64,000 nucleotides of DNA, from the NCBI RefSeq assembly GCF_902506415.1, contig NZ_LR733275.1:5184176-5248175 (forward strand), read 5' to 3'. The notes below the pieces were generated by a model, which did not search any database, was not told the DNA's origin, and saw nothing but the letters and a program-made list of their open reading frames with translations. The translations under genes were made by a program, and so were the position numbers. Below are positions 1-64,000 of this stretch, piece after piece; within the stretch, counting starts at the first letter, position 1, and the number at the start of each line of letters is the position of its first letter. Source of the DNA: Massilia sp. 9I. GTDB lineage: Bacteria; Pseudomonadota; Gammaproteobacteria; Burkholderiales; Burkholderiaceae_D.

Positions 1-244
1 CGTGGCAGGTCGCGCCTTCCTCGGGCACGAGCGTCACCACGCGGCCGGGCGCGCTTTCGGTGCCGCGGTGATCGTGCGAGCCCTGCCAGAAACGGCGGCT
101 CCAGCCCTGGATGCTGGCGGGACGGCGTTCGATGAAGGGAAAATCGGCCTTGAAGATCAGGGAACCGTAGCCGAACAGCCAGACGCTGTCGTGGCTGTCG
201 AAACGGTTCATCTGGCGGTTGATCTCGATGGTATTCAGGGACAT
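1..244 (-). CDS. ChaC-like gamma-glutamylcyclotransferase, 3' part missing
   Basis: Only the first 81 codons lie in the window; the gene runs off the left edge. The visible N-terminus carries the FGYGSLI signature (residues 24-30) that forms the substrate-binding loop of the gamma-glutamylcyclotransferase fold, followed by WQGSHDHRG (53-61) and [11 protein letters not shown], all typical of the ChaC branch. Family members cleave glutathione in the cytosol to 5-oxoproline and Cys-Gly. The catalytic glutamate would lie beyond the visible part, so activity cannot be judged. The start at 244 is the first ATG of the frame. The next gene (LysR) is on the same strand, upstream of this one, 33 bp away. 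Identification is by motif recognition. Confidence 0.8.
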
Positions 245-277
245 CGGGGGAAGTGGCGGAAGAAGATGTGCCCTATT

Positions 278-1168
278 TTACGTTTTCACGAAGCCGTCGA
301 GGAATGCGATGAAGCTTTCCGCAGCAGGCGCCGGTGAGCGTCCCTGCCGCGTATAGATGAAGAAGCGCCGGCTCAGGACCGGCTCCTCCAGCGGCCGCAT
401 CACCAGCCCGTACAGCGTCACCAGCGGCGCCGCGTAGGGCATGCACACCGTGACGCCCAAGCCCGCTGCCGCCATCGCCAGCGCCGTGGTCATGAAGGTC
501 ACTTCGTTCGCCGGCCTGACCGGCACCTCGCGCAGGGAGGCATGCACGTCTTCCAGCAGGCGCTCGGTGAACTGCCCCTGCAGCGAGATCAGCGGATAGC
601 GCGCCACGTCCTTCCAGGTGACGCGCGCCCGCTGTTCCAGTTCATGCCCCTTCGGGAACACCACCGCGAACGGCATCTCGAACAGCAGCCGCGCGTCGAG
701 CGGCGGGGCCGGCTCGCGCTCGGGACCGATGCCGAAGTCGGCTTCGCCGGACAGCACGCGCGCGATCACGCTTTCGACCGCGGTGTCGCCCAGGCGCACG
801 TCGATGTCGGGATGTTGCGCGCGGTAGGCGGCGATCACTTCCGGCATCAGGGTGCAGGACAGCAGCTGGGGCGCTGCGATGCGCACGACGCCTTTTTTGA
901 GGCTGGTGTGCTCGGCCACGTTCGCCAGCGCGCCGTCGAGGTCGTCGATCATCTGGCTGAACAGCGGATACAGTTCCTTGCCGATATCGGTGAGCAGGGC
1001 GCGGCGCGTGCTGCGGTCGACGACCTTGGCGCCCAGGGTCTGCTCCAGCTCCTTGATCAAACCCGAGAGCGCCGATTGCGTGACGTGCATCGCTTGCGCT
1101 GCGAGCGTAAAGTTACCCGTCTTGGCCAGGGCCACGAACGCGCGCATCTGGCGCAGAGTTGGATTCAT
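278..1168 (-). CDS. LysR-family transcriptional regulator
   Basis: A 296-residue protein of standard LysR length. The N-terminal winged helix-turn-helix spans about residues 3-62 (LRQMRAFVALAKTGNFTLAA, then TQSALSGLIKELE), and the effector-binding domain runs from about 88 to 290. The frame stays open far upstream, through the antisense of the fumarylacetoacetase gene. The ATG at 1168 is chosen because MNPTLRQMRAF is the canonical LysR start and the region beyond it is a GC-rich shadow. It is divergent from fumarylacetoacetase across a 96 bp intergenic region, the usual layout of a LysR regulator and its target. I infer that it controls the 1265-2931 operon in response to an aromatic-catabolism intermediate; the inducer is unknown. 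Confidence 0.88.
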   Translation of the reverse strand: MNPTLRQMRAFVALAKTGNFTLAAQAMHVTQSALSGLIKELEQTLGAKVVDRSTRRALLTDIGKELYPLFSQMIDDLDGALANVAEHTSLKKGVVRIAAPQLLSCTLMPEVIAAYRAQHPDIDVRLGDTAVESVIARVLSGEADFGIGPEREPAPPLDARLLFEMPFAVVFPKGHELEQRARVTWKDVARYPLISLQGQFTERLLEDVHASLREVPVRPANEVTFMTTALAMAAAGLGVTVCMPYAAPLVTLYGLVMRPLEEPVLSRRFFIYTRQGRSPAPAAESFIAFLDGFVKT

Positions 1169-1202
1169 AAGATTATCTAATAAATCGAGCGAAAAATACT
1201 GT

Positions 1203-1231
1203 TTGAATGATAGTGCGTTTTGCTCTTTAAT
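1203..1231 (+). promoter_or_regulatory. candidate sigma-70 promoter of the fah-maiA operon
   Basis: TTGAAT (1203-1208) and TTTAAT (1226-1231) are separated by 17 bp, in the LysR/fumarylacetoacetase divergent region. An AAAGGA ribosome-binding site at about 1253 precedes the ATG at 1265. Match quality is moderate; no LysR T-N11-A operator was assigned with confidence. Confidence 0.5.
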
Positions 1232-1264
1232 GGCGAAAAGCAAACACTCAGCAAAGGAAACGCC

Positions 1265-2290
1265 ATGAAACTCGCCTCCCTCAAGACCGGCGGCCGCGAC
1301 GGCACGCTGGTCGTCGTCAGCCGCGACCTGGTCACCTGCCAGGCGGTCCCCAAGATCGCGCGCACGCTGCAGTGCGCGCTCGACAACTGGAACGAATGCG
1401 CGCCGCAGCTGCAGAAGGTGTACGAGCGCCTGAACGCGGGCACCGCCGACAAGGCCGAATCCTTCATCGAGGAGGAATGCCATTCGCCGCTGCCGCGCGC
1501 CTACCAGTGGTGCGACGGTTCGGCCTACATCAACCACGTCGAGCTGGTTCGCAAGGCGCGCAATGCCGAGGTGCCGGAATCCTTCTATTCCGATCCGCTG
1601 ATGTACCAGGGCGGCTCCGATTCCTTCGTCGGCCCCTGCGACCCGATCGCCGTGCTGTCGGAAGACTGGGGCGTGGACCTGGAAGCCGAGGTGGCGGTGG
1701 TCACTGGCGACGTGCCGATGGGCGCGACCGTGGAGGAGGCGGCTGGCGCGATCCGCCTGGTGATGCTGGTGAACGACGTCTCGCTGCGCAACCTGATCCC
1801 GAACGAGCTGGCCAAGGGTTTTGGTTTCTACCAGTCGAAACCGGCCAGCGCCTTCTCGCCGGTGGCCGTTACGCCCGACGAGCTGGGCGATGCCTGGGTG
1901 GATTCCAAGCTGCACCTGCCGATCCTGGTCACGCTCAACGACAGCCCCTTCGGCCGTCCCAACGCGGGCGAGGACATGACCTTCAGCTTCGCCCAGTTGG
2001 TCGCGCATGCGGCCAAGACACGCGAGCTGGGCGCGGGCACCATCGTCGGTTCCGGCACGGTGTCGAACAAGCAGGGCGGCCTGCACGGTTCCAGCATCGA
2101 GAACGGCGGCGTCGGCTACTGCTGCCTGGCCGAAGTGCGCATGTACGAAACGATTGAGCAGGGCAAGCCGAAGACCCCCTACCTGGCGTATGGTGACACC
2201 GTGCGCATCGAAATGGTCGACAAGGACGGCGCCAGCATCTTCGGCGCGATCGACCAGGAAGTCGCGCGCTACCATCGGAGGCACGCATGA
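1265..2290 (+). CDS. fumarylacetoacetate hydrolase family protein
   Basis: 341 residues. It resembles bacterial fumarylacetoacetases that have a short N-terminal domain followed by the FAH catalytic fold. Acidic residues expected to bind Mg/Ca lie in DLEAEVAVV (E140, E142) and LVNDVSLR (D171); GSGTVSNKQG occurs near the C-terminus. The reaction is cytosolic hydrolysis of fumarylacetoacetate to fumarate and acetoacetate, the last step of tyrosine/homogentisate degradation. Hydrolysis of fumarylpyruvate in a gentisate pathway is the main alternative. The ATG at 1265 is preferred over 1220 because AAAGGA precedes it. The stop overlaps the start of maiA by 4 bp (ATGA), so the two are translationally coupled. 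The ring-cleaving dioxygenase is not in the window. Confidence 0.87.
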   Translation: MKLASLKTGGRDGTLVVVSRDLVTCQAVPKIARTLQCALDNWNECAPQLQKVYERLNAGTADKAESFIEEECHSPLPRAYQWCDGSAYINHVELVRKARNAEVPESFYSDPLMYQGGSDSFVGPCDPIAVLSEDWGVDLEAEVAVVTGDVPMGATVEEAAGAIRLVMLVNDVSLRNLIPNELAKGFGFYQSKPASAFSPVAVTPDELGDAWVDSKLHLPILVTLNDSPFGRPNAGEDMTFSFAQLVAHAAKTRELGAGTIVGSGTVSNKQGGLHGSSIENGGVGYCCLAEVRMYETIEQGKPKTPYLAYGDTVRIEMVDKDGASIFGAIDQEVARYHRRHA

Positions 2291-2931
2291 AGCTCTACAC
2301 CTATTTCCGCAGCTCGGCCGCGTACCGGGTGCGCATTGCGCTCAATTTAAAAGGCCTCGACTATGAGGCGGTGCCGGTGCACCTGCTGCGCGACGGCGGA
2401 CAGCACCTGGCGGACGACTACCTGTGCGTAAATCCGAGCGGCCTGGTGCCGGCCTTCCAGGACGACGAGATCACCCTGACCCAGTCGATGGCGATCCTCG
2501 AGTACCTGGAAGAAGTGCACACCATGGTGCCCCTGCTGCCGAGGGACGCGATCGGCCGCGCCCGCGTGCGCGAACTGGCCCAGATCATCGCCTGCGACAT
2601 CCACCCGATCTGCAACCTGCGCGTGCTGAAATACCTGGTGCGGCACCTGGGGCAGTCGGACGAGGCGAAGATCGACTGGTACCGCCACTGGGTGATCGAG
2701 GGGCTGCGTTCGCTGGAAGCCCACCTGGAGCGCAATCCGGGCACGGGCAGCTTCTGCCATGGCGACACGCCGACCATCGCCGACTGCTTCCTGGTACCGC
2801 AGGTGTTCAATGCGCAGCGCTTCGATATCGACATCACGGCGTATCCGACCATTGCGCGCATCAATGATTTGTGTGTGGATTTGCCGGCGTTCAAGGCGGC
2901 GCATCCGTCGCAGCAGCCGGATGCGGAGTAG
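2287..2931 (+). CDS. maiA: maleylacetoacetate isomerase (zeta-class GST)
   Basis: 214 residues with the GST fold: a thioredoxin-like N-terminal domain (about 1-80) and an all-helical C-terminal domain (about 90-210). The zeta-class active-site loop reads SSAAYRVRIALNLKG (9-23), close to the SSCxWRVRIAL pattern of the family. The cis-Pro segment GLVPAF and the QSMAILEYLEE helix are present. It isomerises maleylacetoacetate (or maleylpyruvate) to the fumaryl isomer using glutathione, feeding the upstream hydrolase. Its start overlaps the stop of that gene. Whether the true substrate is the acetoacetate or the pyruvate compound cannot be decided here. Confidence 0.87.
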   Translation: MKLYTYFRSSAAYRVRIALNLKGLDYEAVPVHLLRDGGQHLADDYLCVNPSGLVPAFQDDEITLTQSMAILEYLEEVHTMVPLLPRDAIGRARVRELAQIIACDIHPICNLRVLKYLVRHLGQSDEAKIDWYRHWVIEGLRSLEAHLERNPGTGSFCHGDTPTIADCFLVPQVFNAQRFDIDITAYPTIARINDLCVDLPAFKAAHPSQQPDAE

Positions 2932-2950
2932 GCTGAGCTGCGAACGTCAA

Positions 2951-3032
2951 CTTGGGTCCCGGCCTGCGCCGGGACGACGGTTTTAAGGCCAACACATCAA
3001 GCACGTCATCCCGGCGAAGGCCGGGATCCAAG
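2951..3032. repeat. inverted pair of REP-like palindromes
   Basis: Two near-identical 29-30 nt units in opposite orientation: 2951-2980 reads CTTGGGTCCCGGCCTGCGCC then GGGACGACGG, and 3004-3032 is the reverse complement of the same consensus (CGTCATCCCGGCGAAGGCCG then GGATCCAAG). Each unit is a palindrome, TCCCGGC/GCCGGGA, around a short loop. They sit in the convergent space between maiA and the CBS gene, a typical place for extragenic palindromes. Confidence 0.75.
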
Positions 3033-3061
3033 TTCTCCCCCCCGCAGCCACTAACGTGGCC

Positions 3062-3508
3062 TCAATGCCGCGTCTCCGACCGATCCGGCTCCGACGGCGA
3101 CGAAATCTCATCCAGCGCCCCTTCCGCCGCCCCCTGCGTCTTGGTGGCGATATCCCCCAGCGACACGATCCCCACCAACTGCTTGGAGTTCTCGTCGATC
3201 ACCGGCACGCGCCGGATCTGCACGTCGCCCATCTTGTCCAGCACCTCGTCGATGTCCTGGTTGCTGTAGCAGGTGCGCACGTCGGTGCTCATCACGTCGC
3301 CGACGAAACACTGGTCCGGCGACTGCCCGGCCGCCACAGAGCGCACCGTGATGTCGCGGTCGGTGATCATGCCGACCAGCCGGTCTCCGTCGCACACGGG
3401 GATCGCGCCGACGTTGAGGTCATCCATCATCTGCGCCGCGCGCTGCACGGTCTCCTTCGGAGAGATCGTTTGCACATTGGGCGTCATCACTTCACGAATC
3501 GTTTGCAT
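3062..3508 (-). CDS. CBS-domain pair protein
   Basis: 148 residues consisting almost wholly of two CBS domains (about 8-62 and 73-130). The first has the VGAIPVCDGDRLVGMITDRD signature, the second RRVPVIDENSKQLVGIVSLGD. Stand-alone CBS pairs bind adenosyl nucleotides and act as energy or redox sensors; no effector domain is fused and the partner is unknown. The ATG at 3508 is preferred to the upstream ATG at 3523 because AGGAGA lies 7 bp before it. The tail (TQGAAEGALDEISSPSEPDRSETRH) is polar and probably disordered. It is convergent with maiA and separated from it by the REP pair. Confidence 0.85.
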   Translation of the reverse strand: MQTIREVMTPNVQTISPKETVQRAAQMMDDLNVGAIPVCDGDRLVGMITDRDITVRSVAAGQSPDQCFVGDVMSTDVRTCYSNQDIDEVLDKMGDVQIRRVPVIDENSKQLVGIVSLGDIATKTQGAAEGALDEISSPSEPDRSETRH

Positions 3509-3631
3509 GGCTGTCTCCTGCATGGTTGGTCGAAATGAAGAAAAATCATGCCTTGAAATGCCAAAGGCGGACGCTAGATTGACGGTGGGAACCAGCTACA
3601 ATCGCGCCTCCTGTCGACTTGTACTTCCGCC

Positions 3632-4408
3632 ATGTCCAATCACCCAATTCCAGCCCCCATACTCGCCGCCCTCGACCGTGCCGACGCCTCCTGGCGCCCG
3701 ATCCTGGAAGCCGGCCTGCAGGCAGTCGCCAGCGCCGATCCTGCCTACCTGCCGGCGCTGGCCGCCGACGACTACCTGCCGACGGAGTGCCGCATCTTCG
3801 CCGCCTTCGCCCAGCCATTGGAGAAAGTGAAACACGTACTGGTGGGGGAGGGCCCGTACCCGCGCGCCGAAAGCGCGACCGGGGTCTGCTTCATGGACGG
3901 GGCGGTCGGGGAGCTGTGGTCGGAAACCGGCCTGTCGAAGCCGGTCAACCGCGCCACTTCGCTGCGCAACTTCATGAAAATGCTGCTGGTGGCAAACGGA
4001 CAATTGCAGGCAGAAGACACTGGCGGCAGCGCCATGGCCCCGGTGGCACAGCAGGCGCGCACGCCCGGCTCGGGCGTCACCCAGACCCTGGCCCAGCTCC
4101 AGGACAGGCTGCTCGGCCACGGCTTCCTGCTGCTGAATGCAGCCCTGGTGTTCCGCAAGCACGTCCCGCCCGCCATCGATGCGCGCGCCTGGCAGCCTTT
4201 CCTCCAGACCGTGCTTGCGGCCCTGGCAAGCCAACCGCAGCCGCCGACCCTGGTCTTGTGGGGCAAGATCGCTGAACAATTGAAAAAGCTGCCGGAAACG
4301 GCGCGCCTGCCGCAGATCCATGCCGAGCACCCGTATAACCTTTCCTTTATCCAGCACAAGGGTATGCAGGAGCTATTTGGACCGATGGAATTGCTGCGCC
4401 TGCGATAG
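3632..4408 (+). CDS. uracil-DNA-glycosylase-like protein with altered motif A
   Basis: 258 residues. The protein follows the UNG (family 1) layout: motif A region VLVGEGPYPRAESATGVCF (70-87), a central LLLNAALVFR, and a C-terminal HPYNLSFI in the place of HPSPLS. In UNG, motif A reads GQDPYH and its Asp activates the water that attacks uracil. Here the equivalent residue is Gly (GEGPYP, 72-77), while the motif B His is kept. GEGPYP is intermediate between family 1 and the GEAPG of families 4 and 5. The fold assignment is fairly secure; uracil excision is not. It lies alone between the divergent CBS gene and iscR. Confidence 0.72.
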   Translation: MSNHPIPAPILAALDRADASWRPILEAGLQAVASADPAYLPALAADDYLPTECRIFAAFAQPLEKVKHVLVGEGPYPRAESATGVCFMDGAVGELWSETGLSKPVNRATSLRNFMKMLLVANGQLQAEDTGGSAMAPVAQQARTPGSGVTQTLAQLQDRLLGHGFLLLNAALVFRKHVPPAIDARAWQPFLQTVLAALASQPQPPTLVLWGKIAEQLKKLPETARLPQIHAEHPYNLSFIQHKGMQELFGPMELLRLR

Positions 4409-4486
4409 GCGGCGGAAGTGAAGGCGGGGGAGGGGGCAGGCCCCGCGGTTTTGGGGGCCTCCAAGACAAGCGAGTCAGGATTTGCT

Positions 4487-4511
4487 ATACTTGACTAAAT
4501 CATTCAACTAA
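4487..4511 (+). promoter_or_regulatory. IscR type 1 operator at the isc promoter
   Basis: The 25 bases starting ATACTTGACTAAATCATTCA match the E. coli type 1 IscR consensus (ATASYYGACTRWWWYAGTCRRSTAT, from memory) at 23 of 25 positions. The mismatches are the G at position 17 and the final T. It lies about 95-120 bp before iscR. Overlapping promoter elements are visible: an extended -10 TGC-TATACT (4483-4491) or, alternatively, a -35 TTGACT (4491-4496). Either placement would let [2Fe-2S]-IscR block transcription, giving the usual autoregulation of the isc operon. Confidence 0.8.
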
Positions 4512-4604
4512 TCGGGTTATTCAATAAGCGACATCAACAGATTGTTTGTTGCGCCGCACCGATGTTTGGATAAGAGCAATATTTTAACACTAACCGGGGT
4601 TGTG

Positions 4605-5084
4605 ATGCGTCTGACCACCAAAGGCCGTTTTGCTGTTACCGCGATGATCGATCTTGCCCTGCGCCAGGGCAATGGTCCGGTTACGCTGTCGGGCATCAGC
4701 CAGCGCCAGGCCATTTCGCTGTCGTACCTGGAGCAACTGTTCGGCAAGCTGCGCCGCCACGAGATCGTCGAGTCGATCCGCGGCCCCGGCGGCGGCTATA
4801 GCCTGGCCCGCTCGGCCGACAAGGTGACGGTGGCCGACATCATCATCGCGGTCGACGAGCCGCTCGATGCCACCCAGTGTGGCGGCAAAGAAAATTGTCA
4901 CGGCGCCGACGCTGCTTCCGGTACCCGTTGCATGACCCACGAACTGTGGACCACGCTGAACGCCAAGATGGTCGACTACCTCGATTCGGTCTCGCTGCAA
5001 GACCTGGTCGACCAGCAGAAGCAGAAAGAACAAAACGTCGTGGTGGTGCACCGTGCCGCCGCCAGCGCCGCCGTACAAAACTGA
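4605..5084 (+). CDS. iscR: Fe-S cluster-sensing repressor IscR
   Basis: 159-residue Rrf2-family regulator. The winged helix covers about 1-75 (MRLTTKGRFAVTAMIDLAL; SYLEQLFGKLRR; GPGGGYSLAR). The cluster-binding loop has Cys92, Cys98 and Cys109 plus His112 in CMTHELW, matching the three-Cys/one-His [2Fe-2S] site of E. coli IscR. The holo form represses isc; the apo form acts on other targets. The ATG at 4605 gives the conserved N-terminus; the earlier in-frame ATG at 4542 would add a non-conserved extension. It is first gene of the isc operon, 20 bp before iscS, with its own operator upstream. Confidence 0.96.
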   Translation: MRLTTKGRFAVTAMIDLALRQGNGPVTLSGISQRQAISLSYLEQLFGKLRRHEIVESIRGPGGGYSLARSADKVTVADIIIAVDEPLDATQCGGKENCHGADAASGTRCMTHELWTTLNAKMVDYLDSVSLQDLVDQQKQKEQNVVVVHRAAASAAVQN

Positions 5085-5104
5085 GTTGAAACCGGAGTAA
5101 ACAG

Positions 5105-6361
5105 ATGAACGCGCCTTTGGACAAACAAACCGAGCAGAGCTTCGTGACTGCGCCGCATTTCCCGATCTACATGGATTACTCGGCGACGACGCCGATCGAT
5201 CCGCGCGTGGCCGACAAGATGATTCCCTACCTGCGCGAGCAGTTCGGCAATCCGGCGTCGCGCAGCCACATGTACGGCTGGAGCGCCGAAGCGGCGGTCG
5301 AGGAAGCGCGCGCCAACGTGGCGGCCCTGGTGGGCGCCGATCCGCGCGAGATCATCTGGACCTCGGGCGCGACCGAATCGAACAACCTGGCCTTGAAGGG
5401 CGCTGCCCAGTTCTACAAGACCAAGGGCAAGCACATCATCACGGTCAAGACCGAGCACAAGGCCGTGCTGGACACCGTGCGTGAACTGGAGCGCCAGGGT
5501 TTCGAGGCGACCTACCTCGAGCCGCAGGATAACGGCCTGATCACCGTCGCCCAGCTGGAAGCCGCGATCCGTCCGGACACCATCCTGGTCTCGGTCATGC
5601 TGGTGAATAACGAGATCGGCGTGATCCAGCCGATCGACGAAATCGGTGAACTGTGCCGCTCGAAGGGCATCATCTTCCACTGCGACGCCGCGCAGGCGAC
5701 CGGCAAGGTCGAGATCGACCTGAACAAGACCAAATGCGACCTGATGACCTTCACCGCGCACAAGACCTACGGCCCGAAAGGCGTGGGCGCCCTGTACGTG
5801 CGCCGCAAGCCGCGCGTGCGCCTGGAAGCGCAGATGCACGGCGGCGGCCACGAGCGCGGCCTGCGTTCGGGCACGCTGCCGACCCACCAGATCGTGGGCA
5901 TGGGCGAAGCCTTCCGCCTCGCCAAGGAAGAGATGGCGTCGGAACTCGCACGCGTAAAAGCGCTGCGCGACCGCCTGGCCAAGGGCCTGCTGGAGATCGA
6001 AGAGGTCTACATCAACGGCGACATGGACCACCGCGTGCCGCACAACCTGAACGTCTCGTTCAACTACGTCGAAGGCGAGTCGCTGATCATGGCGATCAAG
6101 GACATCGCCGTGTCCTCGGGCTCGGCCTGCACCTCGGCCTCGCTGGAGCCGTCCTACGTGCTGCGCGCCCTGGGCCGCAGCGACGAACTTGCGCACAGCT
6201 CGATCCGCTTCACCATCGGCCGCTTCACGACCGAAGAGGACATCGACTTCGCCATCGACCTGCTGAAGTCGAAGGTCGGCAAACTGCGCGAACTGTCGCC
6301 GCTGTGGGACATGTTCAAAGAAGGGATCGACTTGAATTCGATCCAATGGGCAGCCCACTAA
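5105..6361 (+). CDS. iscS: cysteine desulfurase IscS
   Basis: 418-residue PLP enzyme of the NifS/IscS class. The PLP lysine is K220 in [10 protein letters not shown], the conserved histidine is H118 (TEHKA), and the persulfide-carrying Cys342 is on the long [21 protein letters not shown] loop. It converts L-cysteine to alanine and passes sulfur to IscU and to tRNA-thiolation partners in the cytosol. It is about 14 residues longer at the N-terminus than E. coli IscS, as is common in Burkholderiales. The gene lies 20 bp after iscR and 24 bp before iscU. Confidence 0.97.
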
Positions 6362-6385
6362 TTCAAGAACACTAGGAGCATCAAA

Positions 6386-6775
6386 ATGGCATATTCGGAC
6401 AAAGTACTGGACCACTACGAAAACCCGCGCAACGTCGGCGCTTTCGACAAGGGCGACGATGCGATCGGCACCGGCATGGTCGGCGCGCCGGCCTGCGGCG
6501 ACGTGATGAAGCTGCAGATCAAGGTCAACGACCAGGGCCTGATCGAAGACGCGAAGTTCAAGACCTACGGCTGCGGTTCGGCCATCGCATCGAGCTCGCT
6601 CGTGACCGAATGGGTCAAGGGCAAGTCGCTGGACGAAGCGCTGGCGATCAAGAACACCCAGATCGCCGAAGAGCTGGCGCTGCCGCCGGTGAAGATCCAC
6701 TGCTCGATCCTGGCAGAAGACGCGATCAAGGCCGCCGTGGCCGATTACAAGGCAAAGCACGCCGAGAAGGCGTAA
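6386..6775 (+). CDS. iscU: Fe-S scaffold protein IscU
   Basis: 129 residues, the usual length. The three cluster ligands are Cys37 (GAPACGD, with the conserved Asp39), Cys63 (YGCGSAIASSS) and Cys106 (KIHCSILAE). The LPPVK motif (99-103), which the chaperone HscA recognises, is intact. IscU receives sulfur from IscS and iron and electrons from ferredoxin-dependent partners to build [2Fe-2S] clusters, then delivers them with HscBA. All needed partners are encoded in this operon. Confidence 0.98.
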   Translation: MAYSDKVLDHYENPRNVGAFDKGDDAIGTGMVGAPACGDVMKLQIKVNDQGLIEDAKFKTYGCGSAIASSSLVTEWVKGKSLDEALAIKNTQIAEELALPPVKIHCSILAEDAIKAAVADYKAKHAEKA

Positions 6776-6802
6776 TAGTTAGCACAGACTGGAGCAAGCG
6801 TA

Positions 6803-7126
6803 ATGGCAATCACCCTGACTGAAAAAGCCGCGAAGCACGTCAACCGTTACCTCGAACGCCGGGGCAAGGGCATCGGCTTGCGCTTCGGTGTGCGCACGAC
6901 CGGCTGCTCCGGCCTGGCCTACAAGCTCGAGTACGTCGATGATGCGACCCCGGACGACAAGGTCTTCGAGTCGCACGGCGTGAAGGTCTTCGTCGACCCG
7001 AAAAGCCTGCCCTACATCGACGGCACCGAACTGGACTTCGCGCGCGAAGGCCTGAACGAAGGCTTCCGCTTCAACAACCCGAACGTCAAGGACAACTGCG
7101 GCTGCGGCGAAAGCTTCCGCATCTAA
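6803..7126 (+). CDS. iscA: A-type Fe-S carrier IscA
   Basis: 107 residues, standard for IscA. The three conserved cysteines are Cys35 (TTGCSG), Cys99 and Cys101 (NCGCGESF). A-type carriers receive clusters from IscU and mature [4Fe-4S] targets. The gene is 27 bp after iscU and 19 bp before hscB, within the canonical isc order. Confidence 0.97.
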
Positions 7127-7145
7127 GGGAGCATCCAAGCCGACT

Positions 7146-7661
7146 ATGCAGAACCACTTCGAGCTGTTCCAGCTGCCCGCCACGTTCGCGGTCGACGGCA
7201 ATGCGCTGGACGCGGCTTACCGCGAAGTCCAGGGCCGCGTGCACCCGGACCGCTTCGTCAACGCCACCGACGCCGAAAAGCGCGTCGCCATGCAGTGGGC
7301 GACGCGCGCCAACGAGGCCTACCAGACGCTGCGCAATCCGCAGAAGCGGGCGCAGTACCTCTGCGAGCTCAACGGCGTCGACTTGCAGACCGAGTCGAAC
7401 ACGGCGATGCCGCCAGCCTTCCTGATGCAGCAGATGGAATGGCGTGAGGAGCTGGAAGAAGCGCGCGCGGTGAAGGATGCGGGTGCACTGGATGGGCTCG
7501 ACGCCCAGGTGCGTCGCGAACGCAAGGGGATGCTTGAGCAGGCCGGCAGACAGCTCGATGCCGGCGACTATCACGGCGCGGCGCAGACCGTGCGCGCCCT
7601 GATGTTCCTCGATAAATTCGGGGAAGAGGTACAGTACGCGTTCGAAGCGATCGACGCGTAA
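7146..7661 (+). CDS. hscB: Fe-S assembly co-chaperone HscB
   Basis: 171 residues. The N-terminal J domain (about 1-75) contains the HPD tripeptide at 33-35 (GRVHPDRF) that stimulates the ATPase of HscA. The C-terminal helical part (about 90-170), including MQQMEWREELEEA, binds IscU. It delivers IscU to HscA for cluster transfer. It is in operon order between iscA and hscA; the 94 bp before hscA holds nothing recognisable. Confidence 0.95.
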   Translation: MQNHFELFQLPATFAVDGNALDAAYREVQGRVHPDRFVNATDAEKRVAMQWATRANEAYQTLRNPQKRAQYLCELNGVDLQTESNTAMPPAFLMQQMEWREELEEARAVKDAGALDGLDAQVRRERKGMLEQAGRQLDAGDYHGAAQTVRALMFLDKFGEEVQYAFEAIDA

Positions 7662-7755
7662 GGGATGTCCGTTTCATGCGCGGGGTCGTTTGTGCCGATG
7701 GCATGAACGGCCCCGCCCACATGGCAGCACAGAAAAATAAACAGGTAACACGACA

Positions 7756-9645
<1,890 letters not shown>

Positions 9646-9658
9646 GCGTTATCTATAG

Positions 9659-9726
9659 GTAGGGTGGGCAGGTTTCCTGCCCACGCGGTAACGATCACCG
9701 CGTGGGCGGCAAGCCGCCCACCCTAC
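9659..9726. repeat. nested palindromic element between hscA and fdx
   Basis: Two hairpin-forming halves in inverted orientation. Half A (9659-9690) contains GTGGGCAGG-TTT-CCTGCCCAC and half B (9697-9726) GTGGGCGGC-AA-GCCGCCCAC. The outer ends GTAGGGTGGGC and GCCCACCCTAC are also reverse complements, as are the inner GCCCACGCGGT and ACCGCGTGGGC. Half B recurs at 19125-19155, so this is a dispersed family, not a one-off terminator; no T-run follows. It interrupts the isc operon just before the GTG start of fdx. Confidence 0.8.
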
Positions 9727-9751
9727 GAAAAACATAATACGAGGTTATCAA

Positions 9752-10093
9752 GTGCCACAAATCGTCATCCTCCCTCATCCAGTCTTCTGCCCTGACGGCG
9801 CCGTCCTGGAATCCCCGGCCGGCAAGTCGATCTGCGACGTCCTGCTGGAAAACGACATCGAGATCGAGCACGCCTGCGACCGCGTCTGCGCCTGCACCAC
9901 CTGCCACGTGATCGTGCGCGAAGGCTTCGATTCGCTGAACGAGCAGGAAGAAAAGGAAGAGGACATGCTGGACAAGGCCTGGGGCCTGGAGCCGAACTCG
10001 CGCTTGTCCTGCCAGGCGATCGTCGCCGAGGAAGACCTGGTCGTCGAGATCCCGAAATACACCATCAACCACGCAGCAGAGAAGAACCACTGA
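9752..10093 (+). CDS. fdx: [2Fe-2S] ferredoxin of the isc system
   Basis: 113 residues of the adrenodoxin-like ISC ferredoxin type. Cluster ligands are Cys42, Cys48, Cys51 and Cys87 (ACDRVCACTTC and LSCQA); Cys46 is an additional cysteine also known in this family. It supplies electrons for cluster assembly on IscU. Translation starts at GTG (9752), giving the conserved MPQIVILPH. The acidic stretch NEQEEKEEDML probably contacts IscS or the reductase. It precedes iscX by 14 bp. Confidence 0.96.
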   Translation: MPQIVILPHPVFCPDGAVLESPAGKSICDVLLENDIEIEHACDRVCACTTCHVIVREGFDSLNEQEEKEEDMLDKAWGLEPNSRLSCQAIVAEEDLVVEIPKYTINHAAEKNH

Positions 10094-10107
10094 GCAGGAG
10101 GACTGCC

Positions 10108-10302
10108 ATGAAGTGGACTGACGTCTCGGCCATCGCCGAGGCCCTGTACGAGAAGTATCCGGACGTCGACCCCGCCACCGTGCGCTTCGTCGACCTGCAC
10201 AACTGGGTCGTCGGTCTCGACGGCTTCGGCGACGACCGCACGCGCGGCGGTGAACGCGTACTGGAAGCCATTCAGGCAGCATGGATCGATGAAGCACGCT
10301 AA
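10108..10302 (+). CDS. iscX: Fe-S assembly protein IscX
   Basis: 64 residues, a typical IscX (MKWTDVSAIAEALYEKYPD ... RFVDLHNWV ... WIDEAR). It is a small acidic winged-helix-like protein that binds iron and IscS and modulates desulfurase activity. AGGAGG precedes the ATG. Its last 14 bases overlap the start of the following methyltransferase, so the operon continues past the canonical isc set. Confidence 0.95.
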   Translation: MKWTDVSAIAEALYEKYPDVDPATVRFVDLHNWVVGLDGFGDDRTRGGERVLEAIQAAWIDEAR

Positions 10303-11167
10303 GCAAACACCCAAACCCACGGCAGCGCCCGAGCTGCCACCGGAGGTCCGTCCCGGCCAGTCGATCGAGCTGCTGAAGGAACTCCACATCCTCACGCGCG
10401 ACGGCAAACTGAACCAGGACAGCCGCCGCAAGCTCAAGCAGGTCTACCACCTGTACAACTTCATCGAGCCGCTGCTGAAGGATGTCCGCGCCGAGAAGGG
10501 GACGGTCTCGCTGGTCGACCACGGCGCCGGCAAATCCTACCTCGGCTTCATCCTGTACGATCTGTTCTTCAAAGGCCTGGAAGACGGCTCGCACATCTAC
10601 GGCATCGAAACGCGCGAAGAGCTGGTGAGTAAATCGGCCGAGCTGGCGGCGCGCCTGGGCTTCGGCGGCATGTCCTTCCTGCCGCTGTCGGTGGCGGAAT
10701 CGACTACCTCCGACAAGCTGCCCGAGACGATCGACATCGTCACCGCACTGCACGCCTGTAACACGGCCACCGACGACGCGATCGACTTCGCGCTGAAGAA
10801 GAAGGCCAAGCACATGGTGCTCGTGCCGTGCTGCCAGGCCGAAGTGGCGAGCGTGCTGCGCAAGAACAAGGGCAAGGACCTGGGCCGCAGTGCGCTGACC
10901 GAGATCTGGCGCCACCCGATCCACACCCGCGAGTTCGGCAGCCAGATCACCAACGTGATGCGCTGCCTGCAGCTGGAAGCGCACGGCTACCAGGTGACCG
11001 TGACCGAACTGGTAGGCTGGGAGCACTCGATGAAGAATGAGCTCATCGTGGCGACCTACAAGAACCTGCCGCGCCGCCGCCCGACCGAGCGCCTGCAGGA
11101 AGTGATGGCCGAACTGGGCCTCGACGAAATGAAGCAGCGTTTCTACACACCCGTAACTGCAGACTGA
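10289..11167 (+). CDS. class I SAM-dependent methyltransferase
   Basis: 292 residues. LVDHGAGKSYLGFILYDLF (about 71-89) is the glycine-rich SAM loop, followed by GIETREELV (acidic end of strand 2), TALHACNTATDDAIDFAL and LVPCCQAEVASVL. This matches a family of uncharacterised methyltransferases with a CCQ-like motif in the region where RNA methyltransferases place their catalytic residues; substrate unknown, RNA being a guess. The ATG at 10289 overlaps the end of iscX. The earlier in-frame start at 10250 would lie wholly inside iscX and is not preferred. It is 7 bp before the aldolase gene. Confidence 0.75.
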   Translation: MKHAKQTPKPTAAPELPPEVRPGQSIELLKELHILTRDGKLNQDSRRKLKQVYHLYNFIEPLLKDVRAEKGTVSLVDHGAGKSYLGFILYDLFFKGLEDGSHIYGIETREELVSKSAELAARLGFGGMSFLPLSVAESTTSDKLPETIDIVTALHACNTATDDAIDFALKKKAKHMVLVPCCQAEVASVLRKNKGKDLGRSALTEIWRHPIHTREFGSQITNVMRCLQLEAHGYQVTVTELVGWEHSMKNELIVATYKNLPRRRPTERLQEVMAELGLDEMKQRFYTPVTAD

Positions 11168-11174
11168 GAACGAC

Positions 11175-12209
11175 ATGAGCGACATGAACCAGAAGTGGAT
11201 CGACCTGCGCAGCGACACCGTCACCCAACCTTCCGAAGCCATGCGTGCCGCCATGGCGGCCGCCGACGTCGGCGATGACGTGTACGCCGACGACCCCTCG
11301 GTCAACCGCCTGCAGGACTACGCCGCCGACCTGTTCGGCTATGAGGCCGGCATGTTCGCACCGTCGGGCACCCAGACCAACCTGATCGCGCTGATGACCC
11401 ATTGCGGCCGCGGCGACGAGTACCTGGTCGGCCAGGAAGCGCACACCTACAAATACGAAGGCGGCGGCGCCGCGGTGCTCGGTTCGATCCAGCCGCAGCC
11501 GATCGCCAACCAGCCGGACGGCTCGATCTCGCTGTCGGACATCGAGGCCTACATCAAGCCCGACGACATGCACTTCGCGCGCACCCGCCTGCTGGCGCTG
11601 GAAAACACCATCGGCGGCCGCGTGCTGTCGCAGGACTACGTGAAGGCAGCGACCGATCTGGCGCACAGCAAGGGCCTGGCCACCCACCTGGACGGCGCCC
11701 GCATCGCCAATGCGGCCGTCAAGCAGGGCATCAGCCTGCGCGACGTGGTCAAGGGCTTTGATACCGTCTCGGTCTGCCTGTCGAAGGGCCTGGGTGCACC
11801 GGTCGGCTCCGTGCTGCTGGGCCCGAAGGCCTTCATCGAGCAGGGCAAGCGCTGGCGCAAGATGCTGGGCGGCGGCATGCGCCAGGCCGGCGTGCTGGCG
11901 GCAGCCGCGCAGTACGCGCTGGAGCACAACGTGCAGCGCCTGGCGGAAGATCACGACAACGCCGCTGCGCTGGCGCGCGGCCTGTCCGAGATTTCGGTGC
12001 TGAACGTCGGCACCCCGCAGACCAACATCTTCTGGCTGGACATCCCGGCCGCCGCTTGCGAGCCGCTGCGCCAAGCCCTGGCGCGCGCGCAGATCCGCGC
12101 CTCGATCGGCCCGCGTACCCGCCTGGTGACGCACCTGGACGTGAGCGCCGCCGACGTGGCGCGCACCGTCGAGGTGTTCAAGGCCTTCTTCGCTGATTGG
12201 CGCGCATGA
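11175..12209 (+). CDS. ltaE: low-specificity L-threonine aldolase
   Basis: 344-residue fold-type I PLP enzyme. It starts IDLRSDTVTQPS, the hallmark of the family, has GTQTNLIAL and LDGARIANA, and carries the PLP lysine at K204 in CLSKGLGAPVGS. It cleaves L-threonine/allo-threonine to glycine and acetaldehyde in the cytosol, supplying glycine and one-carbon metabolism. Being 7 bp downstream of the methyltransferase and overlapping the pseudouridine synthase by ATGA, it is part of the extended isc-linked operon. The relation to Fe-S assembly, if any, is unclear. Confidence 0.93.
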   Translation: MSDMNQKWIDLRSDTVTQPSEAMRAAMAAADVGDDVYADDPSVNRLQDYAADLFGYEAGMFAPSGTQTNLIALMTHCGRGDEYLVGQEAHTYKYEGGGAAVLGSIQPQPIANQPDGSISLSDIEAYIKPDDMHFARTRLLALENTIGGRVLSQDYVKAATDLAHSKGLATHLDGARIANAAVKQGISLRDVVKGFDTVSVCLSKGLGAPVGSVLLGPKAFIEQGKRWRKMLGGGMRQAGVLAAAAQYALEHNVQRLAEDHDNAAALARGLSEISVLNVGTPQTNIFWLDIPAAACEPLRQALARAQIRASIGPRTRLVTHLDVSAADVARTVEVFKAFFADWRA

Positions 12210-12952
12210 GCATGGAAAATAAAGCGGACGACGCCATCCGCCTGGCCAAGCGCGTCGCCGCGCAGCTGGGCTGCTCGCGCGCCGAGGCCGAGCGCTACAT
12301 CGCCGGCGGCGGCGTCAGCGTCGACGGCAAGGTCGTCGAAGACCCCGCCAGCCGCGTCCTGCCGTCGCAGGAGGTGCGCGTGCTGCCGGGTGCATCGGCG
12401 GAAGAAGCGCCGCCGGTGACCATCCTGCTGCACAAGCCGGCCGGTTTCAATTCCGGCGTCGGCGCGCGTGGCGAGCCTGCTCTTGGCTGCCTGACGGAGG
12501 AATCGCTGGCGCAGGGCCACGGCCAGCCGCGCTTCCTCAAGCGTCATCTGGCCAAACTGACCCTGACCTCGCCGCTGGAAACGGATGCGAGCGGGTTGGT
12601 GGTCTTGACCCAGGACTTCCGCGTGACGCGCAAGCTGGTGGAAGAGGGCGAGCGCGTCGAGCAGGAATACATCGTCGACGTCACCGGCACGATCAAGGAA
12701 GGCGGCCTGGCGCTGCTGAACCACGGCCTGCATTTCAACGGCAAGCCGATCGCGCCGATGAAGGTCAGCTGGCAGAACGAGCACCGCCTGCGTTTCGCCC
12801 TCAAGGGCGTCAAGCCGGGCCTGATCGACCACATGTGCCGCGAAGTGGGCCTGGAGATCGTCGAGATGCGCCGCATCCGCATCGGACGCGTGCCGATGGC
12901 CGGCCTGCAGCCAGGCCAGTGGCGCTACCTGCTGGACTACGAGCGCTTCTAG
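12206..12952 (+). CDS. RsuA/RluF-type rRNA pseudouridine synthase, catalytic Asp replaced
   Basis: 248 residues: an S4 RNA-binding domain (about 12-60, RVAAQLGCSRAEAERYIAGG) followed by a pseudouridine-synthase fold (LLHKPAGFNSG ... GLEIVEMRRIRIGRV). In RsuA/RluB/RluF enzymes the catalytic Asp is in GRLDxD(S/T)xGL. Here the matching segment is SPLETDASGL, so the catalytic position is Glu125 and GR is SP. The protein is otherwise well kept, so either a variant clade or loss of isomerase activity is possible. The ATG overlaps the aldolase stop. It is convergent with the SDR gene, the two stops overlapping by 4 bp. Confidence 0.82.
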   Translation: MSMENKADDAIRLAKRVAAQLGCSRAEAERYIAGGGVSVDGKVVEDPASRVLPSQEVRVLPGASAEEAPPVTILLHKPAGFNSGVGARGEPALGCLTEESLAQGHGQPRFLKRHLAKLTLTSPLETDASGLVVLTQDFRVTRKLVEEGERVEQEYIVDVTGTIKEGGLALLNHGLHFNGKPIAPMKVSWQNEHRLRFALKGVKPGLIDHMCREVGLEIVEMRRIRIGRVPMAGLQPGQWRYLLDYERF

Positions 12953-13914
12953 TCCGAGCGCTTGCGCAGCAGCTGCACCCCAAGTAGAGCCGCCAGCGCT
13001 ACGGCGCCCGCCACCATCGCCTTGTTGGAGGGTTCCGGGCGCCGCTGTCCGCTGTGGATGCCGCTCGCGCCGTGTGATGGCGCGTACAGCGTCCCGCGCG
13101 TCTCCGGCACGCGCTCTGCGCGCCTTGCCCACCGGTCCAGGAAGGCGTTCATGCCGGAAGCCACCAGGTTCGGCGTCGCAAAATTCGTCAGCCTGAACAG
13201 CAGGGCCGGCGCCCCCACCGCCGAGGTAGGGCGGGGATGGCGCGCCAGGGCGACGACCGCATCCGCCACCTTTTCAGGCGCCAGCACACCCGGTGGATAG
13301 GACAGCTTCGCGCCCGTATAGTTGGCGCCGTGGCGGAATCCCGGCGTATCGACGAAGGTCGGATACACGTCGCACACGTGGATGTTCGGCCGCTTGCCCA
13401 GTTCGGCGCGCAGGGCCTCGCTGAAGCCGCGCAGGCCGTACTTGCTGGCTGTGTAGGCCGCGGCGTAAGGGGAGGCGACGAAACCGCCGACCGAGATCAT
13501 GTTGACCCAGATCCCGCGATCCTGCTCGAGGAAGATCGGCATCACCGCGTGGGCGTCGTTCATGTGGGTGATGAGGTTGGTCTCGATCACGCGCCGGTGG
13601 TCGCTCATCGGCACTTCGGCATATTTGCCGACCGCGCCGGCGCCGACATTGCTGAACCACAGGTCAATCCTGCCCAGGATAGCGCGCGCCTTGCGGGCGA
13701 AGTCGGCGACCGCGTCGGCGTCGATCGCATCCACCACCAGCGCCTCGGCCACGCCGCCGGCTTCGCGGCAACGGCGCGCCACGTCGTCCAGGCCTTCCTT
13801 GCCGCGCGCGCCGAGCACCAGCCGGGCGCCTTCACGCGCAAAGGCGACGGCCGTCGCGGCGCCGATGCCGCTCGATGCGCCCATGATGACGACGCGGATG
13901 TTTGATAGCTCCAT
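12949..13914 (-). CDS. short-chain dehydrogenase/reductase with C-terminal membrane anchor
   Basis: 321 residues. The Rossmann NAD(P) motif is MGASSGIGAA (11-20). The catalytic set is Ser141, Tyr154 and Lys158 (YTASKYG), and SNVGAGAVG stands where NNAG is usual. After the roughly 260-residue SDR core comes a polar linker and a hydrophobic segment (about 299-316, AMVAGAVALAALLGVQLL) followed by RKR, suggesting tail anchoring in the inner membrane. Substrate unknown; the long C-terminal part resembles SDRs annotated as oxidoreductases of lipid or ketone substrates. Confidence 0.85.
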   Translation of the reverse strand: MELSNIRVVIMGASSGIGAATAVAFAREGARLVLGARGKEGLDDVARRCREAGGVAEALVVDAIDADAVADFARKARAILGRIDLWFSNVGAGAVGKYAEVPMSDHRRVIETNLITHMNDAHAVMPIFLEQDRGIWVNMISVGGFVASPYAAAYTASKYGLRGFSEALRAELGKRPNIHVCDVYPTFVDTPGFRHGANYTGAKLSYPPGVLAPEKVADAVVALARHPRPTSAVGAPALLFRLTNFATPNLVASGMNAFLDRWARRAERVPETRGTLYAPSHGASGIHSGQRRPEPSNKAMVAGAVALAALLGVQLLRKRSD

Positions 13915-14010
13915 GGCTCACCTTTCTTCAAGATGGATATCTGAAGCCTGCGATTATTCCGGTGTTTTTGCCCTTGCCGCGTTCGAATGCCACGCAGCAA
14001 GAGGAGCCGC

Positions 14011-14562
14011 TTAGCGCTTGGCCTTTTTCGGCAGCGCGATCAGGAGCGTCCCGGCCAGGCGGTCATGGAGGAACTGGCGGTCCCTGTCGAACAGCGCAGT
14101 CATCGCCCAGGGCACGATCCCGATCGCGAGCGCGATCCCAATCTGGCCGGGCTTGTGCAGGCCGAAGGCCCAGCACACGGCCAACGCGGGCGCGAACCAG
14201 CCCCAGGCGAGCACGTAGCGCAGCAGCGCCGTCCTGAACGGCAGCTTGTGGTGGCCGGGCTTGACCACCTTCATGCGCCAGGTCTTCATGGCCAGCGTAT
14301 GGCCGCTGTCGATCCAGCACCACATGAAGTAGGCGCCGGCGACGCCGATCAGCCACAGGTTCATGCCGAACTTGGCCAGCGGGTGCTGGCTGTTCAGGGT
14401 CAGCAGCATGTACAGCCCGATCGCGAACGCGCCCACCGCGAACAGGCAGAAGGCCTCGTACACCATCGCCATCAGGCGGCGCCGCACGCTCGGCGTCTCG
14501 ACCCTCGCCGTCTTAGTTGGTGGCGTTGCTGGCGCTGCTTGGGCTGCTGGCATTGGGGGCAT
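14011..14562 (-). CDS. RDD-family membrane protein
   Basis: 183 residues. After a Pro/Ala-rich leader the RDD fold begins at RRLMAMVYEAF (about 28-38). Three to four hydrophobic segments follow (about 38-58, 66-84, 113-133 and 137-155). DSGHTLAMKTWRMKVV and the terminal DRDRQFLHDRLAGT are the defining conserved segments. RDD proteins are small inner-membrane proteins, some implicated in ion transport; no substrate can be given. Its start lies inside the DUF3106 gene (50 bp overlap), so it is probably translated from the same sigma-factor operon mRNA. Confidence 0.85.
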   Translation of the reverse strand: MPPMPAAQAAPATPPTKTARVETPSVRRRLMAMVYEAFCLFAVGAFAIGLYMLLTLNSQHPLAKFGMNLWLIGVAGAYFMWCWIDSGHTLAMKTWRMKVVKPGHHKLPFRTALLRYVLAWGWFAPALAVCWAFGLHKPGQIGIALAIGIVPWAMTALFDRDRQFLHDRLAGTLLIALPKKAKR

Positions 14563-15271
14563 TCTGGACGGAAGGGGCGGCGGTGGCAGAGGCGGCTGGG
14601 TTAGATGCCGGCGCTGCGGCGGGCGGCGCCGGGGTGGGACTGGCGGCCGTGGCAGGGGCCGCCGGCGTGGGCAACATGCACGAGAGGCCGCGGCGGACGG
14701 CGCCCGGCGGGCAGCTGGTCGGCGCGGCGATGACGGGCGAATGCGGCAATGCGGGCGCCCCCGGCGCTGCGCCGGCGCGGGCCAGGCGACGCTTTTCTTC
14801 CTCGGACAGCTGCTTGTAGCTCTCCCAGGTCGCGGCTTTCTGGCCGGGATCGAGCTTGCGGGTCTTGTTGAAGTTTTCGCGCGCCAGGTTGCGCTGTGCG
14901 GGCGTGAGGCGCATCCACTGGCGCATGCGCTCGTGCACGCGCTGCTGCTCGGCCGGGGTCATGGAGGCGAAGCGGGCCGACAGTTCGAGCCAGCGGCGCT
15001 TGCGCATGCCGTCCAGGCCATCCCATTCGGGCTGCAGTGGCTTGAGCGCGGCCTGCTGGGAGCGCGTCAGTTCGCGCCAGAGCGGCTTGTCGAGGGTCTT
15101 GGCGGGTGGCTTGGCGCCGGCAGCGGTCGTCGGAGGGCTGCCTGCGCCGCGGGCGGCAGGCGCGGTGGATTCGGACCGGTTGTAGACCGCCCAGGTCGCA
15201 GCCCCGGCAATCAAGACCGCTGCCGCAGTTGCAACAACGGCGATGCGGGGCTTCGGCGCGGTTTTCGTCAT
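14513..15271 (-). CDS. DUF3106-domain protein, membrane-anchored and periplasmic
   Basis: 252 residues. An N-terminal hydrophobic segment (about 10-30, VVATAAAVLIAGAATWAVY) anchors or exports it. The DUF3106 region (about 58-165) has repeated WRELTRSQQAALKPLQPEWD / RWLELSARFASMTPAEQQRV / RMRQWMRLTPAQRNLARENF units. These read like three short helical repeats with a W...L...P..Q pattern. The C-terminus (about 185-252) is Pro/Ala/Ser-rich low complexity with two cysteines before it. Function unknown. It starts 4 bp inside the end of the DUF3619 gene and ends inside the RDD gene, in one operon with the sigma factor. Confidence 0.85.
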   Translation of the reverse strand: MTKTAPKPRIAVVATAAAVLIAGAATWAVYNRSESTAPAARGAGSPPTTAAGAKPPAKTLDKPLWRELTRSQQAALKPLQPEWDGLDGMRKRRWLELSARFASMTPAEQQRVHERMRQWMRLTPAQRNLARENFNKTRKLDPGQKAATWESYKQLSEEEKRRLARAGAAPGAPALPHSPVIAAPTSCPPGAVRRGLSCMLPTPAAPATAASPTPAPPAAAPASNPAASATAAPSVQNAPNASSPSSASNATN

Positions 15272-15666
15272 TGCTGGCGCTGTTGCGACTCCACGTAGGC
15301 GTTGAAGCCATGGTCGAGGTACGCGGTCAGCGGCAGCTCGTCGGCCAGCACGGCGGCGTCGATTTCGGCCATCGCGGCCAGGCGCTGCTGCTGCTCGTAC
15401 TGGTACACGCCGCCCATGCCGATGACCAGCGCCAGCATCGGGACCGCAACGGCGATGCGCGCCAGTGCCGGGCCGGTGAAGAGGGCATTGAAGTCGAACA
15501 GCGGGCGCTTGCCGGCTTTGACGGGCGCCGCGTCAGGCTTCTTGCGTGACAAGGCGAGCGCGCGTGCCGCAGCCAGCCGCTCGGTTGTCGAAACCGGCAG
15601 CGCGTCGAGGTTCTCGTTCAGGGCATGGCGTATCTTGTACGCCAGGTTGATGTCGTCCGTGTTCAT
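15268..15666 (-). CDS. DUF3619 protein, possible anti-sigma factor
   Basis: 132 residues: a cytosolic N-terminal part (about 1-70, MNTDDINLAYKIRHALNENL), one transmembrane helix (about 77-96) and a short periplasmic tail. This one-helix topology and the position directly after an ECF sigma gene (ATGA overlap) are what an anti-sigma factor would show. However, no ZAS zinc motif (HxxxCxxC) is present, so the role is inference from context. The start at 15666 is chosen by that overlap and the conserved MNTDDI. Confidence 0.8.
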   Translation of the reverse strand: MNTDDINLAYKIRHALNENLDALPVSTTERLAAARALALSRKKPDAAPVKAGKRPLFDFNALFTGPALARIAVAVPMLALVIGMGGVYQYEQQQRLAAMAEIDAAVLADELPLTAYLDHGFNAYVESQQRQQ

Positions 15667-16232
15667 AGCTTGATTCCCTTGGCCTTGAGCGCCTCGGCGA
15701 GGGCGTGGGTTGCGCGGGAACAGTGCGTTTTTACGCTTCCCTCGGAGCAACCCATCGCTTCGGCCGTCTCGGCCACGTCCATATCCTGCCAGTAACGCAT
15801 GAGGAAGGCTTCCCGTTGACGCGCTGGGAGCTTTTCCACTTCTTCTTCGATCAGGCGCAAGGTTTGGGCGCGCTCGAACTGATCGGCACTCGACTCGGCG
15901 GCAGCCGTTCCTTCCTCCGCTTCATAGGAAGAAAGTATATCAAATTCCTCATCGTCTCCCTCCTGCCGGCTGAAGCCCCCAAAGAGGCTGACCCAGGTAT
16001 TCCGGACCTTTTCGCGGCGGAAGTAATCGAGGATGGTGGTCTGCAGGATGCGCTGGAACAGCATCGGCAGTTCGGCGGCCGGCTTGTCGCCGTATTTTTC
16101 GGCCAGCTTGATCATCGCATCCTGCACGATGTCCAGCGCCGATTCGTCCTTGCGGACCGCATACACCGCCTGCTTGAACGCACGCCGTTCGACATTCGCA
16201 AGGAAGTCGTTGAGTTCTTTGTCTGTGGCCAT
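15663..16232 (-). CDS. ECF-type RNA polymerase sigma factor
   Basis: 189 residues. Region 2 spans about 10-80 (AVYAVRKDESALDIVQDAMIKLAEKYGD ... ILQTTILDYFRREKVR), followed by an unusually long acidic linker (QEGDDEEFDILSSYEAEEG) and region 4 (about 125-185: LPARQREAFLMRYWQDMDVAETAEAMGCSEGSVKTHCSRA) with the -35-recognition helix. It heads a four-gene operon with DUF3619, DUF3106 and RDD proteins. I infer that it senses an envelope condition through the membrane proteins it is co-transcribed with; the regulon is unknown. Confidence 0.9.
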   Translation of the reverse strand: MATDKELNDFLANVERRAFKQAVYAVRKDESALDIVQDAMIKLAEKYGDKPAAELPMLFQRILQTTILDYFRREKVRNTWVSLFGGFSRQEGDDEEFDILSSYEAEEGTAAAESSADQFERAQTLRLIEEEVEKLPARQREAFLMRYWQDMDVAETAEAMGCSEGSVKTHCSRATHALAEALKAKGIKL

Positions 16233-16275
16233 GCGTTGTTGGAAGGGCGCTTGATGCGAATGCCGTAAGGAAAAC

Positions 16276-16305
16276 TATCGAATCCTAGCAAAAAACCATG
16301 TTTCA
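16276..16305 (-). promoter_or_regulatory. possible ECF-type promoter of the sigma operon
   Basis: On the minus strand, TGAAAC (16305-16300) and TCGATA (16281-16276) lie 18 bp apart, 44 bp before the sigma-factor start. The -35-like GAAAC is in the style of ECF autoregulated promoters. It is only a pattern match, with one copy in the window. Confidence 0.3.
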
Positions 16306-16444
16306 CGCATCGAAATCGCGCATTGCTTACTTAGTGGGCACCTTCTAGGCTGTCAAAAAACGCAGGAGCTTAGTCGAAATGATTCGTTGTTGAGGCAGTT
16401 GTGCGTGGCTATTCTGGAATCAGGTTCACTCAAGCTTAGCCATC

Positions 16445-17320
16445 ATGCCGCTCGATTCGCCCCGCCAGGATTTCGACATCCGCCCCCTCGTCAACCAGCC
16501 GCTCGGCGCCGAAGTGCTCGGGCTCGACCTCGGCCGCCCGCTCGGCGAGGAGGATTTCCGCCGCCTGCACCGCGCCCACCTGGACCACCACGTGCTGGTG
16601 TTCCGCGACCAGTCCATCACCCCGGCCGAGCAGGTGGCCTTCAGCCGCCGCTTCGGCCCGCTGCAGATCCACGTGCTGCGCCAGTTCCAGCTGCCCGAGC
16701 AGGAAGAAGTGCTGGTGATTTCGAACATCCGCGAAAACGGCCAGCCGATCGGCCTGGGCGACGCCGGCCATTTCTGGCACTCGGACCTGTCGTACAAGGC
16801 GGTGCCGAGCCTGGGTTCGATGCTGCACGCGCAGGAGCTGCCGACGGAGGGCGGCGACACCCTGTTCGCCAACCAGCACGCAGCCTACGACGCGCTGCCG
16901 GAGCGGCTCAAGCGCGAGATCGAGGATCTGCAGGCCGAGCATAGCTACCTGGCGAAATACGAAGAATTGCGCCAGCGCAACCCGTGGCGGCCGAAGCTGA
17001 CCCAGGAGCAGATCGACGAGGTGGTGCCGGCCGTGCACAAGGTGGTGCGCACCCATCCGGAGACCGGCCGCCGCGCCCTGTTCGTGAGCGAGCACTTCAC
17101 TACCTGCATCGTCGGCCTGCCGGAAGAGCGCAGCCGCGCGCTGCTCGATGAGCTGTTCGCCCACAGCACCCGCCCGGAATTCGTCTACCGCCACCAGTGG
17201 CAGCCGAAAGACATGGTGTTCTGGGACAACCGCTCGCTGATGCACCTGGCGACCGCGTTCCCGCAAGAGCAGCGCCGCAAGCTCTACCGCACGACCATCG
17301 AGGGCGACGTCCCTTTCTGA
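16445..17320 (+). CDS. TauD/TfdA-family Fe(II)/2-oxoglutarate dioxygenase
   Basis: 291 residues with the double-stranded beta-helix fold. The metal triad is His112 and Asp114 (FWHSDLSY) with a distal His in NRSLMHLAT (about 263). The 2-oxoglutarate-binding Arg is in RRKLYRTTIEG near the C-terminus. TauD-type enzymes hydroxylate small organic acids (taurine, sulfonates, alkyl sulfates, phenoxyacetates) so that sulfite or another leaving group is released. The gene is 13 bp before an ABC substrate-binding protein gene, so enzyme and importer probably handle the same compound, which cannot be named from sequence. Confidence 0.9.
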   Translation: MPLDSPRQDFDIRPLVNQPLGAEVLGLDLGRPLGEEDFRRLHRAHLDHHVLVFRDQSITPAEQVAFSRRFGPLQIHVLRQFQLPEQEEVLVISNIRENGQPIGLGDAGHFWHSDLSYKAVPSLGSMLHAQELPTEGGDTLFANQHAAYDALPERLKREIEDLQAEHSYLAKYEELRQRNPWRPKLTQEQIDEVVPAVHKVVRTHPETGRRALFVSEHFTTCIVGLPEERSRALLDELFAHSTRPEFVYRHQWQPKDMVFWDNRSLMHLATAFPQEQRRKLYRTTIEGDVPF

Positions 17321-17333
17321 ACCGGAAAATAAC

Positions 17334-18338
17334 ATGACGCTAAAAATGAAATTCGTGGCCGCTGCGGCCGCGCTGGCCCTCGGCGTGTCCTCGACCGCCC
17401 AGGCTGAAGGCAAGATCCGCATCGCCGAGCAGTTCGGCATCGTCTACCTGCTGCTGAACGTGGCGCAGGACCAGAAGCTGATCGAGAAGCACGGCAAGAA
17501 GCAGGGCGTCGACATCGACGTCGACTGGGTCAAGCTGTCGGGCGGCTCGGCCGTCAATGACGCGCTGCTGTCGGGCTCGATCGACGTGGCCGGCGCCGGC
17601 CTGGGGCCGCTGTTCACCATCTGGGACCGCACCGCCGGCCGCCAGAACGTGCGCGCGGTGGCCTCCCTGGGCAACTTCCCGTATTACCTGGTCAGCACCA
17701 ACCCGGCGGTGAAAAGCATCGCCGACTTCAGCCAGAAGGACCGTATCGCGCTGCCGGCCGTGACGGTGTCGGTGCAGGCGCGCATCCTGCAGATGGCCGC
17801 CGCCAAGCAGTGGGGCAAGGCCGAGTTCAAGAAGCTCGACCCGATCACCCAGACCGTACCGCACCCGGACGCGGCGGCCGCGCTGATCGCCGGCAAGACC
17901 GAGCTGAACGCCCACTTCGGCAATCCACCCTTCCAGGAGCAGGAACTGGCCGGCAATCCGGCAGCGCACATCGTGCTCAACTCCTATGAGGTGCTGGGCG
18001 GCCCGAGCTCGGCCACCGTGCTGTACGCCACCGAAAAGTACGTCAAGGAGAACCCGAAGACCTACCGCGCCTTCATCGACGCCCTGGTGGAAGCGGCGCA
18101 GCTGGCCTCCAGCAACCCGGAAGCGGCGGCGGACGCCTACCTGCGCGTCAACAAGGGCAATATCGACCGCAATCTCCTGATCAAGGTGATCAAGAACCCG
18201 CAGGTGCAGTTCAAGGTGGCGCCGCAGAATACCCTCGGGCTAGCGCAGTTCCTGCACGAAGTCGGTGCGATCAAGACCAAGCCGGCCAGCTGGCGCGACT
18301 ACTTCTTCGCCCATCCGGCACTGGATAAGGGAAGCTGA
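17334..18338 (+). CDS. ABC transporter periplasmic substrate-binding protein (SsuA/TauA/NrtA-like)
   Basis: 334 residues with a Sec signal peptide (about 1-24, KMKFVAAAAALALGVSS then TAQAEG). The mature part follows the NMT1/SsuA type II periplasmic fold: KIRIAEQFGIVYLLL, a WVKLSGGSAVNDALLSGSID ligand-loop segment, and TNPAVKSIADF. It captures a small anion, sulfonate-like, for the following ATPase and permease. The start at 17334 is preceded by GGAAAA; Met5 is a possible alternative. It lies between the TauD-type gene (13 bp) and the ATPase gene (2 bp). Confidence 0.87.
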   Translation: MTLKMKFVAAAAALALGVSSTAQAEGKIRIAEQFGIVYLLLNVAQDQKLIEKHGKKQGVDIDVDWVKLSGGSAVNDALLSGSIDVAGAGLGPLFTIWDRTAGRQNVRAVASLGNFPYYLVSTNPAVKSIADFSQKDRIALPAVTVSVQARILQMAAAKQWGKAEFKKLDPITQTVPHPDAAAALIAGKTELNAHFGNPPFQEQELAGNPAAHIVLNSYEVLGGPSSATVLYATEKYVKENPKTYRAFIDALVEAAQLASSNPEAAADAYLRVNKGNIDRNLLIKVIKNPQVQFKVAPQNTLGLAQFLHEVGAIKTKPASWRDYFFAHPALDKGS

Positions 18339-18340
18339 TC

Positions 18341-19174
18341 ATGAGCCCGCTGAACCTGGTGCCGCCGTCCGAGCCATTGCTGCGGGCCGAGCACGTCACG
18401 CTCGAGTACCGGGGCGAGCGCGGCATCGTGCGCGCCACCGAGGACGTCAGCTTCGACGTGCACCGCGGCGACCGCTTCGTGCTGCTGGGGCCGTCCGGCT
18501 GCGGCAAGTCGACCCTGCTGAAAGCGGTGGGCGGTTTCATCGCGCCGCAGGCGGGCAGCTTGAGGCTGGACGGCAAGGCGATCACCCGGCCGGGTCCGGA
18601 CCGGATCGTCGTGTTCCAGGAGTTCGACCAGCTGCCGCCCTGGAAGACCGTGCGCGAAAACGTCATGTTCCCGATGCTCGCCAGCGACGTGAAGCGCAAG
18701 GAGGCGGACCAGCGCGCGCGTCACTGGCTCGGCAAGGTCGGGCTGGCGCGCTTTACGGATGCCTATCCGCACACGCTGTCGGGCGGGATGAAGGCGCGCG
18801 TGGCAATTGCGCGGGCGCTGGCGATGCAGCCGTCCATCCTGCTGATGGACGAGCCTTTCGCGGCGCTCGATGCGCTGACCCGCCGCACCATGCAGGAAGA
18901 GCTGCAGGCGCTGTGGGACGAGATTGGTTTCACCATGCTGTTCGTGACGCACTCGATCGAGGAAGCGCTGGTGGTGGGCAACCGCATCCTGCTGCTGTCG
19001 CCGCACCCGGGGCGGGTGAGGGCGGAGCTTAACAGTCATCAATTCAGTCTCGCCAGCGCGGGCAGCGCGGAATTCCAGGCGGCGACGCAGCGGATCCATG
19101 GATTGTTGTTTGGTGACGGTGGCGACCGCGTGGGCGGGGAATCCGCCCACCCTACGGGAGTGGCACATGGTTAA
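18341..19174 (+). CDS. ABC transporter ATP-binding protein (SsuB/TauB-like)
   Basis: 277 residues. Walker A is GPSGCGKST (50-58), the signature LSGGMKARVAIARA, Walker B LLMDEPFAALD, and the switch region FVTHSIEEAL. It energises uptake with the adjacent permease. The last codons (about residues 262-273, DRVGGESAHPT) are encoded by one copy of the dispersed palindrome, which therefore forms the C-terminal tail. The stop (TAA 19172-19174) overlaps the start of the permease gene. Confidence 0.92.
   Translation: MSPLNLVPPSEPLLRAEHVTLEYRGERGIVRATEDVSFDVHRGDRFVLLGPSGCGKSTLLKAVGGFIAPQAGSLRLDGKAITRPGPDRIVVFQEFDQLPPWKTVRENVMFPMLASDVKRKEADQRARHWLGKVGLARFTDAYPHTLSGGMKARVAIARALAMQPSILLMDEPFAALDALTRRTMQEELQALWDEIGFTMLFVTHSIEEALVVGNRILLLSPHPGRVRAELNSHQFSLASAGSAEFQAATQRIHGLLFGDGGDRVGGESAHPTGVAHG
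19125..19155. repeat. single copy of the hscA-fdx palindrome inside the ATPase gene end
   Basis: ACCGCGTGGGCGGGGAATCC followed by GCCCACCCTAC differs from half B of the 9697-9726 element only in the loop and flanking stem bases. It keeps both the ACCGCGTGGGC left end and the GCCCACCCTAC right end. Here it is a single hairpin, not a pair, and lies in the reading frame of the ATPase 3' end, just before the permease start. Confidence 0.75.
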
Positions 19175-20033
19175 TCCGCCAATCCGGCCTGAGTACGTCC
19201 TCGATGTTCCGCTATCGGCGCCTCGATCGGTACCGTCGATTCCTCAAGCACCCACGTTCACCCTGCCGGACCTCGCCTGGCTGCGCAAGCTCCTGATCCT
19301 GCTCGCCATCGCGGTCATCTGGGAAGCGCTGGCGCGCTGGTTCGACAACGATTTGCTGCTGCCCGGCGCCATCCAGACCGGCAAGGCCTTTGCCGCAGGT
19401 GTCGCTTCGGGCGAGCTGTGGGGCTATGTGAGCGTCTCGCTGAAGGTGCTGACCCAGGGCTTCGTACTCGGCGTCGGCGGCGCCTTCCTGCTGACCTGGC
19501 TGGCGGTCTCGGGCAAGGTCGGCCGCGAGCTGATCGATACCCTGGCCTCGATGTTCAACCCGCTGCCGGCAATCGCGCTGCTGCCGCTGGCGCTGCTGTG
19601 GTTCGGCCTGGGCAAGGGCAGCCTGCTGATGGTGCTCGTCCACTCCGTGCTGTGGCCGCTGACCCTGAACGCCACCGCGGGCTTCCGCTCGGTGCCCGAC
19701 ACCCTGCGTATGGCCGGCCGCAACTACGGACTGGGCGGTTTGTGCATGGTGCTGCAGATCCTGATCCCGGCCGCCTTGCCCTCGATCCTGTCCGGCCTGA
19801 AGATCGGCTGGGCTTTTGCATGGCGCACCCTGATCGCTGCTGAGTTGGTTTTTGGTAGCACCTCGGGGCAGGGTGGACTGGGCTGGTACATCTTCCAGAG
19901 CCGCAACGAACTCTTCACCGACAAGGTCTTCGCCGGCCTGGCCGCCGTCATCCTCATTGGGCTGGCTGTCGAACACATCGTGTTCCAGACCCTGGAGCGC
20001 TTCACCATCCGCCGCTGGGGCATGCAGCGCTAG
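19167..20033 (+). CDS. ABC transporter permease (SsuC/TauC-like)
   Basis: 288 residues, about six transmembrane segments (near residues 36-52, 85-105, 120-140, 145-165, 205-230 and 255-275). The EAA-loop-like stretch FRSVPDTLRMAGRNYGLGG contacts the ATPase. It belongs to the BPD_transp_1 family that includes taurine, sulfonate and nitrate permeases. The ATG at 19167 is selected. The longer frame from 19098 would translate the palindrome and lies in the ATPase gene, so it is rejected. It is the last gene of the dioxygenase-ABC operon. Confidence 0.88.
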   Translation: MVNPPIRPEYVLDVPLSAPRSVPSIPQAPTFTLPDLAWLRKLLILLAIAVIWEALARWFDNDLLLPGAIQTGKAFAAGVASGELWGYVSVSLKVLTQGFVLGVGGAFLLTWLAVSGKVGRELIDTLASMFNPLPAIALLPLALLWFGLGKGSLLMVLVHSVLWPLTLNATAGFRSVPDTLRMAGRNYGLGGLCMVLQILIPAALPSILSGLKIGWAFAWRTLIAAELVFGSTSGQGGLGWYIFQSRNELFTDKVFAGLAAVILIGLAVEHIVFQTLERFTIRRWGMQR

Positions 20034-20430
20034 CCCCACCGTGTTGCCGCACCATTTTGGTTCAATAAAAATAATCTTCTTTATGCCCTTGACCAAAATG
20101 GTGCAACGCAGTAATGTGTTCCAACGCTTTGCATCCCCAAAGCTCTCCGGTCACCCGGTTACGGCCCACAAGCCATCTCCGGACTGACGCGCTTTCATTT
20201 GTAGGCAGTTTGCTCCGACCCGCGCCAAAAGCGCGAGAGATGCACAAGAACGCCACAAACACTCAAGCCGAACGAGTTGCGCCCAGCGCCCGTGCGTAAG
20301 GTCCCTACGGTGACCCGAAGCACAGTCGCGACCGCAGAGAGAAGGGACGCATGAGGGTTGTTGCGCACTTGGCACCTCGTTAGGAACGGGCATCCGATCA
20401 AATTCCCATTGGGTCTTGAAAGGAATGAAC
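20034..20430. other. 397 bp gene-free ilv leader
   Basis: The region between the permease and ilvB holds an inverted pair of NtrC-like boxes near its left end (20044-20107). The remaining roughly 300 bp has a weak TTGGCACCTCGTTAGG (20369-20384, sigma-54-like -24 element but imperfect -12). There is no convincing branched-chain-rich leader peptide, T-rich terminator or known riboswitch. It probably contains the ilvB promoter and a long 5' leader. Confidence 0.5.
20044..20107. promoter_or_regulatory. inverted pair of NtrC-like binding sites
   Basis: GCACCATTTTGGT (20049-20061) and its exact reverse complement ACCAAAATGGTGC (20092-20104) are 30 bp apart. Each is itself an imperfect palindrome and matches the NtrC enhancer pattern TGCACC-N4-TGGTGCA at 11 of 13 defined positions. 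The extended ends (GTTGC...CAA and TTG...GCAAC) are also complementary, with single-base offsets. Assignment to NtrC rests on pattern only. Confidence 0.5.
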
Positions 20431-22158
20431 ATGAATAACGAAACATCAGCCCCGATCACGGGTGCTGAAATTGTGGTGCGTTGTCTCGCGGAAGAGGGCG
20501 TCAAGCACGTCTTCGGTTATCCCGGCGGGGCAGTCCTCTATATCTACGACGCCATCTTCAAACAGGACAAGTTCCAGCACGTCCTGGTCCGTCACGAACA
20601 GGCCGCGGTCCACGCCGCAGACGCCTATTCGCGCAGCTCCAACACCGTCGGCGTCGCCCTCGTGACCTCCGGTCCGGGCGTGACCAATGCCGTCACCGGC
20701 CTCTCGACGGCCTACATGGATTCGATCCCGATGGTCGTGATTTCCGGCCAGGTGCCGAGTCATGCGATCGGCCAGGATGCCTTCCAGGAATGCGATACCG
20801 TCGGTATCACCCGCCCGGTGGTCAAGCACAACTTCCTGGTCAAGGACGTCAAGGAACTGGCATCGACCATCAAGAAAGCCTTCTTTATCGCCCGTACCGG
20901 CCGCCCCGGCCCCGTGCTGGTCGATATCCCGAAGGACATCAGCATGCACAAGTGCGTGTACGACTACCCTCGCGAGATCGAGATGCGTTCGTACAAGCCG
21001 GTCGACAAGGGCCATGCCGGCCAGATCCGCAAGGCCGTGCAGCTGCTGCAGCAGGCCGAGCGCCCGATGATCTATGCGGGCGGCGGCGTCATCCTGGCGA
21101 ACGCCTCGAATGAGCTGAACCGCATGGTCGAGAAGACCGGCTTCCCGGTCACGAACACGCTGATGGGCCTGGGCGCCTCGCGCTCGTCCAGCCCGCATTT
21201 CGTCGGCATGCCGGGCATGCACGGCACCTACGAAGCGAACATGGCGATGCAACACTGCGACGTCCTGATCGCCATCGGCGCCCGTTTTGATGACCGCGTG
21301 ATCGGCAACCCGAAACACTTCGCCTCCAACCCGCGCAAGATCATCCACATCGACATCGACCCATCGTCGATCTCGAAGCGCGTGAAGGTCGACATTCCGA
21401 TCGTCGGCAACGTCAAGGACGTGCTGGTCGAGCTGCTGTCGCAGCTGGACGCCAGCCCGGCGCAGCCGAACGCCAACGCGCTGCAAGCCTGGTGGAAGCA
21501 GATCGCCGAGTGGCGCGGCAAGGAATGCCTGGCCTATGCGCCATCCAATGAACTGATCAAGCCGCAGTCGGTGATCGAGCAGCTGCACCGCGTGACGGAC
21601 GGCGACGCCTTCATCACCTCGGACGTCGGCCAGCACCAGATGTGGGCCGCGCAGTACTACGGCTTCGACAAGCCGCGCCGCTGGATCAACTCGGGCGGCC
21701 TGGGCACCATGGGCGTCGGCCTGCCGTACGCGATGGGCGTGCAGATGGCGAACCCGGATGCGACCGTCGCCTGCGTCACCGGCGAGGGCTCGATCCAGAT
21801 GTGCATCCAGGAGCTCGCGACCTGCAAGCAGTATCACCTGACCCCGAAGATCATCCTGCTGAACAACCGCTTCCTCGGCATGGTCCGCCAGTGGCAGCAG
21901 ATCGACTACGGCTCGCGCTATTCCGAGTCCTATATGGATTCGCTGCCGGACTTCGAGAAGCTGGCGGAGGCCTATGGCCACGTCGGCATGCGCATCGAGA
22001 AGCCGGGCGACGTCGAGGGTTCGCTGCGCGAGGCCTTCGCCATGAAGGACCGCCTGGTGTTCATGAACTTCATCACCGACCAGAGCGAGAACGTCTGGCC
22101 GATGGTCAAGGCCGGCAAGGGCCTGAATGAAATGCTGCTCGGCTCGGAGGACCTGTAA
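20431..22158 (+). CDS. ilvB: acetolactate synthase large subunit
   Basis: 575 residues, three-domain ThDP enzyme. The N-terminal PYR domain has HVFGYPGGAVLYIYDA and the catalytic Glu56 (RHEQAAVHAADAY); the FAD-binding middle domain follows; the C-terminal PP domain has the ThDP motif GEGSIQMCIQELAT ... LLNNRFLGMV. It condenses two pyruvates, or pyruvate and 2-oxobutyrate, in isoleucine/valine synthesis. The ATG at 20431 is chosen because AAAGGA lies 6 bp before it; the frame also opens at TTG 20416 and ATG 20425. Its stop overlaps the ilvN start by one base (TAATG). Confidence 0.96.
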   Translation: MNNETSAPITGAEIVVRCLAEEGVKHVFGYPGGAVLYIYDAIFKQDKFQHVLVRHEQAAVHAADAYSRSSNTVGVALVTSGPGVTNAVTGLSTAYMDSIPMVVISGQVPSHAIGQDAFQECDTVGITRPVVKHNFLVKDVKELASTIKKAFFIARTGRPGPVLVDIPKDISMHKCVYDYPREIEMRSYKPVDKGHAGQIRKAVQLLQQAERPMIYAGGGVILANASNELNRMVEKTGFPVTNTLMGLGASRSSSPHFVGMPGMHGTYEANMAMQHCDVLIAIGARFDDRVIGNPKHFASNPRKIIHIDIDPSSISKRVKVDIPIVGNVKDVLVELLSQLDASPAQPNANALQAWWKQIAEWRGKECLAYAPSNELIKPQSVIEQLHRVTDGDAFITSDVGQHQMWAAQYYGFDKPRRWINSGGLGTMGVGLPYAMGVQMANPDATVACVTGEGSIQMCIQELATCKQYHLTPKIILLNNRFLGMVRQWQQIDYGSRYSESYMDSLPDFEKLAEAYGHVGMRIEKPGDVEGSLREAFAMKDRLVFMNFITDQSENVWPMVKAGKGLNEMLLGSEDL

Positions 22159-22649
22159 TGCGACACATCATTTCCGTCCTCCTCGAGAACGAAGCCGGCG
22201 CCCTGTCGCGCGTGGTGGGCCTGTTCTCGGCGCGCGGCTACAACATCGAAACCCTGACCGTGGCCCCGACCGAAGACGCGACCCTGTCGCGCATGACCAT
22301 CGTGACCAGCGGCTCGGACGACATCATCGAGCAGATCACCAAGCACCTGAACCGCCTGATCGAGGTGGTGAAGGTGGTCGATCTCACCGAAGGGCAGCAC
22401 ATCGAGCGCGAGCTCATGCTCATCAAGGTGCGGGCGGTCGGCAAGGAGCGCGAAGAAATGAAGCGCACCGCCGACATCTTCCGCGGCCGGATCATCGACG
22501 TGACCGAAAAGACCTACACGATCGAGCTGACCGGCGCCAAGAGCAAGCTGGATGCCTTCATCGACGCCATCGACCGCGCCTCCATCCTCGAGACCGTCCG
22601 TACCGGCGGCTCCGGCATCGGCCGCGGCGAACGCATCCTCAAAGTCTGA
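22158..22649 (+). CDS. ilvN: acetolactate synthase regulatory small subunit
   Basis: 163 residues. An N-terminal ACT domain (about 3-76: HIISVLLENEAGALSRVVGLFSARG) binds valine for feedback inhibition; the C-terminal ALS_ss_C domain (about 82-160) completes the family. It assembles with IlvB and activates it. It is translationally coupled to ilvB by TAATG and 47 bp before ilvC. Orthologues are named ilvN or ilvH; the length is of the IlvH type. Confidence 0.95.
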   Translation: MRHIISVLLENEAGALSRVVGLFSARGYNIETLTVAPTEDATLSRMTIVTSGSDDIIEQITKHLNRLIEVVKVVDLTEGQHIERELMLIKVRAVGKEREEMKRTADIFRGRIIDVTEKTYTIELTGAKSKLDAFIDAIDRASILETVRTGGSGIGRGERILKV

Positions 22650-22687
22650 TACGCGAAGCAAATCGCACCCAATACATTAAAAATTAA

Positions 22688-23713
<1,026 letters not shown>

Positions 23714-23721
23714 GCTCTACC

Positions 23722-23751
23722 CGCGGGGCACGGCGAGATCCGTGCCCCGCG
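23722..23751 (+). terminator. 12-bp perfect hairpin after ilvC
   Basis: CGCGGGGCACGG (23722-23733) and CCGTGCCCCGCG (23740-23751) form a perfect stem with a 6 nt loop, 8 bp after the ilvC stop. No T-run follows (ACAATTCG), so it may stabilise the ilv mRNA 3' end or act as a weak terminator. Confidence 0.6.
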
Positions 23752-23880
23752 ACAATTCGAGACAGGTGTTTCTCCCAAGGCTCAGTTGCAACGATCCATT
23801 ACAAAATCACGATACAAGTTGCTGGGCCGGTATCGTATAAGTGACGCGGACATCCGTCGTAACTTACTGGAGAACAATAA

Positions 23881-24672
23881 ATGAAGATCTCGAAACCGCT
23901 CATCGCCGCCGCATTGGTGCTCGCATTCCAGGCCCATGCGCAGACCGTCCCCGCCGCGCCCGAGGGCCCGGGCAGGGTATCGACCGCCGGGACGCTGGTC
24001 GTGGTGCCGGCCTTCGGCGAAGTGAAGCATGCCAACGACCAGGCCACCGTTACCTTCGCCGTCGAAGAGCACGACAAGGACAAGAATGCCGCTGCGGCGC
24101 GCGTGAACCGCAAGATGAAGGAGGGAACCGAGATCGTGCGCCGCGCCGATCCGAAGGCCGAGCTCAAGACCATGGGTTACTACACCTACCCGGTTTACCC
24201 CGAAGTACCGCCGATGCCGCAGCCGGCATCCGTGGCGCCGGTGAAGCCGGTGCCGATCGCCTGGCGCGTCGGCCAGTACCTGGAAGTGAAGACGAGCAAC
24301 CTGGCTGATCTGCCGAAGACCGCCGCCGCCGCCCAGAAAGTTCTGCAGATCAATAATGTGAGCTTCGGCCTGAGCCCGGAACTGGAAAAGCGCCTGGACG
24401 ACCAGCGTATCGCCGCCACCTACCGCAACCTGAACGAGCGCATGGCCTCGATCGCCAACGCGATGGGGCGCTCGCTGCGCACAGCCGTGATCGAGACGGT
24501 CGATTTCGAGGGATCGGGCAATTACGCGGGCGATGGGCAGGCTGCGCCGGCGCCGATGATGATGCGGGCCAGCGCCATGAAGGAAGCGGCGGACCAGATG
24601 CCGGAACCGAGCTTCGAACCGGGAGAAACGACCCTGCAGATGCGTCTGGTAGGAAAGGTGCGATTCAAGTAA
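23881..24672 (+). CDS. SIMPL (DUF541)-domain periplasmic protein
   Basis: 263 residues with a Sec signal peptide (about 1-20, ending FQAHAQ). The SIMPL domain (about 32-235) shows the characteristic start VSTAGTLVVVPAFGEV with ATVTFAVEEHDKDKNAA, and the late region of basic and acidic strands. The family is periplasmic or outer-membrane-associated, of uncertain function; E. coli YggE is a relative linked to oxidative stress. It stands between ilvC and pssA with its own 167 bp upstream region, in which CGATAC and GTATCG form a short palindrome before the start. Confidence 0.8.
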   Translation: MKISKPLIAAALVLAFQAHAQTVPAAPEGPGRVSTAGTLVVVPAFGEVKHANDQATVTFAVEEHDKDKNAAAARVNRKMKEGTEIVRRADPKAELKTMGYYTYPVYPEVPPMPQPASVAPVKPVPIAWRVGQYLEVKTSNLADLPKTAAAAQKVLQINNVSFGLSPELEKRLDDQRIAATYRNLNERMASIANAMGRSLRTAVIETVDFEGSGNYAGDGQAAPAPMMMRASAMKEAADQMPEPSFEPGETTLQMRLVGKVRFK

Positions 24673-24706
24673 GCATAGCGATTCGCTAACATGCGCTTCC
24701 CGCCTC

Positions 24707-24712
24707 TATAAT
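24707..24712 (+). promoter_or_regulatory. -10 element of the pssA promoter
   Basis: A perfect TATAAT (24707-24712) lies 34 bp before the pssA ATG. The -35 region is weak (GCTAAC, 24685-24690, 16 bp spacer), which is why only the -10 is claimed. Confidence 0.5.
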
Positions 24713-24745
24713 GCTGGGAACTGCATTACTTGAATACGGATCCTT

Positions 24746-25618
24746 ATGCCAACTTTTCCACGACGACGCACCCCGGGGGCAGCGCCCAAAGCGCCACGAT
24801 TTTCCCGTTTGAAAAAACGCTTCGGGCGTCGCGCGGAAGACCGAGTCCAGGGCGAACGCGGCCGCGGTATCTACCTGCTGCCGAACGCATTCACGACCGG
24901 CGCGCTGTTCTGCGGCTTCTACGCCATTGTGATGGCGATGAACCAGCGCTTCGAGCACGCGTGCTGGGCGGTGTTCATCGCGATGATCCTGGACGGGCTG
25001 GACGGGCGCATTGCGCGCCTGACCAACACCCAGTCGGAGTTCGGCGCGCAGTACGACTCGCTGTCGGACATGGTGTCCTTCGGGGCCGCGCCGGCGCTGG
25101 TGATTTATGAATGGTCGCTGCGCGGTCTGGGCAAGCTGGGCTGGATCGCCGCCTTCGTGTACTGCGCGGGCGCGGCGCTGAGGCTGGCGCGCTTCAACAC
25201 CAACATCGAGGTGGTGGACAAGCGCTTTTTCCAGGGCTTGCCGAGTCCCGCGGCGGCGGCCCTGGTGGTCGGCTTCATCATGATGATGACCGACCCGGAC
25301 ATCAACGTCAGCTCGCGCCAGGTGGACTGGGTAAGCTGGGGCATCGCGGTGTTCGCGGGCCTGACGATGGTGTCGAACGTACCGTTTTACAGCTTCAAGG
25401 ACGTGAACTTCCGCAAGTCGGTGCCGTTCATCGTGGTGTTCCTGATTGCCCTCGGCTTCGCGCTGGTGGCGATCGACCCACCGAAAGTCCTGTGGCCGAT
25501 TTTTGTGATTTACGGCTTGTCGGGATATGCCGTGTTTGCCTGGCGCGCAGCCAAGGGCAAGCCGGTGAGTATCATCCCGCTCGACGACGACGAGCCGGAC
25601 GACGGCGTGCGCCGCTAG
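24746..25618 (+). CDS. pssA: CDP-diacylglycerol-serine O-phosphatidyltransferase
   Basis: 290 residues, an integral membrane CDP-alcohol phosphatidyltransferase. The catalytic motif DG(x)2AR(x)8G(x)3D(x)3D is present as DGLDGRIAR ... EFGAQYDSLSD, in about residues 87-113. Several hydrophobic helices follow. It makes phosphatidylserine, precursor of phosphatidylethanolamine, in the inner membrane. The very basic N-terminus (RRRTPGAAPKAPRFSRLKKR) is cytosolic. The gene is 59 bp before leuA; pssA between ilvC and leuA is a common Burkholderiales arrangement. Confidence 0.94.
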   Translation: MPTFPRRRTPGAAPKAPRFSRLKKRFGRRAEDRVQGERGRGIYLLPNAFTTGALFCGFYAIVMAMNQRFEHACWAVFIAMILDGLDGRIARLTNTQSEFGAQYDSLSDMVSFGAAPALVIYEWSLRGLGKLGWIAAFVYCAGAALRLARFNTNIEVVDKRFFQGLPSPAAAALVVGFIMMMTDPDINVSSRQVDWVSWGIAVFAGLTMVSNVPFYSFKDVNFRKSVPFIVVFLIALGFALVAIDPPKVLWPIFVIYGLSGYAVFAWRAAKGKPVSIIPLDDDEPDDGVRR

Positions 25619-25677
25619 CGCGGACCTTCGGGTCGGGCAGGGCGCCCGCTAACTTTGTTTAGCATACGGAGCCCGCA

Positions 25678-27225
25678 ATGCCTGACCAGAACCGCCTGAT
25701 TATTTTCGACACCACCCTGCGCGACGGCGAACAGTCGCCGGGCGCCTCCATGACCAAGGACGAGAAGGTGCGCATCGCGCGCCAGCTCGAGCGCCTGCGG
25801 GTGGACGTCATCGAAGCCGGTTTTGCCGCCGCCTCGCCGGGCGACTTCGAAGCCATCCGCGCCATTGCTGCAAGTGTGCGCGAGTCCACCATCTGCTCCC
25901 TGTCGCGCGCCAACGACCGCGACATCGCCCGCGCCGCCGAGGCGCTCGCCCCGGCCGCGCGCAAGCGCATCCACACCTTCATCGCGACCTCGCCCCTGCA
26001 CATGCAGATGAAGCTGCGCATGGAGCCCGAGCAGGTGCTGGAACAGGCGAAGCTGGCGATCCGCTTCGCGCGCAACCATACCGACGACATCGAGTTCTCG
26101 CCCGAGGACGGCAGCCGCTCGGATGAGGAGTTCCTGTGCCGCGTGCTGGAAGCGGTCATCGCGGAAGGCGCGACCACCATCAACTTCCCGGATACCGTCG
26201 GCTACGCCGTGCCCGAGCAGTTCGGCGAACGCATCCGTCGCCTGCGCGAGCGCGTGCCGAACTCGGACAAGGCCATCTGGTCGGTGCACTGCCACAACGA
26301 CCTGGGTCTCGCAGTGGCCAACTCGCTGGCCGGCGTGGCCATCGGCGGCGCGCGCCAGATCGAGTGCACCATCAACGGCCTCGGCGAACGGGCGGGCAAC
26401 ACCTCGCTGGAAGAAGTCGTGATGGCGCTGCGCACACGCCACGACTACTTCAACCTGGCGGTCGGGATCGACACCACGCAGATCGTGCCGGCCTCGAAAA
26501 TGGTCTCGCAGATCACCGGCTTCGCGGTGCAGCCGAACAAGGCGGTGGTGGGGGCGAACGCCTTTGCGCACGCCTCGGGCATCCACCAGGACGGCATCCT
26601 GAAGGCGCGCGAGACCTACGAGATCATGCGCGCGGAAGACGTGGGCTGGACCGCGAACAAGATCGTGCTGGGCAAGCTGTCGGGCCGCAACGCCTTCAAG
26701 TCGCGCCTGCAGGAGTTGGGCATCGAGCTGGAATCGGAAGCCGAAGTGAATGCGGCCTTTGCCCGCTTCAAGGAGCTGGCCGACCGCAAGGCCGAGATCT
26801 TCGACGAGGACATCATGGCGCTGGTGTCCGCCGAGGACCATGCGCAGGAAGGCGAGACTTATCGCCTGGTGTCGCTGGCGCAGCGCTCCGAGACCGGCGA
26901 GCTGCCGCATGCGAAGGTCGTGTTCGCGGTGGAGGGCAGGGAAGTGACGGCCGAATCCTCGGGCGACGGGCCGGTGGACGCGGTGGTCAGTGCGATCGAG
27001 AGCGTGGTGAAGAGCGGTGCGGAGCAGGTGCTGTTTTCGATTAATGCGATCAGCAACGGGCCGCAATCGCAGGGCGAGGTCACGATTCGTTTGTCGCACT
27101 CGGGGCGCATCGTGAATGGCGTCGGAGCCGACCCGGACATCATCGTGGCCTCGGCCAAGGCTTACCTGTCGGGGCTGAACAAGCTGCACTCGAAGGTGGA
27201 GCGGGTCAATCCCCAGGGCGTGTAA
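25678..27225 (+). CDS. leuA: 2-isopropylmalate synthase
   Basis: 515 residues. The N-terminal HMGL-like TIM barrel (about 5-275) has the signature [15 protein letters not shown] and the metal-binding [19 protein letters not shown]. The C-terminal LeuA dimer domain (about 385-510) with [22 protein letters not shown] gives leucine feedback inhibition. It condenses acetyl-CoA and 2-oxoisovalerate, the first committed step of leucine synthesis, directly using the IlvC product stream. A short GC hairpin (27234-27248, CCGGCG-CGG-CGCCGG) lies just after the stop, between convergent genes. Confidence 0.96.
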
Positions 27226-27249
27226 GCACCTGGCCGGCGCGGCGCCGGA

Positions 27250-28308
27250 TCAGCCCTTGGCGCACATGAGGTTGAGGTAGGTAACCGCGTAATGGACCCG
27301 CTCGCGCATGCCGTTCGTCGCCGGCAGCAGCAGGTGGAGGTTCCACGCGGCGACACTGTACTTCGCGGGATCAAACCTGGTCGCATTTGCAGTCAGGATG
27401 TCAGGACTCCAGCCGCTGACGTAGGCCAGCCCCTGGCCCTGGAAGGATCCGGTGTAGCGGCCGTGCATGAAGACGCCGTCCTTGTCCGCCTCGGTGCCCT
27501 TGATATTGCCCCACTCGATCGGCTGCTGCCAGCGGTAGATCGTCTGGAATTTCACGCCCTCGGCTGCCCAGAAGTCGTGATTGGTGTGGAAGGCGGTGCG
27601 CGAGGGCGAACTGGCCAGGCTCAGGCAGCGGCCGGTCGTCTTCAGGGTGACTTTGTCGTTCTCGTTCTGCCACTCGTTCCAGTTCGATCCCAGGGCCGGC
27701 GTCTGCGGCCACAGGCTGCGGAAAGGCGTGCCCTGCGCAGTGACGGCTTCAAGGAAGGCTTGCGCATTCTCGATGGTCTCGTGCTCGCCGCCCCACTCGA
27801 ACGGGTGGCGCTGCCGGGTGATGTCGATGCGCGGCCCGGGGCGCTGCCTGGCCAGCTGGGCCTGCAGCAGCGTGCGGCCATCCGCGTTCAGTTTCGGGAT
27901 CAGGTTCGCGGCGTGCGCCTGGACCGCCGCCCACAGGTCGGCGCCAGGGCTCGCCACGAGCGAGGGCGCGGCCTGGCCGGGAGCGGCGCAGTACAGCTCA
28001 TTTCCCTGGGTGTAGCAGTTGATGCGTCCGCCTTCCTGGCCCGGCTTGAACGTCGCCTTGGGCTCGATCTGGTACAAGGCCATGCGGGTTTCGTCGGCAC
28101 GCGCGAGCATCAGCAGGCGCTGCTTCGGGATCTCCCAGGCGAACTGCAGGCTGACGGCGCCGGTCCTGGTCGACTGGGTATCGGCGGCCGCGGCGAACTG
28201 GCGCCAGGCTTCTCCCTCGAGGCCGGGGATGGTCGTGGCGCACGACGCCAGCAGGACGCCAAAGGCGCAGGTTTGGAGGAGCGAGAAAAGTCGCTGAACA
28301 GGCTTCAT
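27250..28308 (-). CDS. uncharacterised lipoprotein
   Basis: 352 residues. It begins with a lipoprotein signal peptide ending at the lipobox LLASC (about residue 22). The rest is soluble with no family I recognise: aromatic-rich segments such as GSNWNEWQNENDKVTL, FQTIYRWQQPIEWGNIKGT and SVAAWNLHLLLPATNGM, suggesting a mixed or beta fold. The Met at 28308 is used because the signal peptide begins MKPVQRLFSLLQ; the frame opens earlier at 28344. It lies 13 bp after the neighbouring coiled-coil gene on the same strand, so the two probably form an operon and may act together in the envelope. Confidence 0.7.
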   Translation of the reverse strand: MKPVQRLFSLLQTCAFGVLLASCATTIPGLEGEAWRQFAAAADTQSTRTGAVSLQFAWEIPKQRLLMLARADETRMALYQIEPKATFKPGQEGGRINCYTQGNELYCAAPGQAAPSLVASPGADLWAAVQAHAANLIPKLNADGRTLLQAQLARQRPGPRIDITRQRHPFEWGGEHETIENAQAFLEAVTAQGTPFRSLWPQTPALGSNWNEWQNENDKVTLKTTGRCLSLASSPSRTAFHTNHDFWAAEGVKFQTIYRWQQPIEWGNIKGTEADKDGVFMHGRYTGSFQGQGLAYVSGWSPDILTANATRFDPAKYSVAAWNLHLLLPATNGMRERVHYAVTYLNLMCAKG

Positions 28309-28321
28309 GAGGTGCTTTCGA

Positions 28322-29188
28322 TTATTGGGCGCTGGCGCGGGCACAGGTCTTGGTTTCCTGGCGTGCAGGGCAATGCATCATTGCCGAGCAGGCGGCGAAC
28401 TTCAGGCCGAAGAAGTCGGCTGGTTTGTCGCACTGCATGGGGTCGAGCTTGCCCGGGCGGCCATTGCACATTTTTGCTGCGTCGATCGCAGCGTAGTTTT
28501 TCCTGCCCTCGGCTTCCAGCACGATGGTGGGCGTCAGGTCCAGTTTTTGCGAATAGGCGGGATAGTCAAGCGTGCACTTCTCGGGCTGCTTGGGCATCTT
28601 CTTGCGGGCTTCCTCGCGCGCATCCACCAGGCGCTTGGCTTCCGCGGCCGAGAGCTTCAGGCGCTGGGCATCGTCCGCAACCATTTTTTCGCGACGTTTT
28701 TTCTCGGCAAGCTCGGCGGCTTCCTTCTGCCGGCGTTCCTCCTCGGCCTTCTGGCGCGCCAGCGCGCGGTCGCGTTCGGCCTGGGCGGCCTTGGCCTGGC
28801 GTTCGCGCTGCATCCGTGCTTCTTCCGCCGCCAGTTGCTTTTTCAGCTTGTCAGCCGCTGCCTGTTCTTCAGGCGAAGACGCTTTGCAATGGCCGAGGGC
28901 GACGCATTTTTCCCGCGTGACGCAATACAAGTCCTCGATGTCATCGATGTTCATGCCGACAGTATTGACTCCCAGGGAGCTGCGGATATCCGTTGTCCGC
29001 TTTTCGGCCTTGGCCTTGCTGCCTGTGCAGGGGAACCAGATGCTGAGCTGCCATGCGTGGGCCAGGGAGGGCAGAAGCAGGCCCATGGCGACGGAGAAAA
29101 TCACGGCGAGGAGGCTGGGGCTGGCGCTGTTGCGGGCCGCGCTGAGGAAAAGCCGGTTACCCGGGCTTGGGTGGTCGCTTGGGTTCAT
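28322..29188 (-). CDS. uncharacterised exported protein with central coiled coil
   Basis: 288 residues. A long N-terminal signal peptide (about 1-45, cleaved near LAHAWQ) is followed by a Cys-containing region (about 46-105, including DLYCVTREKCVALGHC). A charged coiled coil (about 106-200, repeated EEARMQRERQAKAAQAERD / EEERRQKEAAELAEKKRRE) separates it from a second Cys-rich domain (about 200-288; CTLDYPAY, MCNGRPGKLDPMQCD, CSAMMHC). Spaced cysteines at both ends suggest disulfides in the periplasm. I do not recognise a family. It is first of a two-gene unit with the lipoprotein. Confidence 0.65.
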   Translation of the reverse strand: MNPSDHPSPGNRLFLSAARNSASPSLLAVIFSVAMGLLLPSLAHAWQLSIWFPCTGSKAKAEKRTTDIRSSLGVNTVGMNIDDIEDLYCVTREKCVALGHCKASSPEEQAAADKLKKQLAAEEARMQRERQAKAAQAERDRALARQKAEEERRQKEAAELAEKKRREKMVADDAQRLKLSAAEAKRLVDAREEARKKMPKQPEKCTLDYPAYSQKLDLTPTIVLEAEGRKNYAAIDAAKMCNGRPGKLDPMQCDKPADFFGLKFAACSAMMHCPARQETKTCARASAQ

Positions 29189-29285
29189 GCGGATTGCCTT
29201 GCTGTTTTGTTGAATCGGGCGCTGGGAGTACAGGACAGCGTCGCGCGTGGAGTCATTTCCGGCGCGTCGAAGGGTAGCGATGCAT

Positions 29286-29310
29286 ATATTGTCGTGCTAA
29301 ACGGCAATAT
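29286..29310. repeat. 25 bp imperfect palindrome in a divergent promoter region
   Basis: ATATTGTCG (29286-29294) and CGGCAATAT (29302-29310) are inverted repeats with one mismatch and a 7 bp spacer. They lie in an AT-rich patch about 98 bp before the minus-strand coiled-coil gene and 132 bp before the plus-strand hydrolase gene. Size and symmetry fit an operator for a dimeric repressor, but no regulator is adjacent. Confidence 0.4.
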
Positions 29311-29441
29311 TTTATGATAAGACGATGTTGTCGGGAAACCAAAAGTCGTCACGGGTGTGTTGCATTAACAACATATCCGAGCCTTGCCGAGCGGACTGCT
29401 GACGCGCGCGGTGTCCCGGATCGGCCCGATATACTCGGCCC

Positions 29442-30320
29442 ATGACCCGAGCCGCCATCACCCTATCCATTGCAGCCATCCTGCTGCTAGCGGGCGCACT
29501 TTCCGCCTGTTCCCCGCTCTCCATCGTCAATGCGGTCTCGCCCGATGGCGCAGCGAAGCGCACGTCTTCCCTTTCCTACGCCCTTGGCGAGCGCCACATG
29601 CTGGACATCTATCAGCCGGCGACCGGCGTGGACAAGGCGCCGGTGATCGTCTTCTTCTTTGGTGGTAACTGGGTCAGCGGCAGCCGCGGCGACTACGCCT
29701 TCGTCGGTCAGGCGCTCGCCGCGCGCGGCTTCGTGGTGGTGATTCCGGATTACCGCCTGTATCCGCAAGTACGCTATCCGGATTTCCTCGACGATGCAGC
29801 GCAGGCAGTAGCCTGGACCCGGCGCGAAATCGCCGGCTATGGCGGCGACCCGTCCCGCATGTTCGTGATGGGACACAGCGCCGGCGCCTACAACGCGGCC
29901 ATGCTGGCGCTCGACGATCGCTGGCTCGGGAAGCAGGGCAGCAAGCCGCAGGCGCTGCGCGGCTGGATCGGCCTGGCGGGGCCCTACAACTTCTTGCCGA
30001 TCCAGAATCCGACGACGCGTCCTGTCTTCAACTTCCCGGACACGCCGCCCGATTCGCAGCCGCTCGCCCACGTCGGCGCCAGGGCGCCGCCGGCCCTGTT
30101 GATCGCGGCGAAATCGGATTCGGTCGTCAATCCAATGCGCAACACCGGCACCATGGCGCAGCGGCTGCGTGCGGCGCACGTGCCGGTGCGCGAGGTCTAC
30201 TACGATGGCGTCAGCCACGCCACCCTGGTGGCCTCGCTCTCGACCTCCCTGCGCAGCCTGGCGCCGACCCTCGACACGGTGGAGGAATTCGTGCGCAGCG
30301 ACGGCGGTCGCGACAAATAG
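29442..30320 (+). CDS. alpha/beta-hydrolase lipoprotein (esterase-like)
   Basis: 292 residues. Lipoprotein signal peptide with lipobox LSAC (about 20-23). The alpha/beta-hydrolase core has an oxyanion-type loop FFFGGNWVSGSRGDYAF in the HGG position, the nucleophile elbow GHSAG (about residues 145-149), an acid in AAKSDSVVNP and His in DGVSHATL. The replacement of HGGG by FGGNW is as in the bacterial kynurenine formamidase/esterase subgroup. Probably an outer-membrane or periplasmic esterase or arylformamidase-like enzyme; substrate unknown. It is convergent with the next gene. Confidence 0.8.
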   Translation: MTRAAITLSIAAILLLAGALSACSPLSIVNAVSPDGAAKRTSSLSYALGERHMLDIYQPATGVDKAPVIVFFFGGNWVSGSRGDYAFVGQALAARGFVVVIPDYRLYPQVRYPDFLDDAAQAVAWTRREIAGYGGDPSRMFVMGHSAGAYNAAMLALDDRWLGKQGSKPQALRGWIGLAGPYNFLPIQNPTTRPVFNFPDTPPDSQPLAHVGARAPPALLIAAKSDSVVNPMRNTGTMAQRLRAAHVPVREVYYDGVSHATLVASLSTSLRSLAPTLDTVEEFVRSDGGRDK

Positions 30321-30323
30321 AAC

Positions 30324-30827
30324 CTACCAGCCCATCTTTTCCTTCGGCTCGTACATGGGATCTGGCCCATTGAGCATCTGCCGCACGACACCCTGCCTGT
30401 CGAAATGCACATGCATCAGCGAGTTCCACACGCCCGCTTCCTTGTAGCGGTAGGACCACACTTCCCAGTCGCGCATCGCCACGAAGGATTTCTCGGCCGG
30501 CTTTCCCACTATGCGCAGTACATCTTCCTTGTTTGCGCTGTCGACCTTGATGGTCGCAAACTTCTCGCCGGTCAGTACCTGCTCGTAGGACACCAGCCGC
30601 CCATCGGCCCCTATGCGCGCCATATAGGTCTGCTGCCCCATGGGCCCGGTCGCGTACTCGAACAGCTGCTCGTCCGCGATTCGGTAGATCGAAGTCGGCA
30701 TGCCCATCTTCTGCTGGACCACCGCCACCGGATCGCCCAGGCTGGGCGCCTGCCGGATCAGCCCGGCGCAGCCACCCAGGGCCAGCGCCGCTGCGAGTGT
30801 TGTAATTTTGATCAATGTGTTCATCAT
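30324..30827 (-). CDS. lipoprotein with BamE/SmpA-like fold
   Basis: 167 residues. Signal peptide with lipobox ALGGC (C about residue 20). The remainder holds two similar halves (about 30-95 and 96-155). The first has [18 protein letters not shown] ... QLFEYATGP, the second [15 protein letters not shown] ... [10 protein letters not shown]; each reads as a helix followed by G-x-P and aromatic strands, as in SmpA/OmlA/BamE proteins. This repeated arrangement suggests an envelope-assembly-type lipoprotein, but the specific role is unknown. GGGGTG precedes the double ATG at 30827/30824. Confidence 0.7.
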
Positions 30828-30999
30828 TCACCCCGCCAAATGCCGCGAAAACCCCATGATCCACCTTTGGGACGACGCAAACAGTGGCCGCACGCCCCGT
30901 TTTCCCCTATACTGGCGGGTCTGTCCGTTTTGGGCAGGTAATTCAACAATCACGGTGCGCTGGGTTGCGACTCTTGCACCGCATGTGAAAGGTAACATC

Positions 31000-31269
31000 A
31001 TGACCGTAGAAAACATCAACAAAGCCGCGATTATCGCGGACAACGCACGTGGCCAGAACGATACCGGTTCGCCGGAAGTCCAAGTTGCACTGCTGACCGC
31101 ACGCATCAACGAGCTGAACGGCCACTTCAAGGCACACCAGAAAGATCACCACTCGCGTCGTGGCCTGATCATGATGGTTAACCGTCGTAAGAGCCTGCTG
31201 GCTTACCTGAAGCGCAAAGACGCAAACCGCTACCGCGACCTGATCGCCAAGCTCGGCCTGCGTAAGTAA
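31000..31269 (+). CDS. rpsO: 30S ribosomal protein S15
   Basis: 89 residues, the standard S15 length. The conserved segments [41 protein letters not shown] and [13 protein letters not shown] are intact. It binds 16S rRNA helix 22 in early 30S assembly. The ATG at 31000 follows AAAGG. Longer upstream frames are shadows. It is followed by a terminator and then pnp, the universal proteobacterial arrangement. Confidence 0.97.
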
Positions 31270-31297
31270 TCGTTGGTCAAGACGATTTAGTCACGAA

Positions 31298-31332
31298 ATG
31301 CCTGCGCCAGATACCTGTCGCGGGCATTTTTT
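31298..31332 (+). terminator. rho-independent terminator after rpsO
   Basis: ATGCCTGCG (31298-31306) pairs with CGCGGGCAT (31319-31327), one wobble, 12 nt loop, followed by a T-run (31327-31332). It probably attenuates rpsO transcription into pnp. Confidence 0.85.
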
Positions 31333-31438
31333 GTTTGTGATTTGTTAGTTGTTTTGCAGTAATGACGGAAATGCTCCGTCCGTGGTGAGGTGAACGACAG
31401 CCCCTGAAAATCTGTCGGCAAAATGAAAGGGATTACCC

Positions 31439-33541
31439 ATGTTTAACAAAGTTACGAAAACCTTCCAGTACGGTCAACACACGGTCACCCTGGAGACGGG
31501 TGAAATCGCGCGCCAGGCAAGCGGCGCCGTCGTCGTGTCGGTCGAAGACACCGTCATCCTGGCCACCGTGGTCGCCAAGAAGGACGCGAAGCCGGGCCAG
31601 GATTTCTTCCCGCTGACCGTCGACTACATGGAGAAAACGTACGCTGCCGGTAAGATCCCGGGCGGCTTCTTCAAGCGCGAAGGCCGTCCTTCGGAAAAAG
31701 AGACCCTGACCTCGCGCCTGATCGACCGTCCGATCCGCCCGCTGTTCCCGGAAGGCTACCTGAACGAAGTCCAGGTCATCATCCACGTCCTGTCGGTCAA
31801 CCCTGAGATCGACCCGGACATCCCGTCGATGATCGGCGCCTCGGCTGCGCTGTGCATCGCCGGCATCCCGTTCAACGGCCCGATCGGCGCAGCGCGCGTC
31901 GGCTACGCGAACGGCCAGTACATCCTGAACCCGACCACCACCCAGCTCAAGACCTCGCAGATGGACCTGGTCGTGGCAGGCACCGAAACCGCCGTGCTGA
32001 TGGTGGAATCGGAAGCGCAGCAACTGTCGGAAGAAGTCATGCTGGGCGCGGTCGTCTTCGGCCATGACCAGATGATGGCCGTCATCGACGCGATCCACGA
32101 CCTGGTGGCCGAAGGCGGCAAGCCGGAAGTCGAGTGGAGCCCGGCGCCGAAGAACGAAGAACTGATCGCCCGCGTGAGCGACCTGGCTTCGGAAAAAGTC
32201 CGTGACGCTTACCAGACCCGCGAAAAATCGGCGCGCCAGCAGAAGCTGAAGTCGATCTCGGCTGAAGTGATGGCCGGCCTGGCAACCCAGGGCGTCGCTG
32301 CCGATGCTGCCGAAGTCGGCAACATCCTGTTCGACATGGAAGCCAAGGTCGTGCGTTCGCAGATCCTGAACGGCGAGCCGCGTATCGACGGCCGCGACAC
32401 CCGCACCGTGCGTCCGATCGCGATCCGCACCAGCGTGCTGCCGCGTACCCACGGTTCGGCCCTGTTCACCCGCGGCGAGACCCAGGCACTCGTGGTCGCC
32501 ACCCTCGGCACCGCGCGCGACAGCCAGAAGATCGACGCGCTGATGGGCGAGTACACCGACGACTTCATGATGCACTACAACATGCCTCCGTTCGCCACCG
32601 GCGAAACCGGTCGCGTGGGCACCCCGAAGCGCCGCGAAGTCGGCCACGGCCGCCTGGCCAAGCGCGCGCTGGTCGCTGCGCTGCCATCGGCTGACGAGTT
32701 CAGCTACTCGGTGCGCCTGGTCTCGGAAATCACCGAGTCGAACGGTTCCTCGTCGATGGCCTCCGTCTGCGGCGGCTGCCTGGCACTGATGGACGCCGGC
32801 GTGCCGATGAAGGCGCACGTCGCCGGCATCGCCATGGGCCTGATCAAGGAAGGCGGCAAGTTCGCAGTCCTGACCGACATCCTGGGTGACGAAGACCACC
32901 TGGGCGACATGGACTTCAAGGTCGCCGGTACCCCGGCAGGCATCACCGCGCTGCAGATGGACATCAAGATCCAGGGCATCACCAAGGAAATCATGCAGGT
33001 GGCGCTGGCGCAAGCCAAGGAAGCCCGCCAGCACATCCTGGGCGAGATGCAGCGCGCCGTGCCGAGCGTGAAGACCGAACTGTCGGACTTCGCACCGCGC
33101 CTGATCACCATCCGCATCAACCCGGAAAAGATCCGTGACGTGATCGGCAAGGGCGGCGCCGTCATCCGCGCGCTGACCGAAGAAACCGGCACCCAGATCG
33201 ACATCACCGACGAAGGCGTCGTGACCATCGCGTCGGTCGATGCCGCCGCCGGCCAGGAAGCCAAGCGCCGCATCGAAGAGCTGACCGCATCGGTCGAAGT
33301 GGGCAAGACCTACGACGGCACCGTGCTCAAGCTGCTGGACTTCGGCGCGATCGTCCAGGTCATGCCGGGCAAGGACGGCCTGCTGCACATCTCGCAGATC
33401 GCCAACGAGCGCGTCAACGCCGTGGCCGACTACCTGAAGGAAGGCCAGCAAGTGCGCGTGAAGGTCCTCGAGACCGACGAGCGCGGCCGCCTGAAGCTGT
33501 CGATGAAGGCTGCCGATCCGGTCGAAGGCGCGGCGCAGTAA
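31439..33541 (+). CDS. pnp: polynucleotide phosphorylase
   Basis: 700 residues in the usual order: RNase PH domain 1 (about 12-140), helical linker (145-235), RNase PH domain 2 (about 320-460), KH domain (about 553-612, [20 protein letters not shown]) and S1 domain (about 620-690, [20 protein letters not shown]). It performs phosphorolytic 3'-5' RNA decay and is part of the degradosome. It is downstream of rpsO and followed by its own terminator. The long open frame on the opposite strand is a codon-bias shadow. Confidence 0.97.
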
Positions 33542-33580
33542 TCCTGCGTCAAGCCTGAGCGGTTCGCCGCTCGACACGAG

Positions 33581-33613
33581 AACCGCCAGTGCGTGAGCCT
33601 GGCGGTTTTTTTA
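33581..33613 (+). terminator. rho-independent terminator after pnp
   Basis: AACCGCCAG (33581-33589) pairs with CTGGCGGTT, followed by a run of T residues to 33612. The loop is about 9 nt. Confidence 0.88.
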
Positions 33614-33705
33614 TCGGCAAGGCATTCTGGTTTGAGACGGCACAACAAGTCCGGGAGGCATCATCCGAGAATCGTAAGCTGATGTCCTTTCTTTCGGGGC
33701 AAAGC

Positions 33706-34077
33706 ATGCGTTCCCTGCTTTCCATGATCGTGTTGTCGCTGTGCCTGCACGCCTGCGGCGGCAACACCGCCGTCGTCCTGGTATTCGAATGGGGCTCGTG
33801 CGACTTCGATCGCGACGGGTGGGCGCACGCCGACCGCGTCAAGCGGGGCTGCATGATGGCCTCCCTGCTCGACAAATATCCGCCGGCGGGGATGTCGGTT
33901 GCCGAGATCAAGCTGTTGCTGGGAGAGCCCAGCGTGTATGCCGATTTCGAGGACCCGGCCTATCTGGTCGCGCAGTCCGCATCGAACGGCAGCGCCGGCA
34001 AGGAGCAGCTGCTGGTGTTCAGGGTCGACCGCCGCAGTGGACGGGTGATCGAGGCCGTGCTACGTACGCCAGGCTAG
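33706..34077 (+). CDS. small lipoprotein of unknown function
   Basis: 123 residues from the chosen start. Signal peptide MRSLLSMIVLSLCLHAC ends in a lipobox (LHAC). The mature part has SCDFDRDGWAHADRVKRGCM and ends in a stretch (AEIKLLLGEPSVYADF ... EQLLVFRVDRRSGRVIEAVL) that resembles the BamE/SmpA-type G-x-P helix-strand pattern. A GGGG sits 6 bp before the ATG at 33706; an earlier ATG at 33682 is possible. Its 3' end overlaps the convergent acyltransferase gene by 18 bp. Confidence 0.65.
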   Translation: MRSLLSMIVLSLCLHACGGNTAVVLVFEWGSCDFDRDGWAHADRVKRGCMMASLLDKYPPAGMSVAEIKLLLGEPSVYADFEDPAYLVAQSASNGSAGKEQLLVFRVDRRSGRVIEAVLRTPG

Positions 34078-35190
34078 CGATGCTTGCGCCGATCGCATCT
34101 GGCGAGAACGTGTGAACAGCGCGCCCAGCGGTGTTTCCACCCAGCGGCAGAAGGCCGCGCCGGCCGCCAGGCTGGCAATCCACGCGAGCAGCATGCCGGC
34201 TGCCTGCGCATGCGCCCCATCCGGGACGAAACGCGTAAAGGCCGCGTTCACCAGCAGGCAAACCGGGAAGTGGACGAGGAAGACCGAGAACGACACCTTG
34301 CCCGCGTAATTGACAGCGGCCAGTACGCCGCCGGCACTGGCCCTTGGCCGCACGCGCCCGAACAGGAACAGCGCGCAGGCGACCGCGAAGGCCAGCGCGA
34401 TGCGGCTGCGGAATTCCAGCAGCAAGGCCAGCGAAGGCAGCAGGAGCATTGCGCCCAGCAGCCAGGCATTGGCGCCGGACCGGCGCTCCGGATCGCTGGC
34501 CCACCATGCGAGCGCACCCAGTCCGTAGCTGCCGAAGAAGTAGGGCGCCCACACGTCCCAGTCCGCATCCAGATTGACATGCAGGAGCGAGGCGGCGATG
34601 CCGGCGGCGACCAGCGCGGGCAGCAGCCAGGGCTTCGCGCGTGTTCCGCACAGCCAGGCCAGCAGCGTCATCAAGGCATACAGCTGGAAGTCGATCGCCA
34701 CGTACCAGGCGCCGGCGGAGAGTGACTCGACGCCCAGCACGCCGTGCAGCAGCAGGGCGTGCGCGCCCAGTTGCAGGGCGGTCGGCGCGGGCGAGATGGA
34801 GTCGTGGGTCATCCAGTTGCCCGCCAGGCTGGAGGAGGCCACGGCCAGCAGCATCGCGACGAAAAAGGGCGGCGCCAGCTTGAGGTAGCGGCGCCCGATG
34901 CGGTGCAGGGGATTGCCCGTTACAGGCAGGCCGGCGGGCGCCAGCGATTTCGCGGCCAGGAAGCCGCTGATTACCAGAAAGACCTGGACCGCGATGCGCG
35001 CATGGTCGTAGAGCCAGTCGACGAGCGCGGGCGCTAGCCGTCGCGCATGGTCGGACATGGGGCCGTAGAAGGCCAGGTGATGCAGCACGATCAGCTGCGC
35101 CGCCAGGCCTTTTAACAAATTAATCAGGACGAATTGTTTCTGGCTTGCCGGGGCAGTCCCGGCTACTACTCCCACTACGTTCTCGACCAC
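34060..35190 (-). CDS. acyltransferase 3 family membrane protein (OafA/YrhL type)
   Basis: 376 residues with about ten hydrophobic segments. The conserved first helix is LINLLKGLAAQLIVLHHLAF (23-42), containing the HH pair, and VFLVISGFLAAKSL follows; the R-x10-type segment RIGRRYLKLAPPFFVAML is also typical. Such proteins transfer acyl groups onto surface glycans, O-antigen or secreted carbohydrates. No glycan genes flank it, so the acceptor is unknown. Confidence 0.85.
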   Translation of the reverse strand: MVENVVGVVAGTAPASQKQFVLINLLKGLAAQLIVLHHLAFYGPMSDHARRLAPALVDWLYDHARIAVQVFLVISGFLAAKSLAPAGLPVTGNPLHRIGRRYLKLAPPFFVAMLLAVASSSLAGNWMTHDSISPAPTALQLGAHALLLHGVLGVESLSAGAWYVAIDFQLYALMTLLAWLCGTRAKPWLLPALVAAGIAASLLHVNLDADWDVWAPYFFGSYGLGALAWWASDPERRSGANAWLLGAMLLLPSLALLLEFRSRIALAFAVACALFLFGRVRPRASAGGVLAAVNYAGKVSFSVFLVHFPVCLLVNAAFTRFVPDGAHAQAAGMLLAWIASLAAGAAFCRWVETPLGALFTRSRQMRSAQASLAWRT

Positions 35191-35507
35191 GCGCTACGAC
35201 CTTCATTCATTGATGCTGCACCCGGCTGGGATGAGGCGAAAGTGCGGTGCTGCTGCCGGGCGCCGGCATCTTAGCGGACCGGGAAGGGTTTGCCCACGCA
35301 ATACTGGGAAGTAACAAATATTGCTTCTCAGACTATTCCTCTGGAGAGAACACGCCGCCGCGAAAACCCATCGCGCACGGTACAAGTGTGTCGTAACCGT
35401 AATGCAATAAGTGTTATAGTTATTTATTTACTCAACGATGGGTTCGCACGCCCGTGTTCCGCGTAGCGCCCACTGAATTCAATCATCCAACTCTAGGAAT
35501 CGAACCG
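35191..35507. other. 317 bp gene-free divergent region before the stressosome operon
   Basis: It separates the minus-strand acyltransferase from rsbR. An AT-rich stretch (about 35395-35440) contains TATAGT (35416-35421), which could be a -10 for the rsb operon; no convincing -35 accompanies it. No palindrome, leader peptide or RNA element was recognised. Confidence 0.4.
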
Positions 35508-36368
35508 ATGACCACGAAGGATTACGCCGCCCGCATCAGCCAGCTCATCCAGGAACACCAGGCCGAAATCGGCGCGGAATGGATTGCGCAGCTGGAAGCG
35601 CTGATCGTGCGCGGAACATCCAGCTCGAAAGAACAGCTGCGCAAGCATTGCGAGCAGTTCCTGGCCGCGTTCGGCGTGGCCACCCGCGCGGGTGAACTGG
35701 ACAATATCGACCACCGTTCGTGGGACGAGGTGCGCGACCTGCTGGCCGAGATCTCGTCGACCCGCGCCAGGTCGGGATCGACCCCGAGCGAGACCGCGAC
35801 TTTCGTCTTTTCGCTGAAGCAGGCCATGTTCGCGCGCCTGCGCGCCGGTTTCGACGGCGACGCCGAAGGCATGGCCGCAGCTTCGTGGACCATCAGCACT
35901 CTGCTGGACAAGCTGGGCCTGTACACCATCGAAGTGTTCCAGAAGACCAAGGACCAGATCATCGTGCGCCAGCAGCAGGAGCTGCTCGAGCTGTCGACGC
36001 CGGTGGTCAAACTGTGGAACGGCATCCTGGCGCTGCCGCTGATCGGCACCCTGGATTCGGCCCGCACCCAGGTGGTGATGGAAAACATCCTGCAGAAGAT
36101 CGTCGACACCGGCGCCATCATCGCCATCATCGACATCACCGGCGTGCCGACCGTCGACACCCTGGTGGCCCAGCACCTGATGAAGACCATCGCCGCCGCG
36201 CGCTTGATGGGCGCCGACTGCATCATCAGCGGCATTCGCCCGCAGATCGCCCAGACCATCGTGCACCTTGGCGTGAACCTCGAGGACGTGGTCACCAAGG
36301 CCACCCTGGCCGACGCCTTCATGGTCGCGCTCGAGCGCACCGGCACCACCATCGTCGCCAAGTCGTAA
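35508..36368 (+). CDS. rsbR: stressosome scaffold/sensor RsbR
   Basis: 286 residues. The N-terminal sensory domain (about 5-150) is helical and most like the RsbRD-type N domain. The C-terminal STAS domain (about 162-280) has STPVVKLWNGILALPLIGTL, IIDITGVPTVDTLVAQHL and ISGIRPQIAQTIVHLGV. Candidate RsbT phosphorylation positions in the two conserved segments are T181/S184 and T218. RsbR and RsbS form the large stressosome that sequesters RsbT until stress. The ATG at 35508 follows AGGA; upstream in-frame codons from 35454 look non-coding. First gene of a six-gene operon, 11 bp before rsbS. Confidence 0.9.
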   Translation: MTTKDYAARISQLIQEHQAEIGAEWIAQLEALIVRGTSSSKEQLRKHCEQFLAAFGVATRAGELDNIDHRSWDEVRDLLAEISSTRARSGSTPSETATFVFSLKQAMFARLRAGFDGDAEGMAAASWTISTLLDKLGLYTIEVFQKTKDQIIVRQQQELLELSTPVVKLWNGILALPLIGTLDSARTQVVMENILQKIVDTGAIIAIIDITGVPTVDTLVAQHLMKTIAAARLMGADCIISGIRPQIAQTIVHLGVNLEDVVTKATLADAFMVALERTGTTIVAKS

Positions 36369-36379
36369 GCGAAACCGCC

Positions 36380-36736
36380 ATGGAACGCATTCCTATCCTG
36401 CGCATGGGCGACCTGCTGCTCGTGACGATCCAGGTCGACATGCACGACCGCCTCGCCATGCAGCTGCAGGACGACCTCACCGAGCGCATCGTGAGCGACG
36501 GCGCCAAGGGCGTCCTGATCGACATCTCGGCGCTCGACCTGGTCGACTCCTTCATCGGCCGCATGATCAGCAACACCGCCGCCATGGCGCGCGTGCTCGA
36601 CGCCCGCACCGTGGTGGTCGGCATGCAGCCGGCCGTTGCGATCACGCTGGTCGAGCTGGGCCTGACCCTGCACGGCGTGAAGACCGCCCTGAACGTCGAA
36701 AAGGGCATGGCCCTGCTGGGAAAGAATTTTAACTAA
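36380..36736 (+). CDS. rsbS: stressosome STAS protein RsbS
   Basis: 118 residues, a single STAS domain. The segment IDISALDLVDSFIGRMI holds Ser57, equivalent to the serine phosphorylated by RsbT in Bacillus RsbS (DSF motif), and GMQPAVAITLVELGL is the conserved second signature. It co-assembles with RsbR and holds RsbT. This gene is hidden inside a longer shadow frame, but start, length and one-base overlap with the next gene (TAATG) are clear. Confidence 0.92.
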   Translation: MERIPILRMGDLLLVTIQVDMHDRLAMQLQDDLTERIVSDGAKGVLIDISALDLVDSFIGRMISNTAAMARVLDARTVVVGMQPAVAITLVELGLTLHGVKTALNVEKGMALLGKNFN

Positions 36737-37203
36737 TGAACGGCGCGCATATCGACGCAGTCCTGTTCGACACCGCGCTGCTGGATCGCCACCGCCAGCA
36801 CCGGACCGCACGCGTGACACTGCGCCTGAAGTCGGACGAGGACGTTGTAGGCCTGCGCAAGCAGGTGCGTGAGCGGGCGGTGGCCATTGCCCTGTCGCTG
36901 GTCGACCAGACCAAGCTGGTTACCGCCGCGAGCGAGCTGGGACGCAATACGATCAAGTACGGCGGCGGCGGCGAGGTCCACCTCGACAGCCTGGCCGACG
37001 GCATCCGCCAGGGCATCAGCCTGCTGTTCGTCGACGCCGGGCCGGGCATCCCCGACATCGAGAGCGCGCTGCGCGATGGCTTCACCACCGGCGGGGGCCT
37101 TGGCCTCGGCCTGGGCGGTTCGAAGCGCCTCGGGGACGAATTCGACATCGACAGCCGTCCGGGAGAGGGCACTGCCGTGCTGGTGGTGAAATGGAAGCGC
37201 TGA
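36736..37203 (+). CDS. rsbT: stressosome switch kinase RsbT
   Basis: 155 residues, GHKL-type serine/threonine kinase. The N box SELGRNTIKYGG (67-78, Asn71), the G1 box DAGPGIPD (100-107) and the glycine-rich lid GGGLGLGLGGSKRLGDEF (119-136) are intact, so it should bind ATP. It phosphorylates RsbS and RsbR on stress and is then released. It is about 20 residues longer at the N-terminus than Bacillus RsbT. It overlaps rsbS by 1 bp and the next gene by 13 bp. Confidence 0.9.
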   Translation: MNGAHIDAVLFDTALLDRHRQHRTARVTLRLKSDEDVVGLRKQVRERAVAIALSLVDQTKLVTAASELGRNTIKYGGGGEVHLDSLADGIRQGISLLFVDAGPGIPDIESALRDGFTTGGGLGLGLGGSKRLGDEFDIDSRPGEGTAVLVVKWKR

Positions 37204-38213
37204 TCAGTTCACTTACACCTCAGCAGGTGTTCGTGATCAACCATGCGAGCGACGTGGCGGCGGTGAGGCGCAGCGGCCAGAAGCTGGCCGACGCCCTCGG
37301 CTTCGACGAGACGCGCGCCGGCCAGCTGGCGCTGATCATCACCGAGGCCGCTACCAACATCCTCAAGCACGCCGGCGAGGGCGAGATCCACATCGGACCG
37401 GCGCAATCCGGCGCCGGCGCGGGGGTCGACGTGCTGGCGGTCGACAAGGGCCCCGGGATCGCCGACCTCGACGCCAGCCTGATCGATGGCGTGTCCACTG
37501 CCGGCACCGCGGGCACCGGCCTGGGCGCGCTGGGCCGTTTGTCCGACGAATTCGACGCCTACACCCAAGCTGGCGCCGGTTCCGCCTTCTTCATGCGCCT
37601 GTGGCGCGACATGCCGGCGCCGCAGCCTTGCGGCGTCGAGGTGGGCGCCTTGTGGACGCCGATGGCCGGCGAAGAAGAATGCGGCGACGGCTGGGCGGTA
37701 CGCTGCGACGGCTACGGCGCCACGCTACTGGCGGCCGACGGGCTGGGTCACGGTCCGGAAGCGGCGCGCGCCGCTGCCGCGGCCATCAAGGCGCTGGAAG
37801 CAGGCAAAGCCTGCGGAGCGGGTGAGCTGATGCAGGCCGCGCACGACGCCCTGCGCCCCACGCGCGGTGCGGCGCTGGCGACCGCGCGCATCGACTTTGA
37901 GGCCGATGAGCTGCGTTTCGCCGGCGTCGGCAACATCGCCGGCTGCGTCATCGACGACAAGCGCCGCGCCCTGGTGTCGCACAACGGCATCGTCGGCCAC
38001 AACATGCGCAAGGTGCAGGAGTTCCCGCTGCCCTTCGGGCCGGGCGCGGTGTGCATCATGCATTCGGACGGCATCCAGACCCAGTGGGACCTGGACAAGT
38101 ACCCGGGCCTGGCAGGGCGCAGCCCGGCCCTGATCGCGGCGGTCCTGATGCGCGACTTCATCCGCCGCCGCGACGACGCCATGGTGCTGGTCGTGCGCCG
38201 CCACGGGAGCTGA
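37191..38213 (+). CDS. fusion of an RsbT-like ATPase domain and an RsbX-like phosphatase
   Basis: 340 residues. The N-terminal half (about 10-137) is a second RsbT-like GHKL domain with an intact N box (ITEAATNILKHAG, Asn56), G1 (DKGPGIAD, 85-92) and lid (GTGLGALGRLSDEFDAY). The C-terminal half (about 148-338) is a PP2C/SpoIIE-type phosphatase with DGLGHG (183-188), AGVGNI, MHSDGIQTQW and RRDDAMVLVV, where RsbX has its metal-binding Asp and Gly. RsbX resets the stressosome by dephosphorylating RsbR and RsbS. One polypeptide thus carries predicted kinase-like and phosphatase modules. It lies between rsbT and the histidine kinase. Confidence 0.88.
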   Translation: MEALISSLTPQQVFVINHASDVAAVRRSGQKLADALGFDETRAGQLALIITEAATNILKHAGEGEIHIGPAQSGAGAGVDVLAVDKGPGIADLDASLIDGVSTAGTAGTGLGALGRLSDEFDAYTQAGAGSAFFMRLWRDMPAPQPCGVEVGALWTPMAGEEECGDGWAVRCDGYGATLLAADGLGHGPEAARAAAAAIKALEAGKACGAGELMQAAHDALRPTRGAALATARIDFEADELRFAGVGNIAGCVIDDKRRALVSHNGIVGHNMRKVQEFPLPFGPGAVCIMHSDGIQTQWDLDKYPGLAGRSPALIAAVLMRDFIRRRDDAMVLVVRRHGS

Positions 38214-38214
38214 C

Positions 38215-39597
38215 ATGAGCCTGCACCGCATCCTCAACCTTGCCCTCGACAGCGACCAGGACGTGGTCGCGGTGCGCCAGCGTGCGCGCCAGGTCTCGGA
38301 GCTGCTCGGCTTTTCTCAGCAGGACCAGGTGCGCATCGCCACCGCCGTGTCCGAGATCGCGCGTGCCGCATGCCACCAGGGATCAGGCGGCCGTGCGGCC
38401 TTCCTGCTGGGCCGCAACCTGGGCCGCTTGCACCTGGAGGTCACGATCCATCCCGGCATGGGCGCGCGGCATTCGCCCGGGCCGGCCGCGCTGGACGAGG
38501 GCTTCAGCCGCACGCTGCCGGAACTGGCGCTGATCAGCGCGCACCGCCTGATGGACTCCTGCGAGGTCGAGCCGGAGCAGGGTGCGGTCACCGCGGTCAC
38601 CATGCGCAAGGCCCTGCCGCCGCACGTGATGATCGACAGCGCGCGCCTGGCGGAGATGAGCACGCGCCTGGCCGGCAGCCCGGTATCGAACACGCTGCAG
38701 GAACTGGAACAGCAGAACCACGAACTGCTGGCCACGCTGGCCGAGCTGCGCGAGCGCCAGGAAGACCTGCTGTCGCTGACGCGCGAACTGGAAGACACCA
38801 ACCGCGGCATCGTCGCGCTGTACGCCGAGATCGAAGACAAGGCCGAGCGCCTGCGCCGCGCCGACGAAATGAAGTCGCGCTTCCTGTCGAATACCAGCCA
38901 CGAGCTGCGTACGCCGCTGTCCTCGATCCGCGCCCTGGCGCAGCTGCTGCTGGACCGCATGGACGGCGACCTGACCGGCGAGCAGGAGCGCCAGGTGCAG
39001 TTCATCGCCAAGGCCGCCAATGACCTGTCGGACCTGGTCAACGACCTGCTCGACCTGGCCAAGATCGAGGCCGGCAAGGTCGACGTGCAGCTGGCGCCGG
39101 TGGTGGTCGACAACCTGTTCCGCGCCTTGAAAGGCATGATGCGGCCGCTGGTCGACGAAGGCCGGGTCGAACTGGTTTTCGAGCCGAGCGAATTCACCGA
39201 CGCCTTCGACTCCGACGAGGGGAAGATCTCACAGATCCTGCGCAACTTTATCTCCAATGCGCTCAAGTTCACCGAGCGCGGCGAGGTGCGGGTCTCGGCC
39301 AGCTACGATGCGCAGCAGGACACGATCGCGTTTGCGGTCGTCGATACCGGGATCGGCATCAGCCCCGACAATTTGCAACTGATTTTTGAAGAGTTCAGCC
39401 AGATCGAGCATCCGCTCCAGCGGCGCAGCAAGGGGACTGGCCTCGGCCTGCCGCTTTGCCGTAAACTGGCCGAACTGCTGCATGGACGCGTCGACGTGGC
39501 CAGTACAGTCGGCGCGGGATCGACCTTCACGCTGACCCTGCCGCGGCGCATGCCCGAGCACGACCTGCAGCCAAGCCTAGACGGAACCGAATCATGA
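38215..39597 (+). CDS. histidine kinase with degenerate RsbT-like N-terminal domain
   Basis: 460 residues. Residues 1-136 align by eye with RsbT (SEIARAACHQG as N box; HRLMDSCEVEPEQGAVTAVTMRK as the C-terminal strands). But the N-box Asn is Ala51 and no DxGxG box is present, so it should not bind ATP. A coiled coil (about 155-215) leads to HisKA with His229 (SNTSHELRTPLSSIRA) and a normal HATPase (about 335-450: RNFISNALKFT, DTGIGISPDN, GTGLGLPLCRKLAE). No membrane segment, so cytosolic. It is 1 bp after the phosphatase and overlaps the hybrid gene by ATGA. The N-terminal domain probably docks on the stressosome. Confidence 0.9.
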   Translation: MSLHRILNLALDSDQDVVAVRQRARQVSELLGFSQQDQVRIATAVSEIARAACHQGSGGRAAFLLGRNLGRLHLEVTIHPGMGARHSPGPAALDEGFSRTLPELALISAHRLMDSCEVEPEQGAVTAVTMRKALPPHVMIDSARLAEMSTRLAGSPVSNTLQELEQQNHELLATLAELRERQEDLLSLTRELEDTNRGIVALYAEIEDKAERLRRADEMKSRFLSNTSHELRTPLSSIRALAQLLLDRMDGDLTGEQERQVQFIAKAANDLSDLVNDLLDLAKIEAGKVDVQLAPVVVDNLFRALKGMMRPLVDEGRVELVFEPSEFTDAFDSDEGKISQILRNFISNALKFTERGEVRVSASYDAQQDTIAFAVVDTGIGISPDNLQLIFEEFSQIEHPLQRRSKGTGLGLPLCRKLAELLHGRVDVASTVGAGSTFTLTLPRRMPEHDLQPSLDGTES

Positions 39598-41498
39598 AAG
39601 CCAATTCGACCCTGATCCTCAACGTCGACGACAACGACGGCGCCCGCTATGCCAAGAACCGCATCCTGCAGGGGGCGGGCTTCGAAGTGGTGGAGGCGAC
39701 CAACGGCACCGATGCGCTGGAATTGGTAAAGCGCCTGAGCCCCGCGCTGGTGCTGCTCGACGTGAAGCTGCCCGACATTAACGGCATCGAGGTCTGCCGC
39801 CGCATCAAGGCCAATCCCGACAGCGCCATGGTACTGGTGTTGCAGACCTCGGCCGCGCTGACCGGCCGCGCCGACAAGATCCGTGGCCTGGAAGGGGGCG
39901 CCGACAACTACCTGGCGGCGCCGATCGAGGCCGACGAGCTGATCGCCAACGTCAACGCGCTGGTGCGCATGCGCCAGACCCAGGTCGAGCTGCGCGACAG
40001 CGAAGAACGCTTCCGCCAGATCACCGACAACATAGACGACGTGTTCTGGATGTTCGGGGTCCCGGACGGCCGCCTGGTCTACGTCAGCCCCGCCTATACG
40101 GACCTGTGGGGCGCGAGCGTGGACGTCCTGCGCGAACGGCCCGACGCCTGGCTCGACGCGGTGCACCTGGAAGACCGCGAGCGCATCGCGCAGCGCTGGC
40201 GTCAGCTGCCGGATGTGCCGCACTACGACGACGAATTCCGCATCCTGGGCCCGGACGGCCGCACCCACTGGGTGCGCGACCGCCTGTTCGCGGTCCGCGA
40301 TGCGCGCGGCGAGGTGTACCGCGTGGCGCGCGTGACCAGCGACATCACCACCCGCAAGGACATGGAAGCGCTGCTGCGCGCGGCCGACCGCAACAAGAAC
40401 CAGTTCCTGGCCACGCTGGCGCACGAATTGCGCAATCCGCTCAGCCCGATCCGCAACGCCGCCGCGCTGCTGGGCTCCACCAGCGAAGGCAGCGGCCCGA
40501 GCGGCGCCGAGCGCCAGGCGCGCGCGCGCGAAGTGATCACGCGCCAGGTCGACCACCTGGCGCACCTGGTGGACGACCTGCTCGACGTCGCCCGCATCTC
40601 GGAAGGCAAGATCGTGCTGCGCACCGAAGAAGTGGACCTGGGCGCGGTGATCCAGCAGGCGATCGAAACCGCCGGCCCCCTGATCACGGCGCGCGGCCAC
40701 CATCTGGACGTGGAATTGCCGGAGCAGCATGTGTGGGTCAAGGGCGACCCGGTGCGCCTGGCGCAGTCGGTCGGCAACCTGCTGCACAACGCGGCCAAGT
40801 TCACTCCCAAGGGCGGCGAGATCCGCGTCTCTGTCAGCCTGGCCGGCAACGAGCGGGTCCAGATCGCGGTGCGCGACAACGGCATCGGCATCGCCGAGGA
40901 CAACCTGCCGCGCATCTTCGGCATGTTCGCCCAAGTGGACGTGCCGCCGGACCGCGCGCCGGAAGGCCTGGGCATCGGCCTGTCGCTGGTATCGCACCTG
41001 CTCGAGCTGCATGGCGGTCACCTGTCGGCGCAGAGCGAGGGCATTGGCATGGGCAGCACCTTCACGGTCGAGCTGCCGCTGCTGCGCGTAAGTGCGCCGA
41101 CGGCCAGCCTGGCGCATTGCGAGACGGGCGACACGGGCGGCAGCGGCATGCGCGTGCTGCTGGTCGACGACAACGTCGACGCCATGGAAATGATGGGCTT
41201 CCTGCTGGCCGAGATGGGCTACGAGACCTGCACCACCTCCGACGCCGCCGAAATCGAAGAGCTGGCCCTGCGCCATCGTCCGCAGGTGATCGTGCTCGAT
41301 ATCGGCCTGCCGGGCATCGACGGCTACGAAGTCGCGCGCCGTATCAAGAAGAACCCGGCGCTGGCCCATATCCGGCTGGTGGCCCACACCGGCTACGGCT
41401 CGCCGGAAGACCGGCGCCGCGCGATGGACGCCGGCTTCGACGCCCACCTGGTCAAGCCGGCCGAGCTGGCGGACCTGGAGCGCGCCCTGAAGGGCTAG
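39594..41498 (+). CDS. hybrid sensor kinase REC-PAS-HisKA-HATPase-REC
   Basis: 634 residues. REC1 (about 5-125) keeps the acidic pair (VDDND) and phospho-acceptor Asp56, but the conserved Lys is Ala (NYLAAP, 105-110). PAS (about 138-258) ends in the RKDMEALL linker; HisKA has His277 (ATLAHELRNPLSP); HATPase (about 385-505) is complete; REC2 (519-634) has Asp569 and Lys in LVKP. No DNA-binding or enzymatic output domain. It can receive phosphate at REC1 or autophosphorylate and relay within itself to REC2. Last gene of the stressosome operon; its downstream target lies elsewhere. Confidence 0.92.
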   Translation: MKANSTLILNVDDNDGARYAKNRILQGAGFEVVEATNGTDALELVKRLSPALVLLDVKLPDINGIEVCRRIKANPDSAMVLVLQTSAALTGRADKIRGLEGGADNYLAAPIEADELIANVNALVRMRQTQVELRDSEERFRQITDNIDDVFWMFGVPDGRLVYVSPAYTDLWGASVDVLRERPDAWLDAVHLEDRERIAQRWRQLPDVPHYDDEFRILGPDGRTHWVRDRLFAVRDARGEVYRVARVTSDITTRKDMEALLRAADRNKNQFLATLAHELRNPLSPIRNAAALLGSTSEGSGPSGAERQARAREVITRQVDHLAHLVDDLLDVARISEGKIVLRTEEVDLGAVIQQAIETAGPLITARGHHLDVELPEQHVWVKGDPVRLAQSVGNLLHNAAKFTPKGGEIRVSVSLAGNERVQIAVRDNGIGIAEDNLPRIFGMFAQVDVPPDRAPEGLGIGLSLVSHLLELHGGHLSAQSEGIGMGSTFTVELPLLRVSAPTASLAHCETGDTGGSGMRVLLVDDNVDAMEMMGFLLAEMGYETCTTSDAAEIEELALRHRPQVIVLDIGLPGIDGYEVARRIKKNPALAHIRLVAHTGYGSPEDRRRAMDAGFDAHLVKPAELADLERALKG

Positions 41499-41520
41499 CA
41501 CGGCTGAGTTAAAATGGCAG

Positions 41521-41572
41521 CAGGAGGACGGCCTCCCCCAGCGTGGGAACAATAACCGGGACGGCCCGGGTT
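41521..41572 (+). promoter_or_regulatory. guanidine-II riboswitch (mini-ykkC)
   Basis: Two small hairpins with identical ACGG loops: GGAGG-ACGG-CCTCC (41523-41536) and CCGGG-ACGG-CCCGG (41556-41569), joined by a 19 nt linker. ACGR loops in a paired two-hairpin array are the diagnostic feature of guanidine-II riboswitches. The second hairpin ends 8 nt before the AAGGAG ribosome-binding site (41578-41583) of a Gdx/SugE gene, the classic target. The likely mechanism is exposure of the ribosome-binding site on guanidinium binding. The array lies just after the stressosome operon stop. Confidence 0.9.
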
Positions 41573-41591
41573 TTCGCAAGGAGAGCCGATC

Positions 41592-41909
41592 ATGGCTTGG
41601 TTGATGTTGGTGTTGGCAGGACTGTTTGAAGTGGTGTGGGCGATCGGGATGAAGTACTCGGCAGGCTTCACCCGGCTGTGGCCTTCGATTATCACGTTCG
41701 TCGGCGCGATTGTCAGTTTTGTGCTGTTGTCCGCTGCGATGCGCAGCATTCCCCTCGGTACCGCCTATACGATCTGGACCGGCATCGGTGCGGTCGGCGC
41801 CTTCGTGGCCGGCGTCATCATGCTGGGCGAGCAGCTCAGTACGATGCGGGTCGTCGCGGCGGTGCTGATCGTGTCCGGGCTGGTGCTGATGAAGCTTTCC
41901 GCTGATTGA
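41592..41909 (+). CDS. gdx: SMR-family guanidinium exporter (Gdx/SugE)
   Basis: 105 residues, four transmembrane helices. The central Glu13 (LAGLFEVVWAIGMKYSAGF) couples proton entry to guanidinium export, and the pattern W-A-x-G-M-K-Y-S-x-G-F marks the Gdx (SugE) branch rather than the Emr multidrug branch. IPLGTAYTIWTGIGAVGAF and GEQLSTMRVVAAVLIVSG follow the family. The riboswitch upstream supports guanidinium as substrate. It ends at a bidirectional terminator. Confidence 0.93.
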   Translation: MAWLMLVLAGLFEVVWAIGMKYSAGFTRLWPSIITFVGAIVSFVLLSAAMRSIPLGTAYTIWTGIGAVGAFVAGVIMLGEQLSTMRVVAAVLIVSGLVLMKLSAD

Positions 41910-41914
41910 GGCCA

Positions 41915-41950
41915 TAAAAAAAGCCCCGCGAAATATCGCGGGGCTTTTTT
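41915..41950. terminator. bidirectional terminator between gdx and the M16 operon
   Basis: AAAAAAGCCCCGCGA (41916-41930) and TCGCGGGGCTTTTTT (41936-41950) form a perfect stem with flanking A and T runs, so it can end transcription from both convergent genes. Confidence 0.93.
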
Positions 41951-41969
41951 ACGTCTGGTGCAGCCGGCC

Positions 41970-43382
41970 TTATTTCTCCATCACGCTGAAGTCGCCATAG
42001 GCCTTGAGCTGTTCGCCCACCGCCTTCTGGTCGCCGACCACGACGATCGACTGGTTCTCCGGCGAGAAGTACTTCTTCGACACCAATCGCACCTGTTCCG
42101 GCGTGACCTTCTGGATACGCGGCACATACTCGCCCAGGAACTCGGCCGGCAGGCCGACCAGCCAGTTCTGGGCCAAGGTCCGGGCGACCGCGCCCTGGAG
42201 CTGGTTGCTGATCATGTAGCCGCCTGCGACGTAGCGCTTGTTCATGTCCATTTCCTTGGCCGGCACCAGGTCGCTGCCGATGCGCTTGTACTCGCCCATG
42301 AACTCCTTGAGCGCCGCGCCGGTCACTTCGTTGCGCACGTCGGCGCCGCCGACGATCGCGCCGCCTGCGCGGTTCATGCGCGCGCCGGCCGAGGCGCCGT
42401 AGGTGTAACCCTTTTCTTCGCGCAGGTTGATGTTCACGCGGCTCGAGAAGCCGCCGCCCAGGATGGTGCTGGCCAGGCGCAGCGGGATCTGGTCCTCGGC
42501 GCTAGCGGCGATGCCGGGGCCGCCCAGACGCACGGTCGACTGCACGCTGCCGCCGCGCTGCAGCAGGATGCGCGCCGGCTTGGCATTGGCGGGCGCCATC
42601 GCGGTTTCCGGCAGCGCCGAACCGCTCGCCTTCCAGTCGCCGAAGGCGCTTTCGGCCAGCTTGAGCGCGTCGGCTTCCTTGAGCGGACCGGTGATCACGA
42701 GCAGGGCGCGGTCGGGACGGATGCGTTTCGCGTGTTCAGCGCGCAGCATGTCCTGGGTCACGGCGTTGATCGCTTCCACCGTCGGGGTGGTGCGCGCATA
42801 AGGGTGGTCGCCGTAAACCGCCCGGCTGATTGCACGCTCGGCGCGGAAGCCCGGCTGGGTCTCGGACACACGCAGCGACTGCAAGGCGTTGGCCTTGGCT
42901 AGCGCGACTTCGTTTTCCGGGAAGGATGGGGTGCGGGCGACTTCGGCCAACAGCTGCATCATCGGGGCGGCCTGCGACACCAGCGCGTTGGCCGAAACGA
43001 CGATGCCGTCCGACGAGGCGCCGGCGGCGACTTCACCGCCCATGCCCTGGGCCGCTTCGGCGATCGCGCGCGAGTCGCGCTTGGCGGTGCCTTCGTTGAG
43101 CAGGCCGGCCATCATGTTGGCGAAGGCCGGGGTCGAAGGCGAGTCGGCGGCGAAGCCGGCGCCGCGGATCGCCAGCACGTAGTCCACGCGCGGCAGGCCG
43201 TTGCGCGGCACCACCCACACGGTCAGGCCGTTGCTGAGGGTCTTCTTGCTGATCTTGGGGACCGGAATGGGCTTGTCCTTGCCGTAGGCGGGCATCGGCA
43301 GACTCTTTTCCGCAGCGGGTGCAGCGTAAGCCGCCGGCGCGAACGCGACCGAGACGGCGATTGCAAGCATCAGTTTTTTCAT
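41970..43382 (-). CDS. M16B peptidase-like subunit without catalytic motif
   Basis: 470 residues with a Sec signal peptide (about 1-20, ending AAYAAP). Two M16 domains (about 45-240 and 245-460). In place of the inverted zinc motif HxxEH the first domain has AFANMMAGLLNEGT, so it is predicted non-catalytic. The second domain retains the R/Y-type segment GGFSSRVNINLREEKGYTYGA typical of the partner that closes the chamber. It is encoded 11 bp after the catalytic subunit on the same strand; the two likely form a periplasmic heterodimer. Target peptides unknown. Confidence 0.9.
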   Translation of the reverse strand: MKKLMLAIAVSVAFAPAAYAAPAAEKSLPMPAYGKDKPIPVPKISKKTLSNGLTVWVVPRNGLPRVDYVLAIRGAGFAADSPSTPAFANMMAGLLNEGTAKRDSRAIAEAAQGMGGEVAAGASSDGIVVSANALVSQAAPMMQLLAEVARTPSFPENEVALAKANALQSLRVSETQPGFRAERAISRAVYGDHPYARTTPTVEAINAVTQDMLRAEHAKRIRPDRALLVITGPLKEADALKLAESAFGDWKASGSALPETAMAPANAKPARILLQRGGSVQSTVRLGGPGIAASAEDQIPLRLASTILGGGFSSRVNINLREEKGYTYGASAGARMNRAGGAIVGGADVRNEVTGAALKEFMGEYKRIGSDLVPAKEMDMNKRYVAGGYMISNQLQGAVARTLAQNWLVGLPAEFLGEYVPRIQKVTPEQVRLVSKKYFSPENQSIVVVGDQKAVGEQLKAYGDFSVMEK

Positions 43383-43393
43383 CGATGCGCTCC

Positions 43394-44761
43394 TTATTTG
43401 TTAGCGCCGCCGGCCATCGCGGCAGGCTTGCGGTCAATGACGGTGCGGTTGGTCGACACCAGGTAGGTGCGGGCCGCGCGCTGGATGTCTTCCGAGGTCA
43501 CGCCTTCGATCCAGCCGGGGATCTTGTTGACCACGTTGGCGTCGCCCCACAGGACTTGCATCTTGGCCACGGTGTCGGCGCGGTTGATGAAGCTTTCCAG
43601 CTTGTTGTTCCAGTCGGCCAGCATGCGGGTCTTGACGCGCTTGAGGGTGGCGGCGTCGACGCCGTTCTGCACCACTTTGGCGATCTCTTCGTCCATCGCC
43701 TTGAGCATGGCGTCGGCGCTGCTGTTCGGCTTGTACAGCGCGAACACGGTCATCACGGTCGGGCCGTTGTACTCGAACGGGCCGGTCAGGCCGAACAGGG
43801 TGTCGACGTTCAGCGCGATCTCGCGGCCCTTGACCAGGCCCTGGTAGAACAGCGAAGCGTCGCCGCCGCCCAGCAGCTCGCCCAGCACGGCGACGGCGGC
43901 CTGGTCGCGGTGGCCGCGCGGCGGCACCTTCCAGGCCGCGGCGATCGCCGGCACCTGGGCCAGGGCGTCGCTCTGCTCGACGCGTTTCTCGACGGTGTTC
44001 AGGCCTTCGCTGAAGTCGGTCGGTTTCGGGGTGGCGCGCGCCGGGATGCCGCCGAAGTACTTCTGCGCCAGTGCGAACCCTTGCGCCGGGGTGACGTCGC
44101 CGGCGATCGCGATCACTGCATTGTTCGGGCCGTAGTAGTCGCGGTGGAAGGCGCGCACGTCGTCCAGGCTGGCGTTCTCGAGGTCTTCGAAGCTGCCGTA
44201 GCCGTCGTGGTTGTTCTCCCATTTCTGGAACGCGTGCTGGCCGATGTCGATCCAGTAGAAGCCGCCGTAGGGCTGGTTCTTGACGTTCACGCGGATCTCT
44301 TCCTTCACCACGTCCTGCTGGTTCTTCAGCGTGGCCGGGTTGAAGTCGAGGGTCTTCATGCGGTCCGCTTCCAGCCACAGGATCGGTTCCAGCGCGGATA
44401 CCGGCGCGGTCTCGATGTAGTTGGTGAAGTCGGGGCGGGTCGAGCCGTTGTTGCGGCCGCCGCCGCCGGTGATGGTGGTGTCGAACACGCCCTTCTTGGC
44501 GTTCGGCGTGCCCTGGAACATCAGGTGCTCGAACAGGTGCGCGAAGCCGGTGCGGTTCTTCGGCTCCAGGCGCATGCCGACGTGGTAAACGACTGACACA
44601 CCGACGGTCGGCGAGCTGTGGTCTTCGGTGACGATGACGGTCAGGCCGTTATCGAGTTTCTTGACGGCGACCGGCAGGGTCCACTGGTCCGCGGAGGCGG
44701 CAAAGGCCGACAGCGAGAAGCTGAGCCCGGCCAGTAAAACAGGTAGTTGGCGCATGCGCAT
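43394..44761 (-). CDS. M16B zinc peptidase, catalytic subunit
   Basis: 455 residues with a signal peptide (about 1-23). The inverted zinc motif HLFEH (75-79) with the downstream Glu of FEDLENASLDDV completes a catalytic M16 site. The first domain is active and the second (about 215-440) is structural. It degrades unfolded or short peptides in the periplasm together with the inactive partner encoded next to it. It is first gene of the two-gene operon, opposite to the DUF2807 gene across a 355 bp gap. Confidence 0.92.
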   Translation of the reverse strand: MRMRQLPVLLAGLSFSLSAFAASADQWTLPVAVKKLDNGLTVIVTEDHSSPTVGVSVVYHVGMRLEPKNRTGFAHLFEHLMFQGTPNAKKGVFDTTITGGGGRNNGSTRPDFTNYIETAPVSALEPILWLEADRMKTLDFNPATLKNQQDVVKEEIRVNVKNQPYGGFYWIDIGQHAFQKWENNHDGYGSFEDLENASLDDVRAFHRDYYGPNNAVIAIAGDVTPAQGFALAQKYFGGIPARATPKPTDFSEGLNTVEKRVEQSDALAQVPAIAAAWKVPPRGHRDQAAVAVLGELLGGGDASLFYQGLVKGREIALNVDTLFGLTGPFEYNGPTVMTVFALYKPNSSADAMLKAMDEEIAKVVQNGVDAATLKRVKTRMLADWNNKLESFINRADTVAKMQVLWGDANVVNKIPGWIEGVTSEDIQRAARTYLVSTNRTVIDRKPAAMAGGANK

Positions 44762-45116
44762 GGATTGACCTCGTTGTGATTTCGGGAAGCTGAAATGTTG
44801 TAAATGTTGTGGTGACAGTCCCGGCTGTCATGCGCTGCATCTTAGCGCAATGGAATGCCAATAAGTAATCTATTTTCGGCAATAAGTTTGCGCTATGTCG
44901 AAGCGGCGCAACGGGCGGCCATCCCGGTATATGCCGCTCTGGGCCGCGTTTTTTGCAGTCCGTCGCAGATCCGTATGCACCGGCGGGGCGAGAGGATATA
45001 GTTGCAACATGCTAAGACCATGCAGTGGAGAAACCCACTTGCTGGTAATGTTGCGGTAGAGCTAGCCCACGAGGCCGGCAGCAAACACAACCAAGAATAG
45101 GTATTCGGAGAATTCG
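44762..45116. other. 355 bp gene-free divergent region
   Basis: It separates the M16 operon (minus) from the DUF2807 gene (plus). It contains a moderately AT-rich stretch near 44790-44890 and no confident -10/-35 pair, palindrome or RNA structure. It probably carries the promoters for both directions. A small minus-strand frame (44893-45156) in it is not convincing. Confidence 0.4.
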
Positions 45117-45899
45117 ATGAAGCAGCTTTCCAAGATCGGCCTGGCTTTCGCGGCACTGTGCGCCTCGCTGTTGACCTGCATGGGGATCACGCAGGCGGCG
45201 GAAGTGGTGACCGAGACGCGCCAGGTCGATGCGCGCGTGGTGCGCGTCAAGCTCGACGGCGTGGTCGACCTGAAGATTCGCCAGGGCAACACGCCGCTGC
45301 TGGTGCTGACCGGCGATCCACGCCTGCTCGGCAAGACCACCACGCTGCAAAGCGGCGACACCTTGAACATCGGCACCGAAACCCGCGGCGTCAGCATCAA
45401 CCTGGGCCGCAGCATGGGTCTGCACGCGGAACTGACGCTGCCGAACCTGCGCGAAGTGACTTCCGAAAGCGTGGGCGGCACCGCCGTCACCGGTTTCTCG
45501 GGCGACGAACTCGAGCTTAACCTCGATGGGGCCGGCTCGATGAATGTATCATGTAATTACAGGGTGCTCACCGCCAACCTGGGCGGCGTCGGCAGCATGA
45601 AAATACATGGCATCAACAGCGAGAGCGTCGAGCTGAACCTGAGCGGCGCCGGCTACGTGACCCTGTCGGGCCGCAGCCGCAAGCTCAAGGCGGAACTCGG
45701 CGGACTGGGCGGGCTGGATGCCCAGCAGTTCTCCGCCGAAAACGTCACCCTCGAGCTGTCCGGCCTCGGCAATGCCACCGTGACCGCCAGGGACAGCGCC
45801 AACCTGACCCTGTCGGGCCTGGGTTCGGTGACGGTCTACGGCAAGCCGCAGAACCGCAAGCAGAGCGTCGACGGCCTGGGCAAGGTGAACTGGAAGTAA
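45117..45899 (+). CDS. DUF2807 (GIN-domain) secreted protein
   Basis: 260 residues with a signal peptide (about 1-28, ending MGITQAAE). The remainder is a right-handed repetitive beta structure: ELELNLDGAGSMNV, SVELNLSGAGYVTLSG, NVTLELSGLGNATV, NLTLSGLGSVTV. These show the recurring L-x-L-(S/D)-G-x-G-x pattern of the DUF2807 head-GIN domain. Function unknown; family members are envelope or adhesin-like. Alone on its strand, with its own upstream region; 78 bp before the Sel1 gene. Confidence 0.85.
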   Translation: MKQLSKIGLAFAALCASLLTCMGITQAAEVVTETRQVDARVVRVKLDGVVDLKIRQGNTPLLVLTGDPRLLGKTTTLQSGDTLNIGTETRGVSINLGRSMGLHAELTLPNLREVTSESVGGTAVTGFSGDELELNLDGAGSMNVSCNYRVLTANLGGVGSMKIHGINSESVELNLSGAGYVTLSGRSRKLKAELGGLGGLDAQQFSAENVTLELSGLGNATVTARDSANLTLSGLGSVTVYGKPQNRKQSVDGLGKVNWK

Positions 45900-45977
45900 G
45901 CGGCAGAACGTACAAGAACAAAGTGAGCCCATAACCAGGACCAAGGGTACGCAGAGATCCTGATCCATGAACGAGAC

Positions 45978-46589
45978 ATGAAAAAACTATTCGTAGCGAT
46001 CGCACTCGTGCTCGGCCTGCAGGCCGGGGCGCATGCGGGCTTCGCGGAAGGGGCCAGCGCGTATAACGCGCGCAACTACGCGACAGCACTGAAAGAGATC
46101 GTCCCGCTTGCCAAGTCCGGCCATGCGGACGCACAGCATTTGCTGGGCCTGATGTATTACATGGGCCGCGGCGTCACGCGCGACTACAAGCAGGCCTTCA
46201 CCTGGCACTTCAAGGCGGCCCAGCAGGGCAAGGCCGACGCGCAGTACGTGGTCGGGGCCATGTATTACACCGGCAACGCCGTGCCGCAGGACCAGCGCCA
46301 CGCCGTGACCTGGTTCCGCAAGGCGGCCGAGCAGGGCCATGCCGAGGCCCAGCATGCGCTCGGCCTGATGTACCGCTATCACCAGGCCGGCATGCCGCAG
46401 GACATGGTGCTGGCCTACATGCTGTGGAATCTGTCCGCCGCGGGCGGCAACCACAACGCGGTCGAGCAGCGCGCCGCGATCTCGCGCCAGATGACCCAGG
46501 AGCAGATCGAGGAGGCGCAGTCGCTGTCACGGCTGTGGAAGCCGGGCAAGCCGCTGCCGACCAGTTCGCGCACGGGAACCAGTTCCTGA
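45978..46589 (+). CDS. Sel1-repeat (tetratricopeptide-like) secreted protein
   Basis: 203 residues, signal peptide (about 1-21, ending GAHAGF). Four Sel1 repeats of about 36 residues follow: NARNYATALKEIVPLAKSGH, ADAQHLLGLMYYMGRG, ADAQYVVGAMYYTG and AEAQHALGLMYRYHQAG. Sel1 repeats mediate protein-protein contact; no partner is apparent. The C-terminus (about 165-203) is Ser/Thr-rich. Confidence 0.85.
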   Translation: MKKLFVAIALVLGLQAGAHAGFAEGASAYNARNYATALKEIVPLAKSGHADAQHLLGLMYYMGRGVTRDYKQAFTWHFKAAQQGKADAQYVVGAMYYTGNAVPQDQRHAVTWFRKAAEQGHAEAQHALGLMYRYHQAGMPQDMVLAYMLWNLSAAGGNHNAVEQRAAISRQMTQEQIEEAQSLSRLWKPGKPLPTSSRTGTSS

Positions 46590-46602
46590 TCCAGTCCAGA
46601 AC

Positions 46603-46628
46603 CGCCGGCCCCGCCCGGCTGTTTTTAT
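46603..46628 (+). terminator. possible terminator after the Sel1 gene
   Basis: GCCGG (46604-46608) and CCGGC (46615-46619) form a short stem followed by TGTTTTTATTT. It lies between the Sel1 gene and the convergent GDSL hydrolase. Confidence 0.55.
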
Positions 46629-46635
46629 TTGAGCC

Positions 46636-47985
46636 TCATAGCGGCCGTGTGACTTGCGCTTTGGCGGCGCTGCGGAACAGGGTCAAGGGCACCGCGCTGC
46701 CCATTGCCTGGTAACCCAGGTCGTTCGGATGCAGGTGGTCGCCGCTGTCGTAGGCCGGCAGGAAGCGCGTCGGCCGCACCGGGTCGCGGGTGACGCGGTC
46801 GAAGTCGATCACCGCGTCGAACTCGTCGTTGTTGCGGATCCAGTTGTTCACCGCCTGCCGCAGCGTTTCCTTCTCGGGTGAGTAATAAGCCGCGCCTTCG
46901 AACGGCGTCAGGGTGGCGCCGATGACGCTGATGCCCTTGGCATGCGCGCGGTGGATCAGCTGGCGGTAGGCGGCAATCAGGTCTTCCGCGGTCACCGGTG
47001 CGGTGGCCGAACTGTTACCGATGTCGTTGATGCCGATGAGGACCACCAGGTAGCGCACGCCGTTCGTCGCCAGCACGTCGCGGTCGAAGCGTTCCTGCGC
47101 GCTGCGGCCGGACAGGGTGTTGGGCGAATTGCTCAGCAGGCGGTTGCCGCTGATGCCGCGGTTGACCACGCCGATGCGGGCATTGATGCCGATGACCGGG
47201 TCGCGCTCGGTCTGCAGGCGGCGCGCCAGCCAGTCAGGCCAGCGGTTGTTGGTGTCCGGCGTGCTGCGGGTGCCGTCGGTGATCGAGTCGCCCAGGGTGA
47301 CGATGGCCGGACCTGCGGTGTCGACATCGACCTCGGTGAGGAAGGGCCAGACCTGGATCGTTCGCTGCACCGGCAGCGGCGAGGCGGCCGTGAAGTTGCC
47401 GGGCAACGAGACGTAGTTGGTCTGCAGCGCCAGCTGGTGCACGGTGGTGGCCTGCATGGTGCCGGGCAGGTAGAGGCTCACCGCCAGGTCGGACAGGGGC
47501 GGCACGTTCAGCTCCACCGGATCGGAGACGGCGGGCGCGCCGGGCGGAATCGTGACGACGCTGCGGCCGCCGAAGGTGAGGGGGCGGCTGGTGCCGGCCG
47601 CCACGTCGGAACCGCCGGCGCGCAGGCCGACTCTAGCCGCGCCGATCGTCAGGGCGGTGGAACCGAGTTCGTTCGACACGCGGATGCGCACGCGGTTGCC
47701 GCCGATGCTGGTGTGGACGATCAGGCGCACGGTCTGGTCGGTAAAGGTCTGCAAGCTGGCCTCGGGTGGCGGGCCGGCCGGGGCCGTGCCCCAGGCGCCG
47801 GTCCAGTGCTCGGTGGTCCAGGGCTGGGCCCCGGCGGGATGCGAGGGCAGGGCGATCGCGGCGGCCAGCATGGCGCTGCCCAGCAGCAGGCGCCGGCGGG
47901 CCGGCGGCATGCGGGCAGGCTGGACGTCGATCAAATCCCTGAAGCGGTGGGCTGCATCATGCAGCACGGACAGGAAGCGGTTCAT
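46636..47985 (-). CDS. SGNH/GDSL-family secreted hydrolase
   Basis: 449 residues. A cleavable or Tat-like signal region (about 25-55, RRRLLLGSAMLAAAIALPSHPAGA, note the RRR before the hydrophobic core). The catalytic core has block I GDSITDGTRST (nucleophile Ser), GISGNRLL (block II Gly), GINDIGNSS (block III Asn) and DHLHPND (block V Asp-x-x-His). Substrates are usually esters, often on carbohydrates or lipids. GGAGGA precedes the ATG at 47985, which is preferred to the upstream 48009. A neighbour-independent gene between convergent and divergent units. Confidence 0.87.
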   Translation of the reverse strand: MNRFLSVLHDAAHRFRDLIDVQPARMPPARRRLLLGSAMLAAAIALPSHPAGAQPWTTEHWTGAWGTAPAGPPPEASLQTFTDQTVRLIVHTSIGGNRVRIRVSNELGSTALTIGAARVGLRAGGSDVAAGTSRPLTFGGRSVVTIPPGAPAVSDPVELNVPPLSDLAVSLYLPGTMQATTVHQLALQTNYVSLPGNFTAASPLPVQRTIQVWPFLTEVDVDTAGPAIVTLGDSITDGTRSTPDTNNRWPDWLARRLQTERDPVIGINARIGVVNRGISGNRLLSNSPNTLSGRSAQERFDRDVLATNGVRYLVVLIGINDIGNSSATAPVTAEDLIAAYRQLIHRAHAKGISVIGATLTPFEGAAYYSPEKETLRQAVNNWIRNNDEFDAVIDFDRVTRDPVRPTRFLPAYDSGDHLHPNDLGYQAMGSAVPLTLFRSAAKAQVTRPL

Positions 47986-48257
47986 CGGATGCTCCTCCAG
48001 GTGGTGCACATGCCTTACGCATGAGCTCGTCTTGTCAATCTAGCTACCCCGTCGCCCGTGGACAAGACCGCGGCGCATCCTTCCTTTGCGCGGCATCGAA
48101 GCCTCGAAAGATTAATATTCCTGCAAGAATGTTCCGTGGATCGAAAAGAAATCTTGTCCGGTAATTGACCCATGCTGTGGCCCGGTCTGTGGGCAGGCGC
48201 ACCGAGCGATTCGGCAAACAGGACTAGCGTGGCAGTTCCACTGACGAGGGAGCGGTC

Positions 48258-50561
48258 ATGAGCAAGCATTCCGAAGACCTGAGGATCGAGAACCCGACCA
48301 TGCCGGCCGGCGGCTGGGGTTCGGTGCAGGAGGTCACCACCATCCTGCTGCACCAGCGCGTGCCGCTGAAGGACAGCCGCCTGCTGCTGCGGCAAAACAA
48401 GCCGGACGGCTTCATGTGCGTCAGCTGCGCCTGGGCCAAGCCGGCCAATCCGCATCCCTTCGAATTTTGTGAAAGTGGCGCCAAGGCCACCGCCTGGGAG
48501 ACCACCAGCAAGGCGATTGGCGCCGATTTCTTCGAGCGCCATACCGTCACCGAGCTGGAAGCATGGGACGACCACCGGCTGGAAGACCAGGGCCGCCTGA
48601 CGGTCCCGCTGCGCTATGACGCCCAGCTCGACAAGTACCGCGAGATATCCTGGGACGCCGCTTTCGCCGAGATCGGCGCGGCGCTGCGCGGCTTCGACCC
48701 GAAGCAGGTGGTGTTCTACAGCTCGGGGCGCGCCTCGCTCGAGACCTCCTACATGTACGCGCTACTGGCGCGCATGTACGGCAATAACAACCTGCCGGAC
48801 AGCTCGAACATGTGCCACGAAAGCACCTCCGTGGGGCTGAAGAAGACGATCGGCGTCCCGGTCGGCACCGTGCTGCTGGAAGATTTCGAGAAGACCGACT
48901 GCATCTTCTTCTTCGGCCAGAACGTGGGCGTGAACAGCCCGCGCATGCTGCACCAGCTGCAGGAAGCGCGCCGGCGCGGGGTGCCGATCATCACCTTCAA
49001 CCCGCTGCGCGAGCGCGGCCTGGTGAGCTTCACCAATCCGCAGTCGCCGACGGAGATGCTGACCGGGGCCGAGACGCCGATCAGCACCCAGTACCACCAA
49101 GTGAAACCAGGCGGCGACACCGCCGCCATCATGGGCCTGTGCAAGGCGATCTTCGCGCGCGACGACGCAGCCCATGCGGCCGGAGCGCAGCGCGTGCTCG
49201 ACATGGACTTCCTGCTGGAGCACACCCACGGCCTGGCCGAATTCGAGGCCGCGGTGCGTGCCTGCGACTGGGCCGACATCGAACGCGAATCCGGCCTGCG
49301 CCGCGCGGCGCTGGAAAGCGCGGCCGAGGTCTACTGCAGCTCAAGCGCCGTGATGGCGGTCTACGGCATGGGCCTGACGCAGCACCGCAACGGCGTGCAG
49401 AACGTGGCGATGGTCGTCAACCTGCTGCTCCTGCGCGGGAATGTCGGCAAGCCGGGCGCCGGCGTGTGTCCGGTGCGCGGCCACTCCAACGTGCAGGGCC
49501 AGCGCACGGTCGGCATCACCGAAAAGCCCGAGCTGGCGCCGCTCGACAAGATCAAGGAACAGTATGGTTTCGAGCCGCCGCGCGAGCAGGGCATGAACAC
49601 GGTCGAGGCCTGTGAAGGCATCCTGGCCGGCAAGGTGCAAGCCTTCATCGGCCTGGGCGGGAATTTCGTGCGCGCGGTGCCGGAGCGCGGCTTGATGGAA
49701 GCGGCCTGGCGCGACATTCCGCTGACGGTGCAGGTCTCGACGAAGCTCAATCGCAACCACCTGGTACACGGCAAAGCCTCCTACATCCTGCCTTGCCTGG
49801 GACGGATCGAGATCGACCGCCAGCGCGGGGTGGAACAGGCGGTGACGATCGAGGACTCGACCGCCTGCATGCACGGCTCACGCGGCATGGCCGAGCCGGT
49901 AGCCACTACGCTGCTGTCGGAACCCGCGATCGTGGCCGGCATCGCCAAGGCCACGCTGGCCCCGAACCCGCGCGTCGACTGGGACCGCTGGGTAGGCGAC
50001 TACGCTACCGTGCGCGACGCGATCGCCGAAACCTATCCCGACATCTTCCACGACTTCAATGCGCGCATGTGGACGCCGGGCGGTTTTCGCAAGCCGCTGG
50101 GCGCCGCGCACCGCGTGTGGAAGACCGAGAGCGGCAAAGCGGAATTCACAGTGCCGGAAGCGCTCGCAGGCAATCCGGACCTGAAAGGCGGCGCCGCGAC
50201 GCTGCGCCTGTTCACGGTGCGCAGCGACGGACAGTTCAACACCACCATTTACAGTCACGACGACCGCTTCCGCGGCGTCTACGGCAGCCGCATGGTGATT
50301 TTCATGGGACGCGCCGACATGGCGAAGTACGCGCTGGCGCAGGGCGACCTGGTCGACCTGCGCTGCGCCGCCGACGACGGCGTCGAGCGGCGCGTCTCCG
50401 GCCTGGCGGTGGTGCCCTACGACGTGCCGCAGGGCTGCATCGCCGGCTACTTCCCAGAGCTGAATCCCCTCATCCCGCTGTGGCACCATGCCAAGGAGAG
50501 CAAGGTGCCGGCGGCGAAGGCGATCGACGTCGTCCTGGAGCGCAGCGGGAGGCCGTCATGA
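48258..50561 (+). CDS. FdhF/YdeP-family molybdopterin oxidoreductase
   Basis: 767 residues. The N-terminus keeps cysteines Cys54, Cys57 and Cys71 (FMCVSCAWA and FCESGAK), the expected [4Fe-4S] site. The molybdenum-cofactor domains run to the C-terminal region starting about 640. The metal-ligand position is Cys186 (NMCHESTSVGL). E. coli YdeP, a close relative, is linked to acid resistance; the reaction is not known for this branch. The following fdhD overlaps by ATGA, as expected for a Mo enzyme needing sulfuration. Confidence 0.9.
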   Translation: MSKHSEDLRIENPTMPAGGWGSVQEVTTILLHQRVPLKDSRLLLRQNKPDGFMCVSCAWAKPANPHPFEFCESGAKATAWETTSKAIGADFFERHTVTELEAWDDHRLEDQGRLTVPLRYDAQLDKYREISWDAAFAEIGAALRGFDPKQVVFYSSGRASLETSYMYALLARMYGNNNLPDSSNMCHESTSVGLKKTIGVPVGTVLLEDFEKTDCIFFFGQNVGVNSPRMLHQLQEARRRGVPIITFNPLRERGLVSFTNPQSPTEMLTGAETPISTQYHQVKPGGDTAAIMGLCKAIFARDDAAHAAGAQRVLDMDFLLEHTHGLAEFEAAVRACDWADIERESGLRRAALESAAEVYCSSSAVMAVYGMGLTQHRNGVQNVAMVVNLLLLRGNVGKPGAGVCPVRGHSNVQGQRTVGITEKPELAPLDKIKEQYGFEPPREQGMNTVEACEGILAGKVQAFIGLGGNFVRAVPERGLMEAAWRDIPLTVQVSTKLNRNHLVHGKASYILPCLGRIEIDRQRGVEQAVTIEDSTACMHGSRGMAEPVATTLLSEPAIVAGIAKATLAPNPRVDWDRWVGDYATVRDAIAETYPDIFHDFNARMWTPGGFRKPLGAAHRVWKTESGKAEFTVPEALAGNPDLKGGAATLRLFTVRSDGQFNTTIYSHDDRFRGVYGSRMVIFMGRADMAKYALAQGDLVDLRCAADDGVERRVSGLAVVPYDVPQGCIAGYFPELNPLIPLWHHAKESKVPAAKAIDVVLERSGRPS

Positions 50562-51397
50562 ACGCGGGCGAAGGCTTCTTCGCGCCGCCGGGCGCCTGCC
50601 GCCTGCCGGCCGCGCGCTGGGCCGAGGGGCAGCTGGAAAGCGGCTCCGAACTGGTGGCGGACGAGGTGCCGGTGGCGCTCGTCTACAACGGCATCAGCCA
50701 TGCGGTGATGCTCGCTTCGCCCCAGGACCTGGAAGACTTCGCGGTCGGCTTCTCGCTGGCCGAACGCATCGTGCCGGACGCGCGCGACATCTACGACATC
50801 GAGGTGGAAGAGTCGGCCCACGGAATCGCCATCGAGATGCGCATCGCGGCCGGCGCCATGCTGCAGCTGAAGGAAACGCGCCGTGCGCGCCTTGGGAAAA
50901 CCGGCTGCGGCCTGTGCGGCATCGAGAGCCTGGCATGGTTCGATGACGAGGCGCTGGCGTTGCGCATGAACGCCAGCGCTGCGCGTTTCGACCCGGATGC
51001 ACTGCACCGCGCGATGGCGGCGATGGCCGCGCGCCAGGACCTGCATCATGCGACCGGCGCCGTGCACGCCGCCGGCTGGGCAAATGCCGACGGCGAACTG
51101 CTGCGCGTGCGCGAAGACATCGGCCGCCACAACGCACTCGACAAGCTGGTCGGCGCGCTGGTGCGCGGCAATGTCGATGTCACAAACGGCTTCGCAGTGG
51201 TGACGAGCCGCGCCAGCTTCGAGATGGTGCAGAAGGCGGCGCGCGCCGGCTTCCCGCTGCTAGCCGCGATCTCTGCGCCGACCGCGCTGGCGGTGCAGCT
51301 GGCGCAGAACGCGGGGCTGACCCTGGCGGGTTTTGTGCGGGGAGGGCGGCACGTGCTCTACAGCCATCCGGAGCGGCTCGCGCCGGAACATGGGTGA
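50558..51397 (+). CDS. fdhD: formate dehydrogenase accessory sulfurtransferase FdhD
   Basis: 279 residues. The sulfur-carrying CxxC motif is GCGLC (Cys117, Cys120). Conserved regions VPVALVYNGISHAVMLASPQDLEDFAVGFS and VREDIGRHNALDKLVGAL bind the molybdenum cofactor. It transfers sulfur from IscS to the Mo cofactor of formate-dehydrogenase-like enzymes, here presumably the YdeP-type gene immediately upstream. The start overlaps that gene's stop. An open frame beginning at 49793 is an artefact extending into it. Confidence 0.93.
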   Translation: MNAGEGFFAPPGACRLPAARWAEGQLESGSELVADEVPVALVYNGISHAVMLASPQDLEDFAVGFSLAERIVPDARDIYDIEVEESAHGIAIEMRIAAGAMLQLKETRRARLGKTGCGLCGIESLAWFDDEALALRMNASAARFDPDALHRAMAAMAARQDLHHATGAVHAAGWANADGELLRVREDIGRHNALDKLVGALVRGNVDVTNGFAVVTSRASFEMVQKAARAGFPLLAAISAPTALAVQLAQNAGLTLAGFVRGGRHVLYSHPERLAPEHG

Positions 51398-51442
51398 AGC
51401 CGGTATGATGCGCTCCTCGAACAAAGCATCCTGGAGCACTCA

Positions 51443-52429
51443 ATGGTCATCGTGACCCACAACGGCAAGTTCCACGCCGACGACGCATGGGCGGTGGCCG
51501 TCCTGCACATCCTTTTCCCCGACGCCGAGATCGTCAGGACGCGCGAACCATCGATCATCGAAGCCGCGGACTTCGTGGTCGACGTCGGCGGCATCTGGGA
51601 TCCGGCCACCGGCCGCTTCGACCACCACCAGAAAGGTTTCGAGGGCGCCCGCGCCAGCGGCGTGCCCTATGCCAGCGCGGGCCTGGTCTGGCGCGAATAC
51701 GGCGCACGCTGTGTCGCCGCGCTGGCCGCCGCGCACACCGGGCACCAGCTGGAGGATGACACCGCCCAGCAGATGGCCTACGCCATCGATGCCGACATCG
51801 TCCAGTACCTCGACCTGTCGGATGTCGGTGCGGCCAAGAATGCGCCGGGCGGCTACGGCATGTCGGCCGTGGTGTCCGGCTACAACCCGAACTGGCTGGA
51901 CGAGCAGCGCCTTGGCTATGGTGCGGAAGCGGAAGCCTACCGCCTGGCCCAGTTCCGCAAGGCGATGGCCTTCCTCACCGACGTCATCGTCAATTCGGTC
52001 AAGTACCGCGTCGGCGCCATCCTCGCGCTCGCGCAGGTGCGCCAGTCGCAGGTGCTGGAAGACGGCCGCCTGCTGTTCCTGAAGAATGCGGCGCTGCCAT
52101 GGAGTTCGGTGGTGCGCAAGGAAATGCCGAAGGTGCTCTTTGTGCTCAGCCATAGCCTGTCGGAAGACCGCTACATGCTGCACACCGTGCCCGCCACCAC
52201 CGACACCTTCGAAGCGCGCGCGGATTTGCCCGAGAGCTGGGCCGGCCTGCGCGACCAGGACCTTGCCGCCGTGACCGGCGTGGCGGACGCGAAGTTCTGC
52301 CACAACGGCCGCTTCATTGCTGCCGCGAAAACCTACGACGGCGCCTACGCAATGGCGCTGCAGGCCCTGCAGGCCGTGGACGCCGGCCTGACGCCGCTGT
52401 TCAGCCCGCGCGAGATGATCACGTCCTGA
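51443..52429 (+). CDS. MYG1-family metal-dependent hydrolase-like protein
   Basis: 328 residues. The DHH-like signatures are HNGKFHADDAWAV (about 6-18), VVDVGGIWDP and FDHHQKGF (about 58-66), which place metal-binding His/Asp at the N-terminal active site; the C-terminal region (WAGLRDQDLAAVTGV) is the domain that identifies MYG1. Eukaryotic MYG1 is a 3'-5' RNA exonuclease; bacterial members are uncharacterised. Single gene, not obviously in an operon. Confidence 0.85.
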   Translation: MVIVTHNGKFHADDAWAVAVLHILFPDAEIVRTREPSIIEAADFVVDVGGIWDPATGRFDHHQKGFEGARASGVPYASAGLVWREYGARCVAALAAAHTGHQLEDDTAQQMAYAIDADIVQYLDLSDVGAAKNAPGGYGMSAVVSGYNPNWLDEQRLGYGAEAEAYRLAQFRKAMAFLTDVIVNSVKYRVGAILALAQVRQSQVLEDGRLLFLKNAALPWSSVVRKEMPKVLFVLSHSLSEDRYMLHTVPATTDTFEARADLPESWAGLRDQDLAAVTGVADAKFCHNGRFIAAAKTYDGAYAMALQALQAVDAGLTPLFSPREMITS

Positions 52430-52477
52430 GTTAGGTAAGGCACGGTCAGCCGCGGCCATCGCCGCTATCTTGGTCAC

Positions 52478-52717
52478 ATGGCCAAGATTGTTTCGATGAG
52501 AAAGCTTTACGCAATGCAGCGTATGTCGGCCGCGCTGAACCGGGCCTCCGCTGCGCGCCCCTTCGGACCGGAAACGGATCGGGCGCTGCGCTGGGCTGCC
52601 GCGTGGGGCATGTCGGCCGGCATCCGCGTCCCGCACACGCGGGTACGGCTGCGCCGGGATACGTTGGTAGGCGTGAGCGTGGCCCCACAGGAGGCGGAGA
52701 GGCAAGCGCGCTACTGA
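52478..52717 (+). CDS. short hypothetical protein
   Basis: 79 residues, basic (MAKIVSMRKLYAMQRMSAAL ... RVRLRRDTLVGVSV). No motif recognised. It is 8 bp before the next ORF and the two may be a small unit. It is short enough that chance is not excluded, but no longer coding alternative occupies the space. Confidence 0.4.
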   Translation: MAKIVSMRKLYAMQRMSAALNRASAARPFGPETDRALRWAAAWGMSAGIRVPHTRVRLRRDTLVGVSVAPQEAERQARY

Positions 52718-52725
52718 AAGGGAAC

Positions 52726-53169
52726 GTGCTCTCCAGGTACAAGCTGCGCCATACGACGGCGGGACTGCTCGACAAGTTCATCGGGCGCAATAACAACTAC
52801 GAGTGGTACTGGGCCCTTGGCGTGCTGTACACGGAAGCGCGTGCGGCTGCCAACCGGGTGGAATTTGACCTGCTGGCGGGCACTGCCCAGCCGGCAACGC
52901 CTGCGTGTGCGAGCCTGGCCCGCACCTGGGCGTCCTACCTGAAGCAGGCGCTGCACCGGCACGCAGCCTCTCCTGAAGACCTGGCAGTCGCCAGGCTGTC
53001 AGTCACATTCGGCCTGCCTGCGGTACCGAAGCGCCCCGGCTACATCGAGTATGGCGATCCTTTCCTCTGCACCCTCCACCTGGCGTCGCACGACGGGCGC
53101 GCCTGCGTTCGCGAACGTACGGAGCACTGTGTGCCCCACGAGGAATTCGGCAGTCCCTGGCATCGGTAA
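52726..53169 (+). CDS. hypothetical protein, GTG start
   Basis: 147 residues from a GTG at 52726 preceded by AAGGG; the frame stays open upstream to 52603 but without a good start. The protein begins MLSRYKLRHTTAGLLDKFIG and continues NNNYEWYWALGVLYTEARAA, with the C-terminal PGYIEYGDPFLCTLHLASHDG. It has no signal peptide or membrane helix. I recall similar unnamed ORFs in related genomes but no function. Just downstream of a short basic ORF on the same strand. Confidence 0.5.
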   Translation: MLSRYKLRHTTAGLLDKFIGRNNNYEWYWALGVLYTEARAAANRVEFDLLAGTAQPATPACASLARTWASYLKQALHRHAASPEDLAVARLSVTFGLPAVPKRPGYIEYGDPFLCTLHLASHDGRACVRERTEHCVPHEEFGSPWHR

Positions 53170-53250
53170 GCGGCGCGCGCAACGCCAGCGCAGGCGCACA
53201 TTTTTCCCGACTCCCTTACAATTGCGGTTTTTTCAACACGGGAGTTCTCC

Positions 53251-54231
53251 ATGCGCGCCATCGAAATTACGCAGCCCGGCAAGCCGGACGTCCTCCAGCT
53301 GTGCGAGCGCCCGATGCCGGTGCCGAAAGCCGGCGAGGTTTTGATCAAAGTGCACGCGGCCGGCATCAACCGCCCGGACGTGCTGCAGCGCCTCGGCAAA
53401 TACCCGGTGCCGCCGGGCGCGTCCGACCTGCCGGGCCTGGAAGTGGCCGGCGAGATCGTCGATGGCGACTACGCCGCGGCCGGCTTCGCCAAGGGCGACC
53501 TGGTCTGCGCGCTGGTGCAGGGCGGCGGCTATGCCGAGTATTGCACCGCGCCCGCCGAGCAATGCCTGCCGCTGCCGGAAGGGCTCACGGCGCTCGAAGC
53601 GGCCTCGCTGCCCGAGACGTTTTTTACCGTTTGGACAAATATTTTCGACCGCGCCCACCTGGCGCCGGGTGAAACCCTGCTGGTGCAGGGCGGTACCTCG
53701 GGCATCGGCGTGACCGCGATCCAGCTCGCCACGGCTTTAGGGCACCGCGTGTTCGCGACTGCCGGTTCCGACGACAAGTGCCGCGCCTGCGAACAGCTGG
53801 GCGCCGAGCGCGGCATCAATTACAAGACCGAAGATTTCGCCGCCGTGGTCAAGGAACTGACGGGCGGGAAGGGCGTCGACGTCATCCTCGACATGGTGGC
53901 AGGCGACTACATCCCGCGCGAGATCGACTGCCTGGCCGACGACGGCCGCATTGCCCTGATCGCGCTGCTGGGCGGCGCCAAGGCCGAGATCGACCTGGGC
54001 CAGGTGCTGCGCCGGCGCCTCTCCATCAGCGGCTCGACCCTGCGTCCGCGTCCGGTGGCCTTCAAGGCCGCGATCGCGCGCAGCCTGCGCGAGCGCGTGT
54101 GGCCGCTGTTCGGGCAGGGCAAGCTCAAACCGGTGATCTACCGGACTTTCCCGCTGGCCCAGGCCGCCGAAGCCCACGCGCTGATGGAGTCCAGCACGCA
54201 CGTCGGAAAAATTGTGCTGGAAGTCGCCTAA
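53251..54231 (+). CDS. PIG3-type NADPH:quinone oxidoreductase
   Basis: 326 residues, zinc-free medium-chain dehydrogenase. The catalytic domain has LIKVHAAGINRPDVLQRLGKYPVPPG (about 31-56), the Rossmann domain LLVQGGTSGIGVTAIQLA (about 147-164), then VDVILDMVAGDYIPREI. The sequence resembles the TP53I3/PIG3 family, which reduces quinones, more than zeta-crystallin. Monocistronic, 96 bp before tpiA. Physiological substrate not known. Confidence 0.88.
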   Translation: MRAIEITQPGKPDVLQLCERPMPVPKAGEVLIKVHAAGINRPDVLQRLGKYPVPPGASDLPGLEVAGEIVDGDYAAAGFAKGDLVCALVQGGGYAEYCTAPAEQCLPLPEGLTALEAASLPETFFTVWTNIFDRAHLAPGETLLVQGGTSGIGVTAIQLATALGHRVFATAGSDDKCRACEQLGAERGINYKTEDFAAVVKELTGGKGVDVILDMVAGDYIPREIDCLADDGRIALIALLGGAKAEIDLGQVLRRRLSISGSTLRPRPVAFKAAIARSLRERVWPLFGQGKLKPVIYRTFPLAQAAEAHALMESSTHVGKIVLEVA

Positions 54232-54271
54232 GAGATTGAATCAAAAAGGGAAGTGCGTGCTCAGCCATTGT

Positions 54272-54300
54272 TTGACCGCACCATATTCGACCGCTAGAAT
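54272..54300 (+). promoter_or_regulatory. sigma-70 promoter of tpiA-secG
   Basis: TTGACC (54272-54277) and TAGAAT (54295-54300) with a 17 bp spacer, 28 bp before the tpiA ATG. It is the best canonical promoter in the window. Confidence 0.8.
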
Positions 54301-54327
54301 AGCGGGTTAATTTATCGATAGGGTACT

Positions 54328-55077
54328 ATGCGTCCCAAACTCGTCGTAGGTAACTGGAAAATGAACGGCAGCCGCGCCGCCAACGCTGCGCTCCTGACCG
54401 GCATTCTCGAAGGCATTACCGATGTTAAGGCCCAGGTCGCGGTCTGCGTGCCGGCGCCTTACCTGTTCCAGGCCGAAGAAATCCTGAAGGGTTCTCCGAT
54501 CGCCTGGGGTGCGCAGGACGTGTCCTGCCATCCGGTCGGCGCCTATACCGGCGAAGTGTGCATGTCGATGCTGCAGGATTTCGGCAGCCGCTACGTGATC
54601 GTCGGCCACTCCGAGCGCCGCGCCTACCATGGCGAAACCAATGAACTCGTGGCCAAGAAGACCAAGGCCGCGCTCGAAGCGGGCCTGACCCCGATCGTCT
54701 GCATCGGCGAAACCCTGGTGCAGCGCGAAGGCGGCCAGACCATGACGGTCGTGAACGCCCAGCTGGACGCCGTGCTGGAAGCCGTCGGCCCGGAAGCCGT
54801 CGATCAAATCGTGCTGGCTTACGAGCCGGTGTGGGCAATCGGCACCGGCAAGACGGCGACCCCGGCCATGGCCCAGGAAGTCCACGCCGCCGTGCGCGAA
54901 AAACTGCGCGCTTGCAACGCTCAAGCGGCCGAAACGACGCTGGTGCTGTACGGCGGCAGCATGAAGCCGGATAATGCTGCGGACCTGATGGCGCAGCCGG
55001 ATATCGACGGCGGTCTGATCGGCGGTGCGGCACTCAAGGCAGCGGACTTCCTCGGCATCATCCGCGCCGCGCAATAA
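54328..55077 (+). CDS. tpiA: triose-phosphate isomerase
   Basis: 249 residues. The TIM barrel carries the catalytic Lys (GNWKMNGS, near residue 11), the His of VGHSERR and the Glu of [14 protein letters not shown], followed by the phosphate loop [26 protein letters not shown]. It interconverts dihydroxyacetone phosphate and glyceraldehyde 3-phosphate in glycolysis and gluconeogenesis. The gene begins after the TTGACC/TAGAAT promoter and is 47 bp before secG, a conserved beta-proteobacterial pair. Confidence 0.97.
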
Positions 55078-55124
55078 GATAAGAATCAATATTTAAACGT
55101 CGTTAACTTGGAAATGGAATTGCA

Positions 55125-55601
55125 ATGAACACCATGTTCAATCTGATTATTGTTGTGCAGGTTATTTCGGCCCTGGCCATCATCGGCCTGGTGCTGGTCC
55201 AGCACGGCAAGGGCGCCGACATGGGCGCGGCCTTCGGCTCGGGCGCTTCGGGCAGCCTGTTCGGCGCCTCGGGCTCGTCGAACTTCCTGTCGAAGTCGAC
55301 CGCCGTCGCGGCCGCCGTGTTCTTCGCGTCGACCCTGGCGTTGGCCTGGTCCACCAGCAACCGTAGCGCCCCGACCACCGACGGCGGCGTGATGGAGCGC
55401 GTGACCGTGCCGTCGTCGAAGGCGCCCGCCACCGGCATTCCGAACGACGTCCCGGGCGCAGGCCCGAACGCCGGCCCGGCAACTGCCCCGGCCGTTCCGG
55501 TCAACGACATTCCGCAGACCCCGGGCGTGTCCAACCCGGCGCCGTCGACCGCAGCTCCAGCTGCTGCACCGGCCGCACCGGCACCGGCACCGACCAAGTA
55601 A
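55125..55601 (+). CDS. secG: Sec translocon subunit SecG
   Basis: 158 residues. The conserved core is about 1-85: two transmembrane helices (about 3-25 and 60-75) with VLVQHGKGADMGAAFGSGASGSLFGASGSSNFL between them. SecG aids protein export in the SecYEG channel. The rest (about 90-158) is a Pro/Ala-rich, low-complexity extension, common in Burkholderiales, and not seen in the 110-residue E. coli protein. It follows tpiA and precedes the tRNA-Leu gene. Confidence 0.93.
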   Translation: MNTMFNLIIVVQVISALAIIGLVLVQHGKGADMGAAFGSGASGSLFGASGSSNFLSKSTAVAAAVFFASTLALAWSTSNRSAPTTDGGVMERVTVPSSKAPATGIPNDVPGAGPNAGPATAPAVPVNDIPQTPGVSNPAPSTAAPAAAPAAPAPAPTK

Positions 55602-55729
55602 AACGGGACGGACGCACGTCCGTTCCGGAATCAAGGTAGAATGCGCCTCGCCATGTGGGCGCGCCGCCTCTGGTAATGGGTGAAAACCCGCTCAATGCTG
55701 CCAGCCCTGCAATGAAGTCTGGCAAGCAT

Positions 55730-55763
55730 CAAGGAAATGTTGAGTAATTTAGTAATTTCCTTG
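55730..55763 (+). repeat. 9 bp inverted repeat before tRNA-Leu
   Basis: CAAGGAAAT (55730-55738) and ATTTCCTTG (55755-55763) are perfect inverted repeats around 16 AT-rich bases. It may be the 3'-end hairpin of the tpiA-secG message, but has no T-run. Confidence 0.4.
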
Positions 55764-55782
55764 TGCTAGCGCAATTTGTGCA

Positions 55783-55812
55783 TTGAAAAGTAGTGCTAAA
55801 GCAGGGTAAAAT
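55783..55812 (+). promoter_or_regulatory. promoter of tRNA-Leu
   Basis: TTGAAA (55783-55788) and TAAAAT (55807-55812) with 18 bp spacing, both 5 of 6 to consensus, ending 11 bp before the tRNA 5' end. Confidence 0.6.
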
Positions 55813-55823
55813 ACTGGTCTCCA

Positions 55824-55908
55824 GCCGACGTGGTGAAATTGGTAGACACGCTATCTTGAGGGGGTAGTGGCGCAAGCTGTGCGAGTTCGAGTCTCGCCGT
55901 CGGCACCA
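55824..55908 (+). tRNA. tRNA-Leu (GAG)
   Basis: 85 nt including encoded CCA. The acceptor stem GCCGACG (55824-55830) pairs with CGTCGGC (55898-55904), then discriminator A and CCA. The D-arm has GGTAGACACG; the anticodon loop TTGAGGG (55856-55862) gives anticodon GAG; a variable arm is present; the T-loop has the GTTCGAGTC motif. It reads CUC/CUU leucine codons. The position before nuoA is a common Burkholderiales arrangement. Confidence 0.96.
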
Positions 55909-55917
55909 AGATACAAA

Positions 55918-55971
55918 GAAGCCAGCAAGGGCGCAATGAGCAATCGCTCTCCTGCCTGCGCTGGCTTTTTT
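55918..55971 (+). terminator. terminator after tRNA-Leu
   Basis: AAGCCAGC (55919-55926) and GCTGGCTT (55960-55967) pair across a roughly 33 nt loop with inner structure; the T-run TTTTTT ends near 55971. Confidence 0.65.
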
Positions 55972-56073
55972 ACGATTCGAGTGGTCCTGGTAGAAGGCCC
56001 GAGCCAGGTTCGCGCGATTCGGCGCTGCAGCCCTGCAGTGTTTGATTAACCGATCGTTCAAATAGGCTTCACC

Positions 56074-56433
56074 GTGAACCTCGAAAATTACTTCCCCGTT
56101 CTTCTCTTTATCCTGATTGGCGTCGGCGTCGGCGTTGCTCCCCAGGTGCTTGGCCGTCTGCTCGGTCCGCACCGTCCCGATGCGGCCAAGCTGTCCCCGT
56201 ATGAATGCGGCTTCGAAGCCTTCGAAGATGCGCGCATGAAGTTCGACGTTCGCTACTACCTCGTGGCGATCCTGTTTATTTTGTTTGATCTGGAAACGGC
56301 ATTCTTCTTCCCATGGGGCGTCTCGATGCGCGAACTGGGCTGGACCGGTTTCGTCACGATGATGGTGTTCATCGCCGAATTCATCGTCGGATTCTGGTAC
56401 ATCTGGAAGAAAGGTGCCCTTGATTGGGAATAA
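56074..56433 (+). CDS. nuoA: NADH-quinone oxidoreductase subunit A
   Basis: 119 residues, three transmembrane helices (about 6-28, 60-82 and 90-110). The conserved loop [23 protein letters not shown] has the Cys that lies near the quinone site in complex I. The start is GTG at 56074. It opens the nuo operon, 3 bp before nuoB, in the usual order A-B-C-D-E-F-G-H. Confidence 0.96.
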
Positions 56434-56436
56434 GCC

Positions 56437-56913
56437 ATGGCAATTGAAGGCGTATTAAACGAAGGTTTCATTACCACCACAGCCGATAAGCTGATCAACT
56501 GGGCGCGCACGGGATCGATGTTTCCGATGACGTTTGGCCTGGCATGCTGCGCGGTCGAGATGATGCATGTGGGCGCTGCCCGCTACGATCTCGACCGTTT
56601 TGGCATTGTGTTCCGCCCGTCGCCGCGCCAGTCCGACGTGATGATCGTCGCCGGCACGCTGTGCAACAAGATGGCTCCCGCCCTGCGCAAGGTGTACGAC
56701 CAGATGGCCGAACCGCGCTGGGTGATCTCGATGGGTTCCTGCGCCAACGGCGGCGGCTACTACCACTACTCGTACTCGGTGGTGCGCGGTTGCGACCGCA
56801 TCGTCCCCGTAGACGTCTACGTGCCGGGTTGCCCGCCGACCGCGGAAGCCCTGCTGTACGGCATCATGCAGCTGCAGAACAAGATCAAGCGCACCAACAC
56901 CATCGCGCGCTAA
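56437..56913 (+). CDS. nuoB: NADH-quinone oxidoreductase subunit B
   Basis: 158 residues. The N2 [4Fe-4S] cluster is bound by the Cys-Cys pair of [11 protein letters not shown], Cys in [11 protein letters not shown] and Cys in [14 protein letters not shown]2 passes electrons to quinone. A conserved hydrophilic subunit of the peripheral arm; the C-terminus is short, as in other proteobacteria with separate nuoC and nuoD. Confidence 0.97.
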
Positions 56914-56928
56914 GAACAGCGAAACACC

Positions 56929-57525
56929 ATGACGACGAAACTCGAAACCCTTGAACTCGCCCTGAAAAATGCACTGGGCGAGGGCGCAAGCATCAGCTCC
57001 GCGCTGGGCGAAGTGACCGTGGTGGTCAAGGCCGCCGACTACATCCGCTCGATGCAGACGCTGCGCGACAATCCGCAGCTTGCCTTCGAACAAATGATCG
57101 ACCTGTGCGGCGTCGACTATTCCCAATACGGTGAAGGCACCTGGGAAGGTCCGCGCTTCGCGGTGGTCGTGCACCTGCTGTCGCTGGCCAATAACTGGCG
57201 CGTGCGTGTGCGCGTGTTCTGCCCGGACGACGACATGCCGCTGGTCGAATCGATCACCCCTATCTGGCGCGCCGCCAACTGGTTCGAGCGCGAAGCCTTC
57301 GACCTGTTCGGCATCCTGTTCGACGGCCACGGCGACCTGCGCCGCATCCTGACCGACTACGGCTTCATCGGCCACCCGTTCCGCAAGGACTTCCCGATCA
57401 CGGGCTACGTCGAGATGCGTTACGACCCTGAACAGAAACGCGTGATCTACCAACCGGTGACGATCGAACCGCGCGAGAACATCCCGCGCGTGATCCGTGA
57501 AGAAACCTACGGGACATCGAAATAA
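56929..57525 (+). CDS. nuoC: NADH-quinone oxidoreductase subunit C
   Basis: 198 residues, the 30-kDa subunit of complex I, with [41 protein letters not shown] as the signature region. nuoC and nuoD are separate genes here, not fused as in E. coli. The stop overlaps nuoD start by one base (TAATG). Confidence 0.97.
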
Positions 57526-58778
57526 TGGCTGAGCTTAAGAATTACACCCTGAACTTTGGTCCGCAGCACCCGGCAGCGCACGGCGTGCTGCGTCTCGTGC
57601 TGGAGCTGGACGGCGAAGTGATCCAGCGCGCAGACCCGCACATCGGCCTGCTGCACCGCGGCACCGAGAAGCTGGCCGAGACCCGCACCTACCTGCAGTC
57701 GGTCCCGTACATGGACCGCCTCGACTACGTGTCGATGATGTGCAACGAGCACGGCTACGTGCTGGCAGTCGAAAAGCTGCTGGGCATCGAAGCGCCGATC
57801 CGCGCGCAGTACATCCGCACGATGTTCGACGAGATCACCCGTATCCTGAACCACCTGATGTGGCTAGGCGCGCACGCGCTCGACATCGGCGCCATGGGTC
57901 CCTTCCTGTACGCCTTCCGTGACCGCGAAGACCTGTTCGACGTCTACGAAGCCGTGTCGGGCGCGCGCATGCACGCGGCCTACTACCGCCCGGGCGGCGT
58001 GTACCGCGACCTGCCGGACCGCATGCCGCAGCACCGCGAGTCGCCCATCCGCTCGAAGAAGGCGATCGACGACCTGAACCGCGACCGCCAGGGTTCGGTG
58101 CTGGACTTCATCGACGCGTTCACGAAACGTTTCGATGGCTACGTCGACGAATACGAAACCCTGCTGACCGACAACCGTATCTGGAAACAGCGTACCGTCG
58201 GCATCGGCGTGGTCTCGCCGGAAGACGCGAAGGCAATGGGCTTCACCGGCCCGATGCTGCGTGGCTCGGGCATCGCCTGGGACCTGCGCAAGACCCAGCC
58301 TTATGCGGCCTATGCGAACCTCGACTTCGACATCCCGGTCGGCACCAACGGCGACTCCTACGACCGCTACCTGGTGCGCGTGGAAGAAATGCGCCAGTCG
58401 AACCGCATCATCAAGCAGTGCATCGCCTGGCTGCGCGTGAACCAGGGTCCGGTCATGATCGACAACCACAAGATCGTGCCGCCGAACCGCATGGACATGA
58501 AGTCCAACATGGAATCGCTGATCCACCACTTCAAGCTGTTCACCGAAGGCTTCCACGTGCCGGAAGGCGAAGCCTATGCGGCGATCGAGCACCCGAAGGG
58601 CGAGTTCGGCATCTACATCGTGTCGGACGGCGCCAACAAGCCGTACCGCCTGAAGATCCGTACCCCGGACTATGTCCACCTGCAGAGCCTCGACGAAATG
58701 TCGCGCGGCCACATGATCGCCGACGCGGTAGCGATCATCGGCACCCAGGACATCGTGTTCGGCAGTATCGATAGGTAA
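57525..58778 (+). CDS. nuoD: NADH-quinone oxidoreductase subunit D
   Basis: 417 residues, the 49-kDa subunit. [21 protein letters not shown] (11-31) is the quinone-site signature and RIEHLMW-like [13 protein letters not shown] and [11 protein letters not shown] follow. It shapes the quinone chamber with NuoB. It overlaps nuoC and is 14 bp before nuoE. Confidence 0.97.
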
Positions 58779-58792
58779 GAAGGACAACCAAA

Positions 58793-59269
58793 ATGTTATC
58801 GCAGGAATGCTATAAAAAGATCGATCGCGAGCTGGCCAAATACCCAGCCGATCAACGCCAGTCGGCCGTGATGGCTTCGCTGGCCCACGCCCAGGTCGAA
58901 CTGGGCTGGCTGTCGCCGGAAACCATGCAGGAAATCGCCGACTACATCCGCATGCCGGCCATCGCCGTGCAGGAAGTCGCGACCTTCTACAACATGTACA
59001 ACCTGAAGCCGGTCGGCAAGGCCAAGATCACGGTCTGCACCAACCTGCCGTGCGCCCTGTCGGGCGGCGAGCGCGCCGGCCAGCGTATCAAGGATGCGCT
59101 GGGCATCGACTACCGCGAAACCACCGCCGACGGCAAGTTCACCCTGCTGGAAGGCGAGTGCATGGGCGCCTGCGGCGACGCACCGGTGATGCTGGTGAAT
59201 AACCACCGCATGTGCTCGTTCATGAGCGACGAGAAGATCGACGCCCTGCTTGAGGAACTGAACAAATGA
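58793..59269 (+). CDS. nuoE: NADH-quinone oxidoreductase subunit E
   Basis: 158 residues, thioredoxin-like. The N1a [2Fe-2S] cluster is bound by CTNLPC (Cys 83 and 88 by position) and CMGACG near residue 124. It belongs to the NADH dehydrogenase module with NuoF and NuoG. The stop overlaps the nuoF start by 4 bp. Confidence 0.96.
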
Positions 59270-60561
59270 CCAGCCTGCACGACCGTCACATCAATCCGCT
59301 GATCCTGAAGGATCTGAACGGCGAAAACTGGCATCTGGAAGACTACGTCAAGCGCGGCGGCTACTCGGCCCTGCGCAAGATCCTTGAAGGCGGCGTCACC
59401 CAGGAACAGGTCATTGCCGACCTGAAGGCCTCGGGCCTGCGCGGCCGCGGCGGCGCCGGTTTCCCGACCGGCCTGAAGTGGAGCTTCATGCCGCGCCAGT
59501 TCCCGGGCCAGAAATACCTCGTCTGCAACACCGACGAAGGCGAGCCGGGTACCTTCAAGGACCGCGACATCATCCGCTACAACCCGCACGCGCTGATCGA
59601 AGGCATGGCCATCGGCGCCTACGCGATGGGCATCACCGTGGGCTACAACTACATCCACGGCGAGATCTTCCAGGAATACCTGCGCTTCGAAGAAGCGCTG
59701 GAAGAGGCGCGCGCCGCCGGCTTCCTGGGCGATAACATCATGGGCTCGAACTTCTCGTTCCAGCTGCATGCCCATCACGGCTACGGCGCCTACATCTGCG
59801 GCGAAGAAACCGCACTGCTGGAGTCGCTCGAAGGCAAGAAGGGCCAGCCGCGCTTCAAGCCGCCGTTCCCGGCCTCGTTCGGCCTGTACGGCAAGCCGAC
59901 CACCATCAACAACACCGAGACCTTCGCTGCGGTTCCGTTCCTGCTCAACATGGGCCCGGAAAACTACATGGCGCTCGGCAAGCCGAACAACGGCGGCACC
60001 AAGATCTTCTCGATCTCGGGCGACGTCGAGCGTCCGGGCAACTACGAAGTCCCGCTGGGCACCCCGTTCGCCAAGCTGATGGAGCTGGCCGGCGGTATGC
60101 GCGGCGGCAAGAAGATCAAGGCTGTCATCCCGGGCGGTTCGTCGGCGCCGGTGATCCGCGGCGAGGTCATGATGGACACCGACCTCGACTACGATTCGAT
60201 CGCCAAGGCCGGTTCGATGCTCGGTTCGGGCGCCGTGATCGTCATGGACGAGACCCGCTGCATGGTCAAGTCGCTGCTGCGCCTCTCGTACTTCTACTAC
60301 GAAGAATCCTGCGGCCAGTGCACCCCGTGCCGTGAAGGCACCGGCTGGATGTACCGCATGGTCCACCGCATCGAGCACGGCAAGGGCCGTCCGGAAGACA
60401 TGGACCTGCTGAACAACATCGCCTTCAACATCAAGGGCCGCACCATTTGCGCCCTGGGTGACGCAGCGGCGATGCCGGTGGAAGCGATGATCAAGAACTT
60501 CCGCGAGGAATTCGAATATCACATCGAGCACAAGCACTGCCTCGTGCCCGCATACCTTTAA
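59266..60561 (+). CDS. nuoF: NADH-quinone oxidoreductase subunit F
   Basis: 431 residues. The FMN/NADH-binding region has [16 protein letters not shown] (about 50-65) and [14 protein letters not shown]; the N3 [4Fe-4S] site is [12 protein letters not shown] with a fourth Cys in TICALGDAA. It is the NADH-oxidising subunit of complex I. It overlaps nuoE by ATGA and is 21 bp before nuoG. Confidence 0.97.
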
Positions 60562-60582
60562 ACCAGGTCAGGTAACGATCAA

Positions 60583-62925
60583 ATGGTTGAAATTGAATTA
60601 GACGGCAAAAAAGTCGAAGTCGCACCAGGTTCCATGGTGATGGACGCCGCAAACAAACTCGGGACCTATATCCCGCACTTCTGCTATCACAAGAAATTGT
60701 CGATCGCAGCGAACTGCCGCATGTGCCTGGTCGAAGTCGAAAAGGCACCGAAGCCGCTGCCGGCCTGCGCCACCCCGGTTTCGCCGGGCATGATCGTGCG
60801 CACCCACAGCGACAAGGCCGTGCAGGCGCAGAAGTCGGTGATGGAGTTCCTCCTCATTAACCACCCGCTGGATTGCCCGATCTGCGACCAGGGCGGCGAA
60901 TGCCAGCTGCAGGATCTGGCCGTCGGCTACGGCAAGAGCAACTCGCGCTACGAGGAAGAAAAGCGCGTGGTGGCCCCGAAAGAGGCCGGCCCGCTGATCT
61001 CGATGGAAGAGATGGCGCGCTGCATCCAGTGCACCCGCTGCGTGCGTTTCGGCCAGGAAGTGGCCGGCGTGATGGAATTCGGCATGGTCGGCCGCGGCGA
61101 GCACTCGGAGATCACCACCTTCGTCGGCAAGACCGTCGATTCGGAAGTGTCGGGCAACATGATCGACCTGTGCCCAGTCGGCGCACTGACCTCGAAGCCG
61201 TTCCGCTATTCGGCACGTCCGTGGGAACTGCAGCGCCGCAAGTCGATCGCGCCGCACGACTCGCTGGGCTCGAACCTGATCGTCCAGGTCAAGGGCGGCA
61301 AGGTCATGCGCGTGCTGCCGCTGGAAAACGAAGCCATCAACGAATGCTGGATCTCGGACAAGGACCGCTTCTCGTACGAAGCGCTGGACAATGCCGACCG
61401 TCTGACCCAGCCGATGATCAAGCAGGGTGGCGTGTGGCAGGAAACCGACTGGCAGACCGCGCTGGAATACGTGGCCCACGGCCTGCGTAACATCCGCCAC
61501 GAGCACGGCGCCGACAGCATCGCTGCCGTCGCGACCCCGCACTCGACGCTCGAAGAGCTGTACCTGCTCAACAAGATGACCCGCGGCATTGGCTCGGACA
61601 ACATCGAATTCCGCCTGCGCCAGAGCGACTTCGCCCTGGACGGCCAGGTCACCCCGTGGCTGGGCATGCCGATCGCGAACTTCTCGCAACTGAAGCGCGC
61701 CTTCGTCATCGGCTCCAACCTGCGCAAGGACCACCCGCTGGTCGCGACCCGCCTGCGTACCGCCACCAAGGGCGGCGCCAAGCTGTCGCTGCTGGGCTCA
61801 AGCGACGACGATCTGCTGATGCCGATCGCCAATAAGCTGATCGCTGCGCCAAGCGACTGGCTGGCCGCGCTGTCGGAAGTCGTGTCGGCTGTCGCCGGCG
61901 CCAAGGGCGTGAGCGCACCGAGCGGTTTCGACAACGTGGAAGCAGGGGAGGCCGCCAAGGCCATCGCCGCGACCCTGGTCGGTCAAGAGACCCTGGGCGC
62001 TGTCCTGATCGGTAACGCCGCTTCGTACCACCCGCAAGCTTCTAAAATCCACGCCGCTGCGCAGTGGATCGCCGAGCAGACCGGCTGCTCCTTCGGCTAC
62101 CTGGTCGACGCCGCTAACACCGTCGGCGGCTACATCGTCGGCGCCACCGGCAAAGGCGAGGCTGTGTTCGCATCGCCGAAGAAGGCCTACGTGCTGCTGA
62201 ACGCGGAACCGGAACTGGACGCTGCCAACCCGCAGCAAGCCCGCGCCGCGCTGGATAGCGCCGAAATGGTTGTCGCCATGTCCGCCTTCAAGCACGGCAT
62301 GGACTTCGCCGACGTGCTGCTGCCGATTTCGCCGTTCAGCGAGACCGCCGGCACCTTCGTCAACTGCGAAGGCCGCGCACAGAGCTTCAACGGCACCGTG
62401 AAACCGCTGGGCGAAACCCGTCCGGCGTGGAAAGTGCTGCGCGTGCTGGGCAACCTGCTGGGCCTGTCGGGCTTCGATTACGAGACCTCGGAATCGATCC
62501 GCGACGAAGCCATCGGCAAGGGCAATACGGACCTGTCGGCCAAGCTGAACAACGTCGCGCGCCTGGCGCCGACCGCTGGTTCCTACGCACCGGCCGGCCA
62601 GCTCGAGCGCGTCGCCGACCTGCCGATCTACTTCACCGACGCCCTGTCGCGCCGTTCCGAGCCGCTGCAGCGCACCGCCGACGCGAATGCGCCGCTGGTG
62701 ACCCTGTCGAAGGCAGTCGCCGAGCAGATCGGCGTGCAGTCGGGCGACCTGGTCCGCGTGACCCAGGGTTCGGGCAGTGCCGTGCTGGCTGCGACCGTGG
62801 ACGCACGCCTGCCGTCGAACGCGGTGCGTGTCGCCGCCGGCCACCCGGCTGTCGCGACCCTCGGTGCGATGTTCGGTGAGATCAATGTTGAAAAAGCAGT
62901 TGAACAGGTAGGAGGCGGCAAATAA
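60583..62925 (+). CDS. nuoG: NADH-quinone oxidoreductase subunit G
   Basis: 780 residues. The N-terminal [2Fe-2S] site (N1b) is in [23 protein letters not shown] plus PACATPV; a His/Cys site in [18 protein letters not shown] binds N5, and [14 protein letters not shown] ... LCPVGAL binds N4. The C-terminal part is molybdopterin-oxidoreductase-like but with no Mo site. The stop overlaps nuoH start by 1 bp (TAATG). Confidence 0.97.
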
Positions 62926-64000
62926 TGGCAACGCCCGGTTTTATCGATAGTTTCTACGAGATGGGCGCTGCCAGCCCGATCGCACCGGCCTGGCCGCTGA
63001 TCTGGACTGTGATCAAGATCCTGGTGGTCCTGCTGCCGCTGATGGGCCTGGTCGCCTACCTGACCCTGTGGGAGCGCAAGCTGATCGGCTGGATCCAGAT
63101 CCGCGTGGGCCCGAACCGCGTGGGTCCGGGTGGCCTGCTGCAGCCGATCGCCGACGCGCTCAAGCTGCTGCTGAAGGAAATCGTGATCCCGGCCAAGGCC
63201 AACCGCAGCCTGTTCGTGATCGGCCCGATCATGACCATCATGCCTGCGCTGGCCGCCTGGGCGGTGGTTCCGTTCGGCCCGCAAGCCGCGCTGGCCAACG
63301 TCAACGCCGGCCTGCTGTTCCTGATGGCGATCACCTCGATGGAAGTCTACGGCATCATCATCGCCGGCTGGGCTTCGAACTCGAAGTACTCGTTCATGGG
63401 CGCGATGCGCGCCTCGGCACAGATGATTTCGTATGAAATCCCGATCGGCTTCGCCCTGGTGGTGGTGCTGATGGTGACCGGCAGCCTGAACATGTCGGAC
63501 ATCGTCGCCAGCCAGCAGCTGGGCCGCTTCGCCGACATGGGAATGAACTTCCTGTCCTGGAACTGGCTGCCGCTGCTGCCGCTGTTCGTGATCTATTTCG
63601 TCTCCGGCCTGGCCGAGTGCAACCGCCACCCGTTCGACGTGGTGGAGGGCGAGTCCGAGATCGTCGCCGGCCACATGGTCGAGTACTCGGGCATGTCCTA
63701 CGCGATGTTCATGCTGGCCGAATACGCCAACATGATCCTGATTTCGACCCTGGCAGCCATCATGTTCCTGGGCGGCTGGTCGGCACCGTTCGGCTTCCTG
63801 GAATTCGGCGCGATCGGCGGCTTCTTCTGGCTGTTCCTGAAGATGTTCCTGCTGGTTTCCCTGATGATCTGGGTCCGCGGCACCTTCCCGCGCTACCGCT
63901 ATGACCAGATCATGCGCCTGGGCTGGAAAGTGTTCATCCCGCTGACCCTGATCTGGCTGGTGGTGGTCGCTGCCTGGATGCAGACGCCGTGGAACATCTG
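62925..64000 (+). CDS. nuoH: NADH-quinone oxidoreductase subunit H, 3' end cut by window
   Basis: 358 complete codons are visible with no stop before the window edge; the length fits a protein ending within a few residues. Multiple transmembrane helices; signature regions [37 protein letters not shown] and [28 protein letters not shown] are all present. The membrane subunit that links the quinone site to the proton pumps. nuoI and later genes are expected just outside the window. Confidence 0.96.

Follow-up and report, generated by a model that had tools for sequence, protein, structure and literature searches.

Stressosome loci that carry two-component genes and no SigB are an already published class (PMC9237108, PMC10014275), and how the signal is transferred from such Gram-negative stressosomes is the question addressed here. 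In the rsbRSTX-VvD1-VvD2 locus of Vibrio vulnificus, genes for RsbR, RsbS, RsbT and an RsbX-type phosphatase are followed by two-component genes, with neither SigB nor RsbU (PMC9237108, PMC10014275); contact of RsbT with the downstream kinase could not be shown in Vibrio (PMC9237108). The text of Heinz 2022 describes the downstream proteins of stressosome loci as having RsbU_N in some cases and lacking it in most (PMC9237108), and the RsbU_N histidine kinases and diguanylate cyclases near stressosome genes, such as Moorella MtG, are cases in which a non-sigma effector is linked to the stressosome through its N-terminus (PMC9237108, PMC12143880). The better-known RsbRST-RsbUVW-SigB-RsbX system of Bacillus subtilis shares core proteins, phospho-acceptor positions and a feedback phosphatase with the locus that we describe, but neither RsbU nor a SigB-type gene was found in the genome studied here, in which RsbX and a histidine kinase each carry an RsbT domain.

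We analysed a window of 64,000 nucleotides, the whole stretch of DNA read, from Massilia sp. 9I (GCF_902506415.1, NZ_LR733275.1, 5,184,176-5,248,175, forward strand). Six genes at 35508-41498, all on the + strand and spaced or overlapping by 1-13 bp, follow the order rsbR-rsbS-rsbT-(RsbT::RsbX)-(RsbT-like::HK)-(REC-PAS-HK-REC); the genes, coordinates and domain calls given for them in an earlier note agree with the open reading frames and with Pfam. The same six-gene order recurs in 51 of 59 fetched family loci, which are our selection from 113 genomes with a match, so the arrangement is not due to chance. The heading of the note, with a two-component relay in place of the SigB branch, overstated the case, this being already published (Heinz 2022, PMC9237108; Cutugno 2023, PMC10014275). 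What appears to be new is the manner in which the RsbT, RsbX and kinase parts are joined: among the literature matches listed, which leave aside the Pane-Farre surveys of 2005 and 2017, we found no paper on a fusion of RsbT with either a histidine kinase or RsbX.

The first three genes encode, by their domains and phospho-acceptor residues, a stressosome core of RsbR, RsbS and RsbT in one operon. The putative sensor and scaffold rsbR (35508-36368, +) combines RsbRD_N (residues 10-112, PF14361, E 3.5e-24) with a STAS domain (residues 170-270, PF01740, E 1.1e-12), and its best PDB matches are stressosome RsbR-type chains (E 4.2e-34). Residues S184 and T218, 34 residues apart and invariant in 47/47 sequences, occupy the positions of the two phosphorylated RsbR residues of Listeria, namely T175 and T209 (the RsbS site there is S56), so that the first site is Ser here and Thr there; in a wider set of 60, the T218 position is T in 52, S in 5 and I in 3. 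An initial reading of the phosphosites as T164/T211 from motifs was dropped in favour of this pair because of the 34-residue spacing. Unlike the RsbR of Vibrio vulnificus, which has a haem globin, the window's RsbRD_N has no conserved His, and we rejected haem O2 sensing because the RsbR N-domain shows no invariant or near-invariant His across 47 sequences. The single STAS domain (Pfam E 1.1e-7) of rsbS (36380-36736, +), which starts 11 bp past rsbR, carries a phospho-acceptor-type Ser57 in VDSFI, kept in 60/60 sequences. RsbT (36736-37203, +; HATPase_c E 7.1e-10), a serine/threonine kinase of the GHKL ATPase type whose gene overlaps rsbS by 1 bp, retains its N-, G1- and G2-boxes as well as the two arginines for partner binding, and the N-box Asn, the G1 Asp and both Arg are present in 80/80 sequences, window included.

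The fourth gene (37191-38213, +; 13 bp overlap with rsbT) joins an RsbT-like kinase domain (~37191-37610, HATPase_c_2 E 2.9e-11) to a PP2C/SpoIIE phosphatase domain (~37611-38213, E 4.2e-10), whereas the RsbX of Vibrio vulnificus is described as single-domain. Its best PDB match is 3zt9, labelled SpoIIE (E 5.6e-18), followed by RsbX 3w40 (E 7.2e-9), and the metal-binding phosphatase aspartates (DG.GHG, SDG, DD) are invariant in 60/60 sequences, as expected of an RsbX-type PP2C. The RsbT domain of the fusion retains the ATP-box Asn and Asp in 80/80 sequences and its Arg23-equivalent in only one of the 80 (L221). This pattern, with the ATP site kept and one arginine lost, is the reverse of that in the histidine kinase encoded by the next gene.

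That kinase (38215-39597, +) follows after a 1 bp gap and ends in an orthodox HisKA (38869-39075, PF00512, E 2.4e-20) and HATPase_c (39214-39549, PF02518, E 8e-29). Among named relatives with the kinase part, the H-box pattern is present in 71/79 and the N-box pattern in 79/79, the eight relatives without the H-box pattern being six Steroidobacter-group loci, L241 and L221. The last gene (39594-41498, +; 4 bp overlap) encodes a hybrid kinase, REC1-PAS-HisKA-HATPase-REC2 by Pfam, which supports the identification of the downstream genes as two-component proteins. In REC1 the conserved Lys is replaced by A, E or Q in 78/78 sequences and the phospho-acceptor Asp is kept in 78/78, and in REC2 the Lys is kept in 71/71 (window included in each count).

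The N-terminal domain of the histidine kinase (residues 1 to ~140; 38215-38640, +) appears to derive from RsbT. RsbT-type domains in three successive genes, as the earlier note had described, are indeed present, with the refinement that the window's copy of the third, having lost its ATP-binding boxes, scores 19.6 bits (E 9.5e-4) where Pfam requires 27.4; HATPase_c_2 matches 39/76 aligned members of this domain at E 0.01, and the strongest of these matches has E 1.4e-13. The window protein has Ala51 at the N-box Asn position and no G1 box, and ATP binding has probably been lost in the N-domain of this lineage. The Asn is absent in 64 and present in 17 of 81 kinase N-domains, from the window and 80 named loci, a sample in which ATP-less forms are over-represented because these are the best 80 of 261 loci found by the kinase N-domain alone and placed in order of their resemblance to the domain of the window. 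Among the 64, a group defined by the missing Asn (three members have a gap there), G1 Asp occurs in none and Glu in one, whereas Asp occurs in 16 of the 17 with Asn. The residues that would contact partners are kept throughout these 64 domains from Massilia/Duganella-type operons: the RsbT Arg19- and Arg23-equivalents, Ser46 and Glu47 are each present in 64/64, and Cys116, which is Phe in RsbT, is also invariant (64/64). In all, 29 positions are conserved at 97% or more over the 64 sequences, though conservation at residues 36-44 is partly forced because these lie within the search pattern. The domain is under purifying selection, with dN/dS of 0.06-0.29 in nine pairs.

An AlphaFold2 model of the N-domain (pLDDT 85.2, pTM 0.82; lid region, residues 87-98, of low confidence) predicts the partner-switching GHKL fold of the RsbT/RsbW/SpoIIAB family. 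The closest structure, at Z 14.9 and rmsd 1.6 over 103 residues, is 6m36_I from an RsbV/RsbW complex, whose rows we assigned to RsbW by their title and length; SpoIIAB follows at Z 13.2. RsbW/SpoIIAB-type kinases score Z 12.3-14.9 and the best histidine-kinase catalytic domain 7.0, though in VIA-align a SiaB-SiaC chain (9.8) and LvrC (9.5) fall into the gap between RsbW-type chains (>= 12.3) and histidine kinases (<= 7.0). LvrC of Leptospira, titled 'response regulator', thus matches the RsbW/RsbT-type fold, and SypE of Vibrio fischeri is described as a single chain that combines a domain of this type with two-component domains, but both are response regulators, whereas the window's domain heads a histidine kinase in a stressosome operon. 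By sequence, the N-domain alone gave no match against the PDB (E 1; profile E 0.01). Structural alignment with 6m37_A starts with model residue 3 at chain residue 5, and by this offset R21, S46 and E47 face RsbW Arg23, Ser48 and Glu49, which contact the STAS protein RsbV (PMC7340262); another alignment places R21 opposite R20 of SpoIIAB. Three of the six named RsbW contacts match in this way, and the mismatches at two others (Asp42 to Arg40 and Lys44 to Ala42; Tyr118 lies outside the mapping) count against docking. Arg19, Arg23 and Asn24 of RsbT have been implicated in RsbU binding (PMC12143880). As a side observation that also counts against docking, Arg23 is reported there for RsbU binding and not for STAS binding.

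In a FastTree of the domains, in which some rows labelled K are RsbT::RsbX fusions, the three RsbT-type domains form separate groups and the kinase-fused copy lies beside the RsbT of the same operons at modest support (0.78); a separate tree has a node of ATP-less operons with support 89. All 80 of the best 80 of 261 loci have stressosome genes, with RsbT::RsbX in 80, R, S and T in 79 and the hybrid-kinase REC1 in 77, although a search by the N-domain cannot reach loci that lack it. Among the typed family loci 30/48 keep the ATP-box Asn (three of 51 kinases were untyped), and because relatives so often keep the ATP boxes, their loss is unnecessary for the basic wiring. We rejected an association of this loss with the absence of a REC domain from the kinase itself, since such a REC is missing in 18/18 family loci without Asn, yet also in 7/30 with Asn. 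In two sister genomes (L280, L281) a further RsbT-like::HK adjoins an RsbR that stands alone, and the stretch read shows no S, T or X. L279 has an RsbT-like::HK with no RsbR within the 9 kb read, which counts against docking, and in seven RsbT::RsbX operons (L147-L150, L152, L155, L161) the histidine kinase has no N-domain, so coupling there must work otherwise.

We found no sigma-B branch in the window's genome, in line with the earlier note: RsbU_N gave 0 matches, SigBFG 8 with none over the cut-off, and SpoIIE 2, of which only the operon's own RsbX was over the cut-off. A sigma-B cascade elsewhere was rejected on these searches, and the only RsbT/RsbW-like proteins outside the operon were two weak matches resembling ordinary histidine kinases (L004, L005). 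Judged by eye, the other weaker matches of these searches also look unrelated: an Stp-type PP2C (L007), a SulP-type transporter (L008) and a small STAS gene (L011). When the regions flanking the operon in the best 80 of 261 relatives were clustered, no widely conserved regulator or output gene emerged, from a cluster list made rough by home-made gene calling and by several clusters that are antisense frames of operon genes. In some distant relatives (L146, L248, L282) the hybrid kinase is followed by a separate gene for a lone REC domain.

We give slightly more credence than doubt to a Gram-negative stressosome in which RsbT was copied twice, the copies were fused to effectors, and the kinase is seated on the core by a pseudokinase dock, which is how we would read the third RsbT-type domain, whose lost ATP boxes the earlier note missed. 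The three copies appear to have split the work, each fused copy serving an effector that must find the RsbR/RsbS core: RsbT proper would be the stress-triggered kinase of the core, RsbT::RsbX the phosphatase that does the resetting and carries a targeting domain for itself, and the N-domain of the kinase would bind STAS proteins as RsbT does. At rest, unphosphorylated RsbS and RsbR would hold both RsbT and the histidine kinase. Under stress, RsbT would phosphorylate the core at RsbS Ser57 and RsbR Thr218, unseating RsbT and the histidine kinase and changing kinase activity, and the two REC domains of the hybrid kinase may then receive phosphate and hand it to a target encoded away from the operon. 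The earlier note had suggested that the signal leaves by phosphotransfer to a regulator at a distance; the genome has 14 Hpt matches outside the operon, which make this possible and no more.

The N-domain may instead act on the kinase dimer or on RsbT itself. RsbW forms dimers by way of helix 1 and strand 1 (PMC7340262), so conservation of helix 1 in the N-domain could serve dimerisation, which counts against docking; the conserved D16-R25 stretch lies on this predicted helix. An RsbT/RsbW fold that holds the kinase dimer together, with free RsbT, or phosphorylation carried out by RsbT, as the regulator, seems unlikely to us, since Ser46 and Glu47 of helix 2, the counterparts of RsbW residues facing the STAS protein, are kept in every Asn-less domain though there are no ATP boxes for them to serve, and since the domain travels with RsbR and RsbS. 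We attach a similarly small probability to a heterodimer in which released RsbT binds the N-domain and activates the histidine kinase, much as it acts on RsbU via RsbU_N in Bacillus. RsbU_N proteins lie downstream in other stressosome operons (PMC9237108, PMC12143880), RsbT needs some partner in a genome where RsbU_N was not found, and RsbW of the same fold group dimerises (PMC7340262); but the N-domain duplicates the partner face of RsbT instead of complementing it, and the stretches read of L280 and L281 pair RsbR with RsbT-like::HK but include no gene for RsbT.

Lost ATP boxes and a poorly modelled lid could also mark a decaying remnant without function, which we consider very improbable because the low dN/dS largely refutes it and so many positions, even allowing for those forced by the search, are conserved. 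Somewhat less remote, though still improbable, is a classical stressosome that in truth acts on a sigma factor or c-di-GMP enzyme encoded elsewhere, with both kinases as bystanders. Stressosomes of Vibrio, Chromobacterium and Herbaspirillum are linked to c-di-GMP genes (PMC9237108), and six of the below-cut-off SigBFG matches reach 94-128 bits, as expected of other sigma-70-family genes. Overlapping genes in a shared order argue against bystander kinases, as does the failure to find RsbU_N or a second SpoIIE-type phosphatase over the cut-off in the genome.

The proposed pseudokinase dock differs from the RsbU_N proteins in that RsbU_N is the target of RsbT, whereas the window's N-domain is a homologue of RsbT, and it sets the kinase apart from the Vibrio vulnificus locus as described in the text of PMC9237108. 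More tentatively, we suggest that the stressosome may serve as a His-Asp scaffold, with the kinase in the seats of RsbT, RsbT evicting the whole phosphorelay by phosphorylating the RsbR/RsbS shell, and the RsbT copies dividing catalysis (RsbT, RsbT::RsbX) from docking; the invariant Cys116 may contribute a redox input. A kinase with an RsbT-derived docking domain offers a concrete, testable answer to how Gram-negative stressosomes without SigB pass on their signal, and it would be a case of a bacterial serine-kinase fold becoming a pseudokinase adaptor by subfunctionalisation within one operon.

We found the stressosome operon to consist of six genes lying head to tail on the + strand (35508-41498). 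It opens with rsbR (35508-36368; Pfam RsbRD_N and STAS), followed after an 11 bp gap by rsbS (36380-36736; STAS), then by rsbT (36736-37203; HATPase_c), which overlaps rsbS by 1 bp, and by a fusion of an RsbT-like domain to the RsbX phosphatase (RsbT::RsbX, 37191-38213; HATPase_c_2 and SpoIIE), which overlaps rsbT by 13 bp. A histidine kinase (38215-39597; HisKA and HATPase_c) starts after a 1 bp gap, carrying an RsbT-derived domain at its N-terminus (N-domain, 38215-38640), and a hybrid kinase (39594-41498; REC-PAS-HisKA-HATPase-REC), overlapping it by 4 bp, closes the operon. A Guanidine-II riboswitch (37.3 bits, gathering 32) starts 22 bp past the stop codon of the hybrid kinase gene, and the riboswitch and SMR-type transporter gene behind it span 41520-41909. 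The latter (41592-41909; 105 aa, named by eye) is most likely an ordinary guanidine exporter and looks unrelated to the operon.

Stressosomes with downstream two-component genes are a known class, since such systems are described in Heinz 2022 (PMC9237108) and Cutugno 2023 (PMC10014275): the former lists eleven architectures downstream of globin-type rsbRSTX modules, phosphorelays included, with RsbU_N in only some downstream proteins, and the latter gives similar phenotypes for core and downstream-kinase deletions in V. vulnificus. In Heinz 2022, RsbX of the globin-type modules is single-domain, whereas here it is fused to an RsbT domain. In the literature searched, outside which lie Figure 3 of Heinz 2022 and the older surveys, we found no RsbT::RsbX fusion, no RsbT-derived domain on a kinase and no loss of ATP boxes in such a domain.

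The operon is a common one in the family. At E 1e-15, the fusion used as a query matched 113 out of 294 genomes of the family, some through the RsbT or phosphatase part only, and 51 of 59 fetched loci had the order rsbR-rsbS-rsbT-fusion-histidine kinase-hybrid (in L083 the hybrid is split over two frames). The fusion was absent from the other eight, all R-S-T-X modules; a second, unfused RsbT was present in three of them (L095, L098, L099). Two neighbouring unfused rsbT genes lie ahead of rsbX in these three and in L172 and L173, possibly a stage preceding the fusion. More widely, the fusion profile at E 1e-30 matched 20 of 369 class and 30 of 398 phylum genomes, counts that include the window's own genome and partial matches. 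Among 40 stretches read from these samples, the N-domain kinase accompanied R, S, T and the fusion in several (L134, L145, L146, L151, L153, L154; no hybrid found in L145), and some had a kinase lacking the N-domain (L147-L150, L152, L155, L161). Fourteen two-gene modules (L135-L144, L158, L164-L166) paired the fusion with RsbR, with neither RsbS nor RsbT found over the 5-9 kb of sequence read for each, and may be a minimal relative of the stressosome.

Scanning GTDB genomes with the N-domain alignment alone gave 261 places, the best 80 of which came from Massilia, Telluria, Duganella, Rugamonas, Pseudoduganella, Noviherbaspirillum, Herbaspirillum, Steroidobacter, Peristeroidobacter and several MAGs; the top match was Massilia sp. 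IC2-477 (92%), from a scan that may have omitted records belonging to the window's genome. Within these 80, the fusion was present in all, and 79 also had R, S and T (L242 starts within the fusion at a contig end), R, S, T and the fusion shared one strand in 77 (L221 and L241 have some on the opposite strand), and the first receiver of the hybrid, REC1, was found in 77 (L210 and L246 stop at contig ends; L221 is rearranged). At E 1e-10 the N-domain profile matched 14 of 300 genomes sampled from the order, some through RsbT itself; four non-family stretches comprised two full operons (L282, L284), a contig end with the kinase side only (L283) and an R-S-T-X module accompanied by a kinase and a further RsbT (L285).

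The residue pattern of the three RsbT copies, counted in the window plus 79 loci (80 for the N-domain), points to a division of labour. RsbT keeps the N-box Asn, G1 Asp and equivalents of Arg19 and Arg23 in 80/80 each; the fusion keeps Asn, Asp and Arg19 in 80/80 and Arg23 in one (L221). In the wider set, Arg23 occurs in 2/33 fusions accompanied by RsbT (L156, L221) and in 10/14 two-gene modules without it. The Asn is present in 17/81 N-domains, with Asp in 16 and both Arg in all 17. The remaining 64, the window's included, are defined by its absence. In this group the Asp is missing throughout, with Glu in its place in one member, and every member retains both Arg as well as Ser46 and Glu47. 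Cys116 of the histidine kinase (38560-38562) is likewise found in 64/64, at a position that is Phe in 80/80 RsbT, and might have a redox role.

In RsbT of B. subtilis, residues Arg19, Arg23 and Asn24 are implicated in RsbU binding (PMC12143880), and RsbW contacts the STAS protein RsbV through Arg23, Ser48 and Glu49, the last of these at the phosphorylatable Ser56 of RsbV (PMC7340262). By the offset of the structural alignment with 6m37_A, which starts at model residue 3 and chain residue 5, these three RsbW residues lie opposite R21, S46 and E47 of the window's N-domain, and R21 aligns with SpoIIAB R20 in a profile alignment. Among three further contact residues of RsbW (Asp42, Lys44 and Tyr118), Asp42 and Lys44 stand opposite residues that differ from them, Arg40 and Ala42. 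The AlphaFold2 model of the N-domain (pLDDT 85.2, pTM 0.82; below 50 at residues 87-98, roughly the place of the ATP lid) was closest to chains of RsbV/RsbW complexes (Z 14.9, rmsd 1.6, 103 residues; Foldseek E 4.5e-7 for the first match), followed by UsfX and SpoIIAB (Z about 13), a SiaB-SiaC chain (Z 9.8), LvrC (Z 9.5) and, as the first histidine-kinase catalytic domain, a match at Z 7.0.

The N-domain is under selection, with dN/dS of 0.06-0.29 in nine close pairs and similar values for the fusion gene (0.01-0.28). In the tree built from R, S, T and X, operons with ATP-less N-domains form one clade (support 89) next to L063/L064, whose boxes are intact; this suggests that the boxes were lost once. 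In the tree of the RsbT-type domains, N-domains group together (0.995) beside RsbT of the same operons (0.78) and apart from the fusions. In the stressosome operon of L156 (3483-4721), an RsbT-like domain sits on a HisKA_2-type, not HisKA-type, kinase; this distant domain clusters with RsbT instead of N-domains, so it is possibly an independent fusion.

The N-domain may seat the kinase on the RsbR/RsbS core, a reading that predicts RsbT-like kinases paired with RsbR and without RsbT. Such pairs occur in two genomes of the same genus (L280, 2918-5421; L281, 4240-6743), where a second kinase of this kind is divergent from a lone RsbR, a further kinase adjoins, and no RsbS, RsbT or RsbX gene was found in the stretches. 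A third genome (L279) has the second kinase alone and does not match. Alternatively, the N-domain could serve dimerisation, or bind RsbT once released.

The earlier note had the signal leave by phosphotransfer instead of a sigma-B cascade, against which a cascade with its own RsbU elsewhere would speak. In the window's genome (5.53 Mb, completeness 100), only the operon's own RsbX exceeded the SpoIIE cut-off (one of two matches), RsbU_N had no match at E 0.1, with a B. subtilis control detected in the same search, and none of eight SigBFG matches passed, so this genome-level check did not refute the proposal. Outside the operon there were two weak RsbT-like matches, which by eye resemble ordinary histidine kinases. 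No regulator gene was widely conserved in the operon flanks by rough clustering, and the genome has 14 Hpt matches. In the hybrid, REC1 (39594-39983) keeps the phospho-acceptor Asp in 78/78 and the conserved lysine in 0/78 (A, E or Q instead), marking it as an atypical receiver conserved in these operons; REC2 keeps both in 71/71. With the histidine kinase docked through its N-domain, RsbT would phosphorylate the RsbR/RsbS core and thereby release the kinase, the hybrid kinase would receive phosphate, and the fusion phosphatase, recruited via its own RsbT domain, would reset the core.
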